Shown here one piece after another: positions 1 to 64,000 of a stretch of DNA of 64,000 nucleotides. Every line of letters starts with the position of its first letter. Position 1 is the first letter of the stretch. The translations under genes and the position numbers were made by a program. The stretch spans positions 10,865,571 to 10,929,570 of the forward strand of contig NZ_CP034550.1 of the NCBI RefSeq assembly GCF_009498035.1. Reading direction: 5' to 3'. The notes beneath the pieces were generated by a model, which ran no database searches, had not been told where the DNA came from, and was given only the letters and a program-made list of their open reading frames with translations. This DNA is from Saccharothrix syringae. Its GTDB lineage: Bacteria; Actinomycetota; Actinomycetes; Mycobacteriales; Pseudonocardiaceae.

Positions 1-1611
1 CGCCCCGGCGTGGGCAAGGCGCTGGCGCTCGACACCCCGCTGCCCACGCCCACCGGGTGGACGACCATGGGCGAGGTGGCCGTGGGCGACCGGCTGCTCG
101 ACGCGGGCGGCAGGCCGACGACCGTGGTGGCGGCGACCGGGGTGATGCGCGGCAGGCCGTGCTACGAGGTCGAGTTCTCCGACGGCTCGGTGCTGGTGGC
201 CGACGCCGAGCACCAGTGGGCGACCGTGACCTCCCGGGGGGCGGCCGGCGTGCGCACCACGCGCGAGGTCGCCGCCACCCTGCGCCGGGGGACGGCCCCC
301 GACCACGCGGTGACCAACGCCGCGCCGCTCGACCTGCCGGTGGCGGACCTGCCGCTCGGCCCGTACACCCTGGGCTCGTGGCTGGGCGACGGGCACCCCG
401 CCACCACCGAGCCCGAGGTGGTCTGGCACGTCGAGGCCGAGGGCCACGAGCCGCGCGGCGGTGCGGTCCCGGGCGTCCTCCGGGACCTCGGCGTGCTCGA
501 CGACCGGCACATCCCCGCCGACTACCTCCGCGCGTCCGCCGAGCAGCGGCGGGCGCTGCTGGCCGGGCTGCTCGACACCGGCGGCACCGTCACCGACGAC
601 GGCTCCGTGCGGTTCGCGGTCGCCGACGCGCGCCTGGCCGAGGACGTCCGCGAGCTGGTCGTGAGCCTGGGCCACCACTGCTCGACCGCCACCGAGCGGG
701 CCGGGGACGGCTCCCGCACCGCGCACGTGCTCACCTTCGGCACCGAGGACGACGTGTTCCGCCTGGAGCACAAGCGGCTGCTGCACAAGGAGCGGCGCGG
801 CGCCCGGACCGGCTCGCGGTTCATCGTCGACGTGCGGCCGGTCCCGAGCGTGCCGGTGCGCTGCGTGGAGGTCGACAACGCCGACCACCTCTACCTCGCC
901 GGCCGGTCGATGATCCCGACCCACAACTCCACCCTGGGCCTGGACTTCGCCCGCTCCTGCTCGGTCAAGCACGGCCTGACCAGCGCGATCTTCTCGCTGG
1001 AGATGTCGCGCACGGAGATCGTGATGCGCATGCTCTCCGCCGAGGCCCGCATCCGGCTCGGCGACATGCGCAGCGGCCGGATGAGCGACGACGACTGGAC
1101 CCGGCTGGCCCGGCGGATGAGCGAGATCAGCGAGGCGCCGCTGTTCGTCGACGACTCGCCGAACCTGACCATGATGGAGATCCGGGCCAAGGCGCGCCGG
1201 CTCAAGCAGCGCCACGACCTGCGGCTGCTGGTGGTGGACTACCTCCAGCTGATGTCGTCGGGCAAGCGCAGCGAGTCGCGGCAGCAGGAGGTCTCGGAGT
1301 TCTCCCGGAACCTGAAGCTGATCGCGAAGGAGCTGGAGATCCCGGTGATCGCGATCAGCCAGCTGAACCGCGGTCCGGAGCAGCGCACCGACAAGCGGCC
1401 GCAGCTGTCCGACCTGCGCGAGTCCGGCTCGCTGGAGCAGGACGCGGACATGGTGATCCTGATCAACCGCCCGGACGCGTGGGAGCGGGACGACCCGCGG
1501 GCGGGCGAGGCCGACCTGATCCTGGCCAAGCACCGCGCCGGCCCCACGGCGACCATCACCGTGGCCCACCAGCTGCACTACAGCCGCTTCGCCGACCTGG
1601 CCCAGGGCTGA
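1..1611 (+). CDS. dnaB: Replicative DNA helicase DnaB, 3' part, with in-frame intein
   Basis: DnaB is the hexameric 5'-3' helicase that unwinds DNA at the replication fork. The window opens inside the gene, at the Walker A codons RPGVGK. That loop is then split by an intein (19-927), and the extein resumes with STLGLDFARS. The C-terminal RecA-like ATPase core follows, with Walker B (VVDYLQLM), the ISQLNRGPEQR sensor segment and SDLRESGSLEQDADM, and ends in a normal DnaB tail. Every copy of the protein must splice to restore the P-loop, so splicing is required for helicase activity. The N-terminal domain lies upstream of the window. The stop at 1609-1611 is followed by non-coding repeats. Identity is certain; only the gene start is unseen. 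Confidence 0.97.
   Translation, partial: RPGVGKALALDTPLPTPTGWTTMGEVAVGDRLLDAGGRPTTVVAATGVMRGRPCYEVEFSDGSVLVADAEHQWATVTSRGAAGVRTTREVAATLRRGTAPDHAVTNAAPLDLPVADLPLGPYTLGSWLGDGHPATTEPEVVWHVEAEGHEPRGGAVPGVLRDLGVLDDRHIPADYLRASAEQRRALLAGLLDTGGTVTDDGSVRFAVADARLAEDVRELVVSLGHHCSTATERAGDGSRTAHVLTFGTEDDVFRLEHKRLLHKERRGARTGSRFIVDVRPVPSVPVRCVEVDNADHLYLAGRSMIPTHNSTLGLDFARSCSVKHGLTSAIFSLEMSRTEIVMRMLSAEARIRLGDMRSGRMSDDDWTRLARRMSEISEAPLFVDDSPNLTMMEIRAKARRLKQRHDLRLLVVDYLQLMSSGKRSESRQQEVSEFSRNLKLIAKELEIPVIAISQLNRGPEQRTDKRPQLSDLRESGSLEQDADMVILINRPDAWERDDPRAGEADLILAKHRAGPTATITVAHQLHYSRFADLAQG
19..927 (+). other. Class 3 intein in the DnaB P-loop, 303 residues
   Basis: The intein begins with Ala directly after GVGK and ends THN before Ser+1. 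There is no Cys, Ser or Thr at position 1. Instead the sequence carries the class 3 WCT triad: Trp67 in block B (AEHQW), Cys282 in block F (RCVEVDNADHLYLAG) and Thr301 in block G (IPTHN). In this class the block F Cys attacks the N-terminal junction. A small LAGLIDADG-type domain lies between the splicing halves. Its first motif (LGSWLGDG, residues 118-125) keeps the acidic residue. The second (LAGLLDTGG, near 181-189) has Gly188 where the catalytic Asp is expected, and the linker between motifs is short. Splicing is probably active and homing probably lost. The class assignment rests on visible motifs; activity is inference. Confidence 0.9.
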
Positions 1612-2074
1612 GCGCGCGGGGCTTGACCGGCGGCTGAGCACGGGGCTTGACCGGCGTCGCGGGCGGCGGGCGGTGTCCTGGGCGGTGCCGAGTGGCCGCC
1701 GCGGTGCCGAGTGGCCGCCGCGGTGCCGCGCGGCTGCTGCGGTGCCGGGCGGCCGCCGCGGTGCCGAGCGGTTCTCCGGGCGGTGCCGCGCGGCCGCCGC
1801 GGTTCCCGAGCGGTGCCCCGGGTGCTGCCGCACCGGCTGCCGCGGGTGGTGGGACGTCCGCGGGTCGTCACCGGCGCGGACCCGCACCGGAAGTGGGAGG
1901 AGGCGGCCCGCCCCCCTGTCCAGCCCCCCTGGTCTTGCCGGGCCGCCTCGATGACGAGTGTGCTCCGCCGAGCCTGCAAACCCTTTGCGGAGTTCTGCAA
2001 TCCCCTGGTCAGAGCCCTGCGGACAAGTGCGCGCCGCGGTTTCGGCGCCGGGGCCCGGAGCTTACGATCAAGGG
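1612..2074. other. Intergenic region with tandem repeats upstream of tetR
   Basis: This is a 463-base gap with no convincing gene. A direct repeat of about 16 bases (cggggcttgaccggcg) occurs twice near 1617-1656. A 19-base tandem repeat follows at 1682-1820. The last 150 bases are less repetitive and probably hold the promoter of the TetR gene: a -10-like TACGAT at 2063-2068 ends six bases before the ATG, which fits a leaderless or nearly leaderless message. Confidence 0.6.
1682..1820. repeat. 19-bp tandem repeat, about seven copies
   Basis: Units of the form gcggtgccgagtggccgcc start at 1682, 1701, 1720, 1739, 1758, 1780 and 1799. The first two are identical and later ones diverge; the fifth is a few bases longer. 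The 19-base period is not a multiple of three, so the array is unlikely to be protein-coding. Confidence 0.8.
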
Positions 2075-2635
2075 ATGCCACCCGACGCGGCGCGGCGGAG
2101 CGACCGTTCGAGGCGGGCGATCCTCGCGGCCGCGCTGGAGTTGGTCGAGGCGCTCGGGTACTCCCGGTTGACCATTGAAGCAGTCGCGGGGCACGCGCGG
2201 GTGGGCAAGCAGACCATCTACCGGTGGTGGCCGTCGAAGGGGCCGCTGCTGTTCGAGGCGTTCGTGGAGCTCGGGCCGGCGCAGCGGGACCCCGTGCACA
2301 CCGGTGACCTGGTCGTCGACCTGAAGGCGGAGCTGCGGGCCGCGGTGGAGGAGCTGGGCGAGCGGCGGTTCGACCAGGTGTGCCGGGCGCTGCTGCACGA
2401 GTCGCGCACGGACCTGGTCACGCTGATGCTGACGCCGCGCCGGGTTGGCGTCGAGGGGCTGTTGCAGGTCGCGCGGCGGTCGGGCGGGTTGCGGCCGGAC
2501 GTGGACGTCGCGGTGGCGGCCGAGCTGCTGCTCGGGCCGGTGTACCAGCGGTGGCTGCTGCGGACCGCGCCGCTGACCGCGGGGTACGCCGACGCGGTGG
2601 TCGACCTGGTGCTGCCGGCGCTGCGCTCCCGGTAG
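2075..2635 (+). CDS. TetR/AcrR family transcriptional regulator
   Basis: A 186-residue DNA-binding repressor. Residues 11-60 form the TetR N-terminal domain, with the helix-turn-helix TIEAVAGHARVGKQTIYRWW at about 33-52. The C-terminal half is a helical ligand/dimer domain of the kind found in many actinobacterial TetR proteins with an unknown ligand. The ATG at 2075 was chosen because the conserved start of helix 1 follows closely; upstream in-frame codons run through non-conserved sequence. A purine run (aaggg) abuts the ATG, so translation may be leaderless. The exonuclease gene starts 9 bases downstream and is probably co-transcribed, but nothing in the sequence identifies the target genes. 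Confidence 0.88.
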   Translation: MPPDAARRSDRSRRAILAAALELVEALGYSRLTIEAVAGHARVGKQTIYRWWPSKGPLLFEAFVELGPAQRDPVHTGDLVVDLKAELRAAVEELGERRFDQVCRALLHESRTDLVTLMLTPRRVGVEGLLQVARRSGGLRPDVDVAVAAELLLGPVYQRWLLRTAPLTAGYADAVVDLVLPALRSR

Positions 2636-2644
2636 GGTGCGCCG

Positions 2645-3565
2645 GTGGCCGAGTACGCCGTGGTCGACGTGGAGACGACGGGGTTCGCCGCGCGCGGCTC
2701 CGACCGCGTCGTGGAGGTGGCGGTCGTGCAGCTCGACCCGGGCGGCCGGATCACCGGCGAGTGGTGCACGCTGGTCAACCCCGGGCGGGACCTCGGGCCG
2801 CAGCACGTGCACCGCATCCGGGCGGCCGACGCGCGGCGGGCGCCGTCGTTCGCGGCGGTGGCGGGCGCGCTGGCGGACCGGCTGGCCGGCCGGGTGGTCG
2901 TCGCGCACAACCTCGCGTTCGACGCGCGCTTCCTGTCCGCCGAGTTCCACCGCGCCGGGGTGCCGGTCGAGGTCACCGGCCTGTGCACGATGCGGCTGGC
3001 GGACCGGTTCCTGCCGCACCGGACCGCGCGCTCGCTCGCCGCCTGCTGCGCGGCGGCCGGGGTGGTCCTGGACTCGGCGCACTCCGCGCTGCACGACGCC
3101 CGCGCCACGGCCCGGTTGTTCGGCCACTACCTGCGGTCGGGGGAGCTGACCGGGACGCCGTTCCCGGCGCTCGGGCTCCCGGCCGGTGCGGTCGAGGTGC
3201 GGCGCGGGGTCGCGGGGGCGGTGCGGCGCACCGAGGCGGTGCCGCTGGCGCGGGGTGACGTGGTGGTGTTCACCGGGCAGATGAGCGCGCCGCGCGAGGT
3301 GTGGGTGGACCGGGCGTGCGGGGCGGGGCTGGTGAGCCAGGGGTACGTGACCCGGTCGACGCGGGTGGTGGTCGCGGCCGACCCGGACACGCTGTCGGGC
3401 AAGGCCCGGCGGGCGCGGGCCTACCGGGTGCCGATCGTGTCGGAGGACGACTTCGCGGGGATGCTGGCCCGGCTCGACGCGGCTCCGGGAGCGCCGGTGC
3501 CCTCGGTGACCCCGGTGCCCTCGGTGACCCAGGATCACCGGACCGGGTGGCGCCGGGGCTGTTGA
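2645..3565 (+). CDS. DEDDh 3'-5' exonuclease with C-terminal BRCT domain
   Basis: A 306-residue DnaQ-like exonuclease. The catalytic acids are visible as D8 and E10 (VVDVETTGF), D93 (HNLAFDARF) and H146/D151 (AHSALHDARAT), the complete DEDDh set. A BRCT-like domain follows at about 203-280 (VVVFTGQMSAPREVW ... TLSGKARRARAYRVPIVSEDDF), a DNA-end or protein-binding module as in the NAD-ligase C-terminus. The combination occurs in actinobacterial stand-alone exonucleases thought to act in repair or proofreading, not as the polymerase III epsilon subunit. The GTG start lies 9 bases after the TetR stop. Near the C-terminus a short duplication (APVPSVTPVPSVTQ) reflects a local DNA repeat. The activity class is firm; the physiological substrate is unknown. 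Confidence 0.9.
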   Translation: MAEYAVVDVETTGFAARGSDRVVEVAVVQLDPGGRITGEWCTLVNPGRDLGPQHVHRIRAADARRAPSFAAVAGALADRLAGRVVVAHNLAFDARFLSAEFHRAGVPVEVTGLCTMRLADRFLPHRTARSLAACCAAAGVVLDSAHSALHDARATARLFGHYLRSGELTGTPFPALGLPAGAVEVRRGVAGAVRRTEAVPLARGDVVVFTGQMSAPREVWVDRACGAGLVSQGYVTRSTRVVVAADPDTLSGKARRARAYRVPIVSEDDFAGMLARLDAAPGAPVPSVTPVPSVTQDHRTGWRRGC

Positions 3566-3625
3566 AAACCCCGCGTCCCGCCGGGAGGCTCGTTCCCGAC
3601 AGGACCTGCGGCGGCGGAGGGTCCC

Positions 3626-4408
3626 ATGGGTGCGGTGCGGACCACGGAGTCCCGAGCGGTGTGGGACGAGTTCGTGTCGGGCTTGCCGGTCGGGTTGGCG
3701 CTGCTGGACGAGCACGGCTCGGTGCTCGCGGCGAACCCGCCCGCGCGGCCCCTGCTCGACGATGGCCACGGCGACGGCCACGACGACTCCGGCGCGCCGC
3801 TGCCCAGCCGGGCGGAACTGGCGGCGCAGGCACTGCGGACCGGCGCGCCGCTGGTGGTGCCCGTGGTGCTGCCGCGGGCGCGGGTGTGGGCCGAGTACCA
3901 CCCGGTGAACGGGCGGGTGCTGGTGCTGCTGCGACCGGTGCGGTCGGACGCCCCGCACAGCTCCGGGTTCGTCGACGCGCTGACCGGCCTGCCCAACCGC
4001 GCGCTGCTGCTGGACCGGCTGGACCAGGCGCTGGTGCGGGCCCGGACGCACGGCACCCTGGCGACGCTGGTGCTGGTGGACGTGCGGGGGATGGCGGCGG
4101 TGAACGCGGCGCACGGGTTCGAGCGGGGTGACGGGCTGCTGGCGGTGCTGGCCGGGCGGCTGCGGCGCGGGTTGCGCGCGGACCACACGGTCGCCCGGTA
4201 CGGCGGTGGCTCGTTCGCGGTGGTGGCCGAGCACCCGGGCGGTACCGGTGAGGCGGTGGCGGCGCGGGTGCGCGAGCTGGCCGGGCGGGCGGTGAGCCTG
4301 GGCGGGACGCCCGTGCGGCCGGGGGTGCGGGTGTGCTGGGTGACCGGTGACGGGGACGTGCCGGTGCCCGAGGTGGTCGCGGAGGCGGAGCGGCGCCTGC
4401 GGCGCTGA
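3626..4408 (+). CDS. Degenerate GGDEF-domain protein
   Basis: A 260-residue protein with no membrane segment. Residues 10-105 look like a PAS-type sensory domain (WDEFVSGLPVGLALLDEHGSVLAANPPA). Residues 115-258 form a GGDEF fold (DALTGLPNRALLLDRLDQAL opening, then VDVRGMAAVN). The active-site loop reads RYGGGSF (GGGSF at 193-197) where active enzymes have GG(D/E)EF, so both acidic residues are lost, and no RxxD inhibitory site precedes it. It should not make c-di-GMP; such proteins usually act as sensors or nucleotide-binding partners. GGAGG lies 7 bases before the ATG. The adjacent minus-strand genes encode secreted repeat proteins. The fold is clear and inactivity is a strong inference. Confidence 0.85.
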   Translation: MGAVRTTESRAVWDEFVSGLPVGLALLDEHGSVLAANPPARPLLDDGHGDGHDDSGAPLPSRAELAAQALRTGAPLVVPVVLPRARVWAEYHPVNGRVLVLLRPVRSDAPHSSGFVDALTGLPNRALLLDRLDQALVRARTHGTLATLVLVDVRGMAAVNAAHGFERGDGLLAVLAGRLRRGLRADHTVARYGGGSFAVVAEHPGGTGEAVAARVRELAGRAVSLGGTPVRPGVRVCWVTGDGDVPVPEVVAEAERRLRR

Positions 4409-4457
4409 GGTGACGCGCGGTGGGCGCCGGCCGGCGGCGGCGAAGCGCGACACGCGG

Positions 4458-4491
4458 CCGGGCCCCCGGCACCGAAGTGCCGGGGGCCCGG
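4458..4491. terminator. Bidirectional hairpin terminator
   Basis: A perfect 15-bp stem (CCGGGCCCCCGGCAC at 4458-4472, complement at 4477-4491) closes on a CGAA loop. It sits between the convergent GGDEF gene (ends 4408) and the giant repeat protein gene (ends 4554). Confidence 0.85.
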
Positions 4492-4553
4492 TTGGGGGGT
4501 GTGCAGCTCAGGTGTGACTCAGGTGCGGCTCAGGCCGGGCTCGGTACCCGGTT

Positions 4554-7500
4554 TCAGATCCGGGGCAGCTGCGCGGTCTGCTCCAGGGCGCCGAACATGG
4601 ACACCGCGTCCAGGCCGGCCAGGGCCGGGGTCCGCAGCTGGTCCGGGTTCGACACCTGCTGGTTGGCGACCATGCCCTGCAGCGGCGCGGTGTTCATGCC
4701 GCTCGCCGACGGGGGCGCGGTGCGCGGCTGGGCGACGCCCGGGACCGGCAGCACGAACGGCAGCGCGGCCGGGACGGTCAGCAGGGTTGGCACACCCTGC
4801 TCGGTCACCACGTTGAGCTGCTGGGTGAGGTCGGGCAGCTGACGGGTCGCGTCGAGGTCACCCGTCGGCAGGGTGCCGGAGAACGAGCGCTCGCCCTCGT
4901 CGGCGGCCAGCAGGTCGTAGGTGGTGCGGGCCAGGTACGCCGAGCCGGGCATCCGCTTGGCGGACACCTTCCGGACGTCGTCGCGGACGTGCGGCAGCAC
5001 GTCGGTCGGCATCTCGACCACCGGCTCCGGCATCAGGGGCAGCTGGGAGCTGGACAGGTCGGATCGCGGCGCCTCCGCCTTGCGCAGGTCGGTCTTCGGC
5101 AGGCCGGTCCTGGTCAGGCCGGTCTTGGTCAGGCCGGTCTTCGGCAGACCGGTCTTGGGCAGGCCGGCCCTGTGCAGGTCGGCCTTGGGCAGCTCGGTCG
5201 TGGGCATGTCGGAAGCACCCAGCTTCGGCTTGCGCGCCCGCACGGGCGGCAGCTCGTCGCGCACCTCCGAGCCGGTCCGCCACGCGCTCTTGCCCACGGG
5301 CGCGGCCTTCGGCGCCGACGGCAGGTCCACGCGCCGCGTGATGGGCAGGTCGCGCAGCTCGGCCAGGCCGGGGGGCGCGGCGAGCGGCGACTTGGACTTC
5401 GGGAACCAGCGCAGCAGGTCCAGGTTGGGCAGCTCGTCGATGCGCATCAGGCGGTCGACGCCCATCGGGAGCACGATGCCCCGGTTCGGCTCGGCCTCGT
5501 CGTCCTCGCCGGTCAGCAGCCTGCTGCGGTCCGAGGTGGTGGTGGTCGCGATGCCCGCGACCTCCACCGGGACGCCGAACATGCGGGCGAAGCCCTCGAA
5601 GGGCAGCTCCAGGTCGCGCGCGGTGAACGGGCCGGTGCCGGTGGTCGTGGTGTCGCCGCCGGACGTGCTGTTCGAGTCGCTGGCGGTCTTGGCGTCCGCC
5701 AGGCCCGCCGCGGTGACGGCGTCGCCGTGCAGCGCCGGTGCGACGCCGACCGGCGTGGTGAGCAGGTTGCCCGACCACGAGCTGTCCTCGGCCGAGGTCA
5801 GGTGCCTGCCGCCGGCCAGCAGGCCGGCCTGGTTGTCCGCCTGCGAGTAGCCGTTGCCGCCCGCGGTGATCGCGTCGCCGAACACCTGGAGCGGCAGGGT
5901 GGACTGGGAGCCGAGGCCGTTGCCGGACAGCGAGGCGGAGTCGCCGGAGGTGTACACGTCGCCCCCGGAGAAGGAGCCGAACTCGTTGCGGCTGTCGGAC
6001 TCGACGTTGCTGACCGCGCCGATCGCGCTGCCGAACGCCTGCGGCGAGGACGCCTCGGGCAGCGACAGCACGTTGCCGGACATGGAGCCCTGGTCGCCGG
6101 TCGTGACGGCCGCGCCGCCCGAGCGGGAGGTCAGGCTGCTGGTGGTGTCCGACGAGCCGTTGCCGACGCCGACGATCGAGTCGCCGAAGACCTGAGCGGG
6201 GTTGGAGGTCGGCACGTGCACGATGTTGCCGGACGCCGAACCGTGCTTGCCGTTGGCCTGCGGCGGGTTGCCCAGGTCGATGCGGGTGTCGCTGTCGGTC
6301 TCGGAGTTCGGGTTGGCGACGGCGCCGCCGGCGTTGCCGAACACCTGGCCGCCCAGGGCGGTGGGTGCGGAGACGACGTTGCTGGAGACGGTGCCGTTGT
6401 CGTCGACGCTGTTGGCCACGCGGCCCGAGCTGACCGACTTGTTCTCGGTGGTGCGGCCGGACGTGCTGCCCACGGCGCCGAGGTTGTTGCCGAACGCCTC
6501 GGCGGGCACGCCCACCGGCAGCTGGCCGATGTTGCCCGAGCCGACGCCGTTGTTGCCGGTGGTGCCGTTGTAGCCGCCGGCGTCCACCAGCACGTCGTTG
6601 CCGCACTGGCTGTCGGCGATGCCGCCCGCGGTGGTGCCGTTGCCGCACAGGTCGATCGCGCCCGCCGGGGGCGTGTTGGCCGAGTTGGCCGACAGCACCG
6701 AGCGGTCGCCGTTGGTGAACGTGTCGCCGCCCGCGATGGCGGTGACGGCGTTGTCGTGCTCGGTCGAGGTGTTGCCCACGCCCGAGGTCGAGTTGCCCGA
6801 GCCGGACACCGGCAGCGCCACCGGGGTGTCGGCGTAGTTGCCCGCCAGCACCGAGTCCTGGCCGTCGGTCACGCTGTTGCCGCCCGCGCGGGCGTCGTTG
6901 GCGACCGCGCCCGCGACGTTCGCGTTGCCCACGGCGCCCAGGGCGTTGTCGTCGCCGGAGACCGGACCGGCCAGCGACGGCTGGGCCGTGTTGCCCGCCA
7001 GGGTGCCGTCGACGCCCGAGGTGCGCGACCACATGGGGATGCCGTCCCGGTCGGGGTTGGCGTCGCCCGCGTAGGCGGAGGAGCTGTCGTTGCCGTAGGC
7101 GTCCGCGTTGCCGACGGCGCCGATGCCGTTGCCGCTCACCCCGACGATCGGGGCCAGCGGCACGCCCAGGACGTTGCCGCCGCCGCTGCTGCGGTCGCCG
7201 TCGGTGCGCAGCGAACCGGGCGCGGCGGCGTGGTTGTCCGACTCGGAGCTGGTGTGCGAGTTGCCGCCGGCGGCGACCGCGTTGCCGGTCACCTGGACCG
7301 GGGCGGCGCCCTGGACCGCGGCGATGTTGCCGGACAGCGAACCGTGGGAGCCCGAGGTCTCCAGGTCGCCGCCGGCGGTGGCGCGCTGCCGGGCGGTGGT
7401 GTGGCTCTCGGCGTTGGCCAGTGCGGCCACGGCGTTGCCGGTGACCTGCGGCGAGACCGCGGTGGCGGCGCGGGCCGCGTTGCCGGCCAGCGAGCCGTAG

Positions 7501-7967
7501 GAGCCGTCGGTCCGGACGTCGCCGGTGCTCTCCACCGACTGGCTGCAGTCGGCCTCGGTGTAGGCGTTGCCGCCCGCGCCGACCGCGTTGCCGCAGGCGC
7601 TGACCGGCATCACCACGTCGGCGCCGACGGTGTTGCCGCGGGTCAGGCCCGTGCCGTTGGCGGCGTCCAGGCTGTCCTGGCCGCCGCGGACCAGCGGGTT
7701 GGCCGGGGCGGCGACGCGGCCGGCGGCCGTGTCGGACAGGCCCGGGGTGCCCACCTCGCTGTGGACCTCCGGCAGGTCGTGGCTGCCCACCGGGGTGCCC
7801 AGGTTGTTGTGGTCGACGTCGACCGGGACCCGCACCCTCGCGTCGAGCGGGCTGGGCCGCGCGTCGGGGTTGACGTCCTCCTGGGCTGAAGCGATGCCCG
7901 TGCCGAGCATCAGCAAACCACCCGTGACAAGTGCGGTCTGGAGACCGCGCTTGGCCCAGGTTTGCAT
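4554..7967 (-). CDS. Giant secreted chaplin-like repeat protein
   Basis: A 1137-residue exported protein. Residues 1-28 form a Sec signal peptide (KRGLQTALVTGGLLMLG, then ASAQ). Residues 110 to about 782 are thirteen tandem repeats with a strict period of 51 residues. Each opens SGN, has a hydrophobic P-rich stretch leading to QVxGNAVxAxGN, and ends in a T/D/S/G-rich linker (GGDxxTxGDxGSL). The SGN...PV.V.GN core resembles the chaplin (DUF320) domain of aerial-hypha surface amyloids; two repeats keep cysteines (SACGN, DLCGN). A spacer follows, then pentapeptide-like repeats (AGLPK TGLPK TGLTK) near 922-957 and a Pro-rich C-terminal region with no sorting tail. AAGGAG lies 7 bases before the chosen ATG. 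The preceding minus-strand gene encodes a secreted partner. A surface-coat role is inference. Confidence 0.8.
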   Translation of the reverse strand: MQTWAKRGLQTALVTGGLLMLGTGIASAQEDVNPDARPSPLDARVRVPVDVDHNNLGTPVGSHDLPEVHSEVGTPGLSDTAAGRVAAPANPLVRGGQDSLDAANGTGLTRGNTVGADVVMPVSACGNAVGAGGNAYTEADCSQSVESTGDVRTDGSYGSLAGNAARAATAVSPQVTGNAVAALANAESHTTARQRATAGGDLETSGSHGSLSGNIAAVQGAAPVQVTGNAVAAGGNSHTSSESDNHAAAPGSLRTDGDRSSGGGNVLGVPLAPIVGVSGNGIGAVGNADAYGNDSSSAYAGDANPDRDGIPMWSRTSGVDGTLAGNTAQPSLAGPVSGDDNALGAVGNANVAGAVANDARAGGNSVTDGQDSVLAGNYADTPVALPVSGSGNSTSGVGNTSTEHDNAVTAIAGGDTFTNGDRSVLSANSANTPPAGAIDLCGNGTTAGGIADSQCGNDVLVDAGGYNGTTGNNGVGSGNIGQLPVGVPAEAFGNNLGAVGSTSGRTTENKSVSSGRVANSVDDNGTVSSNVVSAPTALGGQVFGNAGGAVANPNSETDSDTRIDLGNPPQANGKHGSASGNIVHVPTSNPAQVFGDSIVGVGNGSSDTTSSLTSRSGGAAVTTGDQGSMSGNVLSLPEASSPQAFGSAIGAVSNVESDSRNEFGSFSGGDVYTSGDSASLSGNGLGSQSTLPLQVFGDAITAGGNGYSQADNQAGLLAGGRHLTSAEDSSWSGNLLTTPVGVAPALHGDAVTAAGLADAKTASDSNSTSGGDTTTTGTGPFTARDLELPFEGFARMFGVPVEVAGIATTTTSDRSRLLTGEDDEAEPNRGIVLPMGVDRLMRIDELPNLDLLRWFPKSKSPLAAPPGLAELRDLPITRRVDLPSAPKAAPVGKSAWRTGSEVRDELPPVRARKPKLGASDMPTTELPKADLHRAGLPKTGLPKTGLTKTGLTRTGLPKTDLRKAEAPRSDLSSSQLPLMPEPVVEMPTDVLPHVRDDVRKVSAKRMPGSAYLARTTYDLLAADEGERSFSGTLPTGDLDATRQLPDLTQQLNVVTEQGVPTLLTVPAALPFVLPVPGVAQPRTAPPSASGMNTAPLQGMVANQQVSNPDQLRTPALAGLDAVSMFGALEQTAQLPRI
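5095..5205 (-). repeat. 15-bp tandem repeat encoding TGLPK-type pentapeptides
   Basis: Within the giant repeat gene, about nine 15-base units on the minus strand encode five-residue steps (ADLHR, AGLPK, TGLPK, TGLTK, TGLTR, TGLPK, TDLRK). The pattern fits a short pentapeptide-repeat helix or a flexible linker. Confidence 0.75.
5625..7640 (-). repeat. Thirteen tandem 153-bp (51-residue) repeats
   Basis: The repeat region is regular at the protein level, and most units are exactly 51 residues. The fourth is ten residues longer. DNA copies have diverged strongly, so the array is old and under protein-level selection, not a recent slippage product. Confidence 0.8.
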
Positions 7968-8168
7968 GGGTTCTCCTTCTTCCAGTGTCCCTTGCGGGAG
8001 GTGAGGGGTGGCCGGACGCGCGAACGCGTCGGAGGCGACGGCCACCCGGATCAGGGGGTGGTGAAGGCGCGGTGGCGATCCCAAGGACCGGGCGCGCAGG
8101 ATGAGTGCGCGAGCGGTCGATGACCGGGCCGGCTCGTCAGCGAGCCGGCGCCGGACCGCGCGCGTCGG

Positions 8169-9020
8169 TCAGTCGGGGGTGATGCCGGGCTGCTTGCCGG
8201 GCATCACGACGGTCCGCACGGTGGCGGGGAACAGAGCCCGGGCCACGGCGGTGTCGGAGGTGTGGGCGGACGCGGTCGCGTACGGACCGCTGCCGCCACC
8301 CTGGGAACCGGACGCGTCGCCACCGCAGGTGCAGTGGGCCGGCGCGCCGAGCGGGGGCGCGAACGGCATCAACGGCAGTCCGGACGGGTCACCGGGCAGG
8401 GTCGACCCCTGGTCGGCGACGGGCGCGGTGGTCGCGCCGGTCGCCAGGTCGAGCCACAGCCTGCTGAGCTTGCCGAACACCCCGTGCACCACCGGGGTGC
8501 CGGCGGTGACCGGCACGGCGGCGGTGGTGGCCGGGGTGGTCTCGGTGGCGTGCTGCGCCGGGGTGCCGCCGACCGCGTCGTCGGTGGTCACCTGCTTCGG
8601 CGCGCGCGGCTGGAACCAGGTGCCCACGTGCTCGACGGTGTCGCGGATCTCCTCCGCGACGCGGCCGAGGTCGGGCCGCTGGGGCTCCTGCACGCGCGGT
8701 GAGCGCAGCGCGGCGTCCAGCTCGCGCACGGCCCCGCCCACGTCGGTGGAGCCGAGGGGCGACGCGCCGATCGGCTCCCGGCCGACCCGGCCCTGCCCGA
8801 TCGGCGCCACGACCTCGCGCAGCGAATCGCGCGAGCCCTCCGCGGCGTGCCCGACGACCACCTCGTGGTCGACCGGGGCCGCCGCGGCCGCCGGGGCCGC
8901 GGTCAGCGCCCAGGCGGCGGCGGTGCCGGCGAGGGTGCCGCCGACGACCAGCAGGGCGCGGGAGAGCAGCCGCCGAACGCGGCCCGCCCCCGTTCCCGCT
9001 CGCTGGTCAACGGCCGACAT
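8169..9020 (-). CDS. Secreted protein of unknown function, partner of the repeat protein
   Basis: A 283-residue exported protein. An RVRRLLSR segment is followed by a hydrophobic core and an Ala-rich cleavage region (residues about 14-48). The mature part has no recognised domain. It is rich in Thr, Ala and Pro, with a charged central segment (SLREVVAPIGQGRVGREPIG) and a short HCTCGG motif near the C-terminus. The ATG at 9020 was preferred over one 18 bases upstream because GGAGG sits 8 bases before it. The gene lies 201 bases upstream of the giant chaplin-like gene on the same strand. That spacing suggests co-expression and possibly a joint role at the cell surface. Function is unknown; the link is inferred only from position and export. 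Confidence 0.75.
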   Translation of the reverse strand: MSAVDQRAGTGAGRVRRLLSRALLVVGGTLAGTAAAWALTAAPAAAAAPVDHEVVVGHAAEGSRDSLREVVAPIGQGRVGREPIGASPLGSTDVGGAVRELDAALRSPRVQEPQRPDLGRVAEEIRDTVEHVGTWFQPRAPKQVTTDDAVGGTPAQHATETTPATTAAVPVTAGTPVVHGVFGKLSRLWLDLATGATTAPVADQGSTLPGDPSGLPLMPFAPPLGAPAHCTCGGDASGSQGGGSGPYATASAHTSDTAVARALFPATVRTVVMPGKQPGITPD

Positions 9021-9180
9021 CGCTGGTTCCTCCACCACAGGCGCTGGGATTTCGTCGGCGACGTGATCAAGCCGACGCCCGAAGACTGCCAGGGATCGAG
9101 CCGGGTTCGCACTCCTTCGCCGCCGGGTTCGCCGGATCGTGTGAAGAACACGGCGTGTGGCCGGGGGTGACCACGGGTAG

Positions 9181-11406
9181 TCAGGTGCGCTTGAGCACGC
9201 GGGCCGCGCCGGCCGCCGCGGTGGAGGCCAGGATCCAGCCCACCGCGATCAGCGCGCTGGAGATCCACTGGGACGCACCGCTGAACCGCCACTTGCCGTC
9301 CTGGCCGAGGTCCACGATCGGGACCAGCAGGTCCACCGCCAGCAGCCACGCGTTCCAGGACGGCGACTCGTCGTCGTTGAGCTTGGGCATCTCGTGGCCG
9401 AGGAACCACAGCGCCCCCAGCAGCCAGAACCCGGTCAGCCAGGCGATCGCCAGCCACGGCCGGTAGCCGTAGCCGACCGTCCAGTGCTGGAGGAAGCCCC
9501 ACACCCGGCCCGCCACGCCCAGCTCGGCGAAGCGCCTGCGCTGCTTCTCCACCTGCACGAGCTGGGCCAGCTCCTCCTCGCCGCCGTCCCGGTACACGGC
9601 CGCCAGCTGCTCGTACGGCCCGGGCGCGAAGTCCGGCTGCACCTCGCGCAGCCAGCGCAGCCGGGTGCGCACGTCGACCTGCGGCGCGGAGGTGATCGAG
9701 CGGAAGGTGAAGTCCTCCACCTCCACCCCGCCGGTGGCCGCCCACAGGCCGGGCCCGTCGAACACCGCCGTGGCCGCGCACCGGGTGAGCAGCACCCGGC
9801 CGACCGGCGCCTGCCCGGCGTCGAGCCGCAGCACGAGCTGCTGCACGGTCAGCCCGTAGGCGTTGAGCGCGATGCCGCTGCCGGGGCCGCCCAGCCGCGC
9901 GCCCGCGAACGTGGCCATCTTGCCGACCTCGGCCAGCCGGACGCGCACGCCGCCCGCGGCGGTGAAGCCGTGGCTGCACAGCAGGTCCTTGCCGACGGTG
10001 GCCACCCGGGCGTCCAGGGACGGCTTGACCGTGCCGTCGGGCCGGCCGCGCGGCGCGAGCAGGGTCGCGCCGGAGCAGTCGAGGGTGGAGCCGATCTCCG
10101 CGTTCTGGAGCCGCAGCGAGCCGTGCGCGCGCAGGTTGCGCAGGAACAGCGTGCCGCCGACGCGCAGCCGGTCGGCGAACAGGACGTCGATGCCGGGGCC
10201 GTGCAGTTGTACGCCGGACAGGGACGCGCTGCCCCGCACGTGCGCGTCCACCAGGCGCACCTGCCCGTGGACGCGCAGGGCGGTGTCGCGGGCGCCGCCG
10301 CCGCGGAAGCCGCCGTTGACCGCGCCGCGCGCTTCGAGGTCGCCGCGGACCTGGATGCCGTCGGCGTGCAGGGCGACCGGGATGCGCTGGACCTCGCCGG
10401 CGGGCTCGGCGGGCTCGGGCCCGGTGGCGTCGGTCAGCTCCTCCACCACCTCGCGGCTGCCGATCTCCGCGCCGGACAGCCGCAGGTAGCCGCCGATGTC
10501 GGCGTTGGGCAGGCGGACCGTGCCGGAGGAGGTGAAGCCGTCGTCGAGCTCCACGTTGCCCTCGACCCGGATGCGGTCGGCGACCAGGGCGGCGGACTCG
10601 TCGGCGGTGCCGCGCGGGATGACCAGCACGGGCCGGTCGGTCACGTTGGCGTGCAGCCGGGCGCCGGAGAACACGACGTTGCCGCCGACCCGGGCGCCGT
10701 CGAGCAGGATGCGGCCCTCGGCGGCGAACCGGCCGCCCTCGGCGTCGCAGAACAGGTTGCCCGCGATGGTCACGCCGGTGGCGTCCAGGGCGTTCTGCCC
10801 GGCGTTGACCAGCCGCGCGCCGCCCAGGTGCACGCTGCCGCCGACGTTGGCGCCGCGCAGCCGGACCTCGCCGGTGGCGCGCAGGGCGATCGCCTGGAGG
10901 GAGCCGGACAGGCGGATGCGGGCGGCGAGCAGGGCGTGGTCGTCCCCGCCGTGCAGCACGGCGCCGGCCAGCCGCAGCGTGCCCTCCACCGTCGCGTCGG
11001 TCAGGTCCACCGCGTCGTCGCTGGTGAAGCCCGCCTCCAGGACCAGGTCGCTGCCCACCCGCAGGTTGCGGCCGAGCAGGCCGGGCACCCGGCAGCCGCG
11101 CATCCGCAGGCCGACCAGGCGGGCCATGCGCAGGTCCGGCTTCTCCTCGAAGGTGCAGTTCTCCAGGTCGACGACGTGGTCGACGCGCAGGCCCTCCAGC
11201 GCGAACCGGCCCACCACGTGCGCGCCGACCAGCCGCAGCGCGGCACCGCGCAGCCCGTCCGGGGGCAGGTCCGCCAGCAGGGACGACAGCAGCCCGCCGG
11301 GCACGGTGCGCCCCCGCCGGGGCGCGGTCGGGTCGAACCGCACCCGCCTGCCCGCGGCGAACGCCTCCCGCACGGTCCGCTCGACGTCCTCGCCCGAATC
11401 CGGCAC
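9181..11406 (-). CDS. Membrane-anchored beta-helix-like protein
   Basis: A 741-residue protein. Residues about 55-520 consist of repeating short strands with phrases such as GxVRLxGAxVGGSVxLxGARL and GTLRLAGAVLHGG. These resemble right-handed beta-helix or polymer-forming (bactofilin-like) stacks. The C-terminal 170 residues start with a charged helix (RDGGEEELAQLVQVEKQRRRF) and contain three or four membrane segments (YGYRPWLAIAWLTGFWLLGALWF; ISSALIAVGWILAS). Streptomyces relatives are often annotated as membrane-associated oxidoreductases, but no cofactor motif is visible. The cytosolic or surface orientation of the helix domain cannot be told from sequence. It follows the secreted-protein genes on the same strand with a 160-base gap. 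A scaffold role is inference. Confidence 0.65.
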   Translation of the reverse strand: MPDSGEDVERTVREAFAAGRRVRFDPTAPRRGRTVPGGLLSSLLADLPPDGLRGAALRLVGAHVVGRFALEGLRVDHVVDLENCTFEEKPDLRMARLVGLRMRGCRVPGLLGRNLRVGSDLVLEAGFTSDDAVDLTDATVEGTLRLAGAVLHGGDDHALLAARIRLSGSLQAIALRATGEVRLRGANVGGSVHLGGARLVNAGQNALDATGVTIAGNLFCDAEGGRFAAEGRILLDGARVGGNVVFSGARLHANVTDRPVLVIPRGTADESAALVADRIRVEGNVELDDGFTSSGTVRLPNADIGGYLRLSGAEIGSREVVEELTDATGPEPAEPAGEVQRIPVALHADGIQVRGDLEARGAVNGGFRGGGARDTALRVHGQVRLVDAHVRGSASLSGVQLHGPGIDVLFADRLRVGGTLFLRNLRAHGSLRLQNAEIGSTLDCSGATLLAPRGRPDGTVKPSLDARVATVGKDLLCSHGFTAAGGVRVRLAEVGKMATFAGARLGGPGSGIALNAYGLTVQQLVLRLDAGQAPVGRVLLTRCAATAVFDGPGLWAATGGVEVEDFTFRSITSAPQVDVRTRLRWLREVQPDFAPGPYEQLAAVYRDGGEEELAQLVQVEKQRRRFAELGVAGRVWGFLQHWTVGYGYRPWLAIAWLTGFWLLGALWFLGHEMPKLNDDESPSWNAWLLAVDLLVPIVDLGQDGKWRFSGASQWISSALIAVGWILASTAAAGAARVLKRT

Positions 11407-11513
11407 ACCCGGATCCGATCACCCGGGACGCGGCCGCCGCCAGGTTTTCGTGGTTTCCGTCGCACGGCGCTCGTCGTCGCACGCGGGCGTGCCGGCGGGG
11501 ATAACGTGATCGC

Positions 11514-12707
11514 GTGACGGGGAACGGGTGGGAGAGCAAGAGGGTGCCCCGGCTGCTGCGCGTGAGCGCGGCGCTGAGCTGGCGGTTCGTGGCGGTGGTC
11601 GCCGCCCTGTACGTGGTGGCCACGGTGGTCGGGTACCTGGCCACGATCGTCATCCCGGTCGGGGTGGCGCTGCTGCTGGCGGCGCTGCTGTCGCCGGCGG
11701 TGTCCCAGCTCAACCGGGCGCGCGTGCCGCGCGGCCTGGCCACGGGCCTGGTGCTGGTCGGCGGGATAGCGGTGGTCGGCGGCGTGCTCACCTTCGTGAT
11801 CACGGAGTTCTCCAAGGGCCTGCCGGACCTCCAGGACCAGGTCAGCGCGAGCCTGGACACGATCCGGGACTGGCTGCGCGACGGTCCGCTGCACCTGAGC
11901 GACGTGCAGTTGCAGGAGTACCTGGACCGCGTGGTGGCCGAGCTGCAGGAGAACCAGGCCGAGATCACCTCGGGCGCGCTGACCACGGCCGCGACCGTCG
12001 GCGAGATCCTGACCGGCCTGCTGCTGGCGCTGTTCACGCTCATCTTCTTCCTGCACGACGGCGACGGGATCTGGCGGTTCCTGATCCGGGTCGTGCCCGC
12101 CGACGTGCGCGACCGGGCGGACGTGGCCGGGCGGCGCGGGTTCGCCTCGCTGGTGTCCTACGTGCGGGCGACCGCGCTGGTGGCGGTGGTGGACGCGGTC
12201 GGCGTGGGCATCGGCCTGTGGCTGGTGGACGTGCCGCTGGTGGTGCCGCTGTCGGCGCTGGTGTTCCTCGGCGCGTTCATCCCGATCATCGGCGCGGTGG
12301 TCACCGGCGCGGTGGCGGTGCTGGTCGCGCTGGTGGCCAACGGGCCGGTGGCGGCGCTGATCATCCTGGCCGTGCTGATCGGCGTGATGCAGCTGGAGAG
12401 CCACGTGCTCCAGCCGCTGCTGCTGGGTCGCGCGGTGAAGCTGCACCCGCTGGCGGTGGTGCTGGCGATCACCGCCGGGTTGGTGGTCGGGGGGATCTCG
12501 GGCGCGCTGCTGTCCGTGCCGCTGCTGGCGGTGCTGAACTCGGGCATCCGGTCGCTGCTGTCGGAGTCGGACCGGGCCGTGGAGCCGCGCGACGTGGACG
12601 TGCACGAGCCGCAGGAGAGCGGCGCGGTGGACACGGCGGGTGAGCGGGTGGAGGACATCGGCGGCGGCGAGGCGCCCGACGCCGGGCACAGCGGGCGGCA
12701 GGTCTAG
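11514..12707 (+). CDS. AI-2E family transporter
   Basis: A 397-residue polytopic membrane protein of the AI-2E/PerM family (UPF0118). It has the usual layout: two N-terminal membrane hairpins (residues about 22-85), a soluble helical segment (90-155), then the conserved membrane core with SALVFLGAFIPIIGAVVTG and QLESHVLQPLLLGRAVKLHP. Family members have been linked to export of small molecules or to Na+/H+ antiport; the substrate here is unknown. The polar C-terminal tail (360-397) is not conserved. The GTG start lies just after a GATAAC -10-like element at about 11500, suggesting a leaderless transcript. It is divergent from the beta-helix protein gene. Confidence 0.9.
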   Translation: MTGNGWESKRVPRLLRVSAALSWRFVAVVAALYVVATVVGYLATIVIPVGVALLLAALLSPAVSQLNRARVPRGLATGLVLVGGIAVVGGVLTFVITEFSKGLPDLQDQVSASLDTIRDWLRDGPLHLSDVQLQEYLDRVVAELQENQAEITSGALTTAATVGEILTGLLLALFTLIFFLHDGDGIWRFLIRVVPADVRDRADVAGRRGFASLVSYVRATALVAVVDAVGVGIGLWLVDVPLVVPLSALVFLGAFIPIIGAVVTGAVAVLVALVANGPVAALIILAVLIGVMQLESHVLQPLLLGRAVKLHPLAVVLAITAGLVVGGISGALLSVPLLAVLNSGIRSLLSESDRAVEPRDVDVHEPQESGAVDTAGERVEDIGGGEAPDAGHSGRQV

Positions 12708-12753
12708 GCGGGCGGGCCGGCGGCCCCGACCCGACCCGCCTACCCGCTCGGCC

Positions 12754-13950
12754 CTAGGCCATCTCGACCAGGTTGCGGCCGTAGCCCTTGGCGGCCAGCA
12801 GGGCGGCGTCGGCGGCGACCAGCAGGTCGGGCAGCTCGTACCCGAAGCGCTGGGTGGTGGCCACGCCGATGCTCACGGTCAGGCCGGTGAGCAGGTGCTC
12901 CTGGCCGTGCGTGTCGACCGTCGGCACGGCCAGGGCGGCCACGGCGTGCCGGATGCGCTGGGCGACCGAGCGGGCCACGGCGGGCTCGGCGTCGGGCAGC
13001 AGCACCACGAACTCCTCGCCGCCGAAGCGGCCCACCAGGTCGCCGCTGCGCACGGTGCCGGTCAGCAGCAGGGCCACCGCGCTCAGCGCCGAGTCGCCCG
13101 CCAGGTGCCCGACCTCGTCGTTGACCCGCTTGAAGTGGTCGAGGTCGAGCAGCATCACGGCCATCGGCCGGTCGCGGACGCGGGCCTTGGCCAGCTCCGA
13201 GCGCGCCCGGCCGTCCCAGTGCACCGCGTTGGCCAGGCCGGTCTTGGCGTCGCGCTGCGCCGACCGGCGCCACTGCGGCAGCTGGGCGGCGCGTTCGAGC
13301 AGGGCCAGCGGCGGGCCGGCCAGCAGGGCGTGCACCGCGTCGGTGACGGCGGCGCAGCCCATCAGGCCGCCGATGCTGACCGCGACCACGCCCAGGACCA
13401 CGTCGATCGGCTCGCCGACGACCTCCTCGCCGGGCGCGCCGGGGCTGCGCAGCTTCAGGCCGACCGAGATCAGGCCCGCGCGGACCACCAGCAGCACGGT
13501 CGCGCCCAGGACCAGCGCGCCCAGGTGCAGGTCGGGCTGCTCCCAGCCGATGGCGTACCGGGCGGCGAACACCGCCAGCGCGCTCGCGGACAGGGTGAAC
13601 ACCCAGCGGTGCGATTCGGGGCGCTGCGCCAGCACGCCGTGCAGGGCCGGGCCGAACAGCAGCAGGACCAGCAGGTTGCACGGCAGCGCCAGCACGCCCG
13701 CGGCCAGGTAGCACAGGTGCGCGGCCCACGGGTTGCGCTCGGTCTCGCCCATCCGGTGGCTGTGGATGGAGCTGCCGATGATGACCGCGCCGGCGGTGGC
13801 CGCGATGGCGGCGAACCGGCCGATCTCACCGGGCTGCGGCTGCGGCGACGACGCGATCACGTGCACCACGAGCGCGAGCGCGCAGGCGTCGACGAACAAC
13901 CAGTAGGCCAGGGCGGAGCGCCGCAGCGTCCACAGTGGCCAGTGGCGCAC
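12754..13950 (-). CDS. Membrane-bound diguanylate cyclase (GGDEF)
   Basis: A 398-residue enzyme making c-di-GMP from two GTP. Residues 1 to about 215 hold seven or so membrane segments (for example AYWLFVDACALALVVHVIA and NLLVLLLFGPALHGVLA), probably a sensor module. A linker (LERAAQLPQWRRSAQRDAKTGLAN) leads to the GGDEF domain at about 235-395. The catalytic loop is intact (FGGEEF, near 306-311), metal-binding LLDLDHFKRVND is present, and the RSGD inhibitory site lies exactly five residues before GGEEF, so product feedback is expected. GGGAGGG precedes the GTG start. It is convergent with the transporter gene and divergent from macS, whose shared 153-base promoter region holds an A+T-rich island. 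In actinomycetes c-di-GMP controls development through BldD (family knowledge). Confidence 0.93.
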   Translation of the reverse strand: MRHWPLWTLRRSALAYWLFVDACALALVVHVIASSPQPQPGEIGRFAAIAATAGAVIIGSSIHSHRMGETERNPWAAHLCYLAAGVLALPCNLLVLLLFGPALHGVLAQRPESHRWVFTLSASALAVFAARYAIGWEQPDLHLGALVLGATVLLVVRAGLISVGLKLRSPGAPGEEVVGEPIDVVLGVVAVSIGGLMGCAAVTDAVHALLAGPPLALLERAAQLPQWRRSAQRDAKTGLANAVHWDGRARSELAKARVRDRPMAVMLLDLDHFKRVNDEVGHLAGDSALSAVALLLTGTVRSGDLVGRFGGEEFVVLLPDAEPAVARSVAQRIRHAVAALAVPTVDTHGQEHLLTGLTVSIGVATTQRFGYELPDLLVAADAALLAAKGYGRNLVEMA

Positions 13951-14103
13951 GGCAGCCCTCCCTCACCACAGGAGCCGACGGGCGCGATCACACCCAGTGA
14001 CCCCAGTGAGCTTTTCATATATGTCATCTGTGGAACAGACCGCCACCTGGGGGTTAGCTGCGCCACTCGGGCACGGCAAGATTGGGGGTGAAGGGAGCAC
14101 ACC

Positions 14104-15246
14104 GTGCACACGAAGCCATCCGACCAGGGGACCCCGGCGGACGAGGACCCGGTCGCCCACCTCTGGCGGGGAACGGTCGCGCTACGCATAGTGACGTTCC
14201 TGTTCGCCGTGGGCGTCACCGCGCGGCACCACGCCGACTACCAGCGGCCCTGGCTGGCGTGGTCGGCGGTCGCGGTGATGTTCGCCTGGTCGCTGTTCAC
14301 CATCCGCGCCTACGGCCGCGAGGACGGCCGGCGGCCGTGGGTGGTGGTGGCCGACGTGGTGCTGGTGTGCGGGCTGATGTCGACCTCGCAGCTGATCCTG
14401 ACCGACCAGCAGTTCGTGCTGGACGTCCCGCTGATCACCACCATCTGGGCGTCCGGCCCGGTGGTGGCCGCGGCCGCGCTGGGCGGGCAGGCGGCGGGCT
14501 CGCTGTCGGGGTTCGCGGTCGGCCTGACCACCTACCTCAACCGCGGCGCGGTCAACGTGGACGTGGTGCGAGACGTGGTGCTGCTGACCGGGGCGGGCTT
14601 CGTGATCGGCATGGCCTCGGCCACCGCGCGCCGCTCGGCGGTGCGGCTGGCGCAGGCGCTGCGCGCCGAGGCGGCCACGGCCGAGCGCGAGCGGCTGGCC
14701 CGCAGCATCCACGACGGCGTGCTCCAGGTGCTCGCCCGGGTCCGCAAGCGCGGCTCGGAGCTGGGCGGCGAGGCGGCCGAGCTGGCGCGGCTGGCCGGCG
14801 AGCAGGAGGTCGCGCTGAGGTCCCTGGTGGCCGCCGCGCCCGGCGAGTCCACCCCGGGCGGCGAGGCCGACCTGCGGCCCGCCCTCCAGCTGCTGGCCAC
14901 CCCGACCGTGCAGGTGTCGACCCCGGCCACCAGGGTGATGCTGCCCGCGGCCACCGCGTCCGAGCTGGCCGCGGTGGTCCGCGAGGCGCTGTCCAACGTG
15001 GACAAGCACGCCGGTCCGGGCGCGAAGGCGTGGGTGCTGGTGGAGGACCTGGGCGAGGAGGTCGTGGTGAGCGTGCGCGACGACGGCCCCGGCATCCCGG
15101 AGGGGCGGCTGGCCTCGGCGGAGGCGGAGGGCCGGCTGGGCGTGGCCAAGTCGATCAGGGGTCGGGTGGAGGCGCTGCGTGGGACCCTGGAGCTCCAGAC
15201 GGGGCCGGGGGAGGGCACCGAGTGGGAGGTGCGGGTTCACCGATGA
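14104..15246 (+). CDS. macS: MacS-type sensor histidine kinase
   Basis: A 380-residue membrane sensor kinase. Five or so membrane segments occupy residues 24-175. The dimerisation/phosphoacceptor helix is ERERLARSIHDGVLQVL with His203. The ATPase domain shows the N-box (VREALSNVDKHA, Asn298) and the G-box (DDGPGIP, near 326-332). This resembles the NarL-group kinase MacS. The Streptomyces MacRS system controls genes for morphogenic membrane proteins; that role is transferred by similarity only. The stop overlaps the regulator start in an ATGA, so the two are translationally coupled. GGTGAAGGGAG lies before the GTG start. The signal is unknown. Confidence 0.88.
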   Translation: MHTKPSDQGTPADEDPVAHLWRGTVALRIVTFLFAVGVTARHHADYQRPWLAWSAVAVMFAWSLFTIRAYGREDGRRPWVVVADVVLVCGLMSTSQLILTDQQFVLDVPLITTIWASGPVVAAAALGGQAAGSLSGFAVGLTTYLNRGAVNVDVVRDVVLLTGAGFVIGMASATARRSAVRLAQALRAEAATAERERLARSIHDGVLQVLARVRKRGSELGGEAAELARLAGEQEVALRSLVAAAPGESTPGGEADLRPALQLLATPTVQVSTPATRVMLPAATASELAAVVREALSNVDKHAGPGAKAWVLVEDLGEEVVVSVRDDGPGIPEGRLASAEAEGRLGVAKSIRGRVEALRGTLELQTGPGEGTEWEVRVHR

Positions 15247-15896
15247 GCGTGTCCGTGATGGTGGTGGACGACCACCCCATGTGGCGGGACGGGGTCGCGC
15301 GGGACCTGGCCGAGCGCGGCTTCGAGGTCGTGGCGACGGCGGGCGACGCCGCGTCGGCGGTGCGCATCGCCCGCGCCGTGCGCCCCGACGTGGTGCTGAT
15401 GGACCTGAACCTGGGCGAGTCGACCGGCGTGGAGGCGACCACGCTGATCACCGGGTCCCTGTCGGCCACCAGGGTGCTGGTGCTGTCGGCCAGCGGCGAG
15501 CACAGCGACGTGCTGGAGGCGGTGAAGGCGGGCGCGTCGGGCTACCTGGTCAAGTCGGCGTCGGCCGAGGAGCTGGTGGACGCGGTGAACCGGACCGCGG
15601 CGGGCGACGCGGTGTTCACGCCGGGCCTGGCCGGGCTGGTGCTCGGCGAGTACCGGCGGATGGCCGCGACGCCGGACCAGGGGGACAAGCCGCAGCTGAC
15701 CGAGCGGGAGACCGAGGTGCTGCGGCTGGTGGCCAAGGGGCTGACCGCCCGGCAGATCGCCAACCGGCTGGTCATCTCGCACCGCACCGTGGAGAACCAC
15801 GTGCAGTCCACGCTGCGCAAGCTCCAGCTGCACAACCGCGTCGAGCTGGCGCGGTACGCGATCGAGCACGGGCTCGACGTCGAACCGGAGGGCTGA
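15243..15896 (+). CDS. macR: MacR-type NarL/LuxR response regulator
   Basis: A 217-residue response regulator. The receiver domain (1-120) has the acidic pair VVDDH (D9, D10), phospho-acceptor D54 (VVLMDLNLGES) and the conserved Lys in GYLVKSASAEELV. A LuxR-type helix-turn-helix follows at about 150-215 (LTERETEVLRLVAKGLTARQIA ... HRTVENHV). The ATG at 15243 overlaps the kinase stop by four bases, and the DUF1707 gene begins two bases after this stop, so the three form a tightly coupled operon. Phosphotransfer from the upstream kinase is expected. DNA targets are unknown; the neighbouring DUF1707 gene is a likely member of the regulon. Confidence 0.92.
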   Translation: MSVSVMVVDDHPMWRDGVARDLAERGFEVVATAGDAASAVRIARAVRPDVVLMDLNLGESTGVEATTLITGSLSATRVLVLSASGEHSDVLEAVKAGASGYLVKSASAEELVDAVNRTAAGDAVFTPGLAGLVLGEYRRMAATPDQGDKPQLTERETEVLRLVAKGLTARQIANRLVISHRTVENHVQSTLRKLQLHNRVELARYAIEHGLDVEPEG

Positions 15897-15898
15897 CC

Positions 15899-16510
15899 AT
15901 GACCGAACCCGCCGAGGCCGGCCCCGGGGGCGTCCCCGCCCAGGCCGACCCGAAGGACTTCCGCGTCTCGGACGCGGAGCGCGAGCACGTGGTGAACCTG
16001 CTGCAGAAGGCCATCGGCCGCGGGCTGATCACGCTCGACGAGTTCACCGAGCGGACCGACACGGCGCTGGCCGCCAAGACCAGGGCCCAGCTCAACGCGG
16101 TGCTGCTGGACCTGCCGGGGATCGTGCACCGGGACCGGGCCGCCGCGCCGGTGGAGCGGAGCGAGCTGAAGACGACCATGTCGTCGGTCACCCGCAAGGG
16201 CCACTGGACCGTGCCGCAGCGGCTGGTGGTGCGCAACCGGATGGGGTCGGCCGACCTGGACTTCCGCGAGGCCGCCATCCCGCACGCCGTGGTCGACATC
16301 GAGCTGGACGTGACGGCCGGGTCGGTGAAGCTGGTGCTGCCCGACAACGCGACGGTGAACGCGGAGGGCGTGGAGCTGGCCGCGGGCACGCTGAAGGACA
16401 AGGTGGGCATCGGGGTGGACGGGCGGCCGCACTTCGTGGTCCACGGGTACGTGCGCGCGGGCACCCTGGAGATCAAGAAGAAGAAGCCCCGCTGGTTCAA
16501 GCACGCGTGA
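15899..16510 (+). CDS. DUF1707 protein with LiaF-like C-terminal domain
   Basis: A 203-residue protein with no clear signal peptide. Residues 20-72 form the DUF1707/SHOCT-like helix-loop (FRVSDAEREHVVNLLQKAIGRGLITLDEFTERTDTALAAKTRAQLNAVLLDLP split across the domain), typical of actinobacterial envelope-associated proteins. Residues about 105-190 are beta-rich and resemble the LiaF/cell-wall stress-response fold (AVVDIELDVTAGSVKLVLP). A basic tail (KKKKPRWFKHA) ends the protein. The start is two bases after the MacR stop, with GGAGGG just upstream, giving strong coupling to macRS. Its role is probably in sensing or buffering envelope stress, by analogy with LiaF; this is inference. Confidence 0.82.
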   Translation: MTEPAEAGPGGVPAQADPKDFRVSDAEREHVVNLLQKAIGRGLITLDEFTERTDTALAAKTRAQLNAVLLDLPGIVHRDRAAAPVERSELKTTMSSVTRKGHWTVPQRLVVRNRMGSADLDFREAAIPHAVVDIELDVTAGSVKLVLPDNATVNAEGVELAAGTLKDKVGIGVDGRPHFVVHGYVRAGTLEIKKKKPRWFKHA

Positions 16511-16561
16511 CGCCGGCCCGCCCGGCGTGCGGGACGCCGCCGCCCGGCCGAGGATCGGGTC

Positions 16562-18034
16562 ATGCGCTGCCTCGTCACCGGAGCGACCGGGTACCTCGGC
16601 GGGCGGCTCGTGCCGCGGCTGCTCGCCGAGGGCCACGAGGTCCGCTGCCTGGTCCGCGACCCCGGCAAGCTGCGGGACGTGCCGTGGGTCGACCGGGTCG
16701 AGGTGGTGCGCGGCGACGTGCTCGACCCGGCGTCGCTGGACGCGGCCGTGCGGGACGTCGACGTCGTGCACTACCTGGTGCACTCGCTGAACAAGCCGGA
16801 CTTCGCCGACGCCGACCGGCGGGCGGCCGAGCACACCGCCCGCGCCGCCGAGGACGCGGGCGTCCAGCGGATCGTCTACCTGGGCGGGCTGCACCCGGCC
16901 GGGGTCCGGCTCTCGCCCCACCTGGCCTCCCGGCGGGAGGTCGGCGAGGTGTTCCTGCGCAGCGCGGTGCCCACCGTCGTGCTCCAGGCCGCGGTGATCA
17001 TCGGGTCCGGGTCGGCGAGCTTCGAGATGCTGCGCTACCTCACCGAGCGCCTGCCGGTCATGGTCACGCCCCGCTGGGTGCACAACCGCATCCAGCCGAT
17101 CGCCGTGCGGGACGTGCTGCGCTACCTGGTCGGGGTGGTGCGGCTGCCCGCCGGCGTCAACCGGACCTTCGACGTCGGCGGGCCGGACGTGCTCACCTAC
17201 CTGGACATGATGAAGCGGTACGCGGCGGTGGCGGGCCTGCGGCCGCGGCGGGTGGTGCCGGTGCCGGTGCTCACGCCGCACCTGTCGTCGCACTGGGTGA
17301 ACGTGGTCACGCCGGTGCCGAAGTCGATCGCCGCGCCGCTGATCGAGTCGCTGGTGCACGAGGTGGTGTGCCGGGAGCACGACATCGAGGACCTGGTGCC
17401 CGGCCCGACGACCGGCTACGAGCGGGCGGTGGCCCTGGCGCTGGCCAAGGTCCGCGACTCCGACGTGGAGACCCGCTGGTCCAACGCGTCCGTGCCGGGC
17501 GCGCCGTCCGACCCGCTGCCGTCGGACCCCTCCTGGTCGGGCGGGTCGAGCTACGTCGACGTGCGGGAGCGGCGGACCTCGGCGCCCGCCGAGCGGCTGT
17601 GGTCGGTGGTGGAGGGCATCGGCGGCGAGCACGGCTGGTACTCGTTCCCCCTGGCCTGGGCGGTGCGCGGGTGGCTGGACCGGCTGGTCGGCGGGGTGGG
17701 CCTGCGGCGCGGCAGGCGGGACCCGCGGCGGCTGCACGTGGGCGAGGCGCTGGACTGGTGGCGGGTGGAGGAGGTCGACCGGGGCCGGCTGCTGCGGCTG
17801 CGCGCGGAGATGCGGGTGCCCGGCCTGGCGTGGCTGGAGCTCCAGGTGCTGCCCCCGGAGGACGGCTCGGCGGGCGGCTCGGTGTACCGGCAGCGGGCGG
17901 TGTTCGTGCCGCGCGGGCTGGCCGGGCACGCCTACTGGTGGCTGGTGTGGCCGTTCCACGGGCTGGTGTTCGGCGGCATGGTCCGCAACATCGCCAGTGA
18001 AGCGGAACTTACGAGTGAATTCAGAAAGTCCTGA
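16562..18034 (+). CDS. SDR-family NAD(P)-binding protein fused to DUF2867
   Basis: A 490-residue two-domain protein. Residues 1 to about 310 are an atypical short-chain dehydrogenase with the N-terminal dinucleotide motif GATGYLGG and the NmrA-like order of strands (VVRGDVLDPASLDAAVRDVDVVHYLVHS). Residues about 330-485 are DUF2867 (SYVDVRERRTSAPAERLWSVVEGIGGEHGWYSF ... AYWWLVWPFHGLVF), often predicted to bind a hydrophobic ligand. The same fusion is common in actinobacteria; substrate and reaction are unknown. The ATG stands 51 bases after the DUF1707 gene, and the tdh gene follows 36 bases later on the same strand. Confidence 0.86.
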   Translation: MRCLVTGATGYLGGRLVPRLLAEGHEVRCLVRDPGKLRDVPWVDRVEVVRGDVLDPASLDAAVRDVDVVHYLVHSLNKPDFADADRRAAEHTARAAEDAGVQRIVYLGGLHPAGVRLSPHLASRREVGEVFLRSAVPTVVLQAAVIIGSGSASFEMLRYLTERLPVMVTPRWVHNRIQPIAVRDVLRYLVGVVRLPAGVNRTFDVGGPDVLTYLDMMKRYAAVAGLRPRRVVPVPVLTPHLSSHWVNVVTPVPKSIAAPLIESLVHEVVCREHDIEDLVPGPTTGYERAVALALAKVRDSDVETRWSNASVPGAPSDPLPSDPSWSGGSSYVDVRERRTSAPAERLWSVVEGIGGEHGWYSFPLAWAVRGWLDRLVGGVGLRRGRRDPRRLHVGEALDWWRVEEVDRGRLLRLRAEMRVPGLAWLELQVLPPEDGSAGGSVYRQRAVFVPRGLAGHAYWWLVWPFHGLVFGGMVRNIASEAELTSEFRKS

Positions 18035-18070
18035 TGGACCGCACAAGCCGCCGGCGGCAGACTGCGCGCC

Positions 18071-19105
18071 ATGAAGGCACTGGTCAAGGCAACCGCCGGG
18101 CCGGGACTCGCCCTGACCGACGTCCCGGACCCCACCCCCGGTCCGGGTGACGTGGTCGTCCGCGTGCTGCGCACCGGCATCTGCGGCACCGACCTGCACA
18201 TCGACTCCTGGGACGAGTGGGCCGCCCACAACGTCCGCGCGCCGCTCGTGCTCGGGCACGAGTTCGTCGGCGAGGTCGTCGAGACCGGCGCCGCGGTGAC
18301 CGGCGTGCGGGTCGGCGACCTGGTCAGCGGTGAGGGCCACCTGGTCTGCGGCACGTGCCGCAACTGCAAGGCGGGCAGGCGGCACCTGTGCGCCAACACC
18401 CGCGGCCTCGGGGTGCACCGCGACGGCGCGTTCGCCGAGTACGTGGTGCTGCCCGAGGAGAACGCGTGGGTGCACCGGGCGCCGGTGGACCTGGACGTGG
18501 CGGCGATCTTCGACCCGTTCGGCAACGCCGTGCACACCGCGCTGTCGTTCCCGGTCATCGGCGAGGACGTGCTGATCACCGGCGCGGGCCCGATCGGCAT
18601 CATGGCCGCGGCCGTGGCCAAGCACGCCGGCGCGCGCAACGTGGTGATCACCGACGTGAGCGGGCACCGGCTGGCGCTGGCCCGGGAGGTCGGCGTCGAC
18701 CTCGCGCTCAACGTCGCCGAGCGCACCGTCGCCGACGCCCAGGAGGAGCTGGGCATGTCCGAGGGCTTCGACGTGGGCATGGAGATGTCCGGCAAGCCGG
18801 TCGCGCTGCAGGACATGATCCGCAACATGGCCCACGGCGGCCGCATCGCCATGCTCGGGCTGCCGGCGGAGGAGTTCGCGGTCGACTGGAGCGCGGTGGT
18901 GCTCAAGATGTTGCAGGTCAAGGGCATCTACGGCCGGGAGATGTTCGAGACCTGGTACTCGATGTCGGTGCTGCTGCAGCGCGGGCTGGACCTGTCGCCG
19001 GTGATCACGCACCGGTTCGACCACACCGCGTTCGACGAGGCGTTCGCCACGGCGCGCGGCGGCAGGTGCGGCAAGGTCATCCTCGACTGGACGGGAGCTG
19101 CCTGA
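18071..19105 (+). CDS. tdh: L-threonine 3-dehydrogenase
   Basis: A 344-residue zinc-dependent medium-chain dehydrogenase that oxidises L-threonine to 2-amino-3-oxobutyrate with NAD+. Catalytic zinc ligands are visible in GICGTDLHI (Cys) and GHEFVGEV (His-Glu). The structural zinc loop has four cysteines ([15 protein letters not shown]). The Rossmann fold follows ([18 protein letters not shown]). The length matches the family. The next gene, kbl, begins on the base after this stop, so the two encode the consecutive steps of threonine breakdown to glycine and acetyl-CoA in one operon. Confidence 0.96.
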
Positions 19106-20287
19106 ATGTACGGCGCGATGCGCGAGGACCTGCGGGCCGGGCTGGACGAGATCCGCGCGGCGGGGCTCTACAAGGCGGAGCGGGTGATCGGCACCCCGCA
19201 GAGCGCGGCCGTGCGCGTGGGCGCCGGCGCCGAGGTGCTGAACTTCTGCGCCAACAACTACCTGGGCCTGGCCGACCACCCGCGGCTGGTGGAGGCGGCC
19301 CGGGACGCGCTGGAGCGGTGGGGCTTCGGCATGGCCTCGGTCCGGTTCATCTGCGGCACGCAGGAGCCGCACAAGGAGCTGGAGCGCAAGCTGTCGGAGT
19401 TCCTGGGCACCGAGGACACCATCCTCTACAGCTCGTGCTTCGACGCCAACGGCGGCCTGTTCGAGACGCTGCTCGGCGCGCAGGACGCGGTCATCTCCGA
19501 CGAGCTGAACCACGCCTCGATCATCGACGGCGTCCGGCTGTCAAAGGCCCGCCGGTACCGGTACCGCAACCGCGACCTGGACGACCTGGAGCGGCAGCTC
19601 AAGGACGCCGCCGACGCCCGCTACCGGCTCATCGCCACCGACGGCGTGTTCTCCATGGACGGCTACCTGGCGCCGCTGGACGAGATCTGCGACCTGGCCG
19701 ACCGGTACGACGCGCTGGTCATGGTGGACGACTCGCACGCGGTGGGCTTCACCGGACCGACCGGTCGCGGCACGCCCGAGCTGTTCGGCGTGCGGGACCG
19801 GGTCGACATCGTCACCGGCACGCTCGGCAAGGCGCTGGGCGGGGCCAGCGGCGGCTACACCTCGGGGCGGGCGGAGATCGTGGAGATGCTGCGGCAGCGG
19901 TCGCGGCCCTACCTGTTCTCCAACTCGCTGGCACCGGCCGTGACCGCCGCCGCGATCGCCGCGCTGGACCTGCTGGAGTCGTCCGGCGAGCTGCTGGAGC
20001 GGCTGCGCGCGAACACCGCGCTGTTCCGGTCGCGGATGACCGAGGAGGGCTTCGACCTGCTGCCCGGCGAGCACCCGATCATCCCGGTGATGATCGGCGA
20101 CGCGGCGCGGGCGTCCCGGATGGCCGACCTGCTGCTGGAGCAGGGCGTCTACGTGATCGGCTTCTCCTACCCGGTGGTGCCGCACGGCAAGGCGCGCATC
20201 CGCACCCAGATGTCGGCGGCGCACTCCACCGAGGACGTGCACCGGGCCGTGGACGCCTTCGTGGCGGCGCGCGCCCGGATGGACTAG
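19106..20287 (+). CDS. kbl: Glycine C-acetyltransferase (2-amino-3-ketobutyrate CoA ligase)
   Basis: A 393-residue PLP enzyme that cleaves 2-amino-3-oxobutyrate with CoA into glycine and acetyl-CoA. Family signatures are [16 protein letters not shown] near the N-terminus, [15 protein letters not shown], and the cofactor lysine in [15 protein letters not shown]. It belongs to the alpha-oxoamine synthase group; the tdh context distinguishes it from BioF or HemA. The ATG follows the tdh stop directly, with GGGAG upstream inside tdh. The gene ends in CTAG, where its stop overlaps the stop of the converging small membrane protein gene. Confidence 0.96.
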
Positions 20288-20454
20288 TCGCCGCGGGCGG
20301 CGGCGAGGGCGATGGCGGCCATCACGGCGGCGGCGGTGACGGCCGTCGGGCTCGGCGCGAACCGGCCCGCGACCAGGCTGGGCAGCAGGAAGCCGAAGGC
20401 CAGGGCCGCCGCGGTGGCGCCGGCCAGGATGACGCGCGCGTTCTCCCGCCGCAC
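20284..20454 (-). CDS. Small membrane protein, copy B of a tandem pair
   Basis: A 56-residue protein with two predicted membrane helices ([20 protein letters not shown] and [16 protein letters not shown]) joined by AGRFAPSPT. It resembles the upstream copy A in the same positions (IAG...FGL..PS..AG.FA.S...VT), so the two look like a local duplication. The GTG at 20454 was chosen because GGTACCAAGG lies at the same distance before it as before the ATG of copy A. A GTG at 20490 overlapping the copy A stop would add 12 residues. It converges on kbl with overlapping stops. Function is unknown. Confidence 0.6.
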
Positions 20455-20482
20455 CCCTCCTTGGTACCCGACGCGGGCTTCG

Positions 20483-20704
20483 TCACGCACCCCGCCTGCC
20501 CCAGATGCCGAGGAAGACCAGCAGGATGGCGGGCACGAGCACGGAGCCGGTGATCACCGCGCCGCTCGCCGCGAACCCGCCCGCCCGGATGCTCGGCCAG
20601 ACCAGGCCGAACACCACCAGGACGAGCAGCCCGACACCGGCGATGACCAGGGAGGGGGTGCGGTTGGAGCGCGTGGCCCGGCGCGGTGTGGGATCTGAGC
20701 TCAT
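20483..20704 (-). CDS. Small membrane protein, copy A of a tandem pair
   Basis: A 73-residue protein: a polar, basic N-terminus (residues 1-17) and two membrane helices (SLVIAGVGLLVLVVFGLVW and VITGSVLVPAILLVFLGIW) around SIRAGGFAASGA, ending in GRRGA. It heads a two-gene minus-strand operon and is divergent from a LysR regulator that starts only 33 bases away. No known family was recognised. Regulation by the LysR neighbour is plausible from position but not shown. Confidence 0.7.
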   Translation of the reverse strand: MSSDPTPRRATRSNRTPSLVIAGVGLLVLVVFGLVWPSIRAGGFAASGAVITGSVLVPAILLVFLGIWGRRGA

Positions 20705-20737
20705 GAGCCCTTGGTACCCCGCCCGCCCCGAAGTCGC

Positions 20738-21640
20738 ATGACCGCCCACCTTCCGGGTGAGGGCGGTCGGGCGATCGACCCCCGGCGGCTGCGCGTGCTC
20801 AGCGCGCTCGCCGACCACGGCACGGTGACGGCGGCCGGCCGGGCGCTGCATCTCACCCCGTCCGCGGTGTCGCAGCAGCTCGCGGCGCTGGAGTCGGAGG
20901 CGGGTCAGGCGCTGCTGCGCCGCCGCGGCAGGCGGGTGTCGCTGACCGCGGCCGGCGAGCTGCTGGTGCGGCACGCCGCCGCGGTGGCGGCGGAGCTGGA
21001 GCGGGCGCGGGCGACGCTGGCGGCGTTCGCGGAGGGCCGGACCGGGCGGGTGGAGATCGGCAGCTTCGCGTCGGCGATCACGCAGGTCGTGGCCCCGGCG
21101 CTGGCGGAGCTGCGGGGAAGCGCGCCGGACGTGGTGCTGCGGGTGCGGGACGTGGAGGGGCACGCCAGCGTGCCGCTGCTGCTCGACGGCGAGATCGACC
21201 TGGCGATCACCGAGGAGTACCGCCCGCGCACCGACGACCGGCGGCTGACCCGGTTCCCGCTCTACACCGAGCCGTTCGACGTGGTGCTGCCCGGGGCGCA
21301 CCGGCTGGCCGGGGAGGCGGAGGTGGACCTGGCGGAGCTGGCCGGTGACGACTGGGTGGTCGCGCTGCCCGGCAACCCCGTGCGGGACGTGGTCGAGCTG
21401 GCCTGCGGGCAGGCCGGGTTCGCACCGCGCGTGGCCCACGCCTCCGACGACTTCCGGGCCATCGGGGCGCTGGTGCGGGCGGGTGCCGGGGTGGCGCTGG
21501 TGCCGCGCAACGCGGTGCGCGGGGTGCCCGTGCGGGGGACCGCGCCGCTGCGGCGGGTGGTGGCGGCGGTGCGGCGGGGCAGTGAGGAGCACCCGCTGAT
21601 CAGGCTGGTGCGGGACGCGCTGCTGGCCGCGGTGGGGTGA
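20738..21640 (+). CDS. LysR-family transcriptional regulator
   Basis: A 300-residue regulator. The winged helix-turn-helix lies at about 12-70 (RLRVLSALADHGTVTAAGRALHLTPSAVSQQLAALE). A linker helix and a periplasmic-binding-protein-like effector domain follow from about 95 (GRVEIGSFASAITQVVAPAL ... GEIDLAITEEY). The ATG at 20738 is preferred to an upstream in-frame start because the conserved N-terminus follows closely. The 33-base gap to the divergent small-membrane-protein operon is short for a classical LysR promoter, so operator sites may overlap coding sequence. Effector unknown. Confidence 0.9.
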   Translation: MTAHLPGEGGRAIDPRRLRVLSALADHGTVTAAGRALHLTPSAVSQQLAALESEAGQALLRRRGRRVSLTAAGELLVRHAAAVAAELERARATLAAFAEGRTGRVEIGSFASAITQVVAPALAELRGSAPDVVLRVRDVEGHASVPLLLDGEIDLAITEEYRPRTDDRRLTRFPLYTEPFDVVLPGAHRLAGEAEVDLAELAGDDWVVALPGNPVRDVVELACGQAGFAPRVAHASDDFRAIGALVRAGAGVALVPRNAVRGVPVRGTAPLRRVVAAVRRGSEEHPLIRLVRDALLAAVG

Positions 21641-21714
21641 GCGGTCCGGCGACGGACGAGGTGCTTCGGCGGGGTCGTCGCCGGACCGGGTGTTCGGGTT
21701 CCGGCCGGGTGCGC

Positions 21715-21765
21715 GGGTCAGTGGGGTGCGCGGTCAGGGGTGCGCGGTCAGTGGGGTGCGCGGGC
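21715..21765. repeat. Short direct repeats overlapping the ptsI stop
   Basis: The phrase gtcagtggggtgcgcg occurs at the start and end of this stretch, with a truncated copy (gtcaggggtgcgcg) between. The last copy contains the ptsI stop codon (21748-21750), so slippage may have duplicated the gene end. Confidence 0.65.
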
Positions 21766-23379
21766 GGCGAGCTTCGCCGACGCCGGGTCGGCCGCGCCGA
21801 GCGCGCCCCGCGCCGCCAGCTGGCACAGGTCGAAGCTGGTCGAGGCCAGCTTCGCGCCCACGGCCGCCAGCGCCGTGTGGTTCATCGACAGGCTGGTCGC
21901 GCCCAGGCCGATCAGCACGCACGCCAGCAGCGGGTCGGCCGCCGCCTCGCCGCAGACGCCCAGCGGCTTGCCCGCGGCCGTGGCCGCGTCGCCGACCAGC
22001 TTGACCAGGCGCAGCAGGGCCGGCTGCCACGGGTCGTTCAGCGCGGCCACCGCGCCGACCTGCCGGTCGGCGGCGAAGAGGTACTGGGCCAGGTCGTTGG
22101 TGCCCAGGGAGACGAAGTCCACGACCGAGTAGACCTCCCGGGCGACCATGGCCGCGGCGGGGACCTCGATCATCACGCCGGCCCGCCGGACGCCCGCGGC
22201 ACGCGCGCGTTCGACGAACCACGCGGCCTCGGCGGCGGTGGCCACCATCGGGGCCATGACCGAGACCTCGGCGCCGGTGTCGGCGGCGGCCAGGGCGATG
22301 GCCTGCAACTGGCGTTCCAGCACGTCGGGGCGGTCGAAGGCGACGCGCAGGCCCCGCACGCCCAGCGCCGGGTTGGGCTCGGGGTCGGGCGAGAGGAAGG
22401 CCAGCGGCTTGTCCGCGCCGGCGTCGAGGGTGCGCACCACGACCGGCTTGCCCTCGAACGGCGCGAGCACCGCCGCGTACGCCTCGCGCTGGTCGTCCAC
22501 CGACGGCTCGGTCGACGCGGACAGGAAGCAGAACTCGGTGCGGAACAGGCCGACGCCCTCGGCACCGCCGGCGGCGGCCGCGGCGGCGTCGGCGGGCGAG
22601 CCCACGTTGCCCAGCACCTTCACCCGGTGCCCGTCGCGCAGCGCGCCGACCCCGTTCCACGACGCGCGCCCGGCCACGTGCGCCGAGCGCACCGTCCCGT
22701 CGGACGCCTCCACCACGCCGGTGTCGCCGTCGACGAGCAGCGCGGACGCCTCCAGGTCCAGCACGCCCCGGCACGCCACCACGGCCGGGATGCCGAGCGA
22801 GCGGGCCAGGATCGCGGTGTGCGAGGTGGGGCCGCCCTCCTCGGTGACCAGGGCGAGCACCTTGGCCGGGTCGAGGCCCGCGGTGTCGGCGGGCGCGAGG
22901 TCGCGGGCGACCAGGACGGAGGGCGCGGTGAGCGCGGGCACGCCCGGTTCGGGCACGCCGAGCAGTTCGGCGACCAGCCGGTCGCGCACGTCGCGCACGT
23001 CGCGGGCGCGCTCGGCCATGTACCCGCCGGCGGCCTCCAGGGCGGAGATGAACCCGGCGGCGGCCTGGTGCACGGCCCGCGCGGCGGGCAGCGACTCGGT
23101 GGTCACCAAGGTCTCGGCCTGGGAGAGCAGGGCCGGGTCGGCGGCCATCGCGGCGGTCGTCTCCAGCACGGCCTTGGCGTCGCCGGTGGCGGTGGCGGCC
23201 CGCTCCTCCAGGCGCCGGACCACGATCTCGGCGGCCGGGCGGATGCGGGCGGCCTCGGCCGCCGGGTCGGTCGGGACGGGGCCGACCGGCGGTTCGGCCT
23301 GCGGTTCGGCCACCAGGACCACGGGCCCGGAAGCCCGACCGGAACTCACCCCGACACCGCTGCGGCGCTCGCTCGACAT
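21748..23379 (-). CDS. ptsI: PTS enzyme I (phosphoenolpyruvate-protein phosphotransferase)
   Basis: A 543-residue enzyme that transfers phosphate from PEP to HPr, the first step of all PTS sugar uptake. The phospho-histidine is His187 in GGPTSHTAILARSLG. The PEP-binding barrel shows GAEGVGLFRTEFCFL, ADKPLAFLSP, PNPALGVRGLR, MAPMVATAAEA and FVSLGTNDLAQYLFAADR. Length is slightly below the usual 550-575 because the N-terminal HPr-binding region is compact. The ATG sits inside a 14-bp palindrome matching a DasR site, and a TATGGT -10 element overlaps it, so the mRNA looks leaderless and DasR-controlled. No HPr or EII gene lies nearby. A deleted phosphotransferase remnant is immediately upstream. 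Confidence 0.96.
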   Translation of the reverse strand: MSSERRSGVGVSSGRASGPVVLVAEPQAEPPVGPVPTDPAAEAARIRPAAEIVVRRLEERAATATGDAKAVLETTAAMAADPALLSQAETLVTTESLPAARAVHQAAAGFISALEAAGGYMAERARDVRDVRDRLVAELLGVPEPGVPALTAPSVLVARDLAPADTAGLDPAKVLALVTEEGGPTSHTAILARSLGIPAVVACRGVLDLEASALLVDGDTGVVEASDGTVRSAHVAGRASWNGVGALRDGHRVKVLGNVGSPADAAAAAAGGAEGVGLFRTEFCFLSASTEPSVDDQREAYAAVLAPFEGKPVVVRTLDAGADKPLAFLSPDPEPNPALGVRGLRVAFDRPDVLERQLQAIALAAADTGAEVSVMAPMVATAAEAAWFVERARAAGVRRAGVMIEVPAAAMVAREVYSVVDFVSLGTNDLAQYLFAADRQVGAVAALNDPWQPALLRLVKLVGDAATAAGKPLGVCGEAAADPLLACVLIGLGATSLSMNHTALAAVGAKLASTSFDLCQLAARGALGAADPASAKLAARAPH

Positions 23380-23391
23380 GGTCTAGACCAT
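23378..23391. promoter_or_regulatory. DasR-type operator (dre) on the ptsI start codon
   Basis: The perfect palindrome ATGGTCTAGACCAT contains TGGTCTAGACCA, the known core of the DasR responsive element. It overlaps the ptsI initiation codon and the likely -10 element. In Streptomyces DasR represses PTS genes and responds to aminosugar phosphates; the same control here is inferred from this match. Confidence 0.8.
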
Positions 23392-23446
23392 ACCTCTCGG
23401 GTGGACGCGACGTAAGCACAAGCCAACGCCACCGGGGCGCAGTCCG

Positions 23447-23818
23447 CTACCCCAGCCGTTGCCGCAGCCACCGCAGCGCCGGCACGCCCTGCGCCGCCTG
23501 GAACGCCCGCACCGCCGGCAACCCCGGCGGCGGGGACAGCAGCGCGTTGTCGGCCCGCAGGTCGCCGTGCACCAGCGACGTCCCCGCCGCCGCGGCGGCC
23601 CACCGCGACTCCAGCCCGGCCAACTCGTCCAGCCGCGCCGGCGCCCACGGGTCGATCCCCGGCAGCGGTCCGGCCGCCAACCGCCGCCACCCGGTGCCGA
23701 CGGCCTTGGCGAACGCCCGCCGGCCGTCGGCCAGGTCCAGCCGCGAGGCGAGGCCGGGCGAGAACCCGCCCGCGCGGCTCACCGCCCGGATGACCCGCGC
23801 GCCGAGCCCGCCCTCCAC
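23447..23818 (-). pseudogene. Aminoglycoside phosphotransferase-family remnant, internally deleted
   Basis: The frame encodes about 123 residues that align with separate parts of an APH-type kinase. It has an N-terminal stretch (ARVIRAVSRAGGFSPGLASRL ... RAFAKAV), a short middle with HGDLRADN (catalytic loop with Asp), and a C-terminal tail (PPGLPAVRAFQAAQGVPAL). The segments that should connect them are missing: most of the N-lobe, and after HGDLRADN the metal-binding D-W region. A normal member is about 280-300 residues. Kinase activity is not expected. It lies between ribokinase and ptsI on the same strand. The deletions are inferred from family comparison from memory, not an alignment. 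Confidence 0.65.
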
Positions 23819-23849
23819 GCCCGGATGGTCCCGGCCGCGCGCCCCGGGA

Positions 23850-24713
23850 TCACCCGATTTCCCGCACCCGGTCGAGCGTCGGGTAGGACGGCTGCGCGCC
23901 GGCGGCCGTGACCGACAGGGCCGCCACCCGCGCGGCGAACGCGGCGGCCTCCACCAGCGACGAGCCGGACGACAGGCCGAACGCCAGCGCCCCGGCGAAG
24001 GCGTCGCCCGCGCCGGTGGTGTCGACCACGTCCACGCTCGGCGCGCCCACCTCCGCGGTGCCCTCCGGGGTGACGACCAGCGCGCCCCGCGCACCCAGGG
24101 TGACCACGGCGGACCTCGGCCCCAGCGCCAGCAGCCCCTCCGGCGACCCGGCCAGCGCCGCCGCCTCGTGCTCGTTCACGATCAGCGGGTCCAGCAGCGC
24201 CAGCGTGCCCGCCGGGACCGGCACCACGGGCGACAGGTTCAGCACCGGCCGGACCCCGTGCGCGGCGGCGGCCGCGACGGCGCGCGCGACGGTGTCCACC
24301 GGGACCTCCAGCGAGCAGACCAGGGTCGAGACGCCGTCCCAGGTCAGCGCGTCCACGTCGGCGTCGCCGACGTCGGAGTTGGCGCCGGGGGAGACGACGA
24401 TCGAGTTCTCCCCGTCCGGGGTGACGGTGATGTAGGCGAGGCCGGTGGGGCGGGCGGAGGTGCGCAGGTGGTCGGTGCGCACGCCGGCGGAGGTCAGGGA
24501 GTCCCGCAGCAGGTCGCCGTACTGGTCGGCGCCCACCGCACCGGCGAACGCGACCGGCGCCCCGAGCCGCGCGGCGGCCACGGCGGTGTTGGCGCCCTTC
24601 CCACCGGGCAGGACGGCCGCGTCGCCGCCGAGCACCGTTTCACCGGCGCCGGGGCGGTGGGGCACGGGGACCACGAGGTCGGCGTTGGCCGAACCGAGCA
24701 CGAGCACCGTCAC
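23850..24713 (-). CDS. rbsK: Ribokinase (PfkB family)
   Basis: A 287-residue sugar kinase. It shows the N-terminal ribokinase signature VLGSANADLVVPVPHRPGAGET, the glycine-rich substrate region LPGGKGANTAVAAARLGA, and the C-terminal catalytic motif DTTGAGDAFAGALAFGL with the base Asp in GAGD. The expected reaction is ribose plus ATP to ribose-5-phosphate; other pentoses or nucleosides are possible. The GTG at 24713 gives the usual N-terminus; another GTG nine bases upstream cannot be excluded and neither has a strong ribosome-binding site. No ribose transporter lies nearby. Divergent from the DUF2339 gene. Confidence 0.88.
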   Translation of the reverse strand: MTVLVLGSANADLVVPVPHRPGAGETVLGGDAAVLPGGKGANTAVAAARLGAPVAFAGAVGADQYGDLLRDSLTSAGVRTDHLRTSARPTGLAYITVTPDGENSIVVSPGANSDVGDADVDALTWDGVSTLVCSLEVPVDTVARAVAAAAAHGVRPVLNLSPVVPVPAGTLALLDPLIVNEHEAAALAGSPEGLLALGPRSAVVTLGARGALVVTPEGTAEVGAPSVDVVDTTGAGDAFAGALAFGLSSGSSLVEAAAFAARVAALSVTAAGAQPSYPTLDRVREIG

Positions 24714-24823
24714 GACCCGCACTCTGCCAGGCCGCCGGGGTGGCGGCGGCGTGACCTGTTCGCTACGCGAGCTGAGTAGAGGTACGGATACCGGATGCGA
24801 GCGGTGCGGGCGACCCTGGTCAC

Positions 24824-26761
24824 ATGACCGGGACTGGGCAGGACCCACTGATGAGGCTGGCCTCCGAGCTGGGCGAGCTGGGTCGCCGCCTGGAGGAGGT
24901 GGGGCGCGAGCTGCACCGCGTCGGCGAGGACCGACTGGGGGACCAGGTGGAAACCCGGGGTGTGGCCACGCTGCCGCGCACCGCGCCGCACCCGAGCGGC
25001 CCTGTCCAGGACACGACCGAGCAACCCACCGCCGCACAACCCATCACCGCACAACCGACCGGCGGGCCCGCTCCGTTCCCCGCCGTCACCGCCCCGCCCT
25101 ACCCGGCACCGCCCCCACCCCCGAACCAGCACCCGGCCCAGCCCCAGCACCAGCCCTGGTCCCCGAACCAGGGCTGGAGCGCCCCCGCCCCGCACTGGCC
25201 CCCGCCACCACCCGCAGCCCCGCCCGCACCCCCGCGCCCCTCCCTCTTCGACCGCCTGGGCCAGGACGGCGCCGGCAGCAAGCTCCTGGCCTGGGTCGGC
25301 GGCGCGGTCACCCTCCTGGGCGTCGTCCTCCTCCTGGTCCTCGCGGTCCAGCGCGGCTACCTCGGCCCGGTGCCCCGCGTGGTCGGCGGCGCGGCGCTCG
25401 GCCTCGCCCTGGCCGCCCTCGGCCTGCGCCTGCACCGCACCCCCGCCAACCGCACCGGCGCGTTCGCCCTGGCCGCCACCGGCATCGCGGTCCTCTACCT
25501 CGACGTCGTCGCCACCACCTCGATCTACGGCTACCTGCCCCCGGGCGGCGGCCTGGCGGCCGGCCTGGCGATCGCGGCGGGCGGCCTGCTGCTCGCCCTG
25601 CGCTGGGACTCCGCCACCCTGGCCACCGGCGTGGTGGCCGCCTGCGCGGTGTGCGCCCCCGTCCTGACCGGCGGCCCCACCCCGCTGCTGGTGGCGTTCC
25701 TGCTGGTCCTCAAGATCGCCGCGAGCCCGGTCCACCTCAAGCGCGACTGGCCGTGGCTCGCGGTCACGGCCGGGGTGCCGCCGCTGGTCGCGATGGTCCT
25801 GTGCCTGGGCCACCCGACCGGCGCGCCGGTCCTGGCCGCGCTGGCCCTGGTGGCCGCCGCGGTCGGGGTGGCCGTCGCCGCGGTGACCGCGCGGGTCCGG
25901 CCCGGCGACCCGACGGCGGTCGGGCTGGCGGTCGGCTCGCCGGTGCCCGCCCTGCTGGCCACCGCGGTCCTGGACCGGGGGCTCGGCGCCGGCCTGGCCG
26001 GGGCGGTCGCGGTGCTGGTGGTGGCGGTGTGGGCGGCCGGGCGGTCCCTGCCGCCGCACTTCCGCGCCGGCGTGGGCGCGGTCGGGGTGTTCGCGGTGTT
26101 CCTGGCGACCGCGATCGCCCTGGACGGCAGCGCGCGGGCGGCGGTCGTGCTGGCCGAGGCGCTGGTCCTGGCGTTCCTGGCGCGGGTGCTGCCCTCGCGG
26201 GGCCCGCTGCTCGGCGCGACCGCGTTCGGCGTGGTCGGCCTGCTGCTGACCGTCGCGCAGGCGGTGCCGCCGCGGGTGCTGCTCGACCCGCCGCACCACG
26301 CGGGCACGGCCGGGTTCCTCGTCTCGGGCGCGCTCACCGCGCTGGTCCTGGCCGTACTGGCGGTCGTGCTGCCGTGGTTCGCCGCGCACCTGGGCGCGCT
26401 GGGCGGGCACCCGCTGCCGTGGGTGTTCGCCGGGGTCGTGCTGCTGTACGCGGCGGCCGGGGTGGTGCTGTGCGCGGCGCTGCTGGTGTCACCGGACGTG
26501 ACCGGTTTCCTCTTCGGTCACTCGATCGTGACGGTGTCGTGGACGGTGGCGGCGCTGGTGCTGCTGGTGCGGGGCATCGACCGGAGGTCGCTGCGGGTGG
26601 CCGGTCTGGTGCTGGTCGGGGCCGCGGTGGCGAAGCTGCTGCTGTTCGACCTGGCCGCGCTGGACGGGATCGCGCGCGTGCTCGCCTTCATCGGCGCGGG
26701 CCTGGTGCTCCTGACGGCGGGCACGCGTTACGCCAAGCTGGTGGCAACCCGACGAATTTAG
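24824..26761 (+). CDS. DUF2339 polytopic membrane protein
   Basis: A 645-residue membrane protein. Residues 10-35 form a short coiled coil (LASELGELGRRLEEVGRELHRV). Residues about 55-140 are a long Pro/Gln-rich low-complexity cytosolic segment. From 150 onward there are about 18-20 membrane helices with DUF2339 hallmarks (LLAWVGGAVTLLGVVLLLV, FALAATGIAVLYLDVVATT). The family is common in bacteria; function unknown, with an envelope role often suggested. A GATACC -10-like element lies within the 110-base divergent gap to ribokinase. The low-complexity region makes dense GC-rich antisense frames that are not real genes. Confidence 0.85.
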   Translation: MTGTGQDPLMRLASELGELGRRLEEVGRELHRVGEDRLGDQVETRGVATLPRTAPHPSGPVQDTTEQPTAAQPITAQPTGGPAPFPAVTAPPYPAPPPPPNQHPAQPQHQPWSPNQGWSAPAPHWPPPPPAAPPAPPRPSLFDRLGQDGAGSKLLAWVGGAVTLLGVVLLLVLAVQRGYLGPVPRVVGGAALGLALAALGLRLHRTPANRTGAFALAATGIAVLYLDVVATTSIYGYLPPGGGLAAGLAIAAGGLLLALRWDSATLATGVVAACAVCAPVLTGGPTPLLVAFLLVLKIAASPVHLKRDWPWLAVTAGVPPLVAMVLCLGHPTGAPVLAALALVAAAVGVAVAAVTARVRPGDPTAVGLAVGSPVPALLATAVLDRGLGAGLAGAVAVLVVAVWAAGRSLPPHFRAGVGAVGVFAVFLATAIALDGSARAAVVLAEALVLAFLARVLPSRGPLLGATAFGVVGLLLTVAQAVPPRVLLDPPHHAGTAGFLVSGALTALVLAVLAVVLPWFAAHLGALGGHPLPWVFAGVVLLYAAAGVVLCAALLVSPDVTGFLFGHSIVTVSWTVAALVLLVRGIDRRSLRVAGLVLVGAAVAKLLLFDLAALDGIARVLAFIGAGLVLLTAGTRYAKLVATRRI

Positions 26762-27037
26762 GTCTATTCGCGACGACTCGGGAGCCAAAGCACCCCGATT
26801 TGCGTCAACCTGGTGTAGTTCTACGTCGTCGGGGCACGACCACCGGTGCACTGCACCGGCAGGGGTCCGGCGTCGGTCGTTTCGCCCCCCGAGCGACCGG
26901 CGCCGGGCGCACACCCCCGCACCGGGTTGCCCGGCGCGGCGCGGCACATCCCGGCCCCTCACCCGACCAGGCACAACTGTCACCCGGACGTGTCTGCCGA
27001 GTGGAGGCGGGGTCCGCGGCGGTGGTCCCATCCGACC

Positions 27038-28042
27038 ATGTGGGGACGACGACGAACAGCTGCCCTCGGCACCGCCGCCCTCCTGCTCGCCTGCGCGATC
27101 CCCACCTCGGGGCGGCCGGGCTCCGACGTCGTCACCGCCGCGAGCACCACCGCCCCGCGCGCCTACGTGGTCACGAACGCGGGCCGGCTCCAGGTGCTCG
27201 ACACCACCGACGGCACGGTCGTCGGCGGCGCGAACACCGGCGCCCGGGGCACCGACGTCGCGGTCGACCGGGACCGCGGGCGGGTCTACGTGGTCAACGG
27301 CTGGTCGGGCGGCATCACCGCGGTCGACCCCGAGGCGGGCCGGGTCGTCGGCCGCATCGACGCGGGCGCGCCGCTGGCCCACGCCGTGCTGCGCCCGGAC
27401 GGCAGGCGCCTCTACGTCAGCGGCAGCGGCAACGTCGCGGTGATCGACCCGGCGACGTTCCGGATGGTCGCCGCGGTGGAGGTGGGCGGCCAGCCGCTGG
27501 GGCTCGCGACCTCACCCGACGGGCATCACCTGTACGTGGCCAACGCGCAGGACGGCACACTCCGCGTGCTCGACACCGCGGCCGCCTCCCAGGAGGCTTC
27601 GGTCGAGGTCGGCGGCCTGCCGCAGCGCGTCGCGGTGAGCCCCGACGGCACCGCCGTCTACGTCAGCTCGCTCCACCTGCCGGACCGCACCGGCACCGTC
27701 TCGCTGGTCGACCCGCGCACCGCCCGGGTGGTGTGGTCCACCGCCGTCGGCGAGGGCGCGGGCAGCGTCGCGGTCACCCCGGACGGCCGGCACGTCTACG
27801 TCGCGCTGGACCGGTCGGTCGCCGTCGTGGACACCGCCACCCGCGCCACCCGCAGCCTGCCGTTCGCGGCGCGGGCCGTGGCCGTGCCGCCGGGCGACCG
27901 GCGGGTCTTCCTGGCCACCGGCGAGACCACCACCGTGCTGGACGGCGCGGACGACGAGGTGCTGGCGACGTTCCAGCTCGGCGGCCTGGACGACGACGGC
28001 CGCGGCTCGGAAGCCGCGGCCATCGCCTTCGAAGCGCCCTGA
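27038..28042 (+). CDS. YVTN-type beta-propeller lipoprotein
   Basis: A 334-residue exported protein. A basic start (WGRRR) and hydrophobic stretch lead to LLLAC, a plausible lipobox with lipidated Cys near residue 20. From about 45 the protein is a series of seven or so blades of the YVTN/surface-layer type (RAYVVTNAGRLQVLDTTDG; RRLYVSGSGNVAVID; HHLYVANAQDGTLRVLD; TAVYVSSLHLPDRTGTVSLVD). Such propellers bind proteins or ligands outside the cell; the partner is unknown. The ATG at 27038 was chosen to give a sensible signal peptide; no strong Shine-Dalgarno is visible. It converges on the MMPL gene with five bases between stops. Confidence 0.82.
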   Translation: MWGRRRTAALGTAALLLACAIPTSGRPGSDVVTAASTTAPRAYVVTNAGRLQVLDTTDGTVVGGANTGARGTDVAVDRDRGRVYVVNGWSGGITAVDPEAGRVVGRIDAGAPLAHAVLRPDGRRLYVSGSGNVAVIDPATFRMVAAVEVGGQPLGLATSPDGHHLYVANAQDGTLRVLDTAAASQEASVEVGGLPQRVAVSPDGTAVYVSSLHLPDRTGTVSLVDPRTARVVWSTAVGEGAGSVAVTPDGRHVYVALDRSVAVVDTATRATRSLPFAARAVAVPPGDRRVFLATGETTTVLDGADDEVLATFQLGGLDDDGRGSEAAAIAFEAP

Positions 28043-28047
28043 GGTCC

Positions 28048-30153
28048 CTACACGGGCTGGGGCACCCTCTCCTCCTCCTCGACCGGCGCCTCCTCGTGGA
28101 TCGCCATGCGCTCCTGGATCCGCCGCAGCGGCCCGGGCGCCCACCAGGCGGCGTCGCCGAGCAGCCTGAGCACCGCGGGCACCAGCAGCATCCGCACCAC
28201 GGTGGCGTCCAGCGCCAGGGCGAGGATCATGCCGACGCCGACGAACCGCATCATCGTGATCTGCGAGAACGCGAACGCGCCGGTCACCACGATCAGCAGC
28301 AGGGCCGCCGCGGTGATCACCCGGCCGGTCTTGGCCAGGCCCGCGGTCACCGCCTCCCCGGTGCTCGCGCCGCGCCCGCGCGCCTCGACCATCCGGGACA
28401 GCAGGAACACCTCGTAGTCGGTGGACAGGCCGAACACCACGGCCGCCATCAGCACCACGATGCCGGACTCCAGCGGCGCGGGCGTCACGCCGAGCAGCGA
28501 CGCGCCGTGGCCCTCCTGGAACACCCACACCAGCACGCCGAACGTGGCGGACAGGCTCAGCGCGCTCATCACCACGGCCTTGACCGGCAGCAGCACCGAC
28601 CCGAACGCCAGGAACATCAACACGAACGTGGCACCGACGAGCAGCAGGACCATCCAGGGCAGCTTCTCCTGGATGGCGTCGAGGCTGTCGGAGACGGTGG
28701 CCGTGCTGCCGCCGACCAGCACCTGGTCCCCGGGCCCGTCGAGCGCCCGCACGTCGCGCAGCGCCCGCTTGGACGCCTCGCCCAGGGCGTCGCCCTCCAG
28801 GCCGGCGTTGACCAGCCACGTGCCGTTGGCCGGCTCCGCGGCCACCCGCGCCTCGCCGACGCCGGGCACCGCGGCGACGTCGGCCACGAACCGCTGCACG
28901 TCGGCGGGTGCCGGGTCACCGGTGATGACGATCTTGAACCCGGTGTTGGACAGCGCGGCGAAGTCGGTGTTGATCGTCTCGGCGGCCACCCGCACCGAAT
29001 TGCCCTCGGGCAGCACCTTCTCGGTGACCTCGCCGAACCTGACGCCGAGGAACGGCGCGCCGAGCCCGAGCAGCACCAGCACGATCGGCAGCGCCACCAG
29101 CACCGGCCGCTTCATCACGCGACCCGCCAGCCGCCGCCAGCCGGCCTCCGAGGGGACCTTGCCCCTGCGCCACGGCACGGCGAGCTTGTCCACCCGGTGC
29201 CCCAGCACGCCGAGCAGCGCGGGCAGCAGGGTCAGCGAGACCAGCGCCGCGATCGCGACCGCGGACATGCCGCCGTAGCTGAGCGACTTGAGGAAGCCGT
29301 GCGGGAACAGCAGCAGGCCGGCCAGGGCGATGACCAGCAGGGTCGCCGAGAACACGACGGTGCGGCCCGCGGAGGAGACGGTGCGGCGCACCGCGTCCGG
29401 GGTGGCGCGGCCGGCGGCCAGCTCCTCGCGGAACCGGCCGACCATGAACAGGCCGTAGTCGATGGCCATGCCCAGGCCGAGCAGGCTCGCCACGTTGACC
29501 GCGAACGAGTTGACGTCCGCGCCGTAGGAGATCGCGTGCAGCACGCCGAGCGAGCCCAGGATCGCCAGGCCGCCGACCAGCACCGGCAGCGACGCGGCGA
29601 CCAGGCCGCCGAAGATGACCACGAGCAGCAGCAGCACGATCGGCAGCGACACGGCCTCGGCCTTGGTCAGGTCGGAGGCGGACATGTCGTTGATCGCCTT
29701 CTGCGTCGGCACGAGGCCGCCGACCTGGCTGGTCACGCCGTCGACCGCGAGCCGGTCGGCGATCCGCTCGTACTGCTTCACCTGCTCGCTCGACTCGCCC
29801 GAGCGCAGCGTGATCACGGCGAGCGCCTTGTCGCCCCCGGGGGAGGGGATGGGCTGCGACGCGGTGAGCACGGCGTCCCCCGGCAGGCCGGCGAGCCGGT
29901 CGGCGATCTCCTTCAGGCGCGCGGGGTCGGCGGTCTCGTAGACGACGAAGACGTCACCGCCCTGGCGGCCGAACGCCTCCTCGGCCACGTCCGCGGCCCG
30001 CGCGGCCTCGCTGGTAGGGGCCTCGTAGCCGCCCTGGCCGAGCCGGTCGAACACGCCCAGCCCCCAGACGCCCCCGGCCACCGCCAGCAACAGCGTCGCG
30101 ACCAGCACCACCCATCGTCGGCGGTACGCCAGCGACCCCCACTTCGCGAACAC
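28048..30153 (-). CDS. MMPL-family RND transporter
   Basis: A 701-residue inner-membrane exporter. Twelve membrane helices are arranged as 1+5 and 1+5 around two soluble loops, the MMPL layout. Signatures include GMAIDYGLFMVGRFREEL in the first half and VFGLSTDYEVFLLSRMVEARGRG in the second, both with the proton-relay Asp-Tyr pair. Substrates of the family range from lipids to drugs; none can be assigned here. GGGAGGA precedes the GTG start at 30153; longer upstream frames lack support. The divergent TetR gene and two palindromic operators between them suggest repression of this exporter relieved by a ligand that may also be its substrate. Confidence 0.93.
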   Translation of the reverse strand: MFAKWGSLAYRRRWVVLVATLLLAVAGGVWGLGVFDRLGQGGYEAPTSEAARAADVAEEAFGRQGGDVFVVYETADPARLKEIADRLAGLPGDAVLTASQPIPSPGGDKALAVITLRSGESSEQVKQYERIADRLAVDGVTSQVGGLVPTQKAINDMSASDLTKAEAVSLPIVLLLLVVIFGGLVAASLPVLVGGLAILGSLGVLHAISYGADVNSFAVNVASLLGLGMAIDYGLFMVGRFREELAAGRATPDAVRRTVSSAGRTVVFSATLLVIALAGLLLFPHGFLKSLSYGGMSAVAIAALVSLTLLPALLGVLGHRVDKLAVPWRRGKVPSEAGWRRLAGRVMKRPVLVALPIVLVLLGLGAPFLGVRFGEVTEKVLPEGNSVRVAAETINTDFAALSNTGFKIVITGDPAPADVQRFVADVAAVPGVGEARVAAEPANGTWLVNAGLEGDALGEASKRALRDVRALDGPGDQVLVGGSTATVSDSLDAIQEKLPWMVLLLVGATFVLMFLAFGSVLLPVKAVVMSALSLSATFGVLVWVFQEGHGASLLGVTPAPLESGIVVLMAAVVFGLSTDYEVFLLSRMVEARGRGASTGEAVTAGLAKTGRVITAAALLLIVVTGAFAFSQITMMRFVGVGMILALALDATVVRMLLVPAVLRLLGDAAWWAPGPLRRIQERMAIHEEAPVEEEERVPQPV

Positions 30154-30203
30154 GCGTCCTCCCGGGACAGATGGGTTACCGTTGCGCGATTGGCGTGAAC
30201 TCG

Positions 30204-30218
30204 GTAAACACCGTTCAC
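30204..30218. promoter_or_regulatory. Palindromic operator 1, MMPL-TetR intergenic
   Basis: GTAAAC-ACC-GTTCAC is a near-perfect inverted repeat in the MMPL/TetR divergent gap. It differs from operator 2 only by the swapped A/G and C/T in the arms. It is a likely binding site for the adjacent TetR protein. Confidence 0.75.
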
Positions 30219-30241
30219 TGACCGTCCAGAACGTATACCCG

Positions 30242-30256
30242 GTGAACACCGTTTAC
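30242..30256. promoter_or_regulatory. Palindromic operator 2, MMPL-TetR intergenic
   Basis: GTGAAC-ACC-GTTTAC lies 38 bases from operator 1 and 20 bases before the TetR ATG. The two sites together fit cooperative repression of both divergent promoters. Confidence 0.75.
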
Positions 30257-30275
30257 AACCCGATTGGGTGACACT

Positions 30276-31022
30276 ATGACCGAGGCCACTCGGCGAGAAC
30301 GACTCCGCGCCGAGACCGAGCGCGACATCAGGCGACAGGCGCGTGCCCTGCTCGTGGAACGGGGTCGGGAAGCCGTCACGCTGCGTGCCATCGCTCGGGA
30401 GCTCGGCATCACCGCACCGGCCCTGTACCGGTACTACGACTCGCGCGAGGACCTGCTGCGCCGGCTCGCCGACGACATCTGCACCGACCTGGCCGCCGAG
30501 CTCGACGCCGACCTGCGCGACCTGCCCGAGGACGACGTGGCCGCCCAGGTCCACGCGGTGTGCCGGGGCTTCCGGCGGTGGGCGCTGGGGCACCCGCAGG
30601 AGTTCGGGCTGGTCTTCGCCTCCACCGAGGCGGGCGCGGGCCCGTGCGCGCAGGGCGAGGAGCCCTGCCGGGTCGGCGACCAGTTCGGCCGGGTGTTCCT
30701 GCGGGTCGCCGGGCGGTTGATCGCGGCGCACCCGCTGCCGGCGGACGTGCCGCAGGACGTCCCCGCCGCGCTGCACGCCGACCTGGCCGCGTTCCGGCAG
30801 GTGCTGCTCGGCACGGTCAACGCGCACGGCGCGGTGGTGGGCGAGGACGTGCTGACCCTGGGCGCGGTCCACCGCATCACGCAGTCGTGGGTGCGCCTGT
30901 ACGGGCACGTGGCGCTGGAGGTCTTCGGGCGCTTCCCGTTCGCGGTGACCGACCCGGAGCCCCTGTTCGACTCCATGCTGGCGGACCTGCTCGGCGAGAT
31001 GGGTCTCCCTCCGCGACCGTGA
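30276..31022 (+). CDS. TetR-family regulator, likely controller of the MMPL exporter
   Basis: A 248-residue repressor. The DNA-binding domain is at residues 7-62 (ERDIRRQARALLVERGREAVTLRAIARELGITAPALYRYY). The C-terminal part is the WHG/TetR_C_13-type domain (FRRWALGHPQEFGLVFAS) with several cysteines near residues 126-133 (GPCAQGEEPCRV) that might sense metal or redox, which is speculation. The ATG at 30276 follows a weak leader; a TTG 12 bases upstream would add four residues. Divergent from the MMPL gene with two 15-bp palindromes between, so it probably represses itself and the exporter. Confidence 0.92.
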   Translation: MTEATRRERLRAETERDIRRQARALLVERGREAVTLRAIARELGITAPALYRYYDSREDLLRRLADDICTDLAAELDADLRDLPEDDVAAQVHAVCRGFRRWALGHPQEFGLVFASTEAGAGPCAQGEEPCRVGDQFGRVFLRVAGRLIAAHPLPADVPQDVPAALHADLAAFRQVLLGTVNAHGAVVGEDVLTLGAVHRITQSWVRLYGHVALEVFGRFPFAVTDPEPLFDSMLADLLGEMGLPPRP

Positions 31023-31146
31023 GCTGCGACGTCCGGGCAGACCTGCTGGGCCGTTCGAGGGCTTTTCGGCGTTCGGGCGCAACCGGGGCGCAGTCGGCGG
31101 GGTTGCATGGTGCGTCGGCAGGTGACGACCTCGGGGCGGGATCAGC

Positions 31147-31782
31147 GTGGGCTCGAACAAGGGATCAGGCGGCGGAGGGGTCGCCTTAGTCGCCGCGGCG
31201 CTGGTCGTCCTCGCGGGCGCGGGCGGCGCGGGTGGCGCCGCGCTCAACTCGGGCGCGAGCGGCGGTGGCGGGGCGACCCCGGTGACGAGCATCGGCGTGC
31301 TCAAGTGGGACGCCAAGCGGGCGGCCCGCGGCGGCGACACCGAGGGCGCCATGCGCAACCTGGGCGTGCGGGTGGACAAGCAGGCGGTCAAGCAGGAGCT
31401 GGACTGCCGGGAGAACTCGTTCGGGCAGGTGCGGGACTTCCTGGCGCGCACCCCGTGCACGGCGCTGGACCGGCTGCTGCTGGCCGTGGGCGACGGCGCG
31501 GGCAACGCCTCGGTGGTGTCGGTGGCGTGGGTGACCTTCCCCGGCCGCAACCAGGCCAAGCAGTTCGACCGGGTCGTCGGCGTGCACGGCTCGGGCGACG
31601 TCCGGCCGCTCAGCACCGCCGTGCTCGGCCTGGCCGAGGTGTCGTTCACCGCCGCGCACTACTGGTCGGAGGTCCGCGACACCACGATCGCCATCGCCGA
31701 GGCCGAACCGGCCGCCGGGGCGCCCGACCCCGAGCTGCTGGACGCCCTGGCCGAGGTGGCCGCGCAGCTGCCGCGCCCCTGA
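31147..31782 (+). CDS. Putative exported protein of unknown function, paralogue 1
   Basis: A 211-residue protein. A Gly/Ser start (GSNKGSGGGG) leads to a hydrophobic Ala/Val/Gly segment (12-34), probably a signal anchor. The rest is a compact domain with two cysteines (ELDC at about 85 and RTPCTALDRLLLAV at about 103) that could form a disulfide. Then come SVAWVTFPGRNQAKQFDRVV and an Ala/Glu-rich tail ending EVAAQLPRP. The next gene encodes a clear paralogue with the same two cysteines, the AWVTFP phrase and an identical C-terminus. No known family was recognised. The GTG start has a weak leader. Function unknown. Confidence 0.7.
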   Translation: MGSNKGSGGGGVALVAAALVVLAGAGGAGGAALNSGASGGGGATPVTSIGVLKWDAKRAARGGDTEGAMRNLGVRVDKQAVKQELDCRENSFGQVRDFLARTPCTALDRLLLAVGDGAGNASVVSVAWVTFPGRNQAKQFDRVVGVHGSGDVRPLSTAVLGLAEVSFTAAHYWSEVRDTTIAIAEAEPAAGAPDPELLDALAEVAAQLPRP

Positions 31783-31915
31783 CCCCCACTTCTGCGGCCG
31801 GGCGCTGGGCCGTTCCGGCCGTACCGCGGGTCTTCCGCCCCCCACACCGCCCTATTGCGTCCACCCGCGCCCCGATCCGCGCTTCCATGGCGCCCTCACG
31901 GCCCAGGGGGACGAC

Positions 31916-32587
31916 ATGGCGCAACGCAGGATCGGCGGCGCGGGCGGCGGTTCGAGCAAGGGCTCGGGCGGGGGATCGGGCGGCGGCTCGCGCCGGAAGT
32001 CGTCCGCGGGCGTGGTCGCGGCGGGCGCCGTGGTCGCCATCATGGCCGCGTCGACCGGCGGTGGCGGCGCCGCCGGACCGGCCGCGGACGTCACCGGCCC
32101 GGACACCCGCAAGACCGACGGCAAGCGGTCCGCGCGCGACGGCGACCTCGACGACGCGTTCGCCCGCCTGGGCAAGCGCGTCCGGAGCCGGGTGACCAGG
32201 CACGACGCCGAATGCCTCGGCCACTCGTACAAGCAGGTCCGCGAGTTCTTCGCGCACACCCCCTGCACCGGCCTGGACCGGCTGGTCCTCGCCGTCGACG
32301 ACGCCACCGGCACCGCCGTCGTGTCCGTGGCGTGGGTGACCTTCCCCGACCGCGGCCGCGCCGACCGGTTCAAGCGGCTCGTCGACGTGCCCGGCACCGG
32401 CGACATCCGGCCGCTGGGCAGCACCGCGCTCGGCCTGGCGGAGGTGACCTTCACCGCCGCGCACTACTGGTCGGAGACCAGGGGCGCCTCGGTCACCGTG
32501 GCCGAGGCGGAACCGGCGGCCGGGTCGGTCGACCCCGGCGCGCTCGACGCGCTCGCCGAGGTCGCCGCCCAGCTGCCGCGCCCCTGA
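31916..32587 (+). CDS. Putative exported protein of unknown function, paralogue 2
   Basis: A 223-residue paralogue of the gene before it. Residues 1-30 are Gly/Ser/Lys/Arg-rich (GGSSKGSGGGSGGGSRRKSS), followed by a hydrophobic anchor (SAGVVAAGAVVAIMAA). The domain shares CLGHSYKQVREFFAHTPC with its two cysteines, VVSVAWVTFPDRGRADRF, FTAAHYWSET and the tail LAEVAAQLPRP. The AWVTFP and AHYWSE phrases are the best conserved. A 133-base gap separates the copies, so this is a tandem duplication that has diverged in the N-terminal half. It ends one base before the stop of leuS on the other strand. Function unknown; extracytoplasmic location is inferred. Confidence 0.7.
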   Translation: MAQRRIGGAGGGSSKGSGGGSGGGSRRKSSAGVVAAGAVVAIMAASTGGGGAAGPAADVTGPDTRKTDGKRSARDGDLDDAFARLGKRVRSRVTRHDAECLGHSYKQVREFFAHTPCTGLDRLVLAVDDATGTAVVSVAWVTFPDRGRADRFKRLVDVPGTGDIRPLGSTALGLAEVTFTAAHYWSETRGASVTVAEAEPAAGSVDPGALDALAEVAAQLPRP

Positions 32588-32588
32588 C

Positions 32589-35381
32589 CTACAGCACCAC
32601 GTTCACCAGCCGGCCCGGCACGACGATCACCTTGCGCGGCTCGCCGCCGTTCAGCAGCTCGGCCACCTTGCCCTCGGCCAGCGCCGCCGCCCTGACCTCC
32701 TCCTGCGTCGCCGACGCGGCGACGACCACGCGGGCCTTCACCTTGCCGTTGACCTGGATCGGGTACTCGACGGTGTCCTCGACCAGGTACTCCTCGTCCG
32801 CGGTCGGGAACGGGCCGTGGGCCAGGGACTCGTCGTGGCCCAGCTTGGCCCACAGCTCCTCGGCCACGTGCGGGCTCAGCGGGGCCAGCATCAGGGCCAG
32901 CGGCTCGGCCAGGGCGCGCGGCGCGCCGCCCGGGAAGTGCTTGGTGACGTGGTTGTTCAGCTCGATCAGCTTCGCGCCCGCGGTGTTGTAGCGCAGGTTG
33001 GCGTAGTCGTCGCGCACGCCCGCGATGGTCTTGTGCAGCAGGCGCAGCGCGGCCTCGCCCGGCTCCTCGTCGGTCACCCGCGACTCGCCCGTGGCCTCGT
33101 CGACCAGGTTGCGCCACAGCCGCTGCAGGAACCGCTGCGCGCCGACGACGTCCTTGGTCGCCCACGGCCGCGACACGTCCATCGGGCCCATCGACATCTC
33201 GTACAGCCGGAACGTGTCCGCGCCGTACTTCTCGCACATCTCGTCCGGCGTGACGACGTTCTTCAGGCTCTTGCCCATCTTGCCGTACTCGCGCCTGACC
33301 TCCTCGTCGCCGAAGAAGTACTTGCCGTCGCGCTCCTCCACCTGCTCGGCGGGCACGTAGGTGCCGCGCGCGTCGGTGTAGGCGTAAGCCTCGATGTAGC
33401 CCTGGTTGAACAGCCGCCGGTAGGGCTCGTCGCCGGACACGTGGCCCAGGTCGAACAGCACCTTCTGCCAGAACCGCGAGTACAGCAGGTGCAGGACCGC
33501 GTGCTCGACGCCGCCGATGTACAGGTCGACGCCGCCCGGGTCGTTCGCGCCGTGCTCGGCGGGGCGCGGGCCCAGCCAGTACCGCTCGTTCTCCGCGTCG
33601 ACGAACCGCTCGCCCTCGGTCGGGTCCACGTACCGCAGCTGGTACCAGCACGAACCCGCCCAGTTGGGCATGGTGTTGGTCTCGCGGCGGTACCGCTTCG
33701 GGCCGTCGCCCAGGTCCAGCTCGACGGTCACCCAGTCCTCGGCGCGCGACAGCGGCGGGGACGGCTCGGAGTTCGCGTCGTCCGGGTCGAAGGTGCGCGG
33801 CGAGTAGTCGTCCACCTCGGGCAGCTCGACGGGCAGCATCGACTCCGGCACCGGGACCGGCGCGCCGTCCTCGTCGTAGACGATCGGGAAGGGCTCGCCC
33901 CAGTACCGCTGGCGGGAGAACAGCCAGTCGCGCAGCTTGTACTGCACGGTGCCCTCGCCGCGGCCCCGCTCCTCCAGCCAGGCGATGACCTTCCGCTTGG
34001 CCTCGTCGACGCCCAGGCCGTCCAGGAAGCCGGAGTTGATCGCCGGGCCCGGGCCGGTGTACGCCTCGCCGTCGAAGTCGTCCGGCGGCTGCACGGTGCG
34101 GACCACTGGCAGGTCGAACGCCTTGGCGAAGTCCCAGTCGCGCTGGTCCTGGCCGGGCACCGCCATGATCGCGCCGGTGCCGTAGCCCATCAGCACGTAG
34201 TCGGCGACGTAGACGGGCAGCCGGGCGCCGTTGACCGGGTTGGTGGCGTGGACGCCGGTGAAGACGCCGGTCTTCTCCTTGTTCTCCTGGCGGTCCAGCT
34301 CCGACTTGCGGGACACCTCGGCCCGGTACGCGGCGACGGCCCCGGCCCGGTCCGCGGTGGTGATCGAGTCCACCAGCGGGTGCTCGGGGGCCAGCACCAG
34401 GTAGGTGGCGCCGAACAGCGTGTCGGGGCGGGTGGTGAACACCTCGACGTCGACCTCGCCGCCGGGCGCGTCCTCGACCGCGAACCTGACCCGCGCGCCG
34501 TGGGAGCGGCCGATCCAGTTCCGCTGCATCGACTTGACCTTCTCCGGCCAGTCCAGCCGGTCCAGGTCGTCGACCAGGCGGTCGGCGTAGGCGGTGATCC
34601 GCATCATCCACTGGCGCAGGTTGCGGCGGAACACCGGGAAGTTGCCGCGCTCGCTGCGGCCGTCCGCGGTGACCTCCTCGTTGGCCAGCACGGTGCCCAG
34701 GCCGGGGCACCAGTTCACCGGCGCCTCGGACAGGTAGGCCAGGCGGTACCGCCCCAGCAGCCCCTCCCGCTCGACGCGGGTCAGCTCCGCCCACGGCCGC
34801 CCGGGCGCGGGGCGCTCGCCGGAGGCGAACTGCGCCTCCAGCTCGGCGATCGGCCGGGCGCGCCGCTGCTCGGGGTCGTACCAGGAGTTGTAGACCTGCA
34901 GGAAGATCCACTGGGTCCACTTGTAGTACGCCGGGTCGATGGTGGAGATGCGGCGGCGCTCGTCGTGGCCCAGGCCCAGCCGGCGGATCTGCCGCAGGTA
35001 GGTCTGGATGTTGTCCTCGGTGGTCTTGCGCGGGTGCTGGCCGGTCTGCACGGCGTACTGCTCGGCGGGCAGGCCGAAGGCGTCGAAGCCCATCGTGTGC
35101 AGCACGTTGCGGCCGTTCATCCGGTGGTACCGGGCGTAGACGTCCGTGCCGATGAAGCCCAGGGGGTGGCCCACGTGCAGGCCCGAACCGGAGGGGTAGG
35201 GGAACATGTCCTGCACGAACAGCTTGTCCGCGGGCACGTCGCCCCGGAGCGGCCCGACGGGGTTGGGCGCGTGGAAGGTGCCCCGCTCCTCCCAGCGCTG
35301 CTGCCACCGCTGCTCGATCTCGCCCGCCAGCTCGGCGGTGTAGCGGAAGGCGGGCTTCTCGTCCGCCGCGTCGGTGCTCAT
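32589..35381 (-). CDS. leuS: Leucyl-tRNA synthetase
   Basis: A 930-residue class I synthetase charging tRNA-Leu. The HIGH motif appears as HVGH (residues 69-72, [16 protein letters not shown]) and KMSKS as KMGKS near 700. A CP1 editing domain lies between about 240 and 430 ([21 protein letters not shown]). The anticodon-binding and C-terminal domains complete the protein. GGAGAGGGAC precedes the ATG. About 120 bases of leader hold a short peptide with three Leu codons and a terminator-like hairpin, so synthesis is probably controlled by leucine supply through attenuation. It converges on the paralogue-2 gene. Confidence 0.97.
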
Positions 35382-35435
35382 CGGGGTGTCCCTCTCCTGC
35401 GGTAGCTGCCCTGGAAATCCTGCCCTGACATGACG

Positions 35436-35469
35436 AAACCCCCCAGCCTTCAAGCAGGCATGAGGGGTT
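35436..35469 (-). terminator. Attenuator hairpin before leuS
   Basis: On the minus strand AACCCC pairs with GGGGTT and an inner GCCT pairs with AGGC around GCTTGA, followed by TTTCGT. It lies 54 bases before the leuS ATG and after the leader peptide, so it probably acts as the conditional terminator. Confidence 0.7.
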
Positions 35470-35470
35470 G

Positions 35471-35503
35471 CCGCGCCGGCCCGGTCTCGCCGGGTCTGCG
35501 CGG
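35471..35503 (-). promoter_or_regulatory. Hairpin abutting the leader peptide stop
   Basis: CCGCGC pairs with GCGCGG, with an inner CCCGG/CCGGG stem around CGAGA, starting on the base after the leader stop codon. It could be the pause or antiterminator partner of the downstream attenuator. Confidence 0.55.
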
Positions 35504-35533
35504 CTAGGTAAGGAGCAGGCGGGCCTTGCTCAT
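35504..35533 (-). CDS. leuS leader peptide MSKARLLLT
   Basis: A 9-codon frame with three consecutive leucine codons (CTG CTC CTT) just before Thr and the stop. It starts close to the predicted transcription start of leuS and is followed by two hairpins. This is the layout of ribosome-mediated transcription attenuation: slow Leu-tRNA supply would stall the ribosome on the Leu run and prevent the terminator. Sequence and position are seen directly; the mechanism is inferred. Confidence 0.72.
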
Positions 35534-35542
35534 GCCGTCAAC

Positions 35543-35571
35543 GGTATCAGCGCCGCGCAAGCGAACTGCAA
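35543..35571 (-). promoter_or_regulatory. leuS promoter
   Basis: On the minus strand TTGCAG (35566-35571) and GATACC (35543-35548) are separated by exactly 17 bases. Transcription would start at or just before the leader peptide ATG at 35533. Confidence 0.7.
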
Positions 35572-35635
35572 CGAACCTCACGGTTGACCGGGGTTGGTGC
35601 ACCCGGGGCCGCGGACCCGGCCTACCCTCGTCAGG

Positions 35636-36037
35636 GTGAACATCGTGCTGCCTGTGGTGCTGGGTCTGATCGGCGTCGCCTTCGGGGCGGTCGGCTTCCT
35701 GGGCGTGCGGGGCGCGCTGCGCCGGAACCGGTTCTTCGGCGTGCGGACCAAGGCGGCGCTCCGGGACGACGAGGCGTTCGCGCTGGCCAACCGGGTGGCC
35801 GGGGTGCCGAACCTGGCCGCGGGCGCGATCGCGCTGGTGGCGGCCGTGGCGGCGGCGGTCAACCCGGGACCGGTGCTGCTGGTCGCGCTGATCGGGTTCG
35901 TCGGCAGCGTGGCGGTCGCGAGCGCCGGCGGGGTGCTGGGGCACCGGGCGGCCGAGGCGATGCCCGAGCCCGAGCCGGCCGGCGGGTGCGGCGGGTGCGC
36001 GTGCGCCGGCGCCTGCGGCGTCCTCAGCCGCGCCTGA
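35636..36037 (+). CDS. SdpI/YfhL-family membrane protein
   Basis: A 133-residue membrane protein with three hydrophobic helices and the family phrase FFGVRTKAALRDDEAFALANRVAG between helices 1 and 2. SdpI members give immunity to a peptide toxin in Bacillus; most actinobacterial copies have no known role. The C-terminal tail is unusual, GGCGGCACAGACG with four cysteines in twelve residues, a possible metal or redox site. The GTG at 35636 was chosen because the hydrophobic helix begins directly after it. It is divergent from leuS and converges on yqgE across a long inverted repeat. Confidence 0.82.
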   Translation: MNIVLPVVLGLIGVAFGAVGFLGVRGALRRNRFFGVRTKAALRDDEAFALANRVAGVPNLAAGAIALVAAVAAAVNPGPVLLVALIGFVGSVAVASAGGVLGHRAAEAMPEPEPAGGCGGCACAGACGVLSRA

Positions 36038-36043
36038 GTCCCG

Positions 36044-36194
36044 CGCGAGTCGAACCCCCAGAACCCTCGTGTCGAACCTCCGGAACCCCCGGGTTCGACG
36101 TTCGCGCGTGAACCGGTCGGCCGCCGGGGGGCCTGAACGTGGAACTCGGGGGTCGTGGAGGTTCGACACGAGGGGTGCGGGTGTTCGACTCGCG
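36044..36194. repeat. Long imperfect inverted repeat with GTCGAAC motifs
   Basis: Outer arms CGCGAGTCGAAC (36044-36055) and GTTCGACTCGCG (36183-36194) are perfect complements. So are inner arms CCCTCGTGTCGAACCTCC (36064-36081) and its complement at 36157-36174. GTCGAAC or its complement occurs five times. The element fills the gap between the converging SdpI-like gene and yqgE. It could be a bidirectional terminator or a small palindromic repeat element. Confidence 0.8.
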
Positions 36195-36196
36195 GG

Positions 36197-36769
36197 TCAG
36201 TTGCGGCGGATGTCGGTGGGGTAGGTGGCCAGGAGGGCGGTCGGCATGCCCTGGCGGCGCAGGACGCGGCCCCAGAGGTCGACGTTCGGCGGGGTCACCA
36301 CGTCGTCCGGCAGGCCCTTGACCACGATCCAGTCGCCGCGGGAGATCTCGTCGCCCAGCTGGCCCTCGCTCCAGCCCGAGTAGCCCACGAACACGCGCAT
36401 GCCGCGCACCCTCGGCGCGAGGGAGTCCGGGTCCGCGTCCAGGTCGACCAGGGCCACGGGGCCGTGCACGCCGACGACACCTTCGAGTGAACTCATGTCC
36501 TCCCCGGTGCGCATCGCGGCCAGGCAGAGGGCCGTCTTCTGCTCCACCGGGCCGCCGATGTAGACCGCCCGGGGGCGGGACACGTGCCGGCCCCACGCGG
36601 GCAGGACGTCGTGGACGGCGACCTCGCTGGGCCGGTTCAGCACGACACCGAGGGTGCCCTTGCCGCGGTGGTCGATCACGTAGACCACGGTCCGCCGGAA
36701 GTTGGGGTCGGTCAGGCTCGGTGCCGCGACCAGCAGCGAACCCGGTTCGACTTCGGCATCAGGGCGCAC
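36197..36769 (-). CDS. yqgE: YqgE/AlgH family protein
   Basis: A 190-residue cytosolic protein of the UPF0301 family. Signatures are PGSLLVAAPSLTDPNFRRTVVYVIDH, GTLGVVLNRPSEVAVHDVLP, YIGGPVEQKTALCLA and the C-terminal RVFVGYSGWSEGQLGDEI. The biochemical role is unknown; in Pseudomonas the relative AlgH affects alginate expression. The GTG at 36769 gives a near-standard N-terminus. An upstream 645-base non-coding stretch separates it from the divergent MFS gene. The gene ends three bases from the long inverted repeat. Confidence 0.9.
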   Translation of the reverse strand: MRPDAEVEPGSLLVAAPSLTDPNFRRTVVYVIDHRGKGTLGVVLNRPSEVAVHDVLPAWGRHVSRPRAVYIGGPVEQKTALCLAAMRTGEDMSSLEGVVGVHGPVALVDLDADPDSLAPRVRGMRVFVGYSGWSEGQLGDEISRGDWIVVKGLPDDVVTPPNVDLWGRVLRRQGMPTALLATYPTDIRRN

Positions 36770-37072
36770 GTCCCCATGATCCCAGACGGGCGCTCGGGCA
36801 CATCCCGGACGGAGGGGCGGGGTGGGGGAGGGCGCGGCACGCGTGAGGTGGCGGTGTGCGCGGCGGGGGAGGGGGCGGGTCGGGCGCGTCCCGGAAAGAG
36901 CCGGCGGAGTGGTGCCGGCGGCGGGAACATCCGGGTTACCGTTGTCGTTGTACGACCTGCCAGGCGCCATCGAGTCCCCCGGGCCCACTCAAAACCGCCT
37001 TCGCGGAATACCGTCCGGCTGGAGCCGCGTAGCGCGCAGCGCCGAGAGGCGACCGGGCGCCTGGCACCGGGG

Positions 37073-37098
37073 AGGCCGGACCCGCACGGGTCCGGCCT
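37073..37098. terminator. Hairpin, 11-bp stem
   Basis: AGGCCGGACCC pairs perfectly with GGGTCCGGCCT around GCAC. It stands in a divergent gap, so its role as a terminator is uncertain. Confidence 0.55.
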
Positions 37099-37109
37099 TC
37101 CGCGGTTCA

Positions 37110-37375
37110 CCACCCCGGCGGCTCCGCCCCACCACCCCGGCGGTTCCCCGCACCACCCCCGGCGGCCCCTCTCGCCACCCTCGGCCCCTCACACCCCCGC
37201 CGGCCCTCCCGCCACCCCCGGCGACCCCTCGTACCCCCGGCGGCCCCTCTCGCCACCCCCGGCGCCCCCTCACACCGCCTCCGGCGGTCCTCCTCACCAC
37301 CCCGGCGGTTCCCCCGCACCACCCCGGCACCTCCCTCTCACCACGCCGGCGTTCCCCCCTCACCGAGCCGCCGGT
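37110..37375. repeat. C-rich imperfect minisatellite
   Basis: Repeated phrases such as caccccggcggttcc, cccccggcggcccctctcgcc and ctcaccaccccggcgg recur irregularly. The reading frame that crosses it encodes only Pro/His/Ser low-complexity sequence and is not taken as coding. Confidence 0.65.
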
Positions 37376-37414
37376 TCACCGGGTCCCGCCGACAAGAGGC
37401 ATAGGCTCGACGTC

Positions 37415-38737
37415 GTGACCACTGCCGCGGCCAAGCACCACCTCGGGGTCCGGAGGCTCCTCGCCGCGGCGGACTTCCGCCGGCTGCTCGCCTCCCGGCT
37501 GGCCGCCCAGTGCGGCGACGGCCTGTTCCAGGCCGGGCTCGCGGGCGCGGTGCTGTTCAACCCCGAGCGCCAGGCCGACCCGCTCGCCGTCGCCGCCGGG
37601 TTCGCCGTGCTGCTGCTGCCGTACTCGGTGGTCGGCCCGTTCGCGGGCGCCCTGCTCGACCGGTGGGACCGCCGCCGCGTCCTGGTGGTGGCCAACCTCA
37701 CCCGCGGCGTGTTCGTCCTGCTCACCGCCGCCGCGGTCGGGCTGGGCCTGGACGGCGTGCCGCTCTACGCCTCGGCCCTGCTGGTCACCGGGGTGAGCCG
37801 GTTCGTCGGCTCGGGCCTGTCCGCCTCCCTGCCGCACGTGGTGCAACCCGACCACCTGGTCGAGGCCAACGCGGTCGCGGCCACGCTCGGCGCGCTCTCC
37901 GCCGTGCTCGGCGCGGGCGTCGCGGTCGGGCTGCGCGGCCTGTTCGGCGCCGGTGACGGCGGCTCGGCCGCGACCACGGCGTTCGCCCTGGTGGGCTCGC
38001 TGCTGGCGGCCTGGTTGGCGATCCGCTTCAGACCGGGGCGGCTCGGGCCGGACGAGGTGGTCGAGCCCAGCCGCGCGGTCACCGCGGTGGCCCGGGGCCT
38101 GCTGGACGGCGCGCGGGCGGTCTGGCGGACGCCCAGCGTGGCCGCGGCGCTGCTCGCGCTGCTGGCGCACCGGGCCGCGTTCGGCGCGTCGCTGCTGCTC
38201 ACCCTGCTGCTGATGCGCAACGCGTTCACCGACTTCGGCCCGTTCAAGGCGGGCCTGGCCGGGCTGGGCGAGGTGGCCGTGGCCGGTGGCGCGGGCATCC
38301 TGGTCGCGGGCCTGGTCACCGACCGGCTGGTGGCCGTGCTGGGCCGGCGCGGCACGGTGTCCGGCGCGCTGCTGCTGGCCGCGGCCACCCAGCTGGGCCT
38401 GGGCCTGCCGATGCTGCTGCCCACCACGCTGGCCGCGTCGTTCGTGCTCACCTTCGCCGGCCAGGTGGTGAAGCTGTGCGTGGACGCGGCCGTGCAGGGC
38501 GACATCGGCGACGAGGTGCGCGGCCGGGTGTTCGCCCTGTACGACACGCTGTTCAACGTCATGCAGGTGCTCGCGGTCACCGCCGCGGCGGCCGTGGTGC
38601 CCCCGGACGGCCGGTCGGCCGGCCTGGTGGTCGCCGCGACGGTGGCCTACCTGCTCGGACTGCTCGGTTACCTGTTGTTGGTCAAGCGGGCACCGCTGCC
38701 GGTCGGCGACGGCCGGGCCCGCGGGTCAGCGCGGTAG
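37415..38737 (+). CDS. MFS transporter
   Basis: A 440-residue major facilitator with about 12 membrane helices. The N-terminal cytosolic stretch (FRRLLASRLAAQCGDGLFQAGLAGAVLF) and the loop-2/3 motif (LLDRWDRRRVLVVANLTRG) resemble drug or macrolide exporters of the MefA/EntS group. The second half begins near 230 with WRTPSVAAALLALLAHRAAF. The substrate is unknown. The GTG at 37415 is placed directly before the conserved N-terminus; the upstream frame is minisatellite-derived Pro/His-rich sequence. A TAGGCT -10-like box seven bases before it suggests a leaderless mRNA. Its end overlaps the converging LuxR gene by 12 bases. Confidence 0.88.
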   Translation: MTTAAAKHHLGVRRLLAAADFRRLLASRLAAQCGDGLFQAGLAGAVLFNPERQADPLAVAAGFAVLLLPYSVVGPFAGALLDRWDRRRVLVVANLTRGVFVLLTAAAVGLGLDGVPLYASALLVTGVSRFVGSGLSASLPHVVQPDHLVEANAVAATLGALSAVLGAGVAVGLRGLFGAGDGGSAATTAFALVGSLLAAWLAIRFRPGRLGPDEVVEPSRAVTAVARGLLDGARAVWRTPSVAAALLALLAHRAAFGASLLLTLLLMRNAFTDFGPFKAGLAGLGEVAVAGGAGILVAGLVTDRLVAVLGRRGTVSGALLLAAATQLGLGLPMLLPTTLAASFVLTFAGQVVKLCVDAAVQGDIGDEVRGRVFALYDTLFNVMQVLAVTAAAAVVPPDGRSAGLVVAATVAYLLGLLGYLLLVKRAPLPVGDGRARGSAR

Positions 38738-38983
38738 CGGCAGCCGGATCATCCCCGTCTCGTGGGCGTAGACCACCGCGGCCATCCGGTCGCGCAGGTT
38801 CAGCGCCCGCAGGATCTCCGACACCACCGCTCCCACCTGGACCTGGCTCATCGCCAGGACCCGCGCTATCTCGTGGTCGGCCAGGCCGCGGGCGAGGCAC
38901 CTGAGCACCGCCCGCTGCCGGTCCGACAGCGTTTCCAGCCCCTTCACCCGGGTGCCCCCCTCGGACAATCCCCAAGCGTTCAT
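38726..38983 (-). CDS. Stand-alone LuxR-type HTH protein
   Basis: An 85-residue protein consisting of little more than a LuxR C-terminal DNA-binding domain. Residues 18-75 contain LSDRQRAVLRCLARGLADHEIARVL and the recognition region SQVQVGAVVSEILRALNLRDR. There is no receiver or ligand domain, so it resembles GerE-like regulators. A 17-bp palindrome (GTGCGC-GTGAG-GCGCAC, 38999-39015) lies just before the ATG and may be an operator. It converges on the MFS gene with a 12-base overlap. Targets unknown. Confidence 0.85.
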   Translation of the reverse strand: MNAWGLSEGGTRVKGLETLSDRQRAVLRCLARGLADHEIARVLAMSQVQVGAVVSEILRALNLRDRMAAVVYAHETGMIRLPLPR

Positions 38984-38998
38984 GCGAAACCACCCCCA

Positions 38999-39015
38999 GT
39001 GCGCGTGAGGCGCAC
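38999..39015. promoter_or_regulatory. Palindrome upstream of the LuxR HTH gene
   Basis: GTGCGC and GCGCAC arms flank five bases, 16 bases before the ATG. It is a candidate operator or mRNA hairpin. Confidence 0.45.
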
Positions 39016-39070
39016 AGAGTCATGCTCCCGCAACAGGCTGTCACTGGCCAAGCGAAAAGACCCGTATAGG

Positions 39071-40522
39071 TCACTCCGGGCAACCGGTTGGCGGCTCGAT
39101 GCCCTCCGCTCGGGCCCACGCCAGCAGCTCCGCGACGGCCTCGTCGTGGTCGAGCGGCCCCCGGTCGAGGCGCAGCTCCTTGAGGAACTTCCACGCGCGG
39201 CCGACCTGCGGGCCGGGCGGCAGGCCCAGCAGCCGCATGATCTCGTTGCCGTCGAGGTCGGGGCGGACGCGCTTGAGGTCCTCCTCGGCCGCGATCCGCT
39301 CGATCCGGCGCTCCAGGTCGTCGTAGGTGCGCTGGAGGGCGTTGGCCTTGCGCTTGTTCCGGGTCGTGCAGTCGGCCCGGACGAGCTTGTGCAGGCGGGT
39401 GAGCAGGTGGCCCGCGTCGGTGACGTAGCGGCGCACCGCCGAGTCGGTCCACTCGCCCGTGCCGTAGCCGTGGAAGCGCAGGTGGAGGTACACGAGCTGG
39501 GCGACGTCCTCGGTGATCTCCTTGGAGAACTTCAACGCGCGCAAACGCTTGCGGACCATCTTGGCGCCGACCACCTCGTGGTGGTGGAACGACACCCCGC
39601 CGCCCTCCTCGAACCGCCGGGTGTCCGGCTTGCCGATGTCGTGCAGCAGGGCCGCCAGGCGCAGCACCAGGTCCGGCTCCGGCCCGTCCTCCAGGTCGAC
39701 CGCCTGCTCCAGCACCACCAGGGAGTGCTGGTAGACGTCCTTGTGCTGGTGGTGCTCGTCGATCTCCAGCCGCATGGCGGGCAGCTCGGGCAGCACCACG
39801 TCGGCGAGCCCGGTGTCGACCACGAGCTCCACGCCCGCGCGCGGGTCCGCGCCGGTGAGCAGCTTGGCCAGCTCGGCCTGGACCCGCTCGGCGGTGATGC
39901 GCCCCAGCTCACCCGCCATCGCGGTCATGGCCTCGCGGACGCGCGGCGCGACGCGGAAGCCGAGCTGGGAGGCGAAGCGGGCGGCGCGCAGCATCCGCAG
40001 CGGGTCGTCGGAGAACGACTCCTGCGGGGTGGCGGGGGTGTCCAGGACGCGGTCGCGCAGCGCCCGCCGGCCACCGGTCGGGTCGACCAGCTCGCGGTTG
40101 ACCACGTCGTAGGCCATCGCGTTGACCGTGAAGTCGCGGCGGACCAGGTCGCCCTCGACGGTGTCGCCGAAGGTCACCTCGGGGTTGCGGCTGACGCCGT
40201 CGTAGGCGTCGGCGCGGAACGTGGTGACCTCGACGGTCTGGCCGCGCTTGGTCGCGCCGACCGTGCCGTAGGCGATGCCGGTGTCCCAGATGGCGTCGGC
40301 CCAGCCCTTGAGCAGGGACGTGATCCGGTCGGGGCGCGCGTCGGTGGTGAAGTCCAGGTCACCGGACAGGCGACCGAGCAGCGCGTCCCGCACGCTGCCG
40401 CCGACCAGGTAGAGCCGGTGGCCTGCCGCGGCGAAGCGGGCGGCCAGCTCGTCGGCGACGGGCGAGGTGCTGAGCGGTTCCACCGCGGCATTGTCCACGG
40501 CGGTGGCTTCGGGTCCGGACAC
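39071..40522 (-). CDS. pcnA: CCA tRNA nucleotidyltransferase
   Basis: A 483-residue class II CCA-adding enzyme/poly(A) polymerase family member that repairs or adds the tRNA 3' CCA end. The nucleotidyltransferase core shows LYLVGGSVRDALLGR and the metal-binding DLDFTTDA. RRDFTVNAMAYD and DPLRMLRAARFASQLGF follow. An HD domain (LAALLHDIGKP ... FHHHEVVGAKM) is typical of actinobacterial copies. The GTG at 40522 was chosen for family-like length; TACCCT eight bases upstream could be a -10 element of a leaderless mRNA. Divergent from the NUDIX gene, the order seen in mycobacteria (pcnA/mutT4). Confidence 0.93.
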   Translation of the reverse strand: MSGPEATAVDNAAVEPLSTSPVADELAARFAAAGHRLYLVGGSVRDALLGRLSGDLDFTTDARPDRITSLLKGWADAIWDTGIAYGTVGATKRGQTVEVTTFRADAYDGVSRNPEVTFGDTVEGDLVRRDFTVNAMAYDVVNRELVDPTGGRRALRDRVLDTPATPQESFSDDPLRMLRAARFASQLGFRVAPRVREAMTAMAGELGRITAERVQAELAKLLTGADPRAGVELVVDTGLADVVLPELPAMRLEIDEHHQHKDVYQHSLVVLEQAVDLEDGPEPDLVLRLAALLHDIGKPDTRRFEEGGGVSFHHHEVVGAKMVRKRLRALKFSKEITEDVAQLVYLHLRFHGYGTGEWTDSAVRRYVTDAGHLLTRLHKLVRADCTTRNKRKANALQRTYDDLERRIERIAAEEDLKRVRPDLDGNEIMRLLGLPPGPQVGRAWKFLKELRLDRGPLDHDEAVAELLAWARAEGIEPPTGCPE

Positions 40523-40738
40523 GAGGAGCCAGGGTACTGGGCCGCCCGGGGCCACCCGAACGAGTTGTCCACAGGGCCGGCACCCGCCGGTGTGCGCGCG
40601 CCGCATCGGCAGGCGCGGGCACGGCGCCGGCCGGCGGTGCCGCTGCCGCCCGACGGAGTACCGCCGCCACCCGTCCGTCACCACCGGCAAGTTGACCATC
40701 ACGTCCCGTGATCGGCGGTCGCCACTACCATCAGGGCC

Positions 40739-41317
40739 ATGCCCCAGTCGTCCGGTCGCTCCGGCGGTCCCAAGCCGAGGCGCCGGAACCGGCGCCGGGG
40801 CAGGCGGCTGAAGACCGTGGACGAGACCTCGGCGGGTGGGCTGGTGCTGGACTTCGAGCAGCGCGCGGCGGCCGTGATCGGCCGGCTGGACCGGCGCGGG
40901 CGCCTGCTGTGGTCCCTGCCGAAGGGCCACATCGAGGCCGGTGAGACCGCGGAGCAGACCGCGGTGCGCGAGGTCGCGGAGGAAACCGGTATTCATAGCA
41001 GGGTGCTCCGGCCGCTCGGCTCGATCGACTACTGGTTCGTCGCCGAGGACCGGCGGGTGCACAAGACCGTCCACCACTTCCTGCTGGAGGCGTTGGGCGG
41101 CGAGCTTTCCGACGAGGACGTGGAGGTCACCGAGGTGGCGTGGGTGCCCCTTGGCGAACTGGACGAGCGGCTCGCCTACGCGGACGAGCGCCGACTGGTG
41201 CGCCGTGCCGCCGAACTGATCTCCGAGCACCACGAGACCCGGTGCCGCGAGACCGGGTACCAGCAGACCGGGCACCGGACGACCGGGTACCGGACGGACG
41301 GAGCGGAGTCGGCGTGA
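40739..41317 (+). CDS. NUDIX hydrolase (MutT4-like)
   Basis: A 192-residue hydrolase of nucleoside diphosphate-linked compounds. A basic N-terminus ([14 protein letters not shown]) precedes the NUDIX fold. The NUDIX box [23 protein letters not shown] is complete in its G, E, R-E and E-E-x-G positions. Position next to pcnA and the DUF6049/murJ genes matches mycobacterial mutT4. The C-terminal tail consists of five-residue steps ([20 protein letters not shown]) from a 15-bp DNA repeat. The stop overlaps the next gene's GTG (GTGA), so NUDIX, DUF6049 and MurJ are translationally coupled. Substrate unknown. Confidence 0.9.
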
Positions 41318-43614
41318 AACGGCTGCTGGCCGCGGTGGCGGCGGCGGTGGTGGTCATCGTGACCTCCGGCGCGCCCGCGCACGCGGCGCCCCAGGACGGC
41401 AGGCTGCCGGTCCGGCCCGCGCCGGCCACCCAGGTGTGGGCCACCCGCGCGCTGTCGAGCCAACCCGGCCAGCAGTCGCAGGTCTACCTGCGCCTGGACG
41501 TGGAGGAGCTGACCCCGCGGGTGGTCACCGCGGGCACCGACCGGATCACCATCCGGGGCAAGGTGGTCAACGTCGGCGACCGGTTCATCGAGGACATCGA
41601 GCTGCGCCTGGAGCGCGGCCGGGTGCTGACCGACGAGGAGCAGGTCCGCCAGGCCCTGCGCGAACCGGCCGACGCCGAGTTCGTGCAGCCCGCCTTCACC
41701 CGGATCGCCGACCGCCTGGAGCAGGACGAGTCCAAGCCGTTCGAGCTGTCCGTGCCGCTGCGCGGCGGCGACCGGACCTCGCTGCAGATCGACGAGCCCG
41801 GCATCTACCCGATCCTGGCCAACATCAACGGCACCCCCGACTTCGGCGGCCGGGCGCGGCTGGCCGCGCTGAGCACGCTGCTGCCGGTCGTCGCGGTGCC
41901 CGGCGGCGAGGCGCCCGCGCCGCCCGCGGACCCGGCCAAGGTCACCCTGCTGTGGCCGCTGGCCGACCGGCCGCGGCTGGTCGGCGTGAACCCGACCGTG
42001 CTCACCGACGACGAGCTGGCGTCCTCGATCGCCATGGGCGGGCGGCTGTGGGGCCTGCTCAAGGCGTACGAGTCGGCGCTGGACAGCCGGCTGGGCGCGG
42101 GCGTGTGCCTGGCCGTCGACCCGGACCTGCTGCGCACGGTCGCGGCGATGGCCGAGGGCTACCAGGTGCGCGGCCAGGGCGCGGGCCGCGGCGAGGGCGA
42201 GGCGGAGCTGTGGCTGGCCCAGCTCAAGCTGCTGGCCGGCGGCCGGTGCGTGGTCGCGCTGCCGGACGCGAGCGCCGACCTGGTCGCGGTGTCCCGGGCC
42301 CGGCTGACCGACCTGGGCGCGCTCGCGCTGGACGGCGCCGAGGTGATCCGCGAGGTGCTGGAGGTGCAGCCGACCGAGGGCCTGACCTGGCCCGAGGACG
42401 GCGTGCTCGACCAGCAGACCCTGGACGACCTCACCGCGGGCGGCGTCACGTCGCTGGTGGTCGACCAGTCCGCGGTGGCGGGCACCCCCGGCACCGGCCC
42501 GGTCCGGCTCGACGCGGCGGGCGGCCGGGCGGTCACCGCCGTGCGCGTCGACGGCATGGTGTCCGACGCGCTCCAGGGCGCGGCGCCGACCCGGCCGGTG
42601 GCGGGCGTGACCACGCCGACCGAGAACAGGCCGGTGTCGGTGCAGAACGCGCTGGCCGCGCTGACCTTCCGGGCCGCGTTCCAGAGCACCGGGCAGCACG
42701 TGGTGGTCGCGCCGCCGCGCCGGTGGAACGCGCCGACCGGCGAGGTGAACACCCTGCTCCAGTCGGCGAAGTCCCTGGTCGACGGCGGTTTCGCGACCCC
42801 GGTGGCGCTGGGCTCGCTGCTCGCGGCCCCGGCCGGGGTGACCGCGGCGCTGAGCTACCCGGTGGAGGCGGGCGCGCGGGAGGTGCCGCCCGCGGTGACC
42901 GCCGAGGTGGCCGACGCGTGGACCCGCGTGGGGCGGCTGGTCGACTCGATGAGCCAGCCCGACGCGGACGGCGCGGAGCCCGTCGACCTGGTCGCCCCGC
43001 TGCGGCTGGGCCTGCTGCACGCGGTCTCCGGGGCGTGGCGCGGCAACGAGAGCGGGGCGCGCGCCGCCCTGGGCATCGCGCGCGAGCAGTCCGACGCGCT
43101 GGTGGGCCAGGTCACGGTGACCGAGCCGAACAGCCCGATCCTGCTCGGGTCCGGGGACAGCCCGATCCCGCTGTCGGTGAAGAACGGGCTGGACGTGCGG
43201 GTGACCGTGCGGGTGCTCATCGAGGACACGCCGGGCATCGTGGCCAAGGACGCGCAGGAGTACACCCTGCCCGCGCGCGGCGACCGGCTGGTGCCGCTCC
43301 AGGTGGAGGTGCTGCGGTCCGGGCGGTTCCCGGTGCACATCCGCCTGGTCACCACCAGCGGCGTCGAACTGGGCGAGCGGGCCCGGTTGGAGGTGTCCTC
43401 CTCGGTGTACGGGACCATCACGGTCGTCATCACCGGCCTGGCGGGCGCCGCCCTGGTCCTGCTGTCCGCGCGCCGCATCCACCGGCGGGTGCGGGCGGCG
43501 AAGCAGGCCGCGGCGCAGGTGGTCGCCCAGGCCGCCGAGGACACCCACCCGGACGGAGCAGGCGCGGGGGCGGGCACCGGAGCCGGCACCCCGGAGAGGT
43601 CGAGCGCGAGTTGA
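41314..43614 (+). CDS. DUF6049 family exported membrane protein
   Basis: A 766-residue protein. A Sec signal peptide ([23 protein letters not shown], about 1-24) leads to a large extracytoplasmic region rich in beta strands. One helix near the C-terminus ([21 protein letters not shown]) is followed by a basic, then acidic, cytosolic tail. It corresponds to the protein encoded before murJ in mycobacteria (Rv3909-type). An association with MurJ or cell-wall assembly is suggested only by conserved gene order. Starts at GTG overlapping the NUDIX stop; ends overlapping the murJ TTG. Confidence 0.9.
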
Positions 43615-45248
43615 GCGGAACAGCCGTGACCCAACAAGAGCAGGAACAGCAGCGGGAGCCGTCGCTGGCGCGCGCCGGCGGCTCCATGGCCATCGCCACG
43701 ATCGTCAGCCGCGCCTCCGGCCTGCTGTCGAAGCTGCTGCTGGTCACCTTCGTCGGCGTCGACGTGCTCAACGACTCCTACCAGGTCGCCACCACGCTGC
43801 CCACGATGATCAACGAGCTGCTGCTCGGCGGTGTGCTGACCAGCGTGGCCATCCCGCTGCTGGTGCGCGCCGAGAAGGAGGACGGCGACGGCGGCGAGTC
43901 GTACGCGCAGTGGATGATCACCATGGCGGCGGTGGTGCTGGGCATCGGCACGGCCGTGGCCATCGCCTGCGCGCCGCTGCTGACCGCGCTGTTCATCGAC
44001 TCCTCCAACGCCAACCCGGCGCTGGTCACCGCGTTCGCCTACCTGGTGCTGCCGGGCATCGTGTTCTACGGCCTGTCGGCGCTGCTCGGCGCGATCCTCA
44101 ACACCCGCAACGTGTTCGGCCTGCCCACCTGGGCACCGGTGCTCAACAACGTCGTGGTGATCGTGACGCTGTGCGCGTACTGGCTGATGCCGGGCGAGAT
44201 CTCGCTCGACCCGGTGCGGATGGGCGAGCCGAAACTGCTGGTCCTGGGCCTGGGCACGATGGCGGGCGTGGCGCTGCAGGCGCTGGTCCTGGTGCCCGCG
44301 ATGCGGCGGACCGGGTTCCGGTTCCGCTGGCGCTGGGGGTGGGACCGCAGGCTGGCCGAGTTCGGCGGCCTGGCGTTCTGGGTGCTGCTGTACGTGGCGC
44401 TCGGGTTCGTCAGCATGGTGGTGCTGACCCGCGTGGCCACCGGCGACGACGGCGCGATCACCGCCTACAACATGCAGTGGCTGATCGCCCAGGTGCCCTA
44501 CGGCGTGCTGGGCGTGTCGCTGCTGACCGCGCTGATGCCGAGGATGAGCCGCGCCGCGGCGGCGGACGACACGGGCGCGCTGGTCGGCGACCTGTCGTTC
44601 GGCAACCGGATGTCGGCGGTGCTGCTGATGCCGTTCAGCGCGCTGCTGACCGTGGCGGGCGTGTCGATCGGCGTGGCGGTGTTCGCGCACGGCGAGTCGA
44701 CCGTCGAGGACGGCAGGCAGATCGGCACGGCGCTGGCGCTGTCGGCGTTCGGCCTGGTCCCGTACGCGATCACGCTGCTCCAGCTGCGCGTGTTCTACGC
44801 GCTCAAGGACGCCCGGACGCCCACCCTCATCCAGGCGGTGATCGTGGTGGTGCGGATCGCGCTGCTCTACGGGTTCCGGGAGTTCTCGCCGCCGGGCAAG
44901 CTGGCGGTGGGCGTGTCGATCGCGATGTCGCTGAGCTTCGTGGTCGGCGCGCTGGTGGGGCAGGTGTGGCTGCGCGTCAGGCTGGGCCGGCTGCGGACGG
45001 GCTACACCGCGTGGACCATCTGCCTGACCGTGGTGGCGTCCGCGATCGCGTTCGGCGCGGCCACCGGGCTGGCCTGGCTGGTCGTCCAGATCCTGGGAAC
45101 CGGTTCCCCCGTTCTGGACGCCTGGGTCGAGCTGGTGATCCAGGGCGTGGTGGGCCTGCCGCTGAGCTTCGCCCTGCTGGCGCTGTTCCGGGTGCCCGAG
45201 GTGAAGCCCGCGGTGGCCAAGATCAGTCGTTTGGTGGGGCGTCGATGA
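43611..45248 (+). CDS. murJ: Lipid II flippase MurJ
   Basis: A 545-residue polytopic protein of the MviN/MurJ family that moves lipid II across the membrane for peptidoglycan synthesis. Fourteen membrane segments are expected. Family motifs include ATIVSRASGLLSKLLLVTFVG, NDSYQVATTLPTMINELLLGG and AYNMQWLIAQVPYGVLGVSL. The protein ends with KISRLVGRR, without the cytosolic pseudokinase fused to it in Mycobacterium tuberculosis; that function sits in the next gene. The TTG start overlaps the DUF6049 stop (TTGA) with GGAGAGG 12 bases upstream; a GTG at 43626 is the alternative. Confidence 0.94.
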   Translation: MSGTAVTQQEQEQQREPSLARAGGSMAIATIVSRASGLLSKLLLVTFVGVDVLNDSYQVATTLPTMINELLLGGVLTSVAIPLLVRAEKEDGDGGESYAQWMITMAAVVLGIGTAVAIACAPLLTALFIDSSNANPALVTAFAYLVLPGIVFYGLSALLGAILNTRNVFGLPTWAPVLNNVVVIVTLCAYWLMPGEISLDPVRMGEPKLLVLGLGTMAGVALQALVLVPAMRRTGFRFRWRWGWDRRLAEFGGLAFWVLLYVALGFVSMVVLTRVATGDDGAITAYNMQWLIAQVPYGVLGVSLLTALMPRMSRAAAADDTGALVGDLSFGNRMSAVLLMPFSALLTVAGVSIGVAVFAHGESTVEDGRQIGTALALSAFGLVPYAITLLQLRVFYALKDARTPTLIQAVIVVVRIALLYGFREFSPPGKLAVGVSIAMSLSFVVGALVGQVWLRVRLGRLRTGYTAWTICLTVVASAIAFGAATGLAWLVVQILGTGSPVLDAWVELVIQGVVGLPLSFALLALFRVPEVKPAVAKISRLVGRR

Positions 45249-45285
45249 CCGCTGCGGCGCGCCCGGTTCCCGTACGCTCGGGCCC

Positions 45286-46815
45286 GTGAGCAGCGGCCCG
45301 ATCCAGAACACCTCGCTGGTACCCGGCGGGGTGATCGGCGACGGCCGCTACCGGTTGCTGGCGCGGTCCGGCGTGGACCGGCGGTGCGACGCCGAGCTGT
45401 GGCGGGCGCGCGACGGCCAGCTCAACCGGGACGTGGCGCTGACCGTCCTGGTGGGCACCCCGGCCGACCAGGCCGCCGTGGCCCGCGCCAAGCGGACCGC
45501 CGAGCGCGCCATGCACGCCTCCAGCTTCACCCACCCGGGGGTCGCCCGGGTGATCGACGTGCTGACCCCCGGCGCCGCGCCGCGGCTCGGCGAGGGCATC
45601 CTCGGCATCGTCGTGGCCGAGTGGACCCAGGGCTCGGACCTGCTGGAGGTGGTCGCGCAGGGGCCGCTGCCCGCGGGCGCGGCGACCCGGCTGCTGGAGC
45701 CGCTGGGCGCGGCCATCGAGGGCGCGCACCACGCGGGCCTGGTGCTGGGCGCCGACCACCCGCAGCGCATCCGCGTGACCCAGGACGGCCGGCTGCGGCT
45801 GGCGTTCCCCGGCCCGCGGCCGGACGCGATCGCGCGCGACGACGTGAAGGGCCTCGGCGCCGTCCTGTACCTGCTGCTCACCGGCAAGTGGGCGCTGCCG
45901 GGCGGGCCCGAGCAGGTGCCGCGGGCGCCGACCGCGCCGGACGGGTCGGTGGTCGCGCCGAGCGCGCTGCACCCGTACGTGCCGCACGAGCTGTCGTCGG
46001 TGGCGGTGCGCAGCCTGGAGGACACCAGCGTCGGCGGCATCCGCACCAGCGCGGCGATCCTGCAGGTGCTCGACCAGATCGCGACGTCGGAGGCCGACAC
46101 CGCGCTGATCAACCGCGTGACCGCGGACGACCCGGACGACGGCGCCGTGTGGACCACGCAGCGGCCGGTGCGGGACAAAGACCAGAAGCGCAAGCTGATG
46201 ATCAGCGTGGCCGTGCTGGCGGTGGCCACGCTCGCCGTGATCGCCTGGCTGAGCATGCAGATCGTCAGCTTCTTCAGCGACGAGCCGACCGGCGGCGGCG
46301 GGCCCACCGTGGTGATCGGGCAGTCCGCCGAGCCAGGGCGGAGCGGCCAGCCCGCGCCGCCCGCGCCGCAGCCGGCCGGGCCCGTGCAGCCGGCGTCGGT
46401 GGGCGTGTACGACGTGACCAACCAGCCGGACAACGCCAACCGGGCCAACCGCGCGGTCGACGGCAACCCGACCACGGTGTGGCAGACCGAGAACTACTTC
46501 CAGCCGTTCCCGGCGCTCAAGCCGGGGATCGGGCTGATGGCGGGCTTCGCCGAACCCGTGCGGCTGGCGTCGATCACGGTGACCTCGCCCAGCGAGGGCA
46601 CGGTGGTGGAGGTCCGGGTGGCCGGTGCGCCGGGCGCGCCGCTGGAGGAGACCAAGGTCATCGGCACGGCGACGCTGTCGGCCGGGCAGACGCAGATCCA
46701 GCTGAACGACCACGAGCCGACCCAGAACCTGCTCCTGTGGGTGACCAAGCTGGCGGGCAGCGGGCGGAACAACAAGTCGGAGATCGCGGAGCTGGTGTAC
46801 ACGCGGGCGCAGTAG
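45286..46815 (+). CDS. Membrane pseudokinase, probable MurJ regulator
   Basis: A 509-residue protein. Residues about 20-275 have a Ser/Thr kinase fold without catalytic residues. The VAIK lysine position is VALTVL, no HRD loop is seen (GLVLGADHPQRIRV stands there) and DFG is replaced by LAFPGP. One membrane helix follows (LMISVAVLAVATLAVIAWL, about 304-325). An external Pro/Gly linker leads to a discoidin-like beta domain (DGNPTTVWQTENYFQ ... about 385-509). In M. tuberculosis the equivalent pseudokinase is fused to MurJ (Rv3910), phosphorylated by PknB and bound by FhaA; here the two are separate adjacent genes. The role is inferred from that. GTG start 37 bases after murJ. Confidence 0.86.
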   Translation: MSSGPIQNTSLVPGGVIGDGRYRLLARSGVDRRCDAELWRARDGQLNRDVALTVLVGTPADQAAVARAKRTAERAMHASSFTHPGVARVIDVLTPGAAPRLGEGILGIVVAEWTQGSDLLEVVAQGPLPAGAATRLLEPLGAAIEGAHHAGLVLGADHPQRIRVTQDGRLRLAFPGPRPDAIARDDVKGLGAVLYLLLTGKWALPGGPEQVPRAPTAPDGSVVAPSALHPYVPHELSSVAVRSLEDTSVGGIRTSAAILQVLDQIATSEADTALINRVTADDPDDGAVWTTQRPVRDKDQKRKLMISVAVLAVATLAVIAWLSMQIVSFFSDEPTGGGGPTVVIGQSAEPGRSGQPAPPAPQPAGPVQPASVGVYDVTNQPDNANRANRAVDGNPTTVWQTENYFQPFPALKPGIGLMAGFAEPVRLASITVTSPSEGTVVEVRVAGAPGAPLEETKVIGTATLSAGQTQIQLNDHEPTQNLLLWVTKLAGSGRNNKSEIAELVYTRAQ

Positions 46816-47010
46816 CGCCGCCAGGCGTGTTCGCCGGGTGCCGGGGCGCACCGGCTCGCCGGTTCCACCCCGGCGCTAGGAGCAGGCCCGCGCGACCCGG
46901 ACGACCCGCTCGGTGCACAAGCTCCACGGCTGTGGGGTGCGGGAGCTGGTGGTCGAGTCGCGAACCGACGCGATGTCGACACAGTGGTGGGCGCACGGCA
47001 CGGTTTGCCC

Positions 47011-47136
47011 ATGGGCGCCCGCTTCCGGGTCACCCACCGGCCGGGCGCCGTGGGGGCGCACCGGTTGGGCACGGCGGACTGCTGGGAGCTGCTGACCGAC
47101 CGGTTGTACGAGGTGGACGTCGACACCGACTGCTGA
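47011..47136 (+). CDS. Possible small protein, 41 residues
   Basis: The frame starts MGARFRVTHRPGAVGAHRLG, has one Trp and two Cys, and ends EVDVDTDC. Amino-acid use (charged, balanced, with V/D/E alternation) looks like coding sequence, not a random GC-rich frame. A terminator-like hairpin follows 23 bases after its stop. No strong Shine-Dalgarno is visible. No family recognised. Confidence 0.35.
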   Translation: MGARFRVTHRPGAVGAHRLGTADCWELLTDRLYEVDVDTDC

Positions 47137-47159
47137 CGCGGGGGGTTTCCGGACGCGCG

Positions 47160-47201
47160 CAGGGCCAGGGTCCCGGTCTGCCCCGGGTGCACCTGGCCCT
47201 G
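47160..47201. terminator. Hairpin terminator upstream of sigM
   Basis: CAGGGCCAGG (47160-47169) pairs with CCTGGCCCTG (47192-47201), with an inner CCCGG/CCGGG stem. It should separate the murJ operon from sigM. Confidence 0.7.
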
Positions 47202-47377
47202 CGACTCGTCCGGCACCCGCGGCACCGGACTCCTGCAGACCACTCTGCAACCGAACGAGCCACCGGGTGGCACAACCGGGTCGTGGCGCGCGGGTCGCCG
47301 GCAACGACGCCCGCGTCCCGCCGGCGGGCGCACGGGTGATCCCCGGCGTGTCGGGGGTCACCGATACCCTCTTCCGC

Positions 47378-47995
47378 GTGACCGCCGCAGCCAGCTCGGA
47401 CGCAGACCTGATCGCGGCGCACGCCGCCGGTGACCCGCACGCCTTCGCGGAGCTGGTGCGCAGGCACCGGGACCGCATGTGGGCCGTTGCCCTGCGCACG
47501 TTGCGCGATCCCGAGGAGGCCGCGGACGCGTTGCAGGAGGCGTTCATCTCCGCCTTCCGGGCCGCGGCGAGCTTCCGGGCCGAGTCGCAGGTCACCACGT
47601 GGCTGCACCGAATAGTGGTCAACGCCTGCCTGGACCGGATGCGCAGGCGACAAACCAGGCCGACGGTGCCGCTGCCGGAGGCCGGTCCCGGCGAGCCCGT
47701 GTCGCCGCGCGACGCGATGGCCGAGCGCGAGACCCGGCTGGTCGTGCAGGAGGCCCTGAACGAGCTGCCGGAAGAGCAGCGCGCCCCGATCGTGCTGGTC
47801 GACGTCGAGGGGTACTCGGTGGCCGAGACCGCCAGGATGCTGGGCATCGCGGAGGGCACCGTGAAGTCCCGCTGCGCGCGCGGTCGGGCGAAGCTGGCCA
47901 AAGTTCTGGGGCACCTCCGGAACCAGGGTGCAGATGCGAACGTCCCAGGGAACGATGTGCAGGTGCAACAGGGACGTCAGTGGGAGGAACGATGA
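47378..47995 (+). CDS. sigM: ECF RNA polymerase sigma factor SigM
   Basis: A 205-residue group IV sigma factor. Region 2 is at about 20-85 (HAFAELVRRHRDRMWAVALRTLRDPEEAADALQEAFISAF). Region 4 is at about 125-180 (LNELPEEQRAPIVLVDVEGYSVAETARMLGIAEGTVKSR). It directs polymerase to a dedicated promoter set and is held inactive by the anti-sigma factor encoded next. Position before rsmA-trxB-trxA matches mycobacterial sigM. The GTG at 47378 follows a GATACC -10-like box by nine bases; longer in-frame starts exist upstream but lack conserved sequence. The stop overlaps the rsmA ATG. Confidence 0.92.
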   Translation: MTAAASSDADLIAAHAAGDPHAFAELVRRHRDRMWAVALRTLRDPEEAADALQEAFISAFRAAASFRAESQVTTWLHRIVVNACLDRMRRRQTRPTVPLPEAGPGEPVSPRDAMAERETRLVVQEALNELPEEQRAPIVLVDVEGYSVAETARMLGIAEGTVKSRCARGRAKLAKVLGHLRNQGADANVPGNDVQVQQGRQWEER

Positions 47996-48738
47996 GCGGC
48001 AGTGCACGGCGTTCGGGGCCGCCGTGGTCCGTCGACCTGCTGGCCGACCTGCACGCGGGCGCGTTGGACGCGCGGACCGAGGCCGAGCTGCGCCCGCTGG
48101 TGGAGAACGACCCCGAGGCGCGCGAGATCCTGGCCGCCCTCGACGCGACCCTGGCCGACCTGCGCGACCTGCCGCCGATCCCGATGCCGCGCGAGGTCGC
48201 CGACCGGATCGACGCCGCGCTGGCGCGGGAGGCGCGCCCGGTCGCGCCGGTGGTCGACCTCGCCGCCGCCCGCGCCAGGCGCAACCGGCGGCTGGGCATG
48301 GGCGCGGGCCTGCTGGTGGCGGCCGCGGCCGCGATCGGCGTGGTCACGCTGACGCTGCCGGGGAACGACACGGCGGGCGACCAGCCGCCGCAGGCCCGGT
48401 CGGAGACGCCCGACACGCCCGTCACCGCCAGTGGTGACGCGTCGCCGCTGGCCGTGCAGGGCCAGAACTTCGGCCCGGTGTTCGGCAAGGTGCTCGGGGC
48501 CCAGAACTACGGCCCGCTGCAGAACCAGGACCAGCTCGCGGGCTGCCTGGCCGGCGCGGGCATCACGGCGGGCAAGCCGCTGGGCGTCAGTCCCATCGCG
48601 CTGAACGGCGACCCGGCCGTGATGGCGATCCTGCCCGGTGGCGCCCCCGGCGCGTACCGGATCGTGGTCGTCGACCCCGACACGTGCGGCCCGGACAACC
48701 CGGAGGGCGTGCTGGCCAACAGCACCATCGAGCCGTAG
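47992..48738 (+). CDS. rsmA: Anti-sigma-M factor
   Basis: A 248-residue membrane protein. The cytosolic N-terminal part (residues 1-95; SVDLLADLHAGALDARTEAEL ... LPPIPMPREVADRIDAALAREARPV) is the anti-sigma domain. One membrane helix follows (LGMGAGLLVAAAAAIGVVTLTL, about 99-120). An external domain with two cysteines (AGCLAGAGITAGKPLG, DPDTCGPDNPEG) probably forms a disulfide and may sense an outside signal. ATGA overlap with sigM shows coupling. Release of SigM would follow loss or cleavage of this protein; the signal is unknown. Confidence 0.88.
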   Translation: MSGSARRSGPPWSVDLLADLHAGALDARTEAELRPLVENDPEAREILAALDATLADLRDLPPIPMPREVADRIDAALAREARPVAPVVDLAAARARRNRRLGMGAGLLVAAAAAIGVVTLTLPGNDTAGDQPPQARSETPDTPVTASGDASPLAVQGQNFGPVFGKVLGAQNYGPLQNQDQLAGCLAGAGITAGKPLGVSPIALNGDPAVMAILPGGAPGAYRIVVVDPDTCGPDNPEGVLANSTIEP

Positions 48739-48759
48739 CGCGGCTCACCCGACCGGTGC

Positions 48760-48785
48760 GGAATTACCGCGCCCTACGATCCGTT
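48760..48785 (+). promoter_or_regulatory. SigR/SigH-type promoter of trxBA
   Basis: GGAAT (48760-48764), exactly 18 bases, then GTT (48783-48785) match the sigma-R consensus GGAAT-N18-GTT. It lies 57 bases before trxB. Thiol-oxidative induction of trxBA by this sigma class is known in Streptomyces and mycobacteria. Confidence 0.78.
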
Positions 48786-48841
48786 GAGCGAAGAGCCGGA
48801 CCGGGTAACCCGGGTCCGGGACGACTTATCGGAGGTCGAGG

Positions 48842-49834
48842 GTGTCGGACGTTCGGAACCTGATCATCGTGGGATCGGGGCCCGCCGGGTACACCGCGGG
48901 GGTCTACGCGGCGCGCGCCCAGCTCGAACCGCTCCTGTTCGAGGGTTCGCAGTACGGCGGTGCGCTGATGACCACCACCGAGGTCGAGAACTACCCCGGC
49001 TTCCGCGACGGCATCATGGGCCCCGACCTGATGGAGCAGATGCGCGAGCAGGCCAAGCGCTTCGGCGCCGAGCTGCGCGCGGAGGACGTCGAGGCGCTGG
49101 AGCTGGACGGCCCGGTCAAGTACGTCACCGCGAACGGCAGGCGGTACGCGGCGCGCGCCGTCGTGCTGGCCATGGGCGCGGCGGCCCGCTACCTGAACGT
49201 GCCCGGCGAGCAGGAGCTGCTGGGCCGCGGCGTGTCGGCCTGCGCCACCTGCGACGGGTTCTTCTTCCGCGACCACGACATCGCGGTGGTCGGCGGCGGC
49301 GACTCGGCGATGGAGGAGGCCACGTTCCTCACCAAGTTCGCCCGGTCGGTGACGATCATCCACCGCCGCGAGGACTTCCGCGCCTCCAAGATCATGCTGG
49401 ACCGCGCCCGGTCCAACGAGAAGATCAGGTGGCTGCTCAACGCCGAGGTGACCGAGGTGCTGGGCGAGACCTCGGTGACGGGCCTGAAGGTCCGCGACAC
49501 CCGCACCGGCGAGGTGTCCGAGCACCCGTTCACCGGCTTCTTCGTCGCCATCGGGCACGACCCGCGCAGCTCCCTGGTCAGGGGCCAGGTCGAGCTGGAC
49601 GACGAGGGCTACGTCCGGGTGCGGGACCGCTCCAGCCACACGAACGTGGACGGCGTGTTCGCCGCCGGCGACCTCGTCGACCACACCTACCGCCAGGCGA
49701 TCACCGCCGCCGGCTCGGGCTGCTCCGCCGCGATCGACGCGGAGCGCTGGCTCGCCGAGCACGGCGTCGCGGAAGCCGAGGTCTCCGCCGAGTTCGTGGG
49801 CGGCGGCTACGGCGAGCCCGTCACCACCAGCTGA
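48842..49834 (+). CDS. trxB: Thioredoxin-disulfide reductase
   Basis: A 330-residue FAD enzyme that passes electrons from NADPH to thioredoxin. The FAD motif is [16 protein letters not shown]. The redox pair is CATCDG (about 136-141) and the NADPH motif [16 protein letters not shown]. The C-terminal FAD contact is [21 protein letters not shown] lies before the GTG start. trxA follows 27 bases later, and a sigma-R type promoter stands upstream, so thiol stress should induce both. Confidence 0.97.
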
Positions 49835-49861
49835 ACCACCCGCTCAAGAGGAGAACACAAC

Positions 49862-50188
49862 ATGGCAGGCTCCACCGTGGTCACGTCCGCGAAGACCTTT
49901 GCCGACGACGTCCTGACCAGCGAGAAGCCGGTCCTGGTCGACTTCTGGGCCACGTGGTGCGGCCCGTGCAAGATGGTCGCGCCCGTGCTGGAGGAGATCG
50001 CGGCCGAGCACGCCGAGAAGATCACCGTGGCGAAGCTGGACATCGACGCCAACCCGTCGATCGCCCGTGACTACCAGATCATGTCGGTGCCGACCATGAT
50101 CCTGTTCCAGGGCGGTCGCCCGGTGAAGCAGATCGTGGGCGCCAAGCCGAAGGCCGCGCTGCTCAACGACCTGGCCGACGTGCTCTGA
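49862..50188 (+). CDS. trxA: Thioredoxin
   Basis: A 108-residue dithiol reductase with the WCGPC active site (residues 34-38 in FWATWCGPCKMVAP), the buried Asp in VLVDFWA and cis-Pro in MSVPTMILFQGG. It reduces protein disulfides using electrons from TrxB. GAGGAG precedes the ATG. A rho-independent terminator follows 12 bases after the stop, so the trxBA message ends here. Confidence 0.97.
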   Translation: MAGSTVVTSAKTFADDVLTSEKPVLVDFWATWCGPCKMVAPVLEEIAAEHAEKITVAKLDIDANPSIARDYQIMSVPTMILFQGGRPVKQIVGAKPKAALLNDLADVL

Positions 50189-50199
50189 CCAGCCCTTCC

Positions 50200-50246
50200 G
50201 AGTGGCCCGTCCATCTTCTTCCGGGGGATGGCGGGTCACTCTTTTG
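50200..50246 (+). terminator. Rho-independent terminator of trxBA
   Basis: GAGTGGCCCGTCCATC (50200-50215) pairs with GATGGCGGGTCACTC (50227-50241) with one mismatch and one bulge, followed by TTTTGT. Confidence 0.8.
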
Positions 50247-50359
50247 TGGAAGCTCTACCACGGGGAGTAGCCCTGCGAGTGGCGTTCGTGCGAGCAGGGC
50301 ACAATAAGACGTCAAGTTCTGCGTCGGCGGGTGTCGGCGCCTAGTTGAGCGAGGGGTGC

Positions 50360-51502
50360 ATGCCGCTACTCCGCCGCGGGGATTTCGGACCGGACGTCGC
50401 CGAGATCAGGGCCACGCTGACCAAGCTCGGCCTGCTGTCCGATCCGCAGCCGTCGCAGGTGTTCGACCTCCCGGTCGAGCACGCCGTGCGAGCGTTCCAG
50501 CAGCAGCGGGGTCTCATCACCGACGGCATCGTCGGTCCGGCCACCTACCGCGCGCTGCGCGACGCGACCTACCGGCTCGGCGACCGCCCGCTGGCGTACC
50601 TGATGACGCAGCCGGTCAGCGGCGACGACGTGTTCGCCCTCCAGGAGCGGCTGCTGGAGCTGGGGTACGACGCGGGTCGCCCCAACGGCGAGTTCGGCCA
50701 GCAGACCGAGCAGGCGCTGAAGAACTTCCAGCGCGACTACGGCCTCATCGTCGACGGCATGTGCGGCCCGGACACCGTGCGCGCGCTGCGCCAGCTCCAG
50801 CCCAAGGTGCGCGGCGGCCGACCGGTGTTCCTGCGCGAGCAGGAGCGGGTCCGCAAGGCCGGGCCGAGGCTGTCGGGCAAGCGCATCATCATCGACCCGG
50901 GCCACGGCGGCGAGGACCGCGGCGTGGTGGTCGACGGCGTGTCCGAGGCGGACCTGGTGCTGGACCTGGCCAGGCTGCTGGAGGGCAAGATGGCCGCCAC
51001 CGGCATGGAGGCCCTGCTCACCCGGGGGCCGCGCAACAACCCCGACGAGGGCGAGCGGGCCCGGTTCGCCAACGAGGCGGGCGCCGACCTGATCCTGTCG
51101 CTGCACAGCGACGCCAACCGGTCGCCCCTGGCGTCCGGCGTGGCGACCTTCCACTACGGCACCGGCAACGGCACCACGTCCACCGTGGGCGAGGCGCTGG
51201 CCGGGTTCATCCAGCGCGAGATCGTGGCCCGCACGGGCCTGCAGGACTGCGGGACGCACCCCAAGACGTGGGACATGCTGCGGATGACCCGCTGCACGGC
51301 CGTGCGCATCGAGGTCGGCTACCTGACCAACCCGAACGACCGGCAGCGGCTGGCGAACCCGTCGTTCCGGGACGTGGTGGCCGAGGGCATCCTGGTCGCG
51401 GTCAAGCGGCTGTACCTGCTGGGCAAGGACGACCAGCCGACCGGCACGTTCACGCTGGAGGACCTGGTGCGCCACGAGGTGGCGTTCGGCAAGGCCCGCT
51501 GA
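50360..51502 (+). CDS. cwlM: CwlM-like peptidoglycan amidase-fold regulator
   Basis: A 380-residue protein. Two peptidoglycan-binding domains (residues about 5-70 and 80-150) precede an amidase_3 domain (about 170-350) with IIIDPGHGGEDRGV, SLHSDANRS and AVRIEVGYLTNP. No signal peptide is seen, so it is probably cytosolic. In mycobacteria CwlM is phosphorylated by PknB and activates MurA, controlling entry into peptidoglycan synthesis. The C-terminal TGTFTLEDL segment is the likely equivalent of the phosphorylated tail (inference). The ATG at 50360 has GAGGGG five bases upstream; a TTG at 50345 is less likely. Position after trxA matches mycobacteria. Confidence 0.92.
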   Translation: MPLLRRGDFGPDVAEIRATLTKLGLLSDPQPSQVFDLPVEHAVRAFQQQRGLITDGIVGPATYRALRDATYRLGDRPLAYLMTQPVSGDDVFALQERLLELGYDAGRPNGEFGQQTEQALKNFQRDYGLIVDGMCGPDTVRALRQLQPKVRGGRPVFLREQERVRKAGPRLSGKRIIIDPGHGGEDRGVVVDGVSEADLVLDLARLLEGKMAATGMEALLTRGPRNNPDEGERARFANEAGADLILSLHSDANRSPLASGVATFHYGTGNGTTSTVGEALAGFIQREIVARTGLQDCGTHPKTWDMLRMTRCTAVRIEVGYLTNPNDRQRLANPSFRDVVAEGILVAVKRLYLLGKDDQPTGTFTLEDLVRHEVAFGKAR

Positions 51503-51553
51503 CACCGGCCCTGCCCGGCCTGCCTCCGCGGTGGGGCCCGTGCCGCGGGCCCC

Positions 51554-51778
51554 TCACCAGCCGGTGAGCAGGTCCAGCACCTCGGCGACCGCGTCCTCGT
51601 CGTCGGCCCGGTTCTGGGCGCGCAGGTCGAGCATGAGGTCGGTCAGCTCGTCCACCAGGCGCTCCGCCGGGACGCCCTGCTCCTGCCACCGCTCCAGCAT
51701 CGCCCGGATCCGCCGGTGGTCGCGCCGCCCCTCGACCTCCGCGAGCACCTCGCGCTGGATCTCCGCCCCGGTCTCCAC
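51554..51778 (-). CDS. Small hypothetical protein
   Basis: A 74-residue acidic, helical protein (VETGAEIQREVLAEVEGRRD ... MLERWQEQGVPAERLVDELTDLMLDLR). No family recognised; it looks like a soluble helical bundle. A TAAGAT box eight bases before the GTG suggests a leaderless mRNA. It converges on cwlM. A longer frame upstream is Gly/Ala/Pro low-complexity and not supported. Confidence 0.6.
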   Translation of the reverse strand: METGAEIQREVLAEVEGRRDHRRIRAMLERWQEQGVPAERLVDELTDLMLDLRAQNRADDEDAVAEVLDLLTGW

Positions 51779-52045
51779 GGAAGTCGATCTTATTGCGGCG
51801 GGCGCCGCCCCGGCTCGACCAGGTGGCCGCGCACCTCCTCGGCCTCGGCGGGCCGCTGCGGGGCCCGGTACGGCTCCAGCGCCTCCGCCCGCGCCCCGCA
51901 CCCCGTCGTGCCGGCCCAGCCCGGCCACGGACCGCGTGGACGCCGCCGTGGACGGTGTCCGCCTGCACGACCACCCCGGCCGAGCCGGTCCCGTCGTGCG
52001 CCACCGCCCCGGTCGGGACGGTGGCGCGGTCGCCCGACCGGGGCG

Positions 52046-52795
52046 TCAGACCATCGCCCCCCAGGGCTCGGTGGTCAGCGCCCGACCGGTCTCCAGCAGC
52101 GACTTCAGGTTGGACAGCACCGCCGGCCAGCCCCGGGAGACCTGCGCCCGCGCACCCTCGTCCCACAGGTCGGCGTGCTCCACGGTGAGCTTCACGATGG
52201 CGCCGTGCGGCCTGATGGTGAACGTGACGGTCGCGGTCTTGGCGCTGTCGGCCGGGTCGGCCCAGGTGGCCACCAGCCTGCGCGGCGGGTCGGCCTCGAC
52301 GACCACGCCGACCACGTCGTCGATGCCCGAGCCGTCGGCGCGGCGGTGCGCCCACGCCGAGCCCGGCTGCCAGTCCGAGACGTTGTGGTGCGCCCAGTAG
52401 GCGGCGGTGATCTCCGGGTCGGTCAGCGCCTCCCAGACCTTCTCGGGCGTGCTCTCGATGTAGGTCACGTACACGTAGTCGGGCTTCACGCTTTCCTCCG
52501 CACGTCGTTTCACCTCGCTGAGCACCCGCAACCGCGGCCGCTCGAACTTGTCGATCCACCGCTCCTGCACCTCGTGCAGGGGGACGGGGTTGAGGTAGTG
52601 CAACTTCTCCCGCCCGCGCCGCACGGTGCCGACGAGGTTCGCGGCCTCCAGCACGGCCAGGTGCTGGGTGACCGACTGCCTGGTCATGCCGACGCGCGCG
52701 CACAGCTCCCCGAGCGTCTGCCCGTTCTCCTCGCGCAGGCGGTCGAGCAGGTACCGGCGGGTCTCGTCGGCCAGGGCTTTGAAGACCTTGTCCAC
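52046..52795 (-). CDS. ArsR-type regulator fused to SRPBCC (AHSA1) domain
   Basis: A 249-residue protein. Residues 1-85 are an ArsR winged helix (KVFKALADETRRYLLDRLREENGQTLGELCARVGMTRQSVTQHL). Residues about 105-249 are an AHSA1-like SRPBCC ligand-binding fold (YVYVTYIESTPEKVWEALTDPEITAAYW ... GWPAVLSNLKSLLETG). The two are often neighbours in genomes; here they are fused. No metal-binding cysteine pair typical of ArsR proper is present, so the signal is probably an organic ligand bound by the SRPBCC domain (inference). The GTG start follows TAACGT closely, and a palindrome lies just upstream, suggesting self-regulation with a leaderless mRNA. Confidence 0.85.
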   Translation of the reverse strand: MDKVFKALADETRRYLLDRLREENGQTLGELCARVGMTRQSVTQHLAVLEAANLVGTVRRGREKLHYLNPVPLHEVQERWIDKFERPRLRVLSEVKRRAEESVKPDYVYVTYIESTPEKVWEALTDPEITAAYWAHHNVSDWQPGSAWAHRRADGSGIDDVVGVVVEADPPRRLVATWADPADSAKTATVTFTIRPHGAIVKLTVEHADLWDEGARAQVSRGWPAVLSNLKSLLETGRALTTEPWGAMV

Positions 52796-52805
52796 ACCCC
52801 ACGTT

Positions 52806-52825
52806 ATGCAGTTAAATGCCTGCAT
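52806..52825. promoter_or_regulatory. Palindrome at the ArsR-SRPBCC promoter
   Basis: ATGCAG (52806-52811) and CTGCAT (52820-52825) flank TTAAATGC, immediately upstream of the -10-like element. It is a likely operator for the adjacent ArsR-type protein. Confidence 0.6.
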
Positions 52826-52864
52826 GTCAACGCACGGGAAAGAAACCGCAGGTGAGAGCGGGGA

Positions 52865-53497
52865 TCAGGCGGGGCGGAAGCTGGGTTCGGCGGTCGAGAC
52901 GGTGACGGAGTTGAGCAGGCGCTCCAGCGCCGCCTCCACGTCTTCCTTCCAGGACGACGCGCTGCGCAGCTCCAGCCGCAGCCGCGGCCAGCGGGGGTGG
53001 GGCCGGACGGTCTTGAAGCCCACCTGGAGCAGGAAGTCGGCCGGCGTCACGCAGCCGCGGCCCTCGCCGTCCGGCTGGTTGTCGCCGAACGCCTCGATCG
53101 CCTTCACGCCGCGCCGGGTCAGGTCCTTGGCCACGGTCTGCACCAGCACCCGGCCGAGCCCGCCGCCGCGGAACTCGGGCAGCACCTCCAGGCCGGTCAT
53201 CAGCACCGCGTCGGGGCTGGCGGGGGAGGTGGGGAAGGCCAGCGACCGGGGCACGGCGGGCGGCGGCGCGTAGAACACCGAGCCCGCGGGGATGCCGTCG
53301 CAGTAGATGATCCGACCGCACGAACCCCATTCGAGCAGGACGCTGGAGACCCACGCCTCCTTCTCGAACTCGGTGTCGCCGAACTCCTCGGCCTGCTCCT
53401 TCAGGTGGGGTGCGAGCTCCCAGAACACGCAGGTCCGGCTGTGCTTCGACAGGTGTTCCAGGTTGTCCAAGGTGACGCCCACGACACGACGCGACAC
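52865..53497 (-). CDS. GNAT family N-acetyltransferase
   Basis: A 210-residue GNAT enzyme. An N-terminal segment (SRRVVGVTLDNLEHLSKHSRTCVFWEL) precedes the acetyltransferase core. The acetyl-CoA loop is LEVLPEFRGGGLGRVLVQTVAKDL (R-x-x-G-x-G/A at about 133-140). The same architecture near parB is common in actinobacteria; acceptor unknown. GGAGG lies seven bases before the GTG at 53497; longer frames upstream are unsupported. Divergent from the aminotransferase gene across a region with a GGCGGG-N6-CCCGCC palindrome. Confidence 0.86.
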   Translation of the reverse strand: MSRRVVGVTLDNLEHLSKHSRTCVFWELAPHLKEQAEEFGDTEFEKEAWVSSVLLEWGSCGRIIYCDGIPAGSVFYAPPPAVPRSLAFPTSPASPDAVLMTGLEVLPEFRGGGLGRVLVQTVAKDLTRRGVKAIEAFGDNQPDGEGRGCVTPADFLLQVGFKTVRPHPRWPRLRLELRSASSWKEDVEAALERLLNSVTVSTAEPSFRPA

Positions 53498-53595
53498 CCC
53501 GACCTCCAAGCCCCCGAATGCGACACCACGAGGATATGCGGATGTGACCCCGGCCCGAAAGCCGGATGCCCCGAACGGGACGGCCGTTACACTCG

Positions 53596-53613
53596 GGCGG
53601 GAACATACCCGCC
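53596..53613. promoter_or_regulatory. Palindrome in the GNAT/aminotransferase promoter region
   Basis: GGCGGG and CCCGCC flank AACATA, 26 bases before the aminotransferase GTG and just after a TACACT -10-like box (53588-53593). It could be an operator or a 5'-UTR hairpin. Confidence 0.45.
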
Positions 53614-53639
53614 GGTAAACCCACCCAACGGAGTTCCCC

Positions 53640-54956
53640 GTGAACCTACCCGGACAGCCCCCGAAGCAGGGCGCCAGAAGCCTCGACCCCCATCTGCGCA
53701 GGTACGCGGCGCGCACGGCGGGCATGACGGCATCGGAGATCCGGGCGCTGTTCGCGGTGGCGAGCCGGCCGGAGGTGGTGTCCCTGGCGGGGGGGATGCC
53801 GCACCTGGCAGCGCTTCCGCTCGACTCGCTGAGCGCCGAGGTCGGCGAGCTGATCGCCACCGACGGCCTGGTCGCGCTCCAGTACGGCAGCGCGCACGGC
53901 GTGCCCGAGCTGCGCGAGCAGATCTGCGAGGTCATGGCCCTGGAGGGCATCAAGGCCCACCCGGACGACGTGGTGGTGACCGTGGGCTCCCAGATGGGCC
54001 TGGACATGGTCACCCGGATCTTCTGCGACCCCGGTGACGTGGTGCTGGCCGAGGGCCCGTCGTACGTGGGCGCGCTCGGGTCGTTCTCCGCCTACCAGGC
54101 GCAGGTCGTGCACGTGGCCATGGACGCGGACGGCCTGGTGCCGGAGAACCTGCGCGAGGCCATCGCCTCGGTCGAGCGGGCCGGCAGGCGGATCAAGTTC
54201 CTCTACACGATCCCGAACTTCCACAACCCGGCCGGCGTGACGCTCGCCGTCGCGCGCCGGGCCGAGGTGCTGGAGATCTGCCGGGCGCACGGCATCCTCG
54301 TGGTCGAGGACAACCCGTACGGCCTGCTCGGCTTCGACGGGGTGACCTACCCGGCGCTGCGGTCGACCGACCCGGACAACGTGGTCTACCTCGGCTCGTT
54401 CTCCAAGACCTTCGCCGCCGGCCTGCGGGTCGGCTGGGTGCTCGCGCCGCACGCCGTGCGCGAGAAGCTGGTGCTGGCCGCCGAGTCGGCCACGCTGTGC
54501 CCGCCCACGCTCAACCAGATGATCGTGTCCCGCTACCTGGCCACGCACGACTGGAAGGGCCAGATCAAGACCTACCGCGAGGCGTACCGGGAGCGGCGCG
54601 ACGCGGCCATCTCCGCGTTGGAGCAGCACATGCCGGTTGGTTCCACGTGGAACAAGCCCTCCGGCGGGTTCTACGTGTGGATCACCGTGCCCGAGGGCAT
54701 CGACACCAAGGCGATGCTGCCGCGGGCCGTCACCCAGCGCGTCGCGTACGCGTCGGGCACCGGCTTCTACGCCGACGGCCTGGGCAGCCGCCAGCTCCGC
54801 ATCTCGTACTGCTACCCCACGCCCGAGCGCATCCGCGAGGGCGTGCGGCGGCTGGCCAACGTCCTCAAGGACGAGATGGAGCTGCACGAGACGTTCGGCC
54901 CGACCCCGGGCCGCGCCGTCCAGGGTCCCCAGACCCCGTCGCCCGACACCGCCTGA
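53640..54956 (+). CDS. PLP-dependent aminotransferase (class I/II)
   Basis: A 438-residue fold-type I aminotransferase resembling 2-aminoadipate/aromatic transaminases of the MocR-like group but without a DNA-binding domain. The cofactor lysine is in YLGSFSKTFAAGLRVGWV. The substrate/cofactor loop is YTIPNFHNPAG and the terminal arginine region is LRISYCYPTPERIREG. The amino acid substrate cannot be assigned. The ATP-grasp gene follows 15 bases later, and the pair is conserved next to parB in actinobacteria. The coding region contains a parS-like site at 54640-54653. Confidence 0.88.
   Translation: MNLPGQPPKQGARSLDPHLRRYAARTAGMTASEIRALFAVASRPEVVSLAGGMPHLAALPLDSLSAEVGELIATDGLVALQYGSAHGVPELREQICEVMALEGIKAHPDDVVVTVGSQMGLDMVTRIFCDPGDVVLAEGPSYVGALGSFSAYQAQVVHVAMDADGLVPENLREAIASVERAGRRIKFLYTIPNFHNPAGVTLAVARRAEVLEICRAHGILVVEDNPYGLLGFDGVTYPALRSTDPDNVVYLGSFSKTFAAGLRVGWVLAPHAVREKLVLAAESATLCPPTLNQMIVSRYLATHDWKGQIKTYREAYRERRDAAISALEQHMPVGSTWNKPSGGFYVWITVPEGIDTKAMLPRAVTQRVAYASGTGFYADGLGSRQLRISYCYPTPERIREGVRRLANVLKDEMELHETFGPTPGRAVQGPQTPSPDTA
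54640..54653. promoter_or_regulatory. parS-like site 1 (inside the aminotransferase gene)
   Basis: The palindrome GTTCCACGTGGAAC differs from the parS consensus GTTTCACGTGAAAC by one symmetric pair. It is 1.3 kb from parB and in coding sequence, as parS sites often are. Confidence 0.65.
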
Positions 54957-54971
54957 TCAGGAGAAGAGAAG

Positions 54972-55916
54972 TTGTCCAACCGCTGGGTCGCAGTGCTGTC
55001 CGGTGGCCTTTCGCACGAGCGGGAGGTGTCCCTGCGGTCCGGTCGCAGGCTCTCCGCGGCCCTGCGCTCGGTCGGCCTGGTCGTGGAGGAGTGGGACGCC
55101 GACGCGCACCTGCTCACCCGCCTGAGGGAGCACCGGCCGGACGCCGTGGTGGTGGCGCTCCACGGCGGCGAGGGCGAGAACGGGTCGGTGCAGACGATCC
55201 TGGAACTGGTGGGCGTGCCGTTCGTCGGCACGGACTCGCGGGCGTGCCGACGGGCGTGGGACAAGCCGACGGCCAAGGCCGAGCTGGCCCGCGCCGGCCT
55301 GGCCACGCCGGAGTGGGCCGTGCTGCCGCACGCGACGTTCCGGGAGCTGGGCGCGCAGCCGGTGCTGGACGCGATGGTCGACCGGCTCGGGCTGCCGCTG
55401 ATGCTCAAGCCGGACCAGGGCGGCTCGGCGCTGGGTGCCCGGGTGGTGCGGGACGCGGCCGAGCTGCCCGCCGCCATGGTCGGCTGCCTGGCGTACGGGG
55501 ACACCGTGCTCGCCGAGCGGTACGTGGAGGGTGTCGAGGTCGCCGTCGCGGTGGTGGACGGTCCGGACGGGCCGTACGCGCTGCCGGCGGTGGAGATCGT
55601 GCCGGAGAGCGGGGTCTACGACTACACCGCCCGGTACACGGCGGGGCTGACCGACTTCCACGCGCCGGCGCGGCTGGACGACAAGGCGTCGCGGGCGGTG
55701 GGGGAACTGGCGGTGTCGGCGCACCGGCTGCTGGGCCTGCGCGACGTGTCGCGGACGGACGCGATCGTGGCGCCGGACGGGACGGTCCACTTCCTGGAGG
55801 TGAACTCCTCGCCGGGGTTGACCGAGACGTCGTTGCTGCCGATGGCGGTGGAGGCGGCGGGGGAGTCGCTGGGCGAGATCTACGCCGGGTTGGTCGAGCG
55901 CGCGGTGGCTCGTTAG
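54972..55916 (+). CDS. D-alanine--D-alanine ligase family ATP-grasp protein
   Basis: A 314-residue ATP-grasp ligase. The N-terminal domain starts VAVLSGGLSHEREVSLRSG. The ATP-grasp region shows LMLKPDQGGSALGARVV and VLAERYVEGVEVAVAVV. The metal site is FLEVNSSPGLTETSLLP. Ddl joins two D-Ala for peptidoglycan. Streptomyces and mycobacteria carry their main ddl elsewhere, so this may be a second ligase or one with another amino acid substrate; the motifs alone cannot decide. TTG start with AGGAG upstream, 15 bases after the aminotransferase. A long terminator hairpin follows. Confidence 0.85.
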   Translation: MSNRWVAVLSGGLSHEREVSLRSGRRLSAALRSVGLVVEEWDADAHLLTRLREHRPDAVVVALHGGEGENGSVQTILELVGVPFVGTDSRACRRAWDKPTAKAELARAGLATPEWAVLPHATFRELGAQPVLDAMVDRLGLPLMLKPDQGGSALGARVVRDAAELPAAMVGCLAYGDTVLAERYVEGVEVAVAVVDGPDGPYALPAVEIVPESGVYDYTARYTAGLTDFHAPARLDDKASRAVGELAVSAHRLLGLRDVSRTDAIVAPDGTVHFLEVNSSPGLTETSLLPMAVEAAGESLGEIYAGLVERAVAR

Positions 55917-55930
55917 CCGAGGTTTTCGTT

Positions 55931-55968
55931 GATTACGGCCCGCGTCCTTTCGGACGCGGGCCGTAATC
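55931..55968. terminator. Bidirectional terminator between ddl-like gene and parB
   Basis: A perfect 17-bp stem (GATTACGGCCCGCGTCC at 55931-55947, complement at 55952-55968) has a TTTC loop. It separates converging transcription units. Confidence 0.9.
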
Positions 55969-55999
55969 GTCACCGTGACATAAGAGCCTGGGGTGATCC

Positions 56000-56986
56000 C
56001 TAGTCCGTTGATCGTGCCCGATTTGTCGTTTCCGGCGACATGATCGAGATGATCCGCTCCAGGTCGTCCACGGAGCCGAACTCGACCACGATCCGGCCCT
56101 TCCGCTGCCCGAGTTCGACCTTCACGCGCGTGTCGAAGTTGTCCGACAGCCGCTCGGCCAACTCCTGGAGGCCGGGCGCCTGCATCGGCTTGCGCCGCGC
56201 CTGCTTCGCCTTGGCCGGCTCGGCGCCCTTCGCCAGGGTCACCGCCTCCTCGGTCGCGCGGACCGACATGCCCTCGGCCACGATCCGGGTCGCCAGCTCC
56301 TCCTGCACGCCCGGGTCGTCCAGGCCGAGCAGCGCGCGGGCGTGCCCGGCGGACAGCACGCCCGCCGCGACCCGCCGCTGCACGGGGAGGGGGAGCTTGA
56401 GCAACCGGATGGTGTTGGTGACCACCGGGCGGCTGCGGCCGATGCGGTCGGCCAGCTCCTCGTGCGTGACGCCGAACTCCTGCAACAGCTGCTGGTAGGC
56501 CGCCGCCTCTTCCAGCGGGTTGAGCTGGACGCGGTGGATGTTCTCCAGCAGGGCGTCGCGCAGCATCACGTCGTCGGCGGTGCGCCGGACGATCGCCGGG
56601 ATCGTCTTCAGCCCCGCCAGCTGGGTCGCCCGCCACCGGCGCTCACCCATGACCAGCTCGTAGCTGTCCGGCCCGGTGGGCCGCACCACGATCGGCTGCA
56701 TGAGCCCGAACTCGCGGATCGAGTGCTCCAGCTCGCGCAGCGCCTCGTCGTCGAAGACCTGCCGCGGCTGCTTCGGGTTGGTCCGGATCGAGGTGACCGG
56801 CAGCTCCTGGTACGTCGCCCCGGCCACCTCACCGGAGGGTGCGGCCGACGTCTCGTGCACAGGGGTGGCCGACGTACCGTTGGGCACCGCCCGGATCGGC
56901 GTCGGCGCCGGCGTGCCCGGCGGGGGACCGCTCGGGATGAGGGCCGCGAGACCTCGGCCGAGACCACCCTTGCGCTGTTCCGTCAT
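56000..56986 (-). CDS. parB: Chromosome-partitioning protein ParB
   Basis: A 328-residue CTPase clamp that loads at parS and spreads to organise the origin. The N-terminal region starts [16 protein letters not shown] (the ParA-interacting box), then a long Pro-rich linker. The CTP-binding/spreading domain shows [31 protein letters not shown] and [14 protein letters not shown]. The helix-turn-helix follows ([23 protein letters not shown]). The dimerisation tail is ISIMSPETT. The ATG overlaps the parA stop (ATGA). Five parS-like palindromes are visible nearby. Confidence 0.97.
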
Positions 56987-57978
56987 GCCGTCCCCATCTC
57001 CGCGCCGAACTCGGCGATCTCCCGTGCCGCGTCCAGGTAGCTCATCGCGCCCCGCGAACCGGGGTCGTAGGTGAGCACCGTCTGACCGAACCCCGGCGCC
57101 TCGGAGACCTTCACGCTGCGCGGGATGACCGTCTTGAGGACCGTGTCGCCGAAGTGGCCGCGCACCTCGCTGGTCACCTGGTCGGCCAGCTTCGTGCGGC
57201 CGTCGTACATGGTGAGCAGGATGGTGGACACGTTCAGCATCGGGTTCAGGTGCGCCTGCACCAGCTCGATGTTGCGCAGGAGCTGGCCCAGGCCCTCCAG
57301 CGCGTAGTACTCGCACTGGATCGGGATCAGCACCTCCTGCGCGGCGACCATGGCGTTGACGGTCAGCAGGCCGAGCGACGGCGGGCAGTCGATGAACACG
57401 TAGTCCGGCTTGATCGGGTCCAGCGCCTCGGGGCTCAGCGCCTCCTTGAGGCGGGACTCCCGGGCGACCATCGAGACCAGTTCGATCTCCGCGCCGGCGA
57501 GGTCGATCGTGGCGGGCACGCAGTAGAGGTTCGGGGACTGGTTGCTCACCTGGGCCGCCTCGGCGACCGACATCTCACCGATCAGCACCTCGTAGACCGA
57601 TGGCGTGCCGGAGCGGTGCTCGATGGCCAGGGCGGTGCTCGCGTTGCCCTGCGGGTCCAGGTCGATCACGAGGACCTTGAGCCCGTGGATGGCGAGCGCG
57701 GCGGCCAGGTTCACCGTGCTGGTGGTCTTGCCGACGCCGCCCTTCTGGTTGGCGACCGTGAAGACCCGGCGGCGCGCCGGGCGGGGGAGTTGGAGCGAGT
57801 CGGGGTGGAGGACGCGGGTCGCGCGTGCCGCTTCTTCCGCGATGGGGGTCCACACGGTGCTGTCTCCTGCCGGGTCCGCGTTGGTCGGGGGCACTTCGCC
57901 TGCCGTGGTCGCGCCTGTTTCACGTGGAACACCGGCCGCCTGGAACACCGGTTGCAAGGGGTCGGGGTACACGTTCAC
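56983..57978 (-). CDS. parA: Chromosome-partitioning ATPase ParA
   Basis: A 331-residue Walker-type ATPase that binds DNA and moves ParB-parS complexes. The deviant Walker A motif is KGGVGKTT at 79-86. Others are [12 protein letters not shown] and [15 protein letters not shown]. An N-terminal extension of about 70 residues is poorly conserved, as in other actinobacterial ParA. The GTG at 57978 overlaps the rsmG stop; an internal start closer to the Walker A is possible. A parS-like site lies within the N-terminal coding part. Confidence 0.95.
57917..57930. promoter_or_regulatory. parS-like site 2 (in parA)
   Basis: GTTTCACGTGGAAC, one mismatch to the perfect palindrome. Confidence 0.8.
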
Positions 57979-58655
57979 CGATCCTTCCTTTTGCGACGCG
58001 CGCCGTCACGGCCGCTCTTCTGGTCGTCGCGCTCCACGAGTACGACGGTCGTCGGCAGGTCGAGCACATCCGCGCCGCAGGTGGTGACGCGGGCGCGGGT
58101 GCCACCGGCCCGGCGCACCGCCTCGGCGTCCCGGGTCAGCTCCTCCTCGGCGCTCTCGCCCTTGAGGGCGATCAGCAGGCCGCCCGGCCGCAGCAGCGGC
58201 AGGCACCACCGCGTGAGCCGGTCGAGGGGGGCCACCGCGCGGGCCGTCACGACGTCGCTGCCGGACAGCCGGTCGCGCACCGGCCCCTCCTCGGCGCGCC
58301 CCCGGAGCACGGTGACGTTGCCGAGGTCGAGCGCTTCGACGCACTCGGTCAGCCACGCGATCCGGCGCGCCATCGGCTCCAGCAGCGTGAGGTCGAGGTC
58401 CGGTCGCGCGATCGCCAGGGGGAGCCCCGGCAGGCCGGCGCCGGACCCGACGTCCACCACGCGGCTGCGCTCGGGGAACAGCTCCGCGACGACGGCCGAG
58501 TTGAGGAGGTGGCGCTCCCAGAGGCGGTCGACCTCGCGGGGACCGATCAACCCGCGCTCCACGCCGTGCTCGGTGAGGAGGTGCGCGAGGGCGACCGCCT
58601 TGTCGTAGTGGTCACCGAACACGCGCCTCGCGCGATCTTCCACCTCTTCGACCAT
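57975..58655 (-). CDS. rsmG: 16S rRNA (guanine527-N7)-methyltransferase RsmG
   Basis: A 226-residue SAM-dependent enzyme that methylates G527 of 16S rRNA (formerly GidB). It shows DRLWERHLLNSAVVAELFP, the SAM loop VVDVGSGAGLPGLPLAIARPD, and TARAVAPLDRLTRWCLPLL. A basic tail ends the protein (GARRKRKDR). Its stop overlaps the parA GTG, giving an rsmG-parA-parB operon. Loss of this enzyme is known to give low-level streptomycin resistance. Confidence 0.95.
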   Translation of the reverse strand: MVEEVEDRARRVFGDHYDKAVALAHLLTEHGVERGLIGPREVDRLWERHLLNSAVVAELFPERSRVVDVGSGAGLPGLPLAIARPDLDLTLLEPMARRIAWLTECVEALDLGNVTVLRGRAEEGPVRDRLSGSDVVTARAVAPLDRLTRWCLPLLRPGGLLIALKGESAEEELTRDAEAVRRAGGTRARVTTCGADVLDLPTTVVLVERDDQKSGRDGARRKRKDR

Positions 58656-58670
58656 GACTCCATCCGGGAC

Positions 58671-58684
58671 GTTTCACGTGAAAC
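58671..58684. promoter_or_regulatory. parS site 3
   Basis: Perfect GTTTCACGTGAAAC in the rsmG promoter region. Confidence 0.9.
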
Positions 58685-58818
58685 CACACGCGAGGTCGGT
58701 GTGGGTGATGGGGGTCCGGCCTCTCGTCGGCGGGCGTTGGGCCCCGCGAGATGTGCCGGTGCCCACTATGACGGATCACCCCGCCGACACGCCAAATCCG
58801 CCCCGGCGAGTTCCGCGT

Positions 58819-58832
58819 GTTTCACGTGAAAC
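58819..58832. promoter_or_regulatory. parS site 4
   Basis: Perfect GTTTCACGTGAAAC; the stop codon of the minus-strand NUDIX gene (58822-58824) lies inside it. Confidence 0.9.
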
Positions 58833-59280
58833 TCGCGATCCGACCGTCGGCGGGGGTGGAGCGGAGGAGTGCGAGCGCGTAGTCGACCGACTCGACGTGG
58901 TCGAGGTCGGGCACCTCGTCGAGCGGGAACCACGCGGCCTGGTCGGTCGAGCCGCCGACCTCGAAGGTGAGTTCGCCGCCGACCACGTGAGCCTCGTACA
59001 TGATCCGGATGCGGTGGTAGTCGTACTCGACCCCGTTGACCGCCATCGGCCCGTAGACGTTCTGGATGCCGAGCAGCCGGTCGACGGACGCGTGGTAGCC
59101 GGTCTCCTCGAAGACCTCGCGGACCACCGCGTCGCACGGGTCCTCACCGTGGTCGAGCCCGCCGCCGGGCAGGATCCACCGCGGGCGGTCGGGTCCGAGC
59201 CAGCGCGAGAGCAGCAGGCGGCTGTCGTCGATGATCACGGCGTAGGCGGCGACGCGGAGCTTGCGGATGATCTCACTCAT
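58822..59280 (-). CDS. NUDIX hydrolase
   Basis: A 152-residue NUDIX protein. The box is GGGLDHGEDPCDAVVREVFEETGYH with G, E, R-E and E-E-x-G in place. The N-terminus (RKLRVAAYAVIIDDSRLLLSRW) and length resemble ADP-ribose/MutT-like enzymes. The last codons and stop form half of parS site 4, and parS site 5 lies ten bases before the ATG, so the gene is framed by two parS sites. Substrate unknown. Confidence 0.88.
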   Translation of the reverse strand: MSEIIRKLRVAAYAVIIDDSRLLLSRWLGPDRPRWILPGGGLDHGEDPCDAVVREVFEETGYHASVDRLLGIQNVYGPMAVNGVEYDYHRIRIMYEAHVVGGELTFEVGGSTDQAAWFPLDEVPDLDHVESVDYALALLRSTPADGRIASFT

Positions 59281-59289
59281 GCCGCGACC

Positions 59290-59303
59290 GTTTCACGTGA
59301 AAC
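59290..59303. promoter_or_regulatory. parS site 5
   Basis: Perfect GTTTCACGTGAAAC between the divergent NUDIX gene and the phosphatase pseudogene. Confidence 0.9.
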
Positions 59304-59326
59304 GTGGCGAGGGGAAGGGGAGTGCG

Positions 59327-59758
59327 ATGTACGCGATGCGACCGGGGGCGCTGAGCACCATGGGGCACCCGGAGAGCGTCGACCACGTCCGGGCGTTGGG
59401 GGCGGACGTGATCGTGTGCGTCCTGACGCGGGAGGAGTTGGCGTAACTCGACCTGCTCGACGCGGAGGAGGCGGCCCGCGAAGCAGGCATGGCGTTCCAC
59501 TGGATCCCCATCCCCGACTTCGGCGTCCCCACCACACCCCTGACTCCGGACGCCGTACTGAAGGACATGCAAGCCAGCCGCCACGTCCCGGCGCACCACT
59601 GGGGCGGCATCGGCCGCTCGTCCCTCCTGACCGGCGCACAGCTCGTGATGGACGGCGCGTCCCCGTCAACGGCGTGGCAGGCGATCGCCGAGGCACGCGA
59701 CCGGGACGTCCCGGAGACGGACGAACAGCGGGCGTGGCTGACCACCTTCGCCACCCAG
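59327..59758 (+). pseudogene. Dual-specificity/tyrosine phosphatase-like pseudogene
   Basis: The frame begins YAMRPGALSTMGHPESVDHV after a good Shine-Dalgarno (AAGGGGAG). It reads IVCVLTREELA, then meets an in-frame TAA at 59444-59446, and continues in the same frame LDLLDAEEAAREAGMAFHWIPIPDFGVP. A single Glu-to-stop change explains the break. Further on, the signature HC-x5-R loop reads AHHWGGIGRSS, so the catalytic Cys is His. Two independent lesions indicate a dead gene. The frame then runs without a stop into the start of the methyltransferase remnant. Confidence 0.78.
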
Positions 59759-60308
59759 CACCACTGGGACACCCAGGCGGCCACCTTCGACGAAGACCCC
59801 GACCCACGGCCTGCGCCCACCCGCCGTCCGCCAGGCGTGGACCGACCTCCTCCTGCCCCTGTTGCCACCCGCGCCCGCGGCAATCGCCGACCTGGGCTGC
59901 GACACCGGCAGCCTGACCGCGTTGCTCACCGAGGCAGGCCACGAGGTGCACGGCCTGGACCTGTCCCCCCGAATCATCGAAGCGGCCCGCGCGAAGGTGC
60001 CGGGCGCCAAGCTCCACCAGGGCGACGCCGCAACCCCACCGTGGCCCCCAGCCACGTTCGACGTGGTCCTCGCCCGGCACGTGCTGTGGGCCCTCCCCGC
60101 CCCGGCAACCGCACTCCAGCGGTGGCGCACCCTCTTCAAGCCCAACGGCCAACTGGTGCCGGTGGAAGGCCACTGGTCAACCGGCGCCGGGTTGACCGCG
60201 GAGGATTGCCTGGCACTGGCGGGCCCCGGCCATCTGCGGCGGCTGACGAACCCGGCGCTGTGGGGTCGCGAGGTGACGGACGAGCGGTACCTCGTACTGG
60301 CGCGGTAG
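59756..60308 (+). pseudogene. SAM-dependent methyltransferase, frameshifted
   Basis: The N-terminal part QHHWDTQAATFDEDPD is in one frame. After an extra C in the run at 59803-59805 the homologous sequence continues in the next frame (HGLRPPAVRQAWTDLLLPLL, then IADLGCDTGSLTALLTEAGHEVHGLDLSP). The SAM motif reads GCDTG, where class I enzymes usually have GCGTG. The rest is intact (FDVVLARHVLWALPAP) to the stop. An internal ATG at 59862 could still make a 148-residue protein lacking the N-terminal helix. It is probably inactive, or a sequencing error if the extra C is false. Confidence 0.72.
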
Positions 60309-60499
60309 CGGCGGGATGCGGGGCGCCACGCCCCTCAGCGGCGGCGGGCCCAGCGCGAGATGGCGGGCGTCAGCGCAGAAGCGCGACGGGGGAGAGGGCA
60401 GGAGCAGCGGCGTAGAGGTGCACCTGGGGCAGATGCCGGGACGCTGAAGGAGGCGCGGAAGGGGAGACGGGCAAGGCCCACAGGCAGAGCATCGGGCAG

Positions 60500-60680
60500 G
60501 CAGCTATGGGCATAGGGGGAACGGGGTATCGGCGGCCAGAAGCGCGGGCGGGTGTCAGGCACGGGCAGGTGTCTGGTGCGGGTGAGCGTCAGACGCGGGC
60601 AGGCGTCGGGCGCAGATGGGCATCGGGCACGGATGAGCGTCGAGCGTGGTGTCGGCATAGCTGGGCGCCGAGCTTGGCGT
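60500..60680. repeat. Irregular G-rich short repeats
   Basis: Phrases built on gggca(c/t)gg, gcgtcgggcg and gatgagcgtc recur about every 20-25 bases. Copies are degenerate and unit boundaries are unclear. Confidence 0.45.
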
Positions 60681-61135
60681 GAAGCCGCGGGGTGCCAACC
60701 GCAGGGGCACGAGGCTGCAGGGCCGTGGGCCGTGGGCCGTGGGGCATGTGCCGGCGGGTGATGCGGACAGGGGTGGGGTGGGCGCAAGTAGGTGTGGGGG
60801 AGGGGCGGCGAGGGCTGGCGGGGTGGGGTGGAAGTGGGCGGGGGGGGTGGAGGTTGCGGAGGTGCGGTGGTCGGGTCGGGGTTCCTTCATATTCAACCGA
60901 GTCCAGAGACCCCAGGTTTCGTACATTGATCACCGCATCGGGTGACCCGTACTGCTAAACCCGCACGTCAGGTCCTTGCCCCAGTCCTCCCACCGCTGCA
61001 CCGCCTCTCAGCCAACTCCACCATCAGCTTCGGTGCCGGACCGACCACCGCCTCCCACTACCGACCTGCCTTCAGCCCATCGAACCACCATCAGGCCACC
61101 GCCGCCCCACGCGCCCACCCGCACCCACCAAAACA

Positions 61136-61172
61136 AAAGACCCCGATCCCCCAACAGGGAGAACCGGGGCCT
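61136..61172 (-). terminator. Terminator of the rpmH-rnpA-yidD-yidC-jag operon
   Basis: On the minus strand GGCCCCGGTTCTCCC pairs imperfectly with GGGGGATCGGGGTC around TGTT, followed by TTTTGTTTT. Confidence 0.75.
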
Positions 61173-61188
61173 CCTGGCCACGCCCAAC

Positions 61189-61731
61189 TCAGGGCTTCGG
61201 CAGCACCACCACGCGGCGCTGCGGCTCCTCGCCCTCGCTCTCGCTGTGCACCCCCGCCACGGCGGCGACGGCGTCGTGCACGACCTTGCGCTCGAACGGC
61301 GTCATCGGGTGCAACCGCACCTTCTCACCACTGGCCAGCACCTTCTCGGCGGTGGTGCGGCCGAGTTCGGCCAGTTCCGCCCGCCGACCCGCGCGCCAGC
61401 CGGCGATGTCCAGCATGAGCCGGCTGCGCACGCCCGTCTCCTGCTGCACCGCGAGCCTGGTGAGCTCCTGCAGCGACTCCAGCACCGAGCCGCGCGGACC
61501 GACCAGCTTCTCCAGGTCGTCACCGCCGTCGATGCTGACGATCGCACGACCGGCCTCGACGTCGAGGTCGATGTCGCCGTCGTAGTCGAGCAGGTCGAGC
61601 AGTCGTTCGAGGTAGTCCCCCGCGATGTCGCCCTCTTGGACGAGCAGGTCCTCCGAGTTCCCCGACCGCGCCGCCGGGGCTTGCTCGGCCTCGGGCGCGT
61701 CCACGTCGGCCGCCTGCAACGTCTCCGACAC
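61189..61731 (-). CDS. jag: KhpB/Jag family RNA-binding protein
   Basis: A 180-residue RNA-binding protein. An acidic N-terminal segment (1-40) precedes a KH-like domain (IDGGDDLEKLVGPRGSVLESLQELTRLAVQQE) and an R3H domain (LHPMTPFERKVVHDAVAAVAGVHSESEGEEPQRRVVVLP). KhpB pairs with KhpA to bind small RNAs and mRNAs, affecting division and envelope genes in Gram-positive bacteria. GTG start 18 bases after yidC; GGAGAGG upstream. It is the last gene of the operon. Confidence 0.93.
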   Translation of the reverse strand: MSETLQAADVDAPEAEQAPAARSGNSEDLLVQEGDIAGDYLERLLDLLDYDGDIDLDVEAGRAIVSIDGGDDLEKLVGPRGSVLESLQELTRLAVQQETGVRSRLMLDIAGWRAGRRAELAELGRTTAEKVLASGEKVRLHPMTPFERKVVHDAVAAVAGVHSESEGEEPQRRVVVLPKP

Positions 61732-61749
61732 GATGTCTCCTCTCCAGGG

Positions 61750-62817
61750 TCAACGACGCTTCTTGTTGCCCTGCTTCTTGCCCGCGGATCGGCCTGGGCT
61801 CAGGCCGGGAATCTCGGTGGACGGCTTGGCGGTCCCGGTGGACCCGCTCGGCACGTCGTCCTGCTTGGCCGGCTCGTCGGCGGCCGACGGCTGGGTGGCC
61901 TGCTGCTGGGTGGCCTGCTGCCGGGTGACCTGCGACTGGGCCGCCGGCTTCCGCTGCTGCGGCTTGACCCCGGGCTTCGGCTTCTGGCCCGGCTTGGGCG
62001 CGAGCGCCTGGCGCTGCGCGGTCGCCTCGACCTTCTTGGCCTCTTCCTCGCGGTCGATGCGGTGGTAGACCACGTACTGCTGGCCCAGCGTCCACGCGTT
62101 GTTGCTCAGCCAGTACAGCAGGATCGCGACGGGGAAGAACAGGCCGCCGACCAGCACGCCCAGCGGGAAGATGTAGAGCGTCAGCTTGTTCATGATCGCG
62201 GTCTGCGGGTTGTCCGCCGCGGCCTGCGTCTGGCGGCGCACCGAGTGCCGCGCGGTGAAGTGCGTGGCGATCGACGCGACGATCATCAGCGGGATCGAGA
62301 CGAACAGCACCGAGTTGCGCGAGGTGGCGAAGTCGGCCAGCTGCTCGGCGGGCATGGTGATGAACGTCGACAGGTTGGCGCCGAACAGCTTGGCGTTGAC
62401 GAACGACTGCACGCCCTGCGCGTCGAAGAAGTAGACCTCGCCCCAGCCGGGCTTGAACGAGCGCAGCACGTGGAACAGGCCGATGAACACCGGGATCTGC
62501 ACCAGCATGGGCAGGCAGCCGCCCAGCGGGTTCACGCCGTGCTCGGCCTGGAGCTTCTGCATCTCCTGGGCCTGGCGCTGCCGGTCGTTGGCGTACTTCT
62601 TCTTGATCTTCTGCAGCTCGGGCGCGAACTCCTGCATCTTCCGCATCGACCGCACCTGGCCGACGAACGGCTTGAACAGCAGGGCGCGGAGCGTGAAGAC
62701 GAGGAACACCACGGCCAGGGCCCACGCGAACCCGCTCGACTCGCCGAAGATGTGGCCGAACACCCAGTGCCAACACCACAGGATGAAGGACACCGGGTAG
62801 TAGATGAAGTTGAGCAC
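61750..62817 (-). CDS. yidC: Membrane protein insertase YidC
   Basis: A 355-residue insertase of the YidC/Oxa1 family, inserting membrane proteins with or without SecYEG. Five conserved helices include FAWALAVVFLVFTLRALLF and FPVAILLYWLSNNAWTLGQQYVVYH. The hydrophilic-groove Arg is in LRALLFKPF. Between them lies the coiled-coil hairpin (KKKYANDRQRQAQEMQKLQAEHGVNPLGGCLP). The C-terminal 90 residues are a basic Gln/Pro/Lys-rich tail (KKQGNKKRR end) that may contact ribosomes. The GTG is three bases after yidD. Confidence 0.96.
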   Translation of the reverse strand: MLNFIYYPVSFILWCWHWVFGHIFGESSGFAWALAVVFLVFTLRALLFKPFVGQVRSMRKMQEFAPELQKIKKKYANDRQRQAQEMQKLQAEHGVNPLGGCLPMLVQIPVFIGLFHVLRSFKPGWGEVYFFDAQGVQSFVNAKLFGANLSTFITMPAEQLADFATSRNSVLFVSIPLMIVASIATHFTARHSVRRQTQAAADNPQTAIMNKLTLYIFPLGVLVGGLFFPVAILLYWLSNNAWTLGQQYVVYHRIDREEEAKKVEATAQRQALAPKPGQKPKPGVKPQQRKPAAQSQVTRQQATQQQATQPSAADEPAKQDDVPSGSTGTAKPSTEIPGLSPGRSAGKKQGNKKRR

Positions 62818-62820
62818 TAG

Positions 62821-63093
62821 CTACTCCTCGGCAGGAAGGTCGGGGACCGCGTTCCGCCTGGGCGGGACCGGGTCCAGGCCACCAGGGTGCCAGGGGCCGC
62901 AGCGGCCCAGCCGGCGCAGGGTCAGCCAGGAGCCGCGCAGCGCACCGTGGACGGTCAACGCCTCCACCGCGTAGGCACTGCAACTGGGGTGGAAGCGGCA
63001 GGTCGGGGGCAGCGCGGGCGAGACGAACTTCCGGTAGAAGCGCACCGGCAGCAGCAGGAGCCGCACGGCGGGGCTCGCCTGGGTGGTCGTCAT
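62821..63093 (-). CDS. yidD: Membrane protein insertion efficiency factor YidD
   Basis: A 90-residue protein with a short amphipathic N-terminus ([21 protein letters not shown]) and the signature [20 protein letters not shown], then [18 protein letters not shown]. It assists YidC-dependent insertion. ATG overlaps the rnpA stop by four bases, and yidC begins three bases after it, so all are coupled. Confidence 0.95.
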
Positions 63094-63449
63094 CGCAGCA
63101 CCTTGCGCAGCGCCGCGTCGAGGTCGCGGCCGAGCTCGGCGCTGTCCGCGTCGGCCGACGGTGCCAACGCGCGGACGACCAGCGAAGTTCCGGGCGGGAG
63201 CAGGTGCAGCCGGTCGCGCGCCACGTGGCGCAGCCTGCGGCTGACGCGGTGGCGGACCACCGAGTTGCCCACGGCCTTGCTCACGACGAAGCCCACCTTG
63301 GAGGGTTCCAAGGTGGGCTGTGCCGATGTGCTGCTGCCCGTCGGGGTCAGGACGTGCACCACCAGGCGCGGCCGACCGGCCCGGCGGCCCCGGCGGACCA
63401 CCAGGCCGAAGTCCTGGCTGCGGGTCAGCCGGTTGACCGCGGGCAGCAC
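63090..63449 (-). CDS. rnpA: Ribonuclease P protein component
   Basis: A 119-residue basic protein that binds the RNase P RNA and helps cleave tRNA leaders. It opens [21 protein letters not shown] and contains [25 protein letters not shown], the RNR motif region. GTG at 63449, 13 bases after rpmH; longer frames extend through rpmH antisense-like Cys/Pro sequence and are wrong. Overlaps yidD by four bases. Confidence 0.94.
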
Positions 63450-63462
63450 GGTGCCGCGACGA

Positions 63463-63606
63463 TCAGGCGGACAGCTGCTTGCGGCCCTTGCTGCGGCGCG
63501 CGGCCAGGATGGCGCGACCGGCACGGGTGCGCATGCGCAGCCGGAAGCCGTGGGTCTTGGCACGGCGGCGGTTGTTGGGCTGGAAGGTGCGCTTACCCTT
63601 GCTCAC
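63463..63606 (-). CDS. rpmH: 50S ribosomal protein L34
   Basis: A 47-residue basic protein: [20 protein letters not shown] then [20 protein letters not shown] and a KQLSA end. This is the full L34 pattern with the usual actinobacterial N-terminus. GTG start with GGGAG upstream. It is the first gene of the rpmH-rnpA-yidD-yidC-jag operon, which is normally divergent from dnaA. It is easy to miss because of its size. Confidence 0.97.
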
Positions 63607-64000
63607 GGTCGGACTCCCGGTGCTTAACTGCCAAGCAGGTCTGTGGTCGTCCCCTGCCCATCTACAGGCGCGCGAAGCAGCGCTCCGGCCAGCGGGAGAC
63701 GGTACGAGGGTACGCAGCCCGGGGGGCCCGGTTCAAATCGGGGTCGCACCCGGGTGCGGGACGCCGCCGAACCGGCACGTAAAACGCTTGCGGAGCGGTA
63801 CGCCTTGTGGCAGCGGGCCGCACCTTGTTAGCGTGCTGCCTTCGCGGGGAGGGGCGGGCAGGCGCGGGACGCCACCGCACACCGCAGCACCGCTCGGAAA
63901 GCAACCGGGGGACCGGTGCGCTCCGACTCGCGTTCGTGCACAGTTGTGGATAACTCTGTGGATGCCTCTATTCTCCGTGTCCACGTCGTGGAAGTCCCCG
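63607..64000. promoter_or_regulatory. rpmH-dnaA intergenic region with DnaA boxes
   Basis: No gene is seen in the final 394 bases. TGTGGATAA at 63945-63953 is the exact complement of the DnaA box TTATCCACA; TGTGGATGC at 63957-63965 is a near match. A TATTCT -10-like box follows near 63970. This is probably the autoregulated dnaA promoter; oriC proper would lie beyond dnaA, outside the window. Confidence 0.7.
63945..63953. promoter_or_regulatory. DnaA box
   Basis: TGTGGATAA, perfect reverse complement of TTATCCACA. Confidence 0.75.

Follow-up and report, generated by a model that had tools for sequence, protein, structure and literature searches.

A giant exported protein, poly-chaplin, is encoded on the minus strand of the 64,000-nucleotide stretch of Saccharothrix syringae DNA analysed in the present study (the window) and carries 13-14 related 51-residue units in a single chain. 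The number and order of these units are nearly fixed across genera of the Pseudonocardiaceae, and the neighbouring gene and the locus are conserved. Sequence comparison identifies the units as homologues of Streptomyces-type chaplin domains, and a structural model together with sequence patterns indicates that they likely stack as coils of one beta-solenoid. We propose that poly-chaplin represents a Pseudonocardiaceae version of the poly-chaplins, in which covalently fused chaplin-type domains would act as a sheath subunit coating the hyphae, a reading to which we assign a probability of roughly 0.5. The features of the gene are as follows.

4554-7967, minus strand: poly-chaplin gene (open reading frame with ATG start, 1137 amino acids plus stop)
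7884-7967, minus strand: signal sequence, residues 1-28 (cleavage site placed by eye; conserved in relatives)
5499-7637, minus strand: repeat array (residues 111-823) with 13 chaplin-derived units of 51 residues and a weak fourteenth (self-comparison, profiles and all-beta model)
7545-7595, minus strand: cysteine pair C125/C141 of unit 1, at the chaplin-type position (conservation in aligned relatives)
6603-6647, minus strand: cysteine pair C441/C455 of unit 7 (conservation and unit-column count)
4557-5498, minus strand: C-terminal tail, residues 824-1137, predicted to be mostly disordered (pLDDT and poor conservation)
5040-5222, minus strand: block of the tail (residues 916-976) with a weak periodicity of five residues (penta_HetL, E = 0.04; self-comparison)

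Repeat units and their relation to chaplins

Self-comparison of residues 96-800 peaked at a lag of 51 residues (30.6% identity, z = 18.2; 99th percentile of shuffle maxima 14.2%), followed by lags of 102 (z = 13.8) and 153 (z = 9.3). A profile derived from the repeats of poly-chaplin recovered 13 copies with zero internal gaps, from residues 111-149 to 724-771, in a 51-residue register throughout save for one 61-residue step (255 to 316). These results confirm the giant reading frame of thirteen units reported in a preliminary description of this DNA, to which a family-wide profile added a weaker fourteenth starting at residue 787. Identity between units averages 30% (36% for neighbouring units), and they are therefore degenerate rather than recent copies. 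Fourteen units were counted in 67 of 80 named loci, units of the same number are one another's best matches across genera, and across 39 diverse sequences the units are 35-51% identical and almost gap-free. Homologues in relatives are open frames without stops.

The chaplin-like character suggested for the units was upheld by the profile search proposed as its check, which found a relation to chaplins: the Pfam model PF03777 matched seven stretches of the protein at 29.2 bits (cut-off 21), and a unit profile compared with 14 Streptomyces-type chaplin domains scored 35.3, against at most 10.0 for 60 column shuffles and 9.7 for the reversed profile. PF03777 scored over its cut-off in four of six homologues scanned and under it in the other two. 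GN motifs occupy unit columns 10-11 (G 89%, N 88%), 25-26 (77%, 45%) and 32-33 (87%, 42%); the 15-residue spacing of the first two is common to poly-chaplin and Streptomyces chaplins, while the third lies off that spacing. The GN motifs of the chaplin domain are described in PMC13251363 as 12-13 residues apart and located at turns.

Streptomyces short and long chaplins, which consist of one domain, or of two domains plus a sortase signal, according to PMC5618241, share with poly-chaplin an exported, homologous domain but differ in architecture, poly-chaplin having 13-14 units in one chain and no sortase tail. The same paper gives two cysteines per domain for the S. coelicolor chaplins, ChpE excepted, whereas poly-chaplin retains the pair in only two of its units. 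Cysteines fall at unit columns 24 and 38-40, the first being in the same column as in Streptomyces chaplins in those units that keep it. Two cysteines were present in 107 of 1151 unit copies and one in 12 copies; 10 of 81 proteins have none in their units, and C125/C141 is at least 90% conserved among 58 aligned sequences.

Predicted fold and flanking regions

The array is likely a folded, regularly stacked beta structure, a prediction favoured by charge-free alternate positions, paired cysteines and the fixed number and order of units. AlphaFold2 modelled five consecutive units with a pLDDT of 92.2 as a regular stacked beta array, as the preliminary description had anticipated, rather than as the disorder that would have spoken against it, and in full-length runs the array was all-beta with pLDDT mostly >90. 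Across the 1151 copies, alternate unit columns 34, 36, 38, 44 and 46 are charged in only 0-1% of cases and odd columns 35-45 in 26-41%, a pattern broken at columns 40 (14%) and 42 (12%); a hydropathy test reached only p = 0.06. Insertions are located within the long modelled strand.

Foldseek returned no PDB match at E ≤ 0.001 for the five-unit or full-length models and no viral match for the five-unit model, and sequence searches gave no match in the PDB at E ≤ 1 or in PHROGs. By Z, the top match of the five-unit model was the SufB-SufC-SufD beta-helix (Z = 8.1 over 145 of 256 residues, 2.7 Å), which serves intracellular Fe-S assembly, has about 30 residues per coil where it aligns with the model (152 chain residues versus five units) and shares only its arrangement with poly-chaplin. 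The functional amyloids curli CsgA and FapC matched the model weakly (CsgA rmsd 8.0 and 8.6 Å) and had no sequence match to the protein. The middling Z of the structural matches may reflect merely a common arrangement.

Inspection of the sequence bore out the reported export signal and the absence of a sorting signal: the N-terminus carries a Sec-type signal sequence, cut by eye between ...GTGIASA and QED, and the C-terminus has neither a sorting signal nor a membrane stretch. Mean pairwise identity of the signal sequence was 81% in 35 of 39 loci picked by their repeats, the other four being excluded as off the start pattern. All four excluded loci show MQTW in the printed frame, with AR next in three. 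A value of 95% in 39 sequences is inflated because the named-locus scan used the word MQTWAKRG, and we therefore rely on the 81% figure. Conservation is much higher in the signal sequence than in the mature chain.

The long C-terminal region noted earlier is present (314 residues) and is both predicted to be disordered (pLDDT <50 at residues 824-849, 852-995 and 1005-1137) and poorly conserved (32-33% identity where aligned, gaps 41-59%). The reported pentapeptide-like block, which lies in this tail, survived only as a weak five-residue periodicity (z 3-4): Pfam gave no pentapeptide match, and the sole pentapeptide hit, penta_HetL at residues 916-976 (E = 0.04), reached 13.3 bits where its cut-off is 260. 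Two LPKTG words lie in this block, at residues 936 and 941. Words of the form L[PA]xTG numbered 24 in the tails, against 6.4 expected by shuffling, and occurred in 17 of 81 proteins; they were rejected as sorting signals because of their scattered positions and the lack of a membrane tail. Among the 120 matches listed, none had a hydrophobic-plus-basic tail and five carried an L[APS]xTG word within their final 70 residues.

Distribution, locus and partner gene

The preliminary description knew of no described system with a counterpart arrangement; among the genomes searched the arrangement is not unique. Relatives of poly-chaplin were found in 112 of 200 Pseudonocardiaceae genomes, with 14 units in 106 of the 120 matches listed and a median of four cysteines, and many are named 'chaplin family protein' by NCBI; our literature search found no description of poly-chaplins. 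Membrane-tailed poly-chaplins of shorter length are common in Nonomuraea, Actinomadura and their relatives, Microbispora among them, and many of these also bear the NCBI name 'chaplin family protein'. Like the Pseudonocardiaceae form, they string chaplin units together in a single exported polypeptide with a similar signal sequence (MRTWAK..., by eye), but among the 120 matches listed for one example as query most have eight units (98 of 120, step 52-57), with a median of 14 cysteines and a membrane-type tail in 114 (0 of 120 listed for the Pseudonocardiaceae form).

No Streptomyces-type chaplin was detected in 36 family genomes by a search that gave 6-15 matches in each of nine Streptomyces-like genomes; in 6 of the 25 genomes from the same genus it failed to find even poly-chaplin, and divergent short chaplins could therefore be missed too. 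The family search (E ≤ 0.001) found no other chaplin in poly-chaplin's own genome. A 62-residue chaplin-like frame in another genome (G007) was set aside, as it showed no signal sequence on reading. A review of 100 actinobacterial genomes reports, in its accessible part, chaplin-like proteins in a few non-streptomycete genera, none of them Pseudonocardiaceae (PMC4255298).

Directly upstream of poly-chaplin lies a second conserved gene, here called the partner, and an AI-2E transporter gene is nearby.

8169-9020, minus strand: partner gene, exported-looking protein of 283 amino acids (conserved adjacency; alternative GTG start at 9038 possible)
8172-8201, minus strand: ...QPGITPD, conserved peptide at the partner's C-terminus (Q[PA]Gx[TN]PD followed by stop)

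The partner adjoins poly-chaplin in 25 of 25 same-genus genomes, and 79 of 80 named loci have, directly upstream, an exported protein that ends in Q[PA]Gx[TN]PD. Detection rose from 30 of 80 loci (tblastn at 1e-8) to 56 with a first, stricter C-terminal motif and 79 with the final one, which was loosened after inspecting misses; its control is therefore its rarity elsewhere, as scanning all loci in six frames gave one additional occurrence. In the partner, the last ten residues are on average 79% identical and the middle of the protein 26%. A BldN-type promoter consensus was matched no better between the two genes than in shuffled sequence (best with three mismatches, 5 of 79 versus 6 of 79).

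Possible role at the hyphal surface

In the likely beta-solenoid, the V-, P- and A-rich chaplin core (columns 12-31) would line up as a hydrophobic ladder, and columns 33-46 would direct acidic and Thr residues outward and small residues inward. Such a two-faced array on the hyphal exterior could adsorb where the wall meets air or water, and adsorbed arrays may associate into a sheath, taking the chaplin-membrane role where ordinary chaplins seem absent. The disordered tail may tether or space the array, and the partner may aid export, or cap or dock poly-chaplin, via its C-terminal peptide. A more specific version pictures a two-protein surface system that would replace the polymerising short and long chaplin set of Streptomyces as hyphal sheath in a family with many antibiotic producers: a 'pre-polymer' whose fixed 14 coils make up one amyloid-like solenoid within a single chain, and an exported partner dedicated to recognising or capping it by way of the Q[PA]Gx[TN]PD peptide. 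We offer this version only tentatively and think it rather unlikely as a whole.

The mature chaplins of Streptomyces, which assemble at interfaces as amyloid fibrils and form a water-proofing coat on aerial hyphae, are highly hydrophobic, and the poly-chaplin array overall is not: its GRAVY is -0.21 against +0.63 for chaplin domains, with +0.69 reached in the core columns alone and values of -0.08 to +0.17 in six other giants tested. This weighs against the sheath reading, as do the retention of the cysteine pair in two units only, the breaks in the charge pattern, the bias of AlphaFold2 towards beta-solenoids and the loci without a recognisable array. Low overall hydrophobicity and an acidic outer face would suit a folded protein at the surface or in the matrix of the hyphal wall, sticking cells together or binding partners or polysaccharide, with the chaplin-derived solenoid as spacer or adhesin and no water-proofing or aerial-growth role. 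The fixed length, the dedicated partner and the weak structural matches, with adhesins and polysaccharide-active beta-helices among the many kinds matched, are in keeping with such a protein; the unit core nevertheless retains the chaplin sequence pattern, the family search found no other chaplin in this genome, and we regard this alternative as possible but somewhat unlikely.

It is less probable still that the solenoid is an AlphaFold2 artefact and that the exported chain is elastic or gel-forming, its array being rich in Gly, Ala and Ser, of low complexity and largely disordered. A, G and S make up 43% of the array, mean pLDDT fell below 65 in two of five full-length models, and AlphaFold2 over-predicts beta-solenoids for perfect repeats, as stated in PMC11795689; units only 30% identical are, however, not the perfect repeats of that study, charge is kept out of alternate columns, cysteines are paired, the units are conserved nearly without gaps in 39 sequences, and their number and order hardly vary. 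That the signal sequence and partner are the functional core and the array dispensable bulk, as the contrast in conservation between signal and mature protein and the lack of a recognisable array at the locus in G009, a genome of the same genus, and in G025, G034 and G029, from three further genera, might suggest, is highly improbable given the 35-51% unit identity with almost no gaps in 39 diverse sequences.

S. coelicolor has eight chaplins; if poly-chaplin is the coat of these hyphae, a single deletable gene would stand in their place and allow a clean test of the role of the chaplin fold at the interface. As a fixed-length, fused subunit it might also lend itself better to structure determination than chaplin fibrils do, and the partner's C-terminal peptide provides a simple experimental handle.

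Gene architecture and the chaplin relationship of the repeat units

The window is the terminal 64,000 nt of one contig, 10,929,570 bases long, and the features relevant to the present analysis are as follows:

10–1611, + strand: dnaB, replicative helicase with a DnaB_C domain, cut by the window start
3626–4408, + strand: GGDEF (diguanylate cyclase-type) gene, flanking the poly-chaplin locus
4554–7967, − strand: poly-chaplin gene, 1137 aa (signal sequence, residues 1–28, followed by an N-terminal segment; repeat array, residues 111–823; 314-residue tail after the array)
8169–9020, − strand: partner gene, encoding an exported-looking 283-aa protein
9181–11406, − strand: pentapeptide-type gene, 741 aa (Pentapeptide_3 match, 35.1 bits), just upstream of the partner
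12754–13950, − strand: second GGDEF gene, flanking the locus on the other side

When poly-chaplin was compared with itself, a narrow peak appeared at lag 51, and again at multiples of 51, well above the level of shuffled sequences. The protein's own profile recovered 13 units, confirming both the number of repeats and the gene position in the preliminary description, and a profile of the wider family added a weak 14th. Poly-chaplin scores above the cut-off of the Pfam chaplin model (PF03777), and a profile of the 13 units aligned over 31 columns with one built from 14 chaplin domains, scoring 35.3 (probability 95%), compared to a maximum of 10.0 among 60 column-shuffled versions and 9.7 for the reversed profile. 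The chaplin sets of the source genomes suggest that the 14 domains come from Streptomyces. An alignment of 1151 unit copies, drawn from 81 proteins, has SGNVVQAPVALPVQVFGNAVA as the most frequent residues at columns 9–29, closely resembling the chaplin core SGNVVQVPVHVPVNVCGNTVN. At the sequence level, homology of the units to chaplins is established.

In the same 1151 copies, 215 of 228 cysteines fall at columns 24, 25, 38 or 40, with 107 copies carrying two cysteines and 12 carrying one. This is the distribution expected of an intra-unit disulfide located at the chaplin position, with the reservation that related proteins do not contribute independent copies. In the S. syringae protein, units 1 and 7 still carry both cysteines; at least one pair is present in 68 of the 81 proteins, and the units of 10 are cysteine-free.

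Distribution and conservation within the Pseudonocardiaceae

Matches to poly-chaplin were found in all 24 other genomes of the genus, one of which (G009) retains the two ends alone, within a 1343-residue frame. At that locus (L145, G009:C1:9284000-9296000) most chaplin units are replaced by a Pro/Gly-rich middle with many LPGTGS-type words, both ends being kept. A repeat-based query of five aligned units matched 112 of 200 family genomes and 27 of 44 genera. From 132 loci, 80 were kept as a named set including Saccharothrix, Umezawaea, Actinosynnema, Lentzea, Solihabitans, Actinokineospora, Kutzneria, Prauserella and Amycolatopsis, all of which we take to be Pseudonocardiaceae. Two labels outside the family, a Nocardia record (L091) and a Streptomyces protein (P0069), both rank among Lentzea and may be mislabelled. 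Poly-chaplin is encoded by two or three distinct genes in some genomes (G030, on C19 and C2; G032, on C1, C5 and C13; G194, on C1).

Fourteen units are present in 67 of the 80 named loci, 13 in four, 15 in five and 18 in four; the 18-unit forms, in place of 14, are those of Kutzneria (L095, L099, L122, L131). Unit order was assessed in 14-unit proteins only, by the best match of each S. syringae unit (chance 1/14; L071 belonged to no set). The same-numbered unit was the best match in 139 of 140 comparisons for 10 of 12 Saccharothrix loci, 180 of 224 for 16 of the 19 loci L073–L091, and 244 of 560 for 40 of the 48 loci L092–L139. Because unit number and order are nearly fixed, the array looks like a folded object rather than a freely expanding repeat. 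The signal sequence is strikingly well conserved, with a mean pairwise identity of 81% (35 of 39 loci, in a set selected independently of the signal), whereas the units show 35–51% in another set of 39.

A conserved upstream partner

The named loci span ~20 kb each, some ended by contig ends, and neighbours were identified by tblastn at 1e-8. An AI-2E transporter was found in 79 of the 80, dnaB in 67, the pentapeptide-type gene in 39, one GGDEF homologue in 35 and the other in 33. The dnaB of S. syringae contains an intein-like insert with a LAGLIDADG_3 homing-endonuclease match at residues 178–246.

The partner lies directly upstream of poly-chaplin on the same strand, with a gap of 145–249 nt (median 195), and has an export-type start. 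Its two ends are conserved, the signal region at 60% identity (75 sequences) and the final ten residues at 79% (79 sequences), whereas the intervening part, with 11% proline, diverges rapidly (26% identity over aligned positions). The C-terminal pattern Q[PA]Gx[TN]PD-stop occurs upstream in 79 of the 80 named loci, the remaining locus having 52 nt of upstream sequence, and only one of its 80 occurrences in six frames of all loci lies elsewhere. The partner adjoins poly-chaplin in 25 of 25 same-genus genomes. A slightly wider pattern was present upstream in 33 of 39 further loci chosen by their repeats; of the six loci lacking it, L155 and L169 belong to genomes that carry another copy of the array. 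Three loci from three other genera (L140, L141 and L142; G025, G034 and G029) retain the partner and a similar signal sequence, but encode there a 418–448 aa protein matching neither the chaplin model nor the five-unit alignment. No description of poly-chaplins or the partner was recognised in the literature searched, which included few subscription journals.

Other chaplins and likely function

According to previous reports, chaplins have one or two domains, long ones bearing a sortase signal (PMC5618241; PMC13251363; PMC13293333), and chaplin-like proteins occur in a few non-streptomycete genera (PMC4255298). Searching 36 family genomes with PF03777 (E ≤ 0.001) gave matches in 24, all in frames of at least 938 aa except a 62-aa frame in G007 in which no signal sequence is seen; ordinary short chaplins were not seen in this search. 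In nine Streptomyces-like genomes the same search found 6–15 per genome, in frames of 80–540 aa among the matches listed, and typical short chaplins would therefore have been seen. Strongly diverged ones could escape, since even poly-chaplin went undetected by the model in 6 of the 25 genomes of the genus. In S. syringae, the poly-chaplin gene is the sole match.

A second poly-chaplin type is common outside the Pseudonocardiaceae, with 462 homologues of a 680-aa example. The 120 listed have eight units in 98 cases, steps mostly of 52–57 and a median of 14 cysteines; their names include Nonomuraea, Actinomadura, Microbispora and Thermopolyspora, many being annotated as 'chaplin family protein'. 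Among 120 listed of 463 S. syringae-type relatives, 106 have 14 units, and the median is four cysteines. A membrane-type tail is found in 114 of the 120 second-type proteins, in contrast to none of the 120 S. syringae-type relatives.

A surface location of poly-chaplin follows from its signal sequence and family. The most economical reading, to which we assign a probability of roughly 50%, is that it is a fused chaplin sheath subunit. The principal evidence against a sheath is the low overall hydrophobicity, together with the lineages in which the locus persists but no array can be recognised. A surface or adhesive function not involving the interface is less likely. The coat function of poly-chaplin and the role of the partner are both presumptive. 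A stacked fold of the array is likely, and in a fused sheath subunit the amyloid-like stacking that takes place between molecules in short chaplins would be built into one chain.
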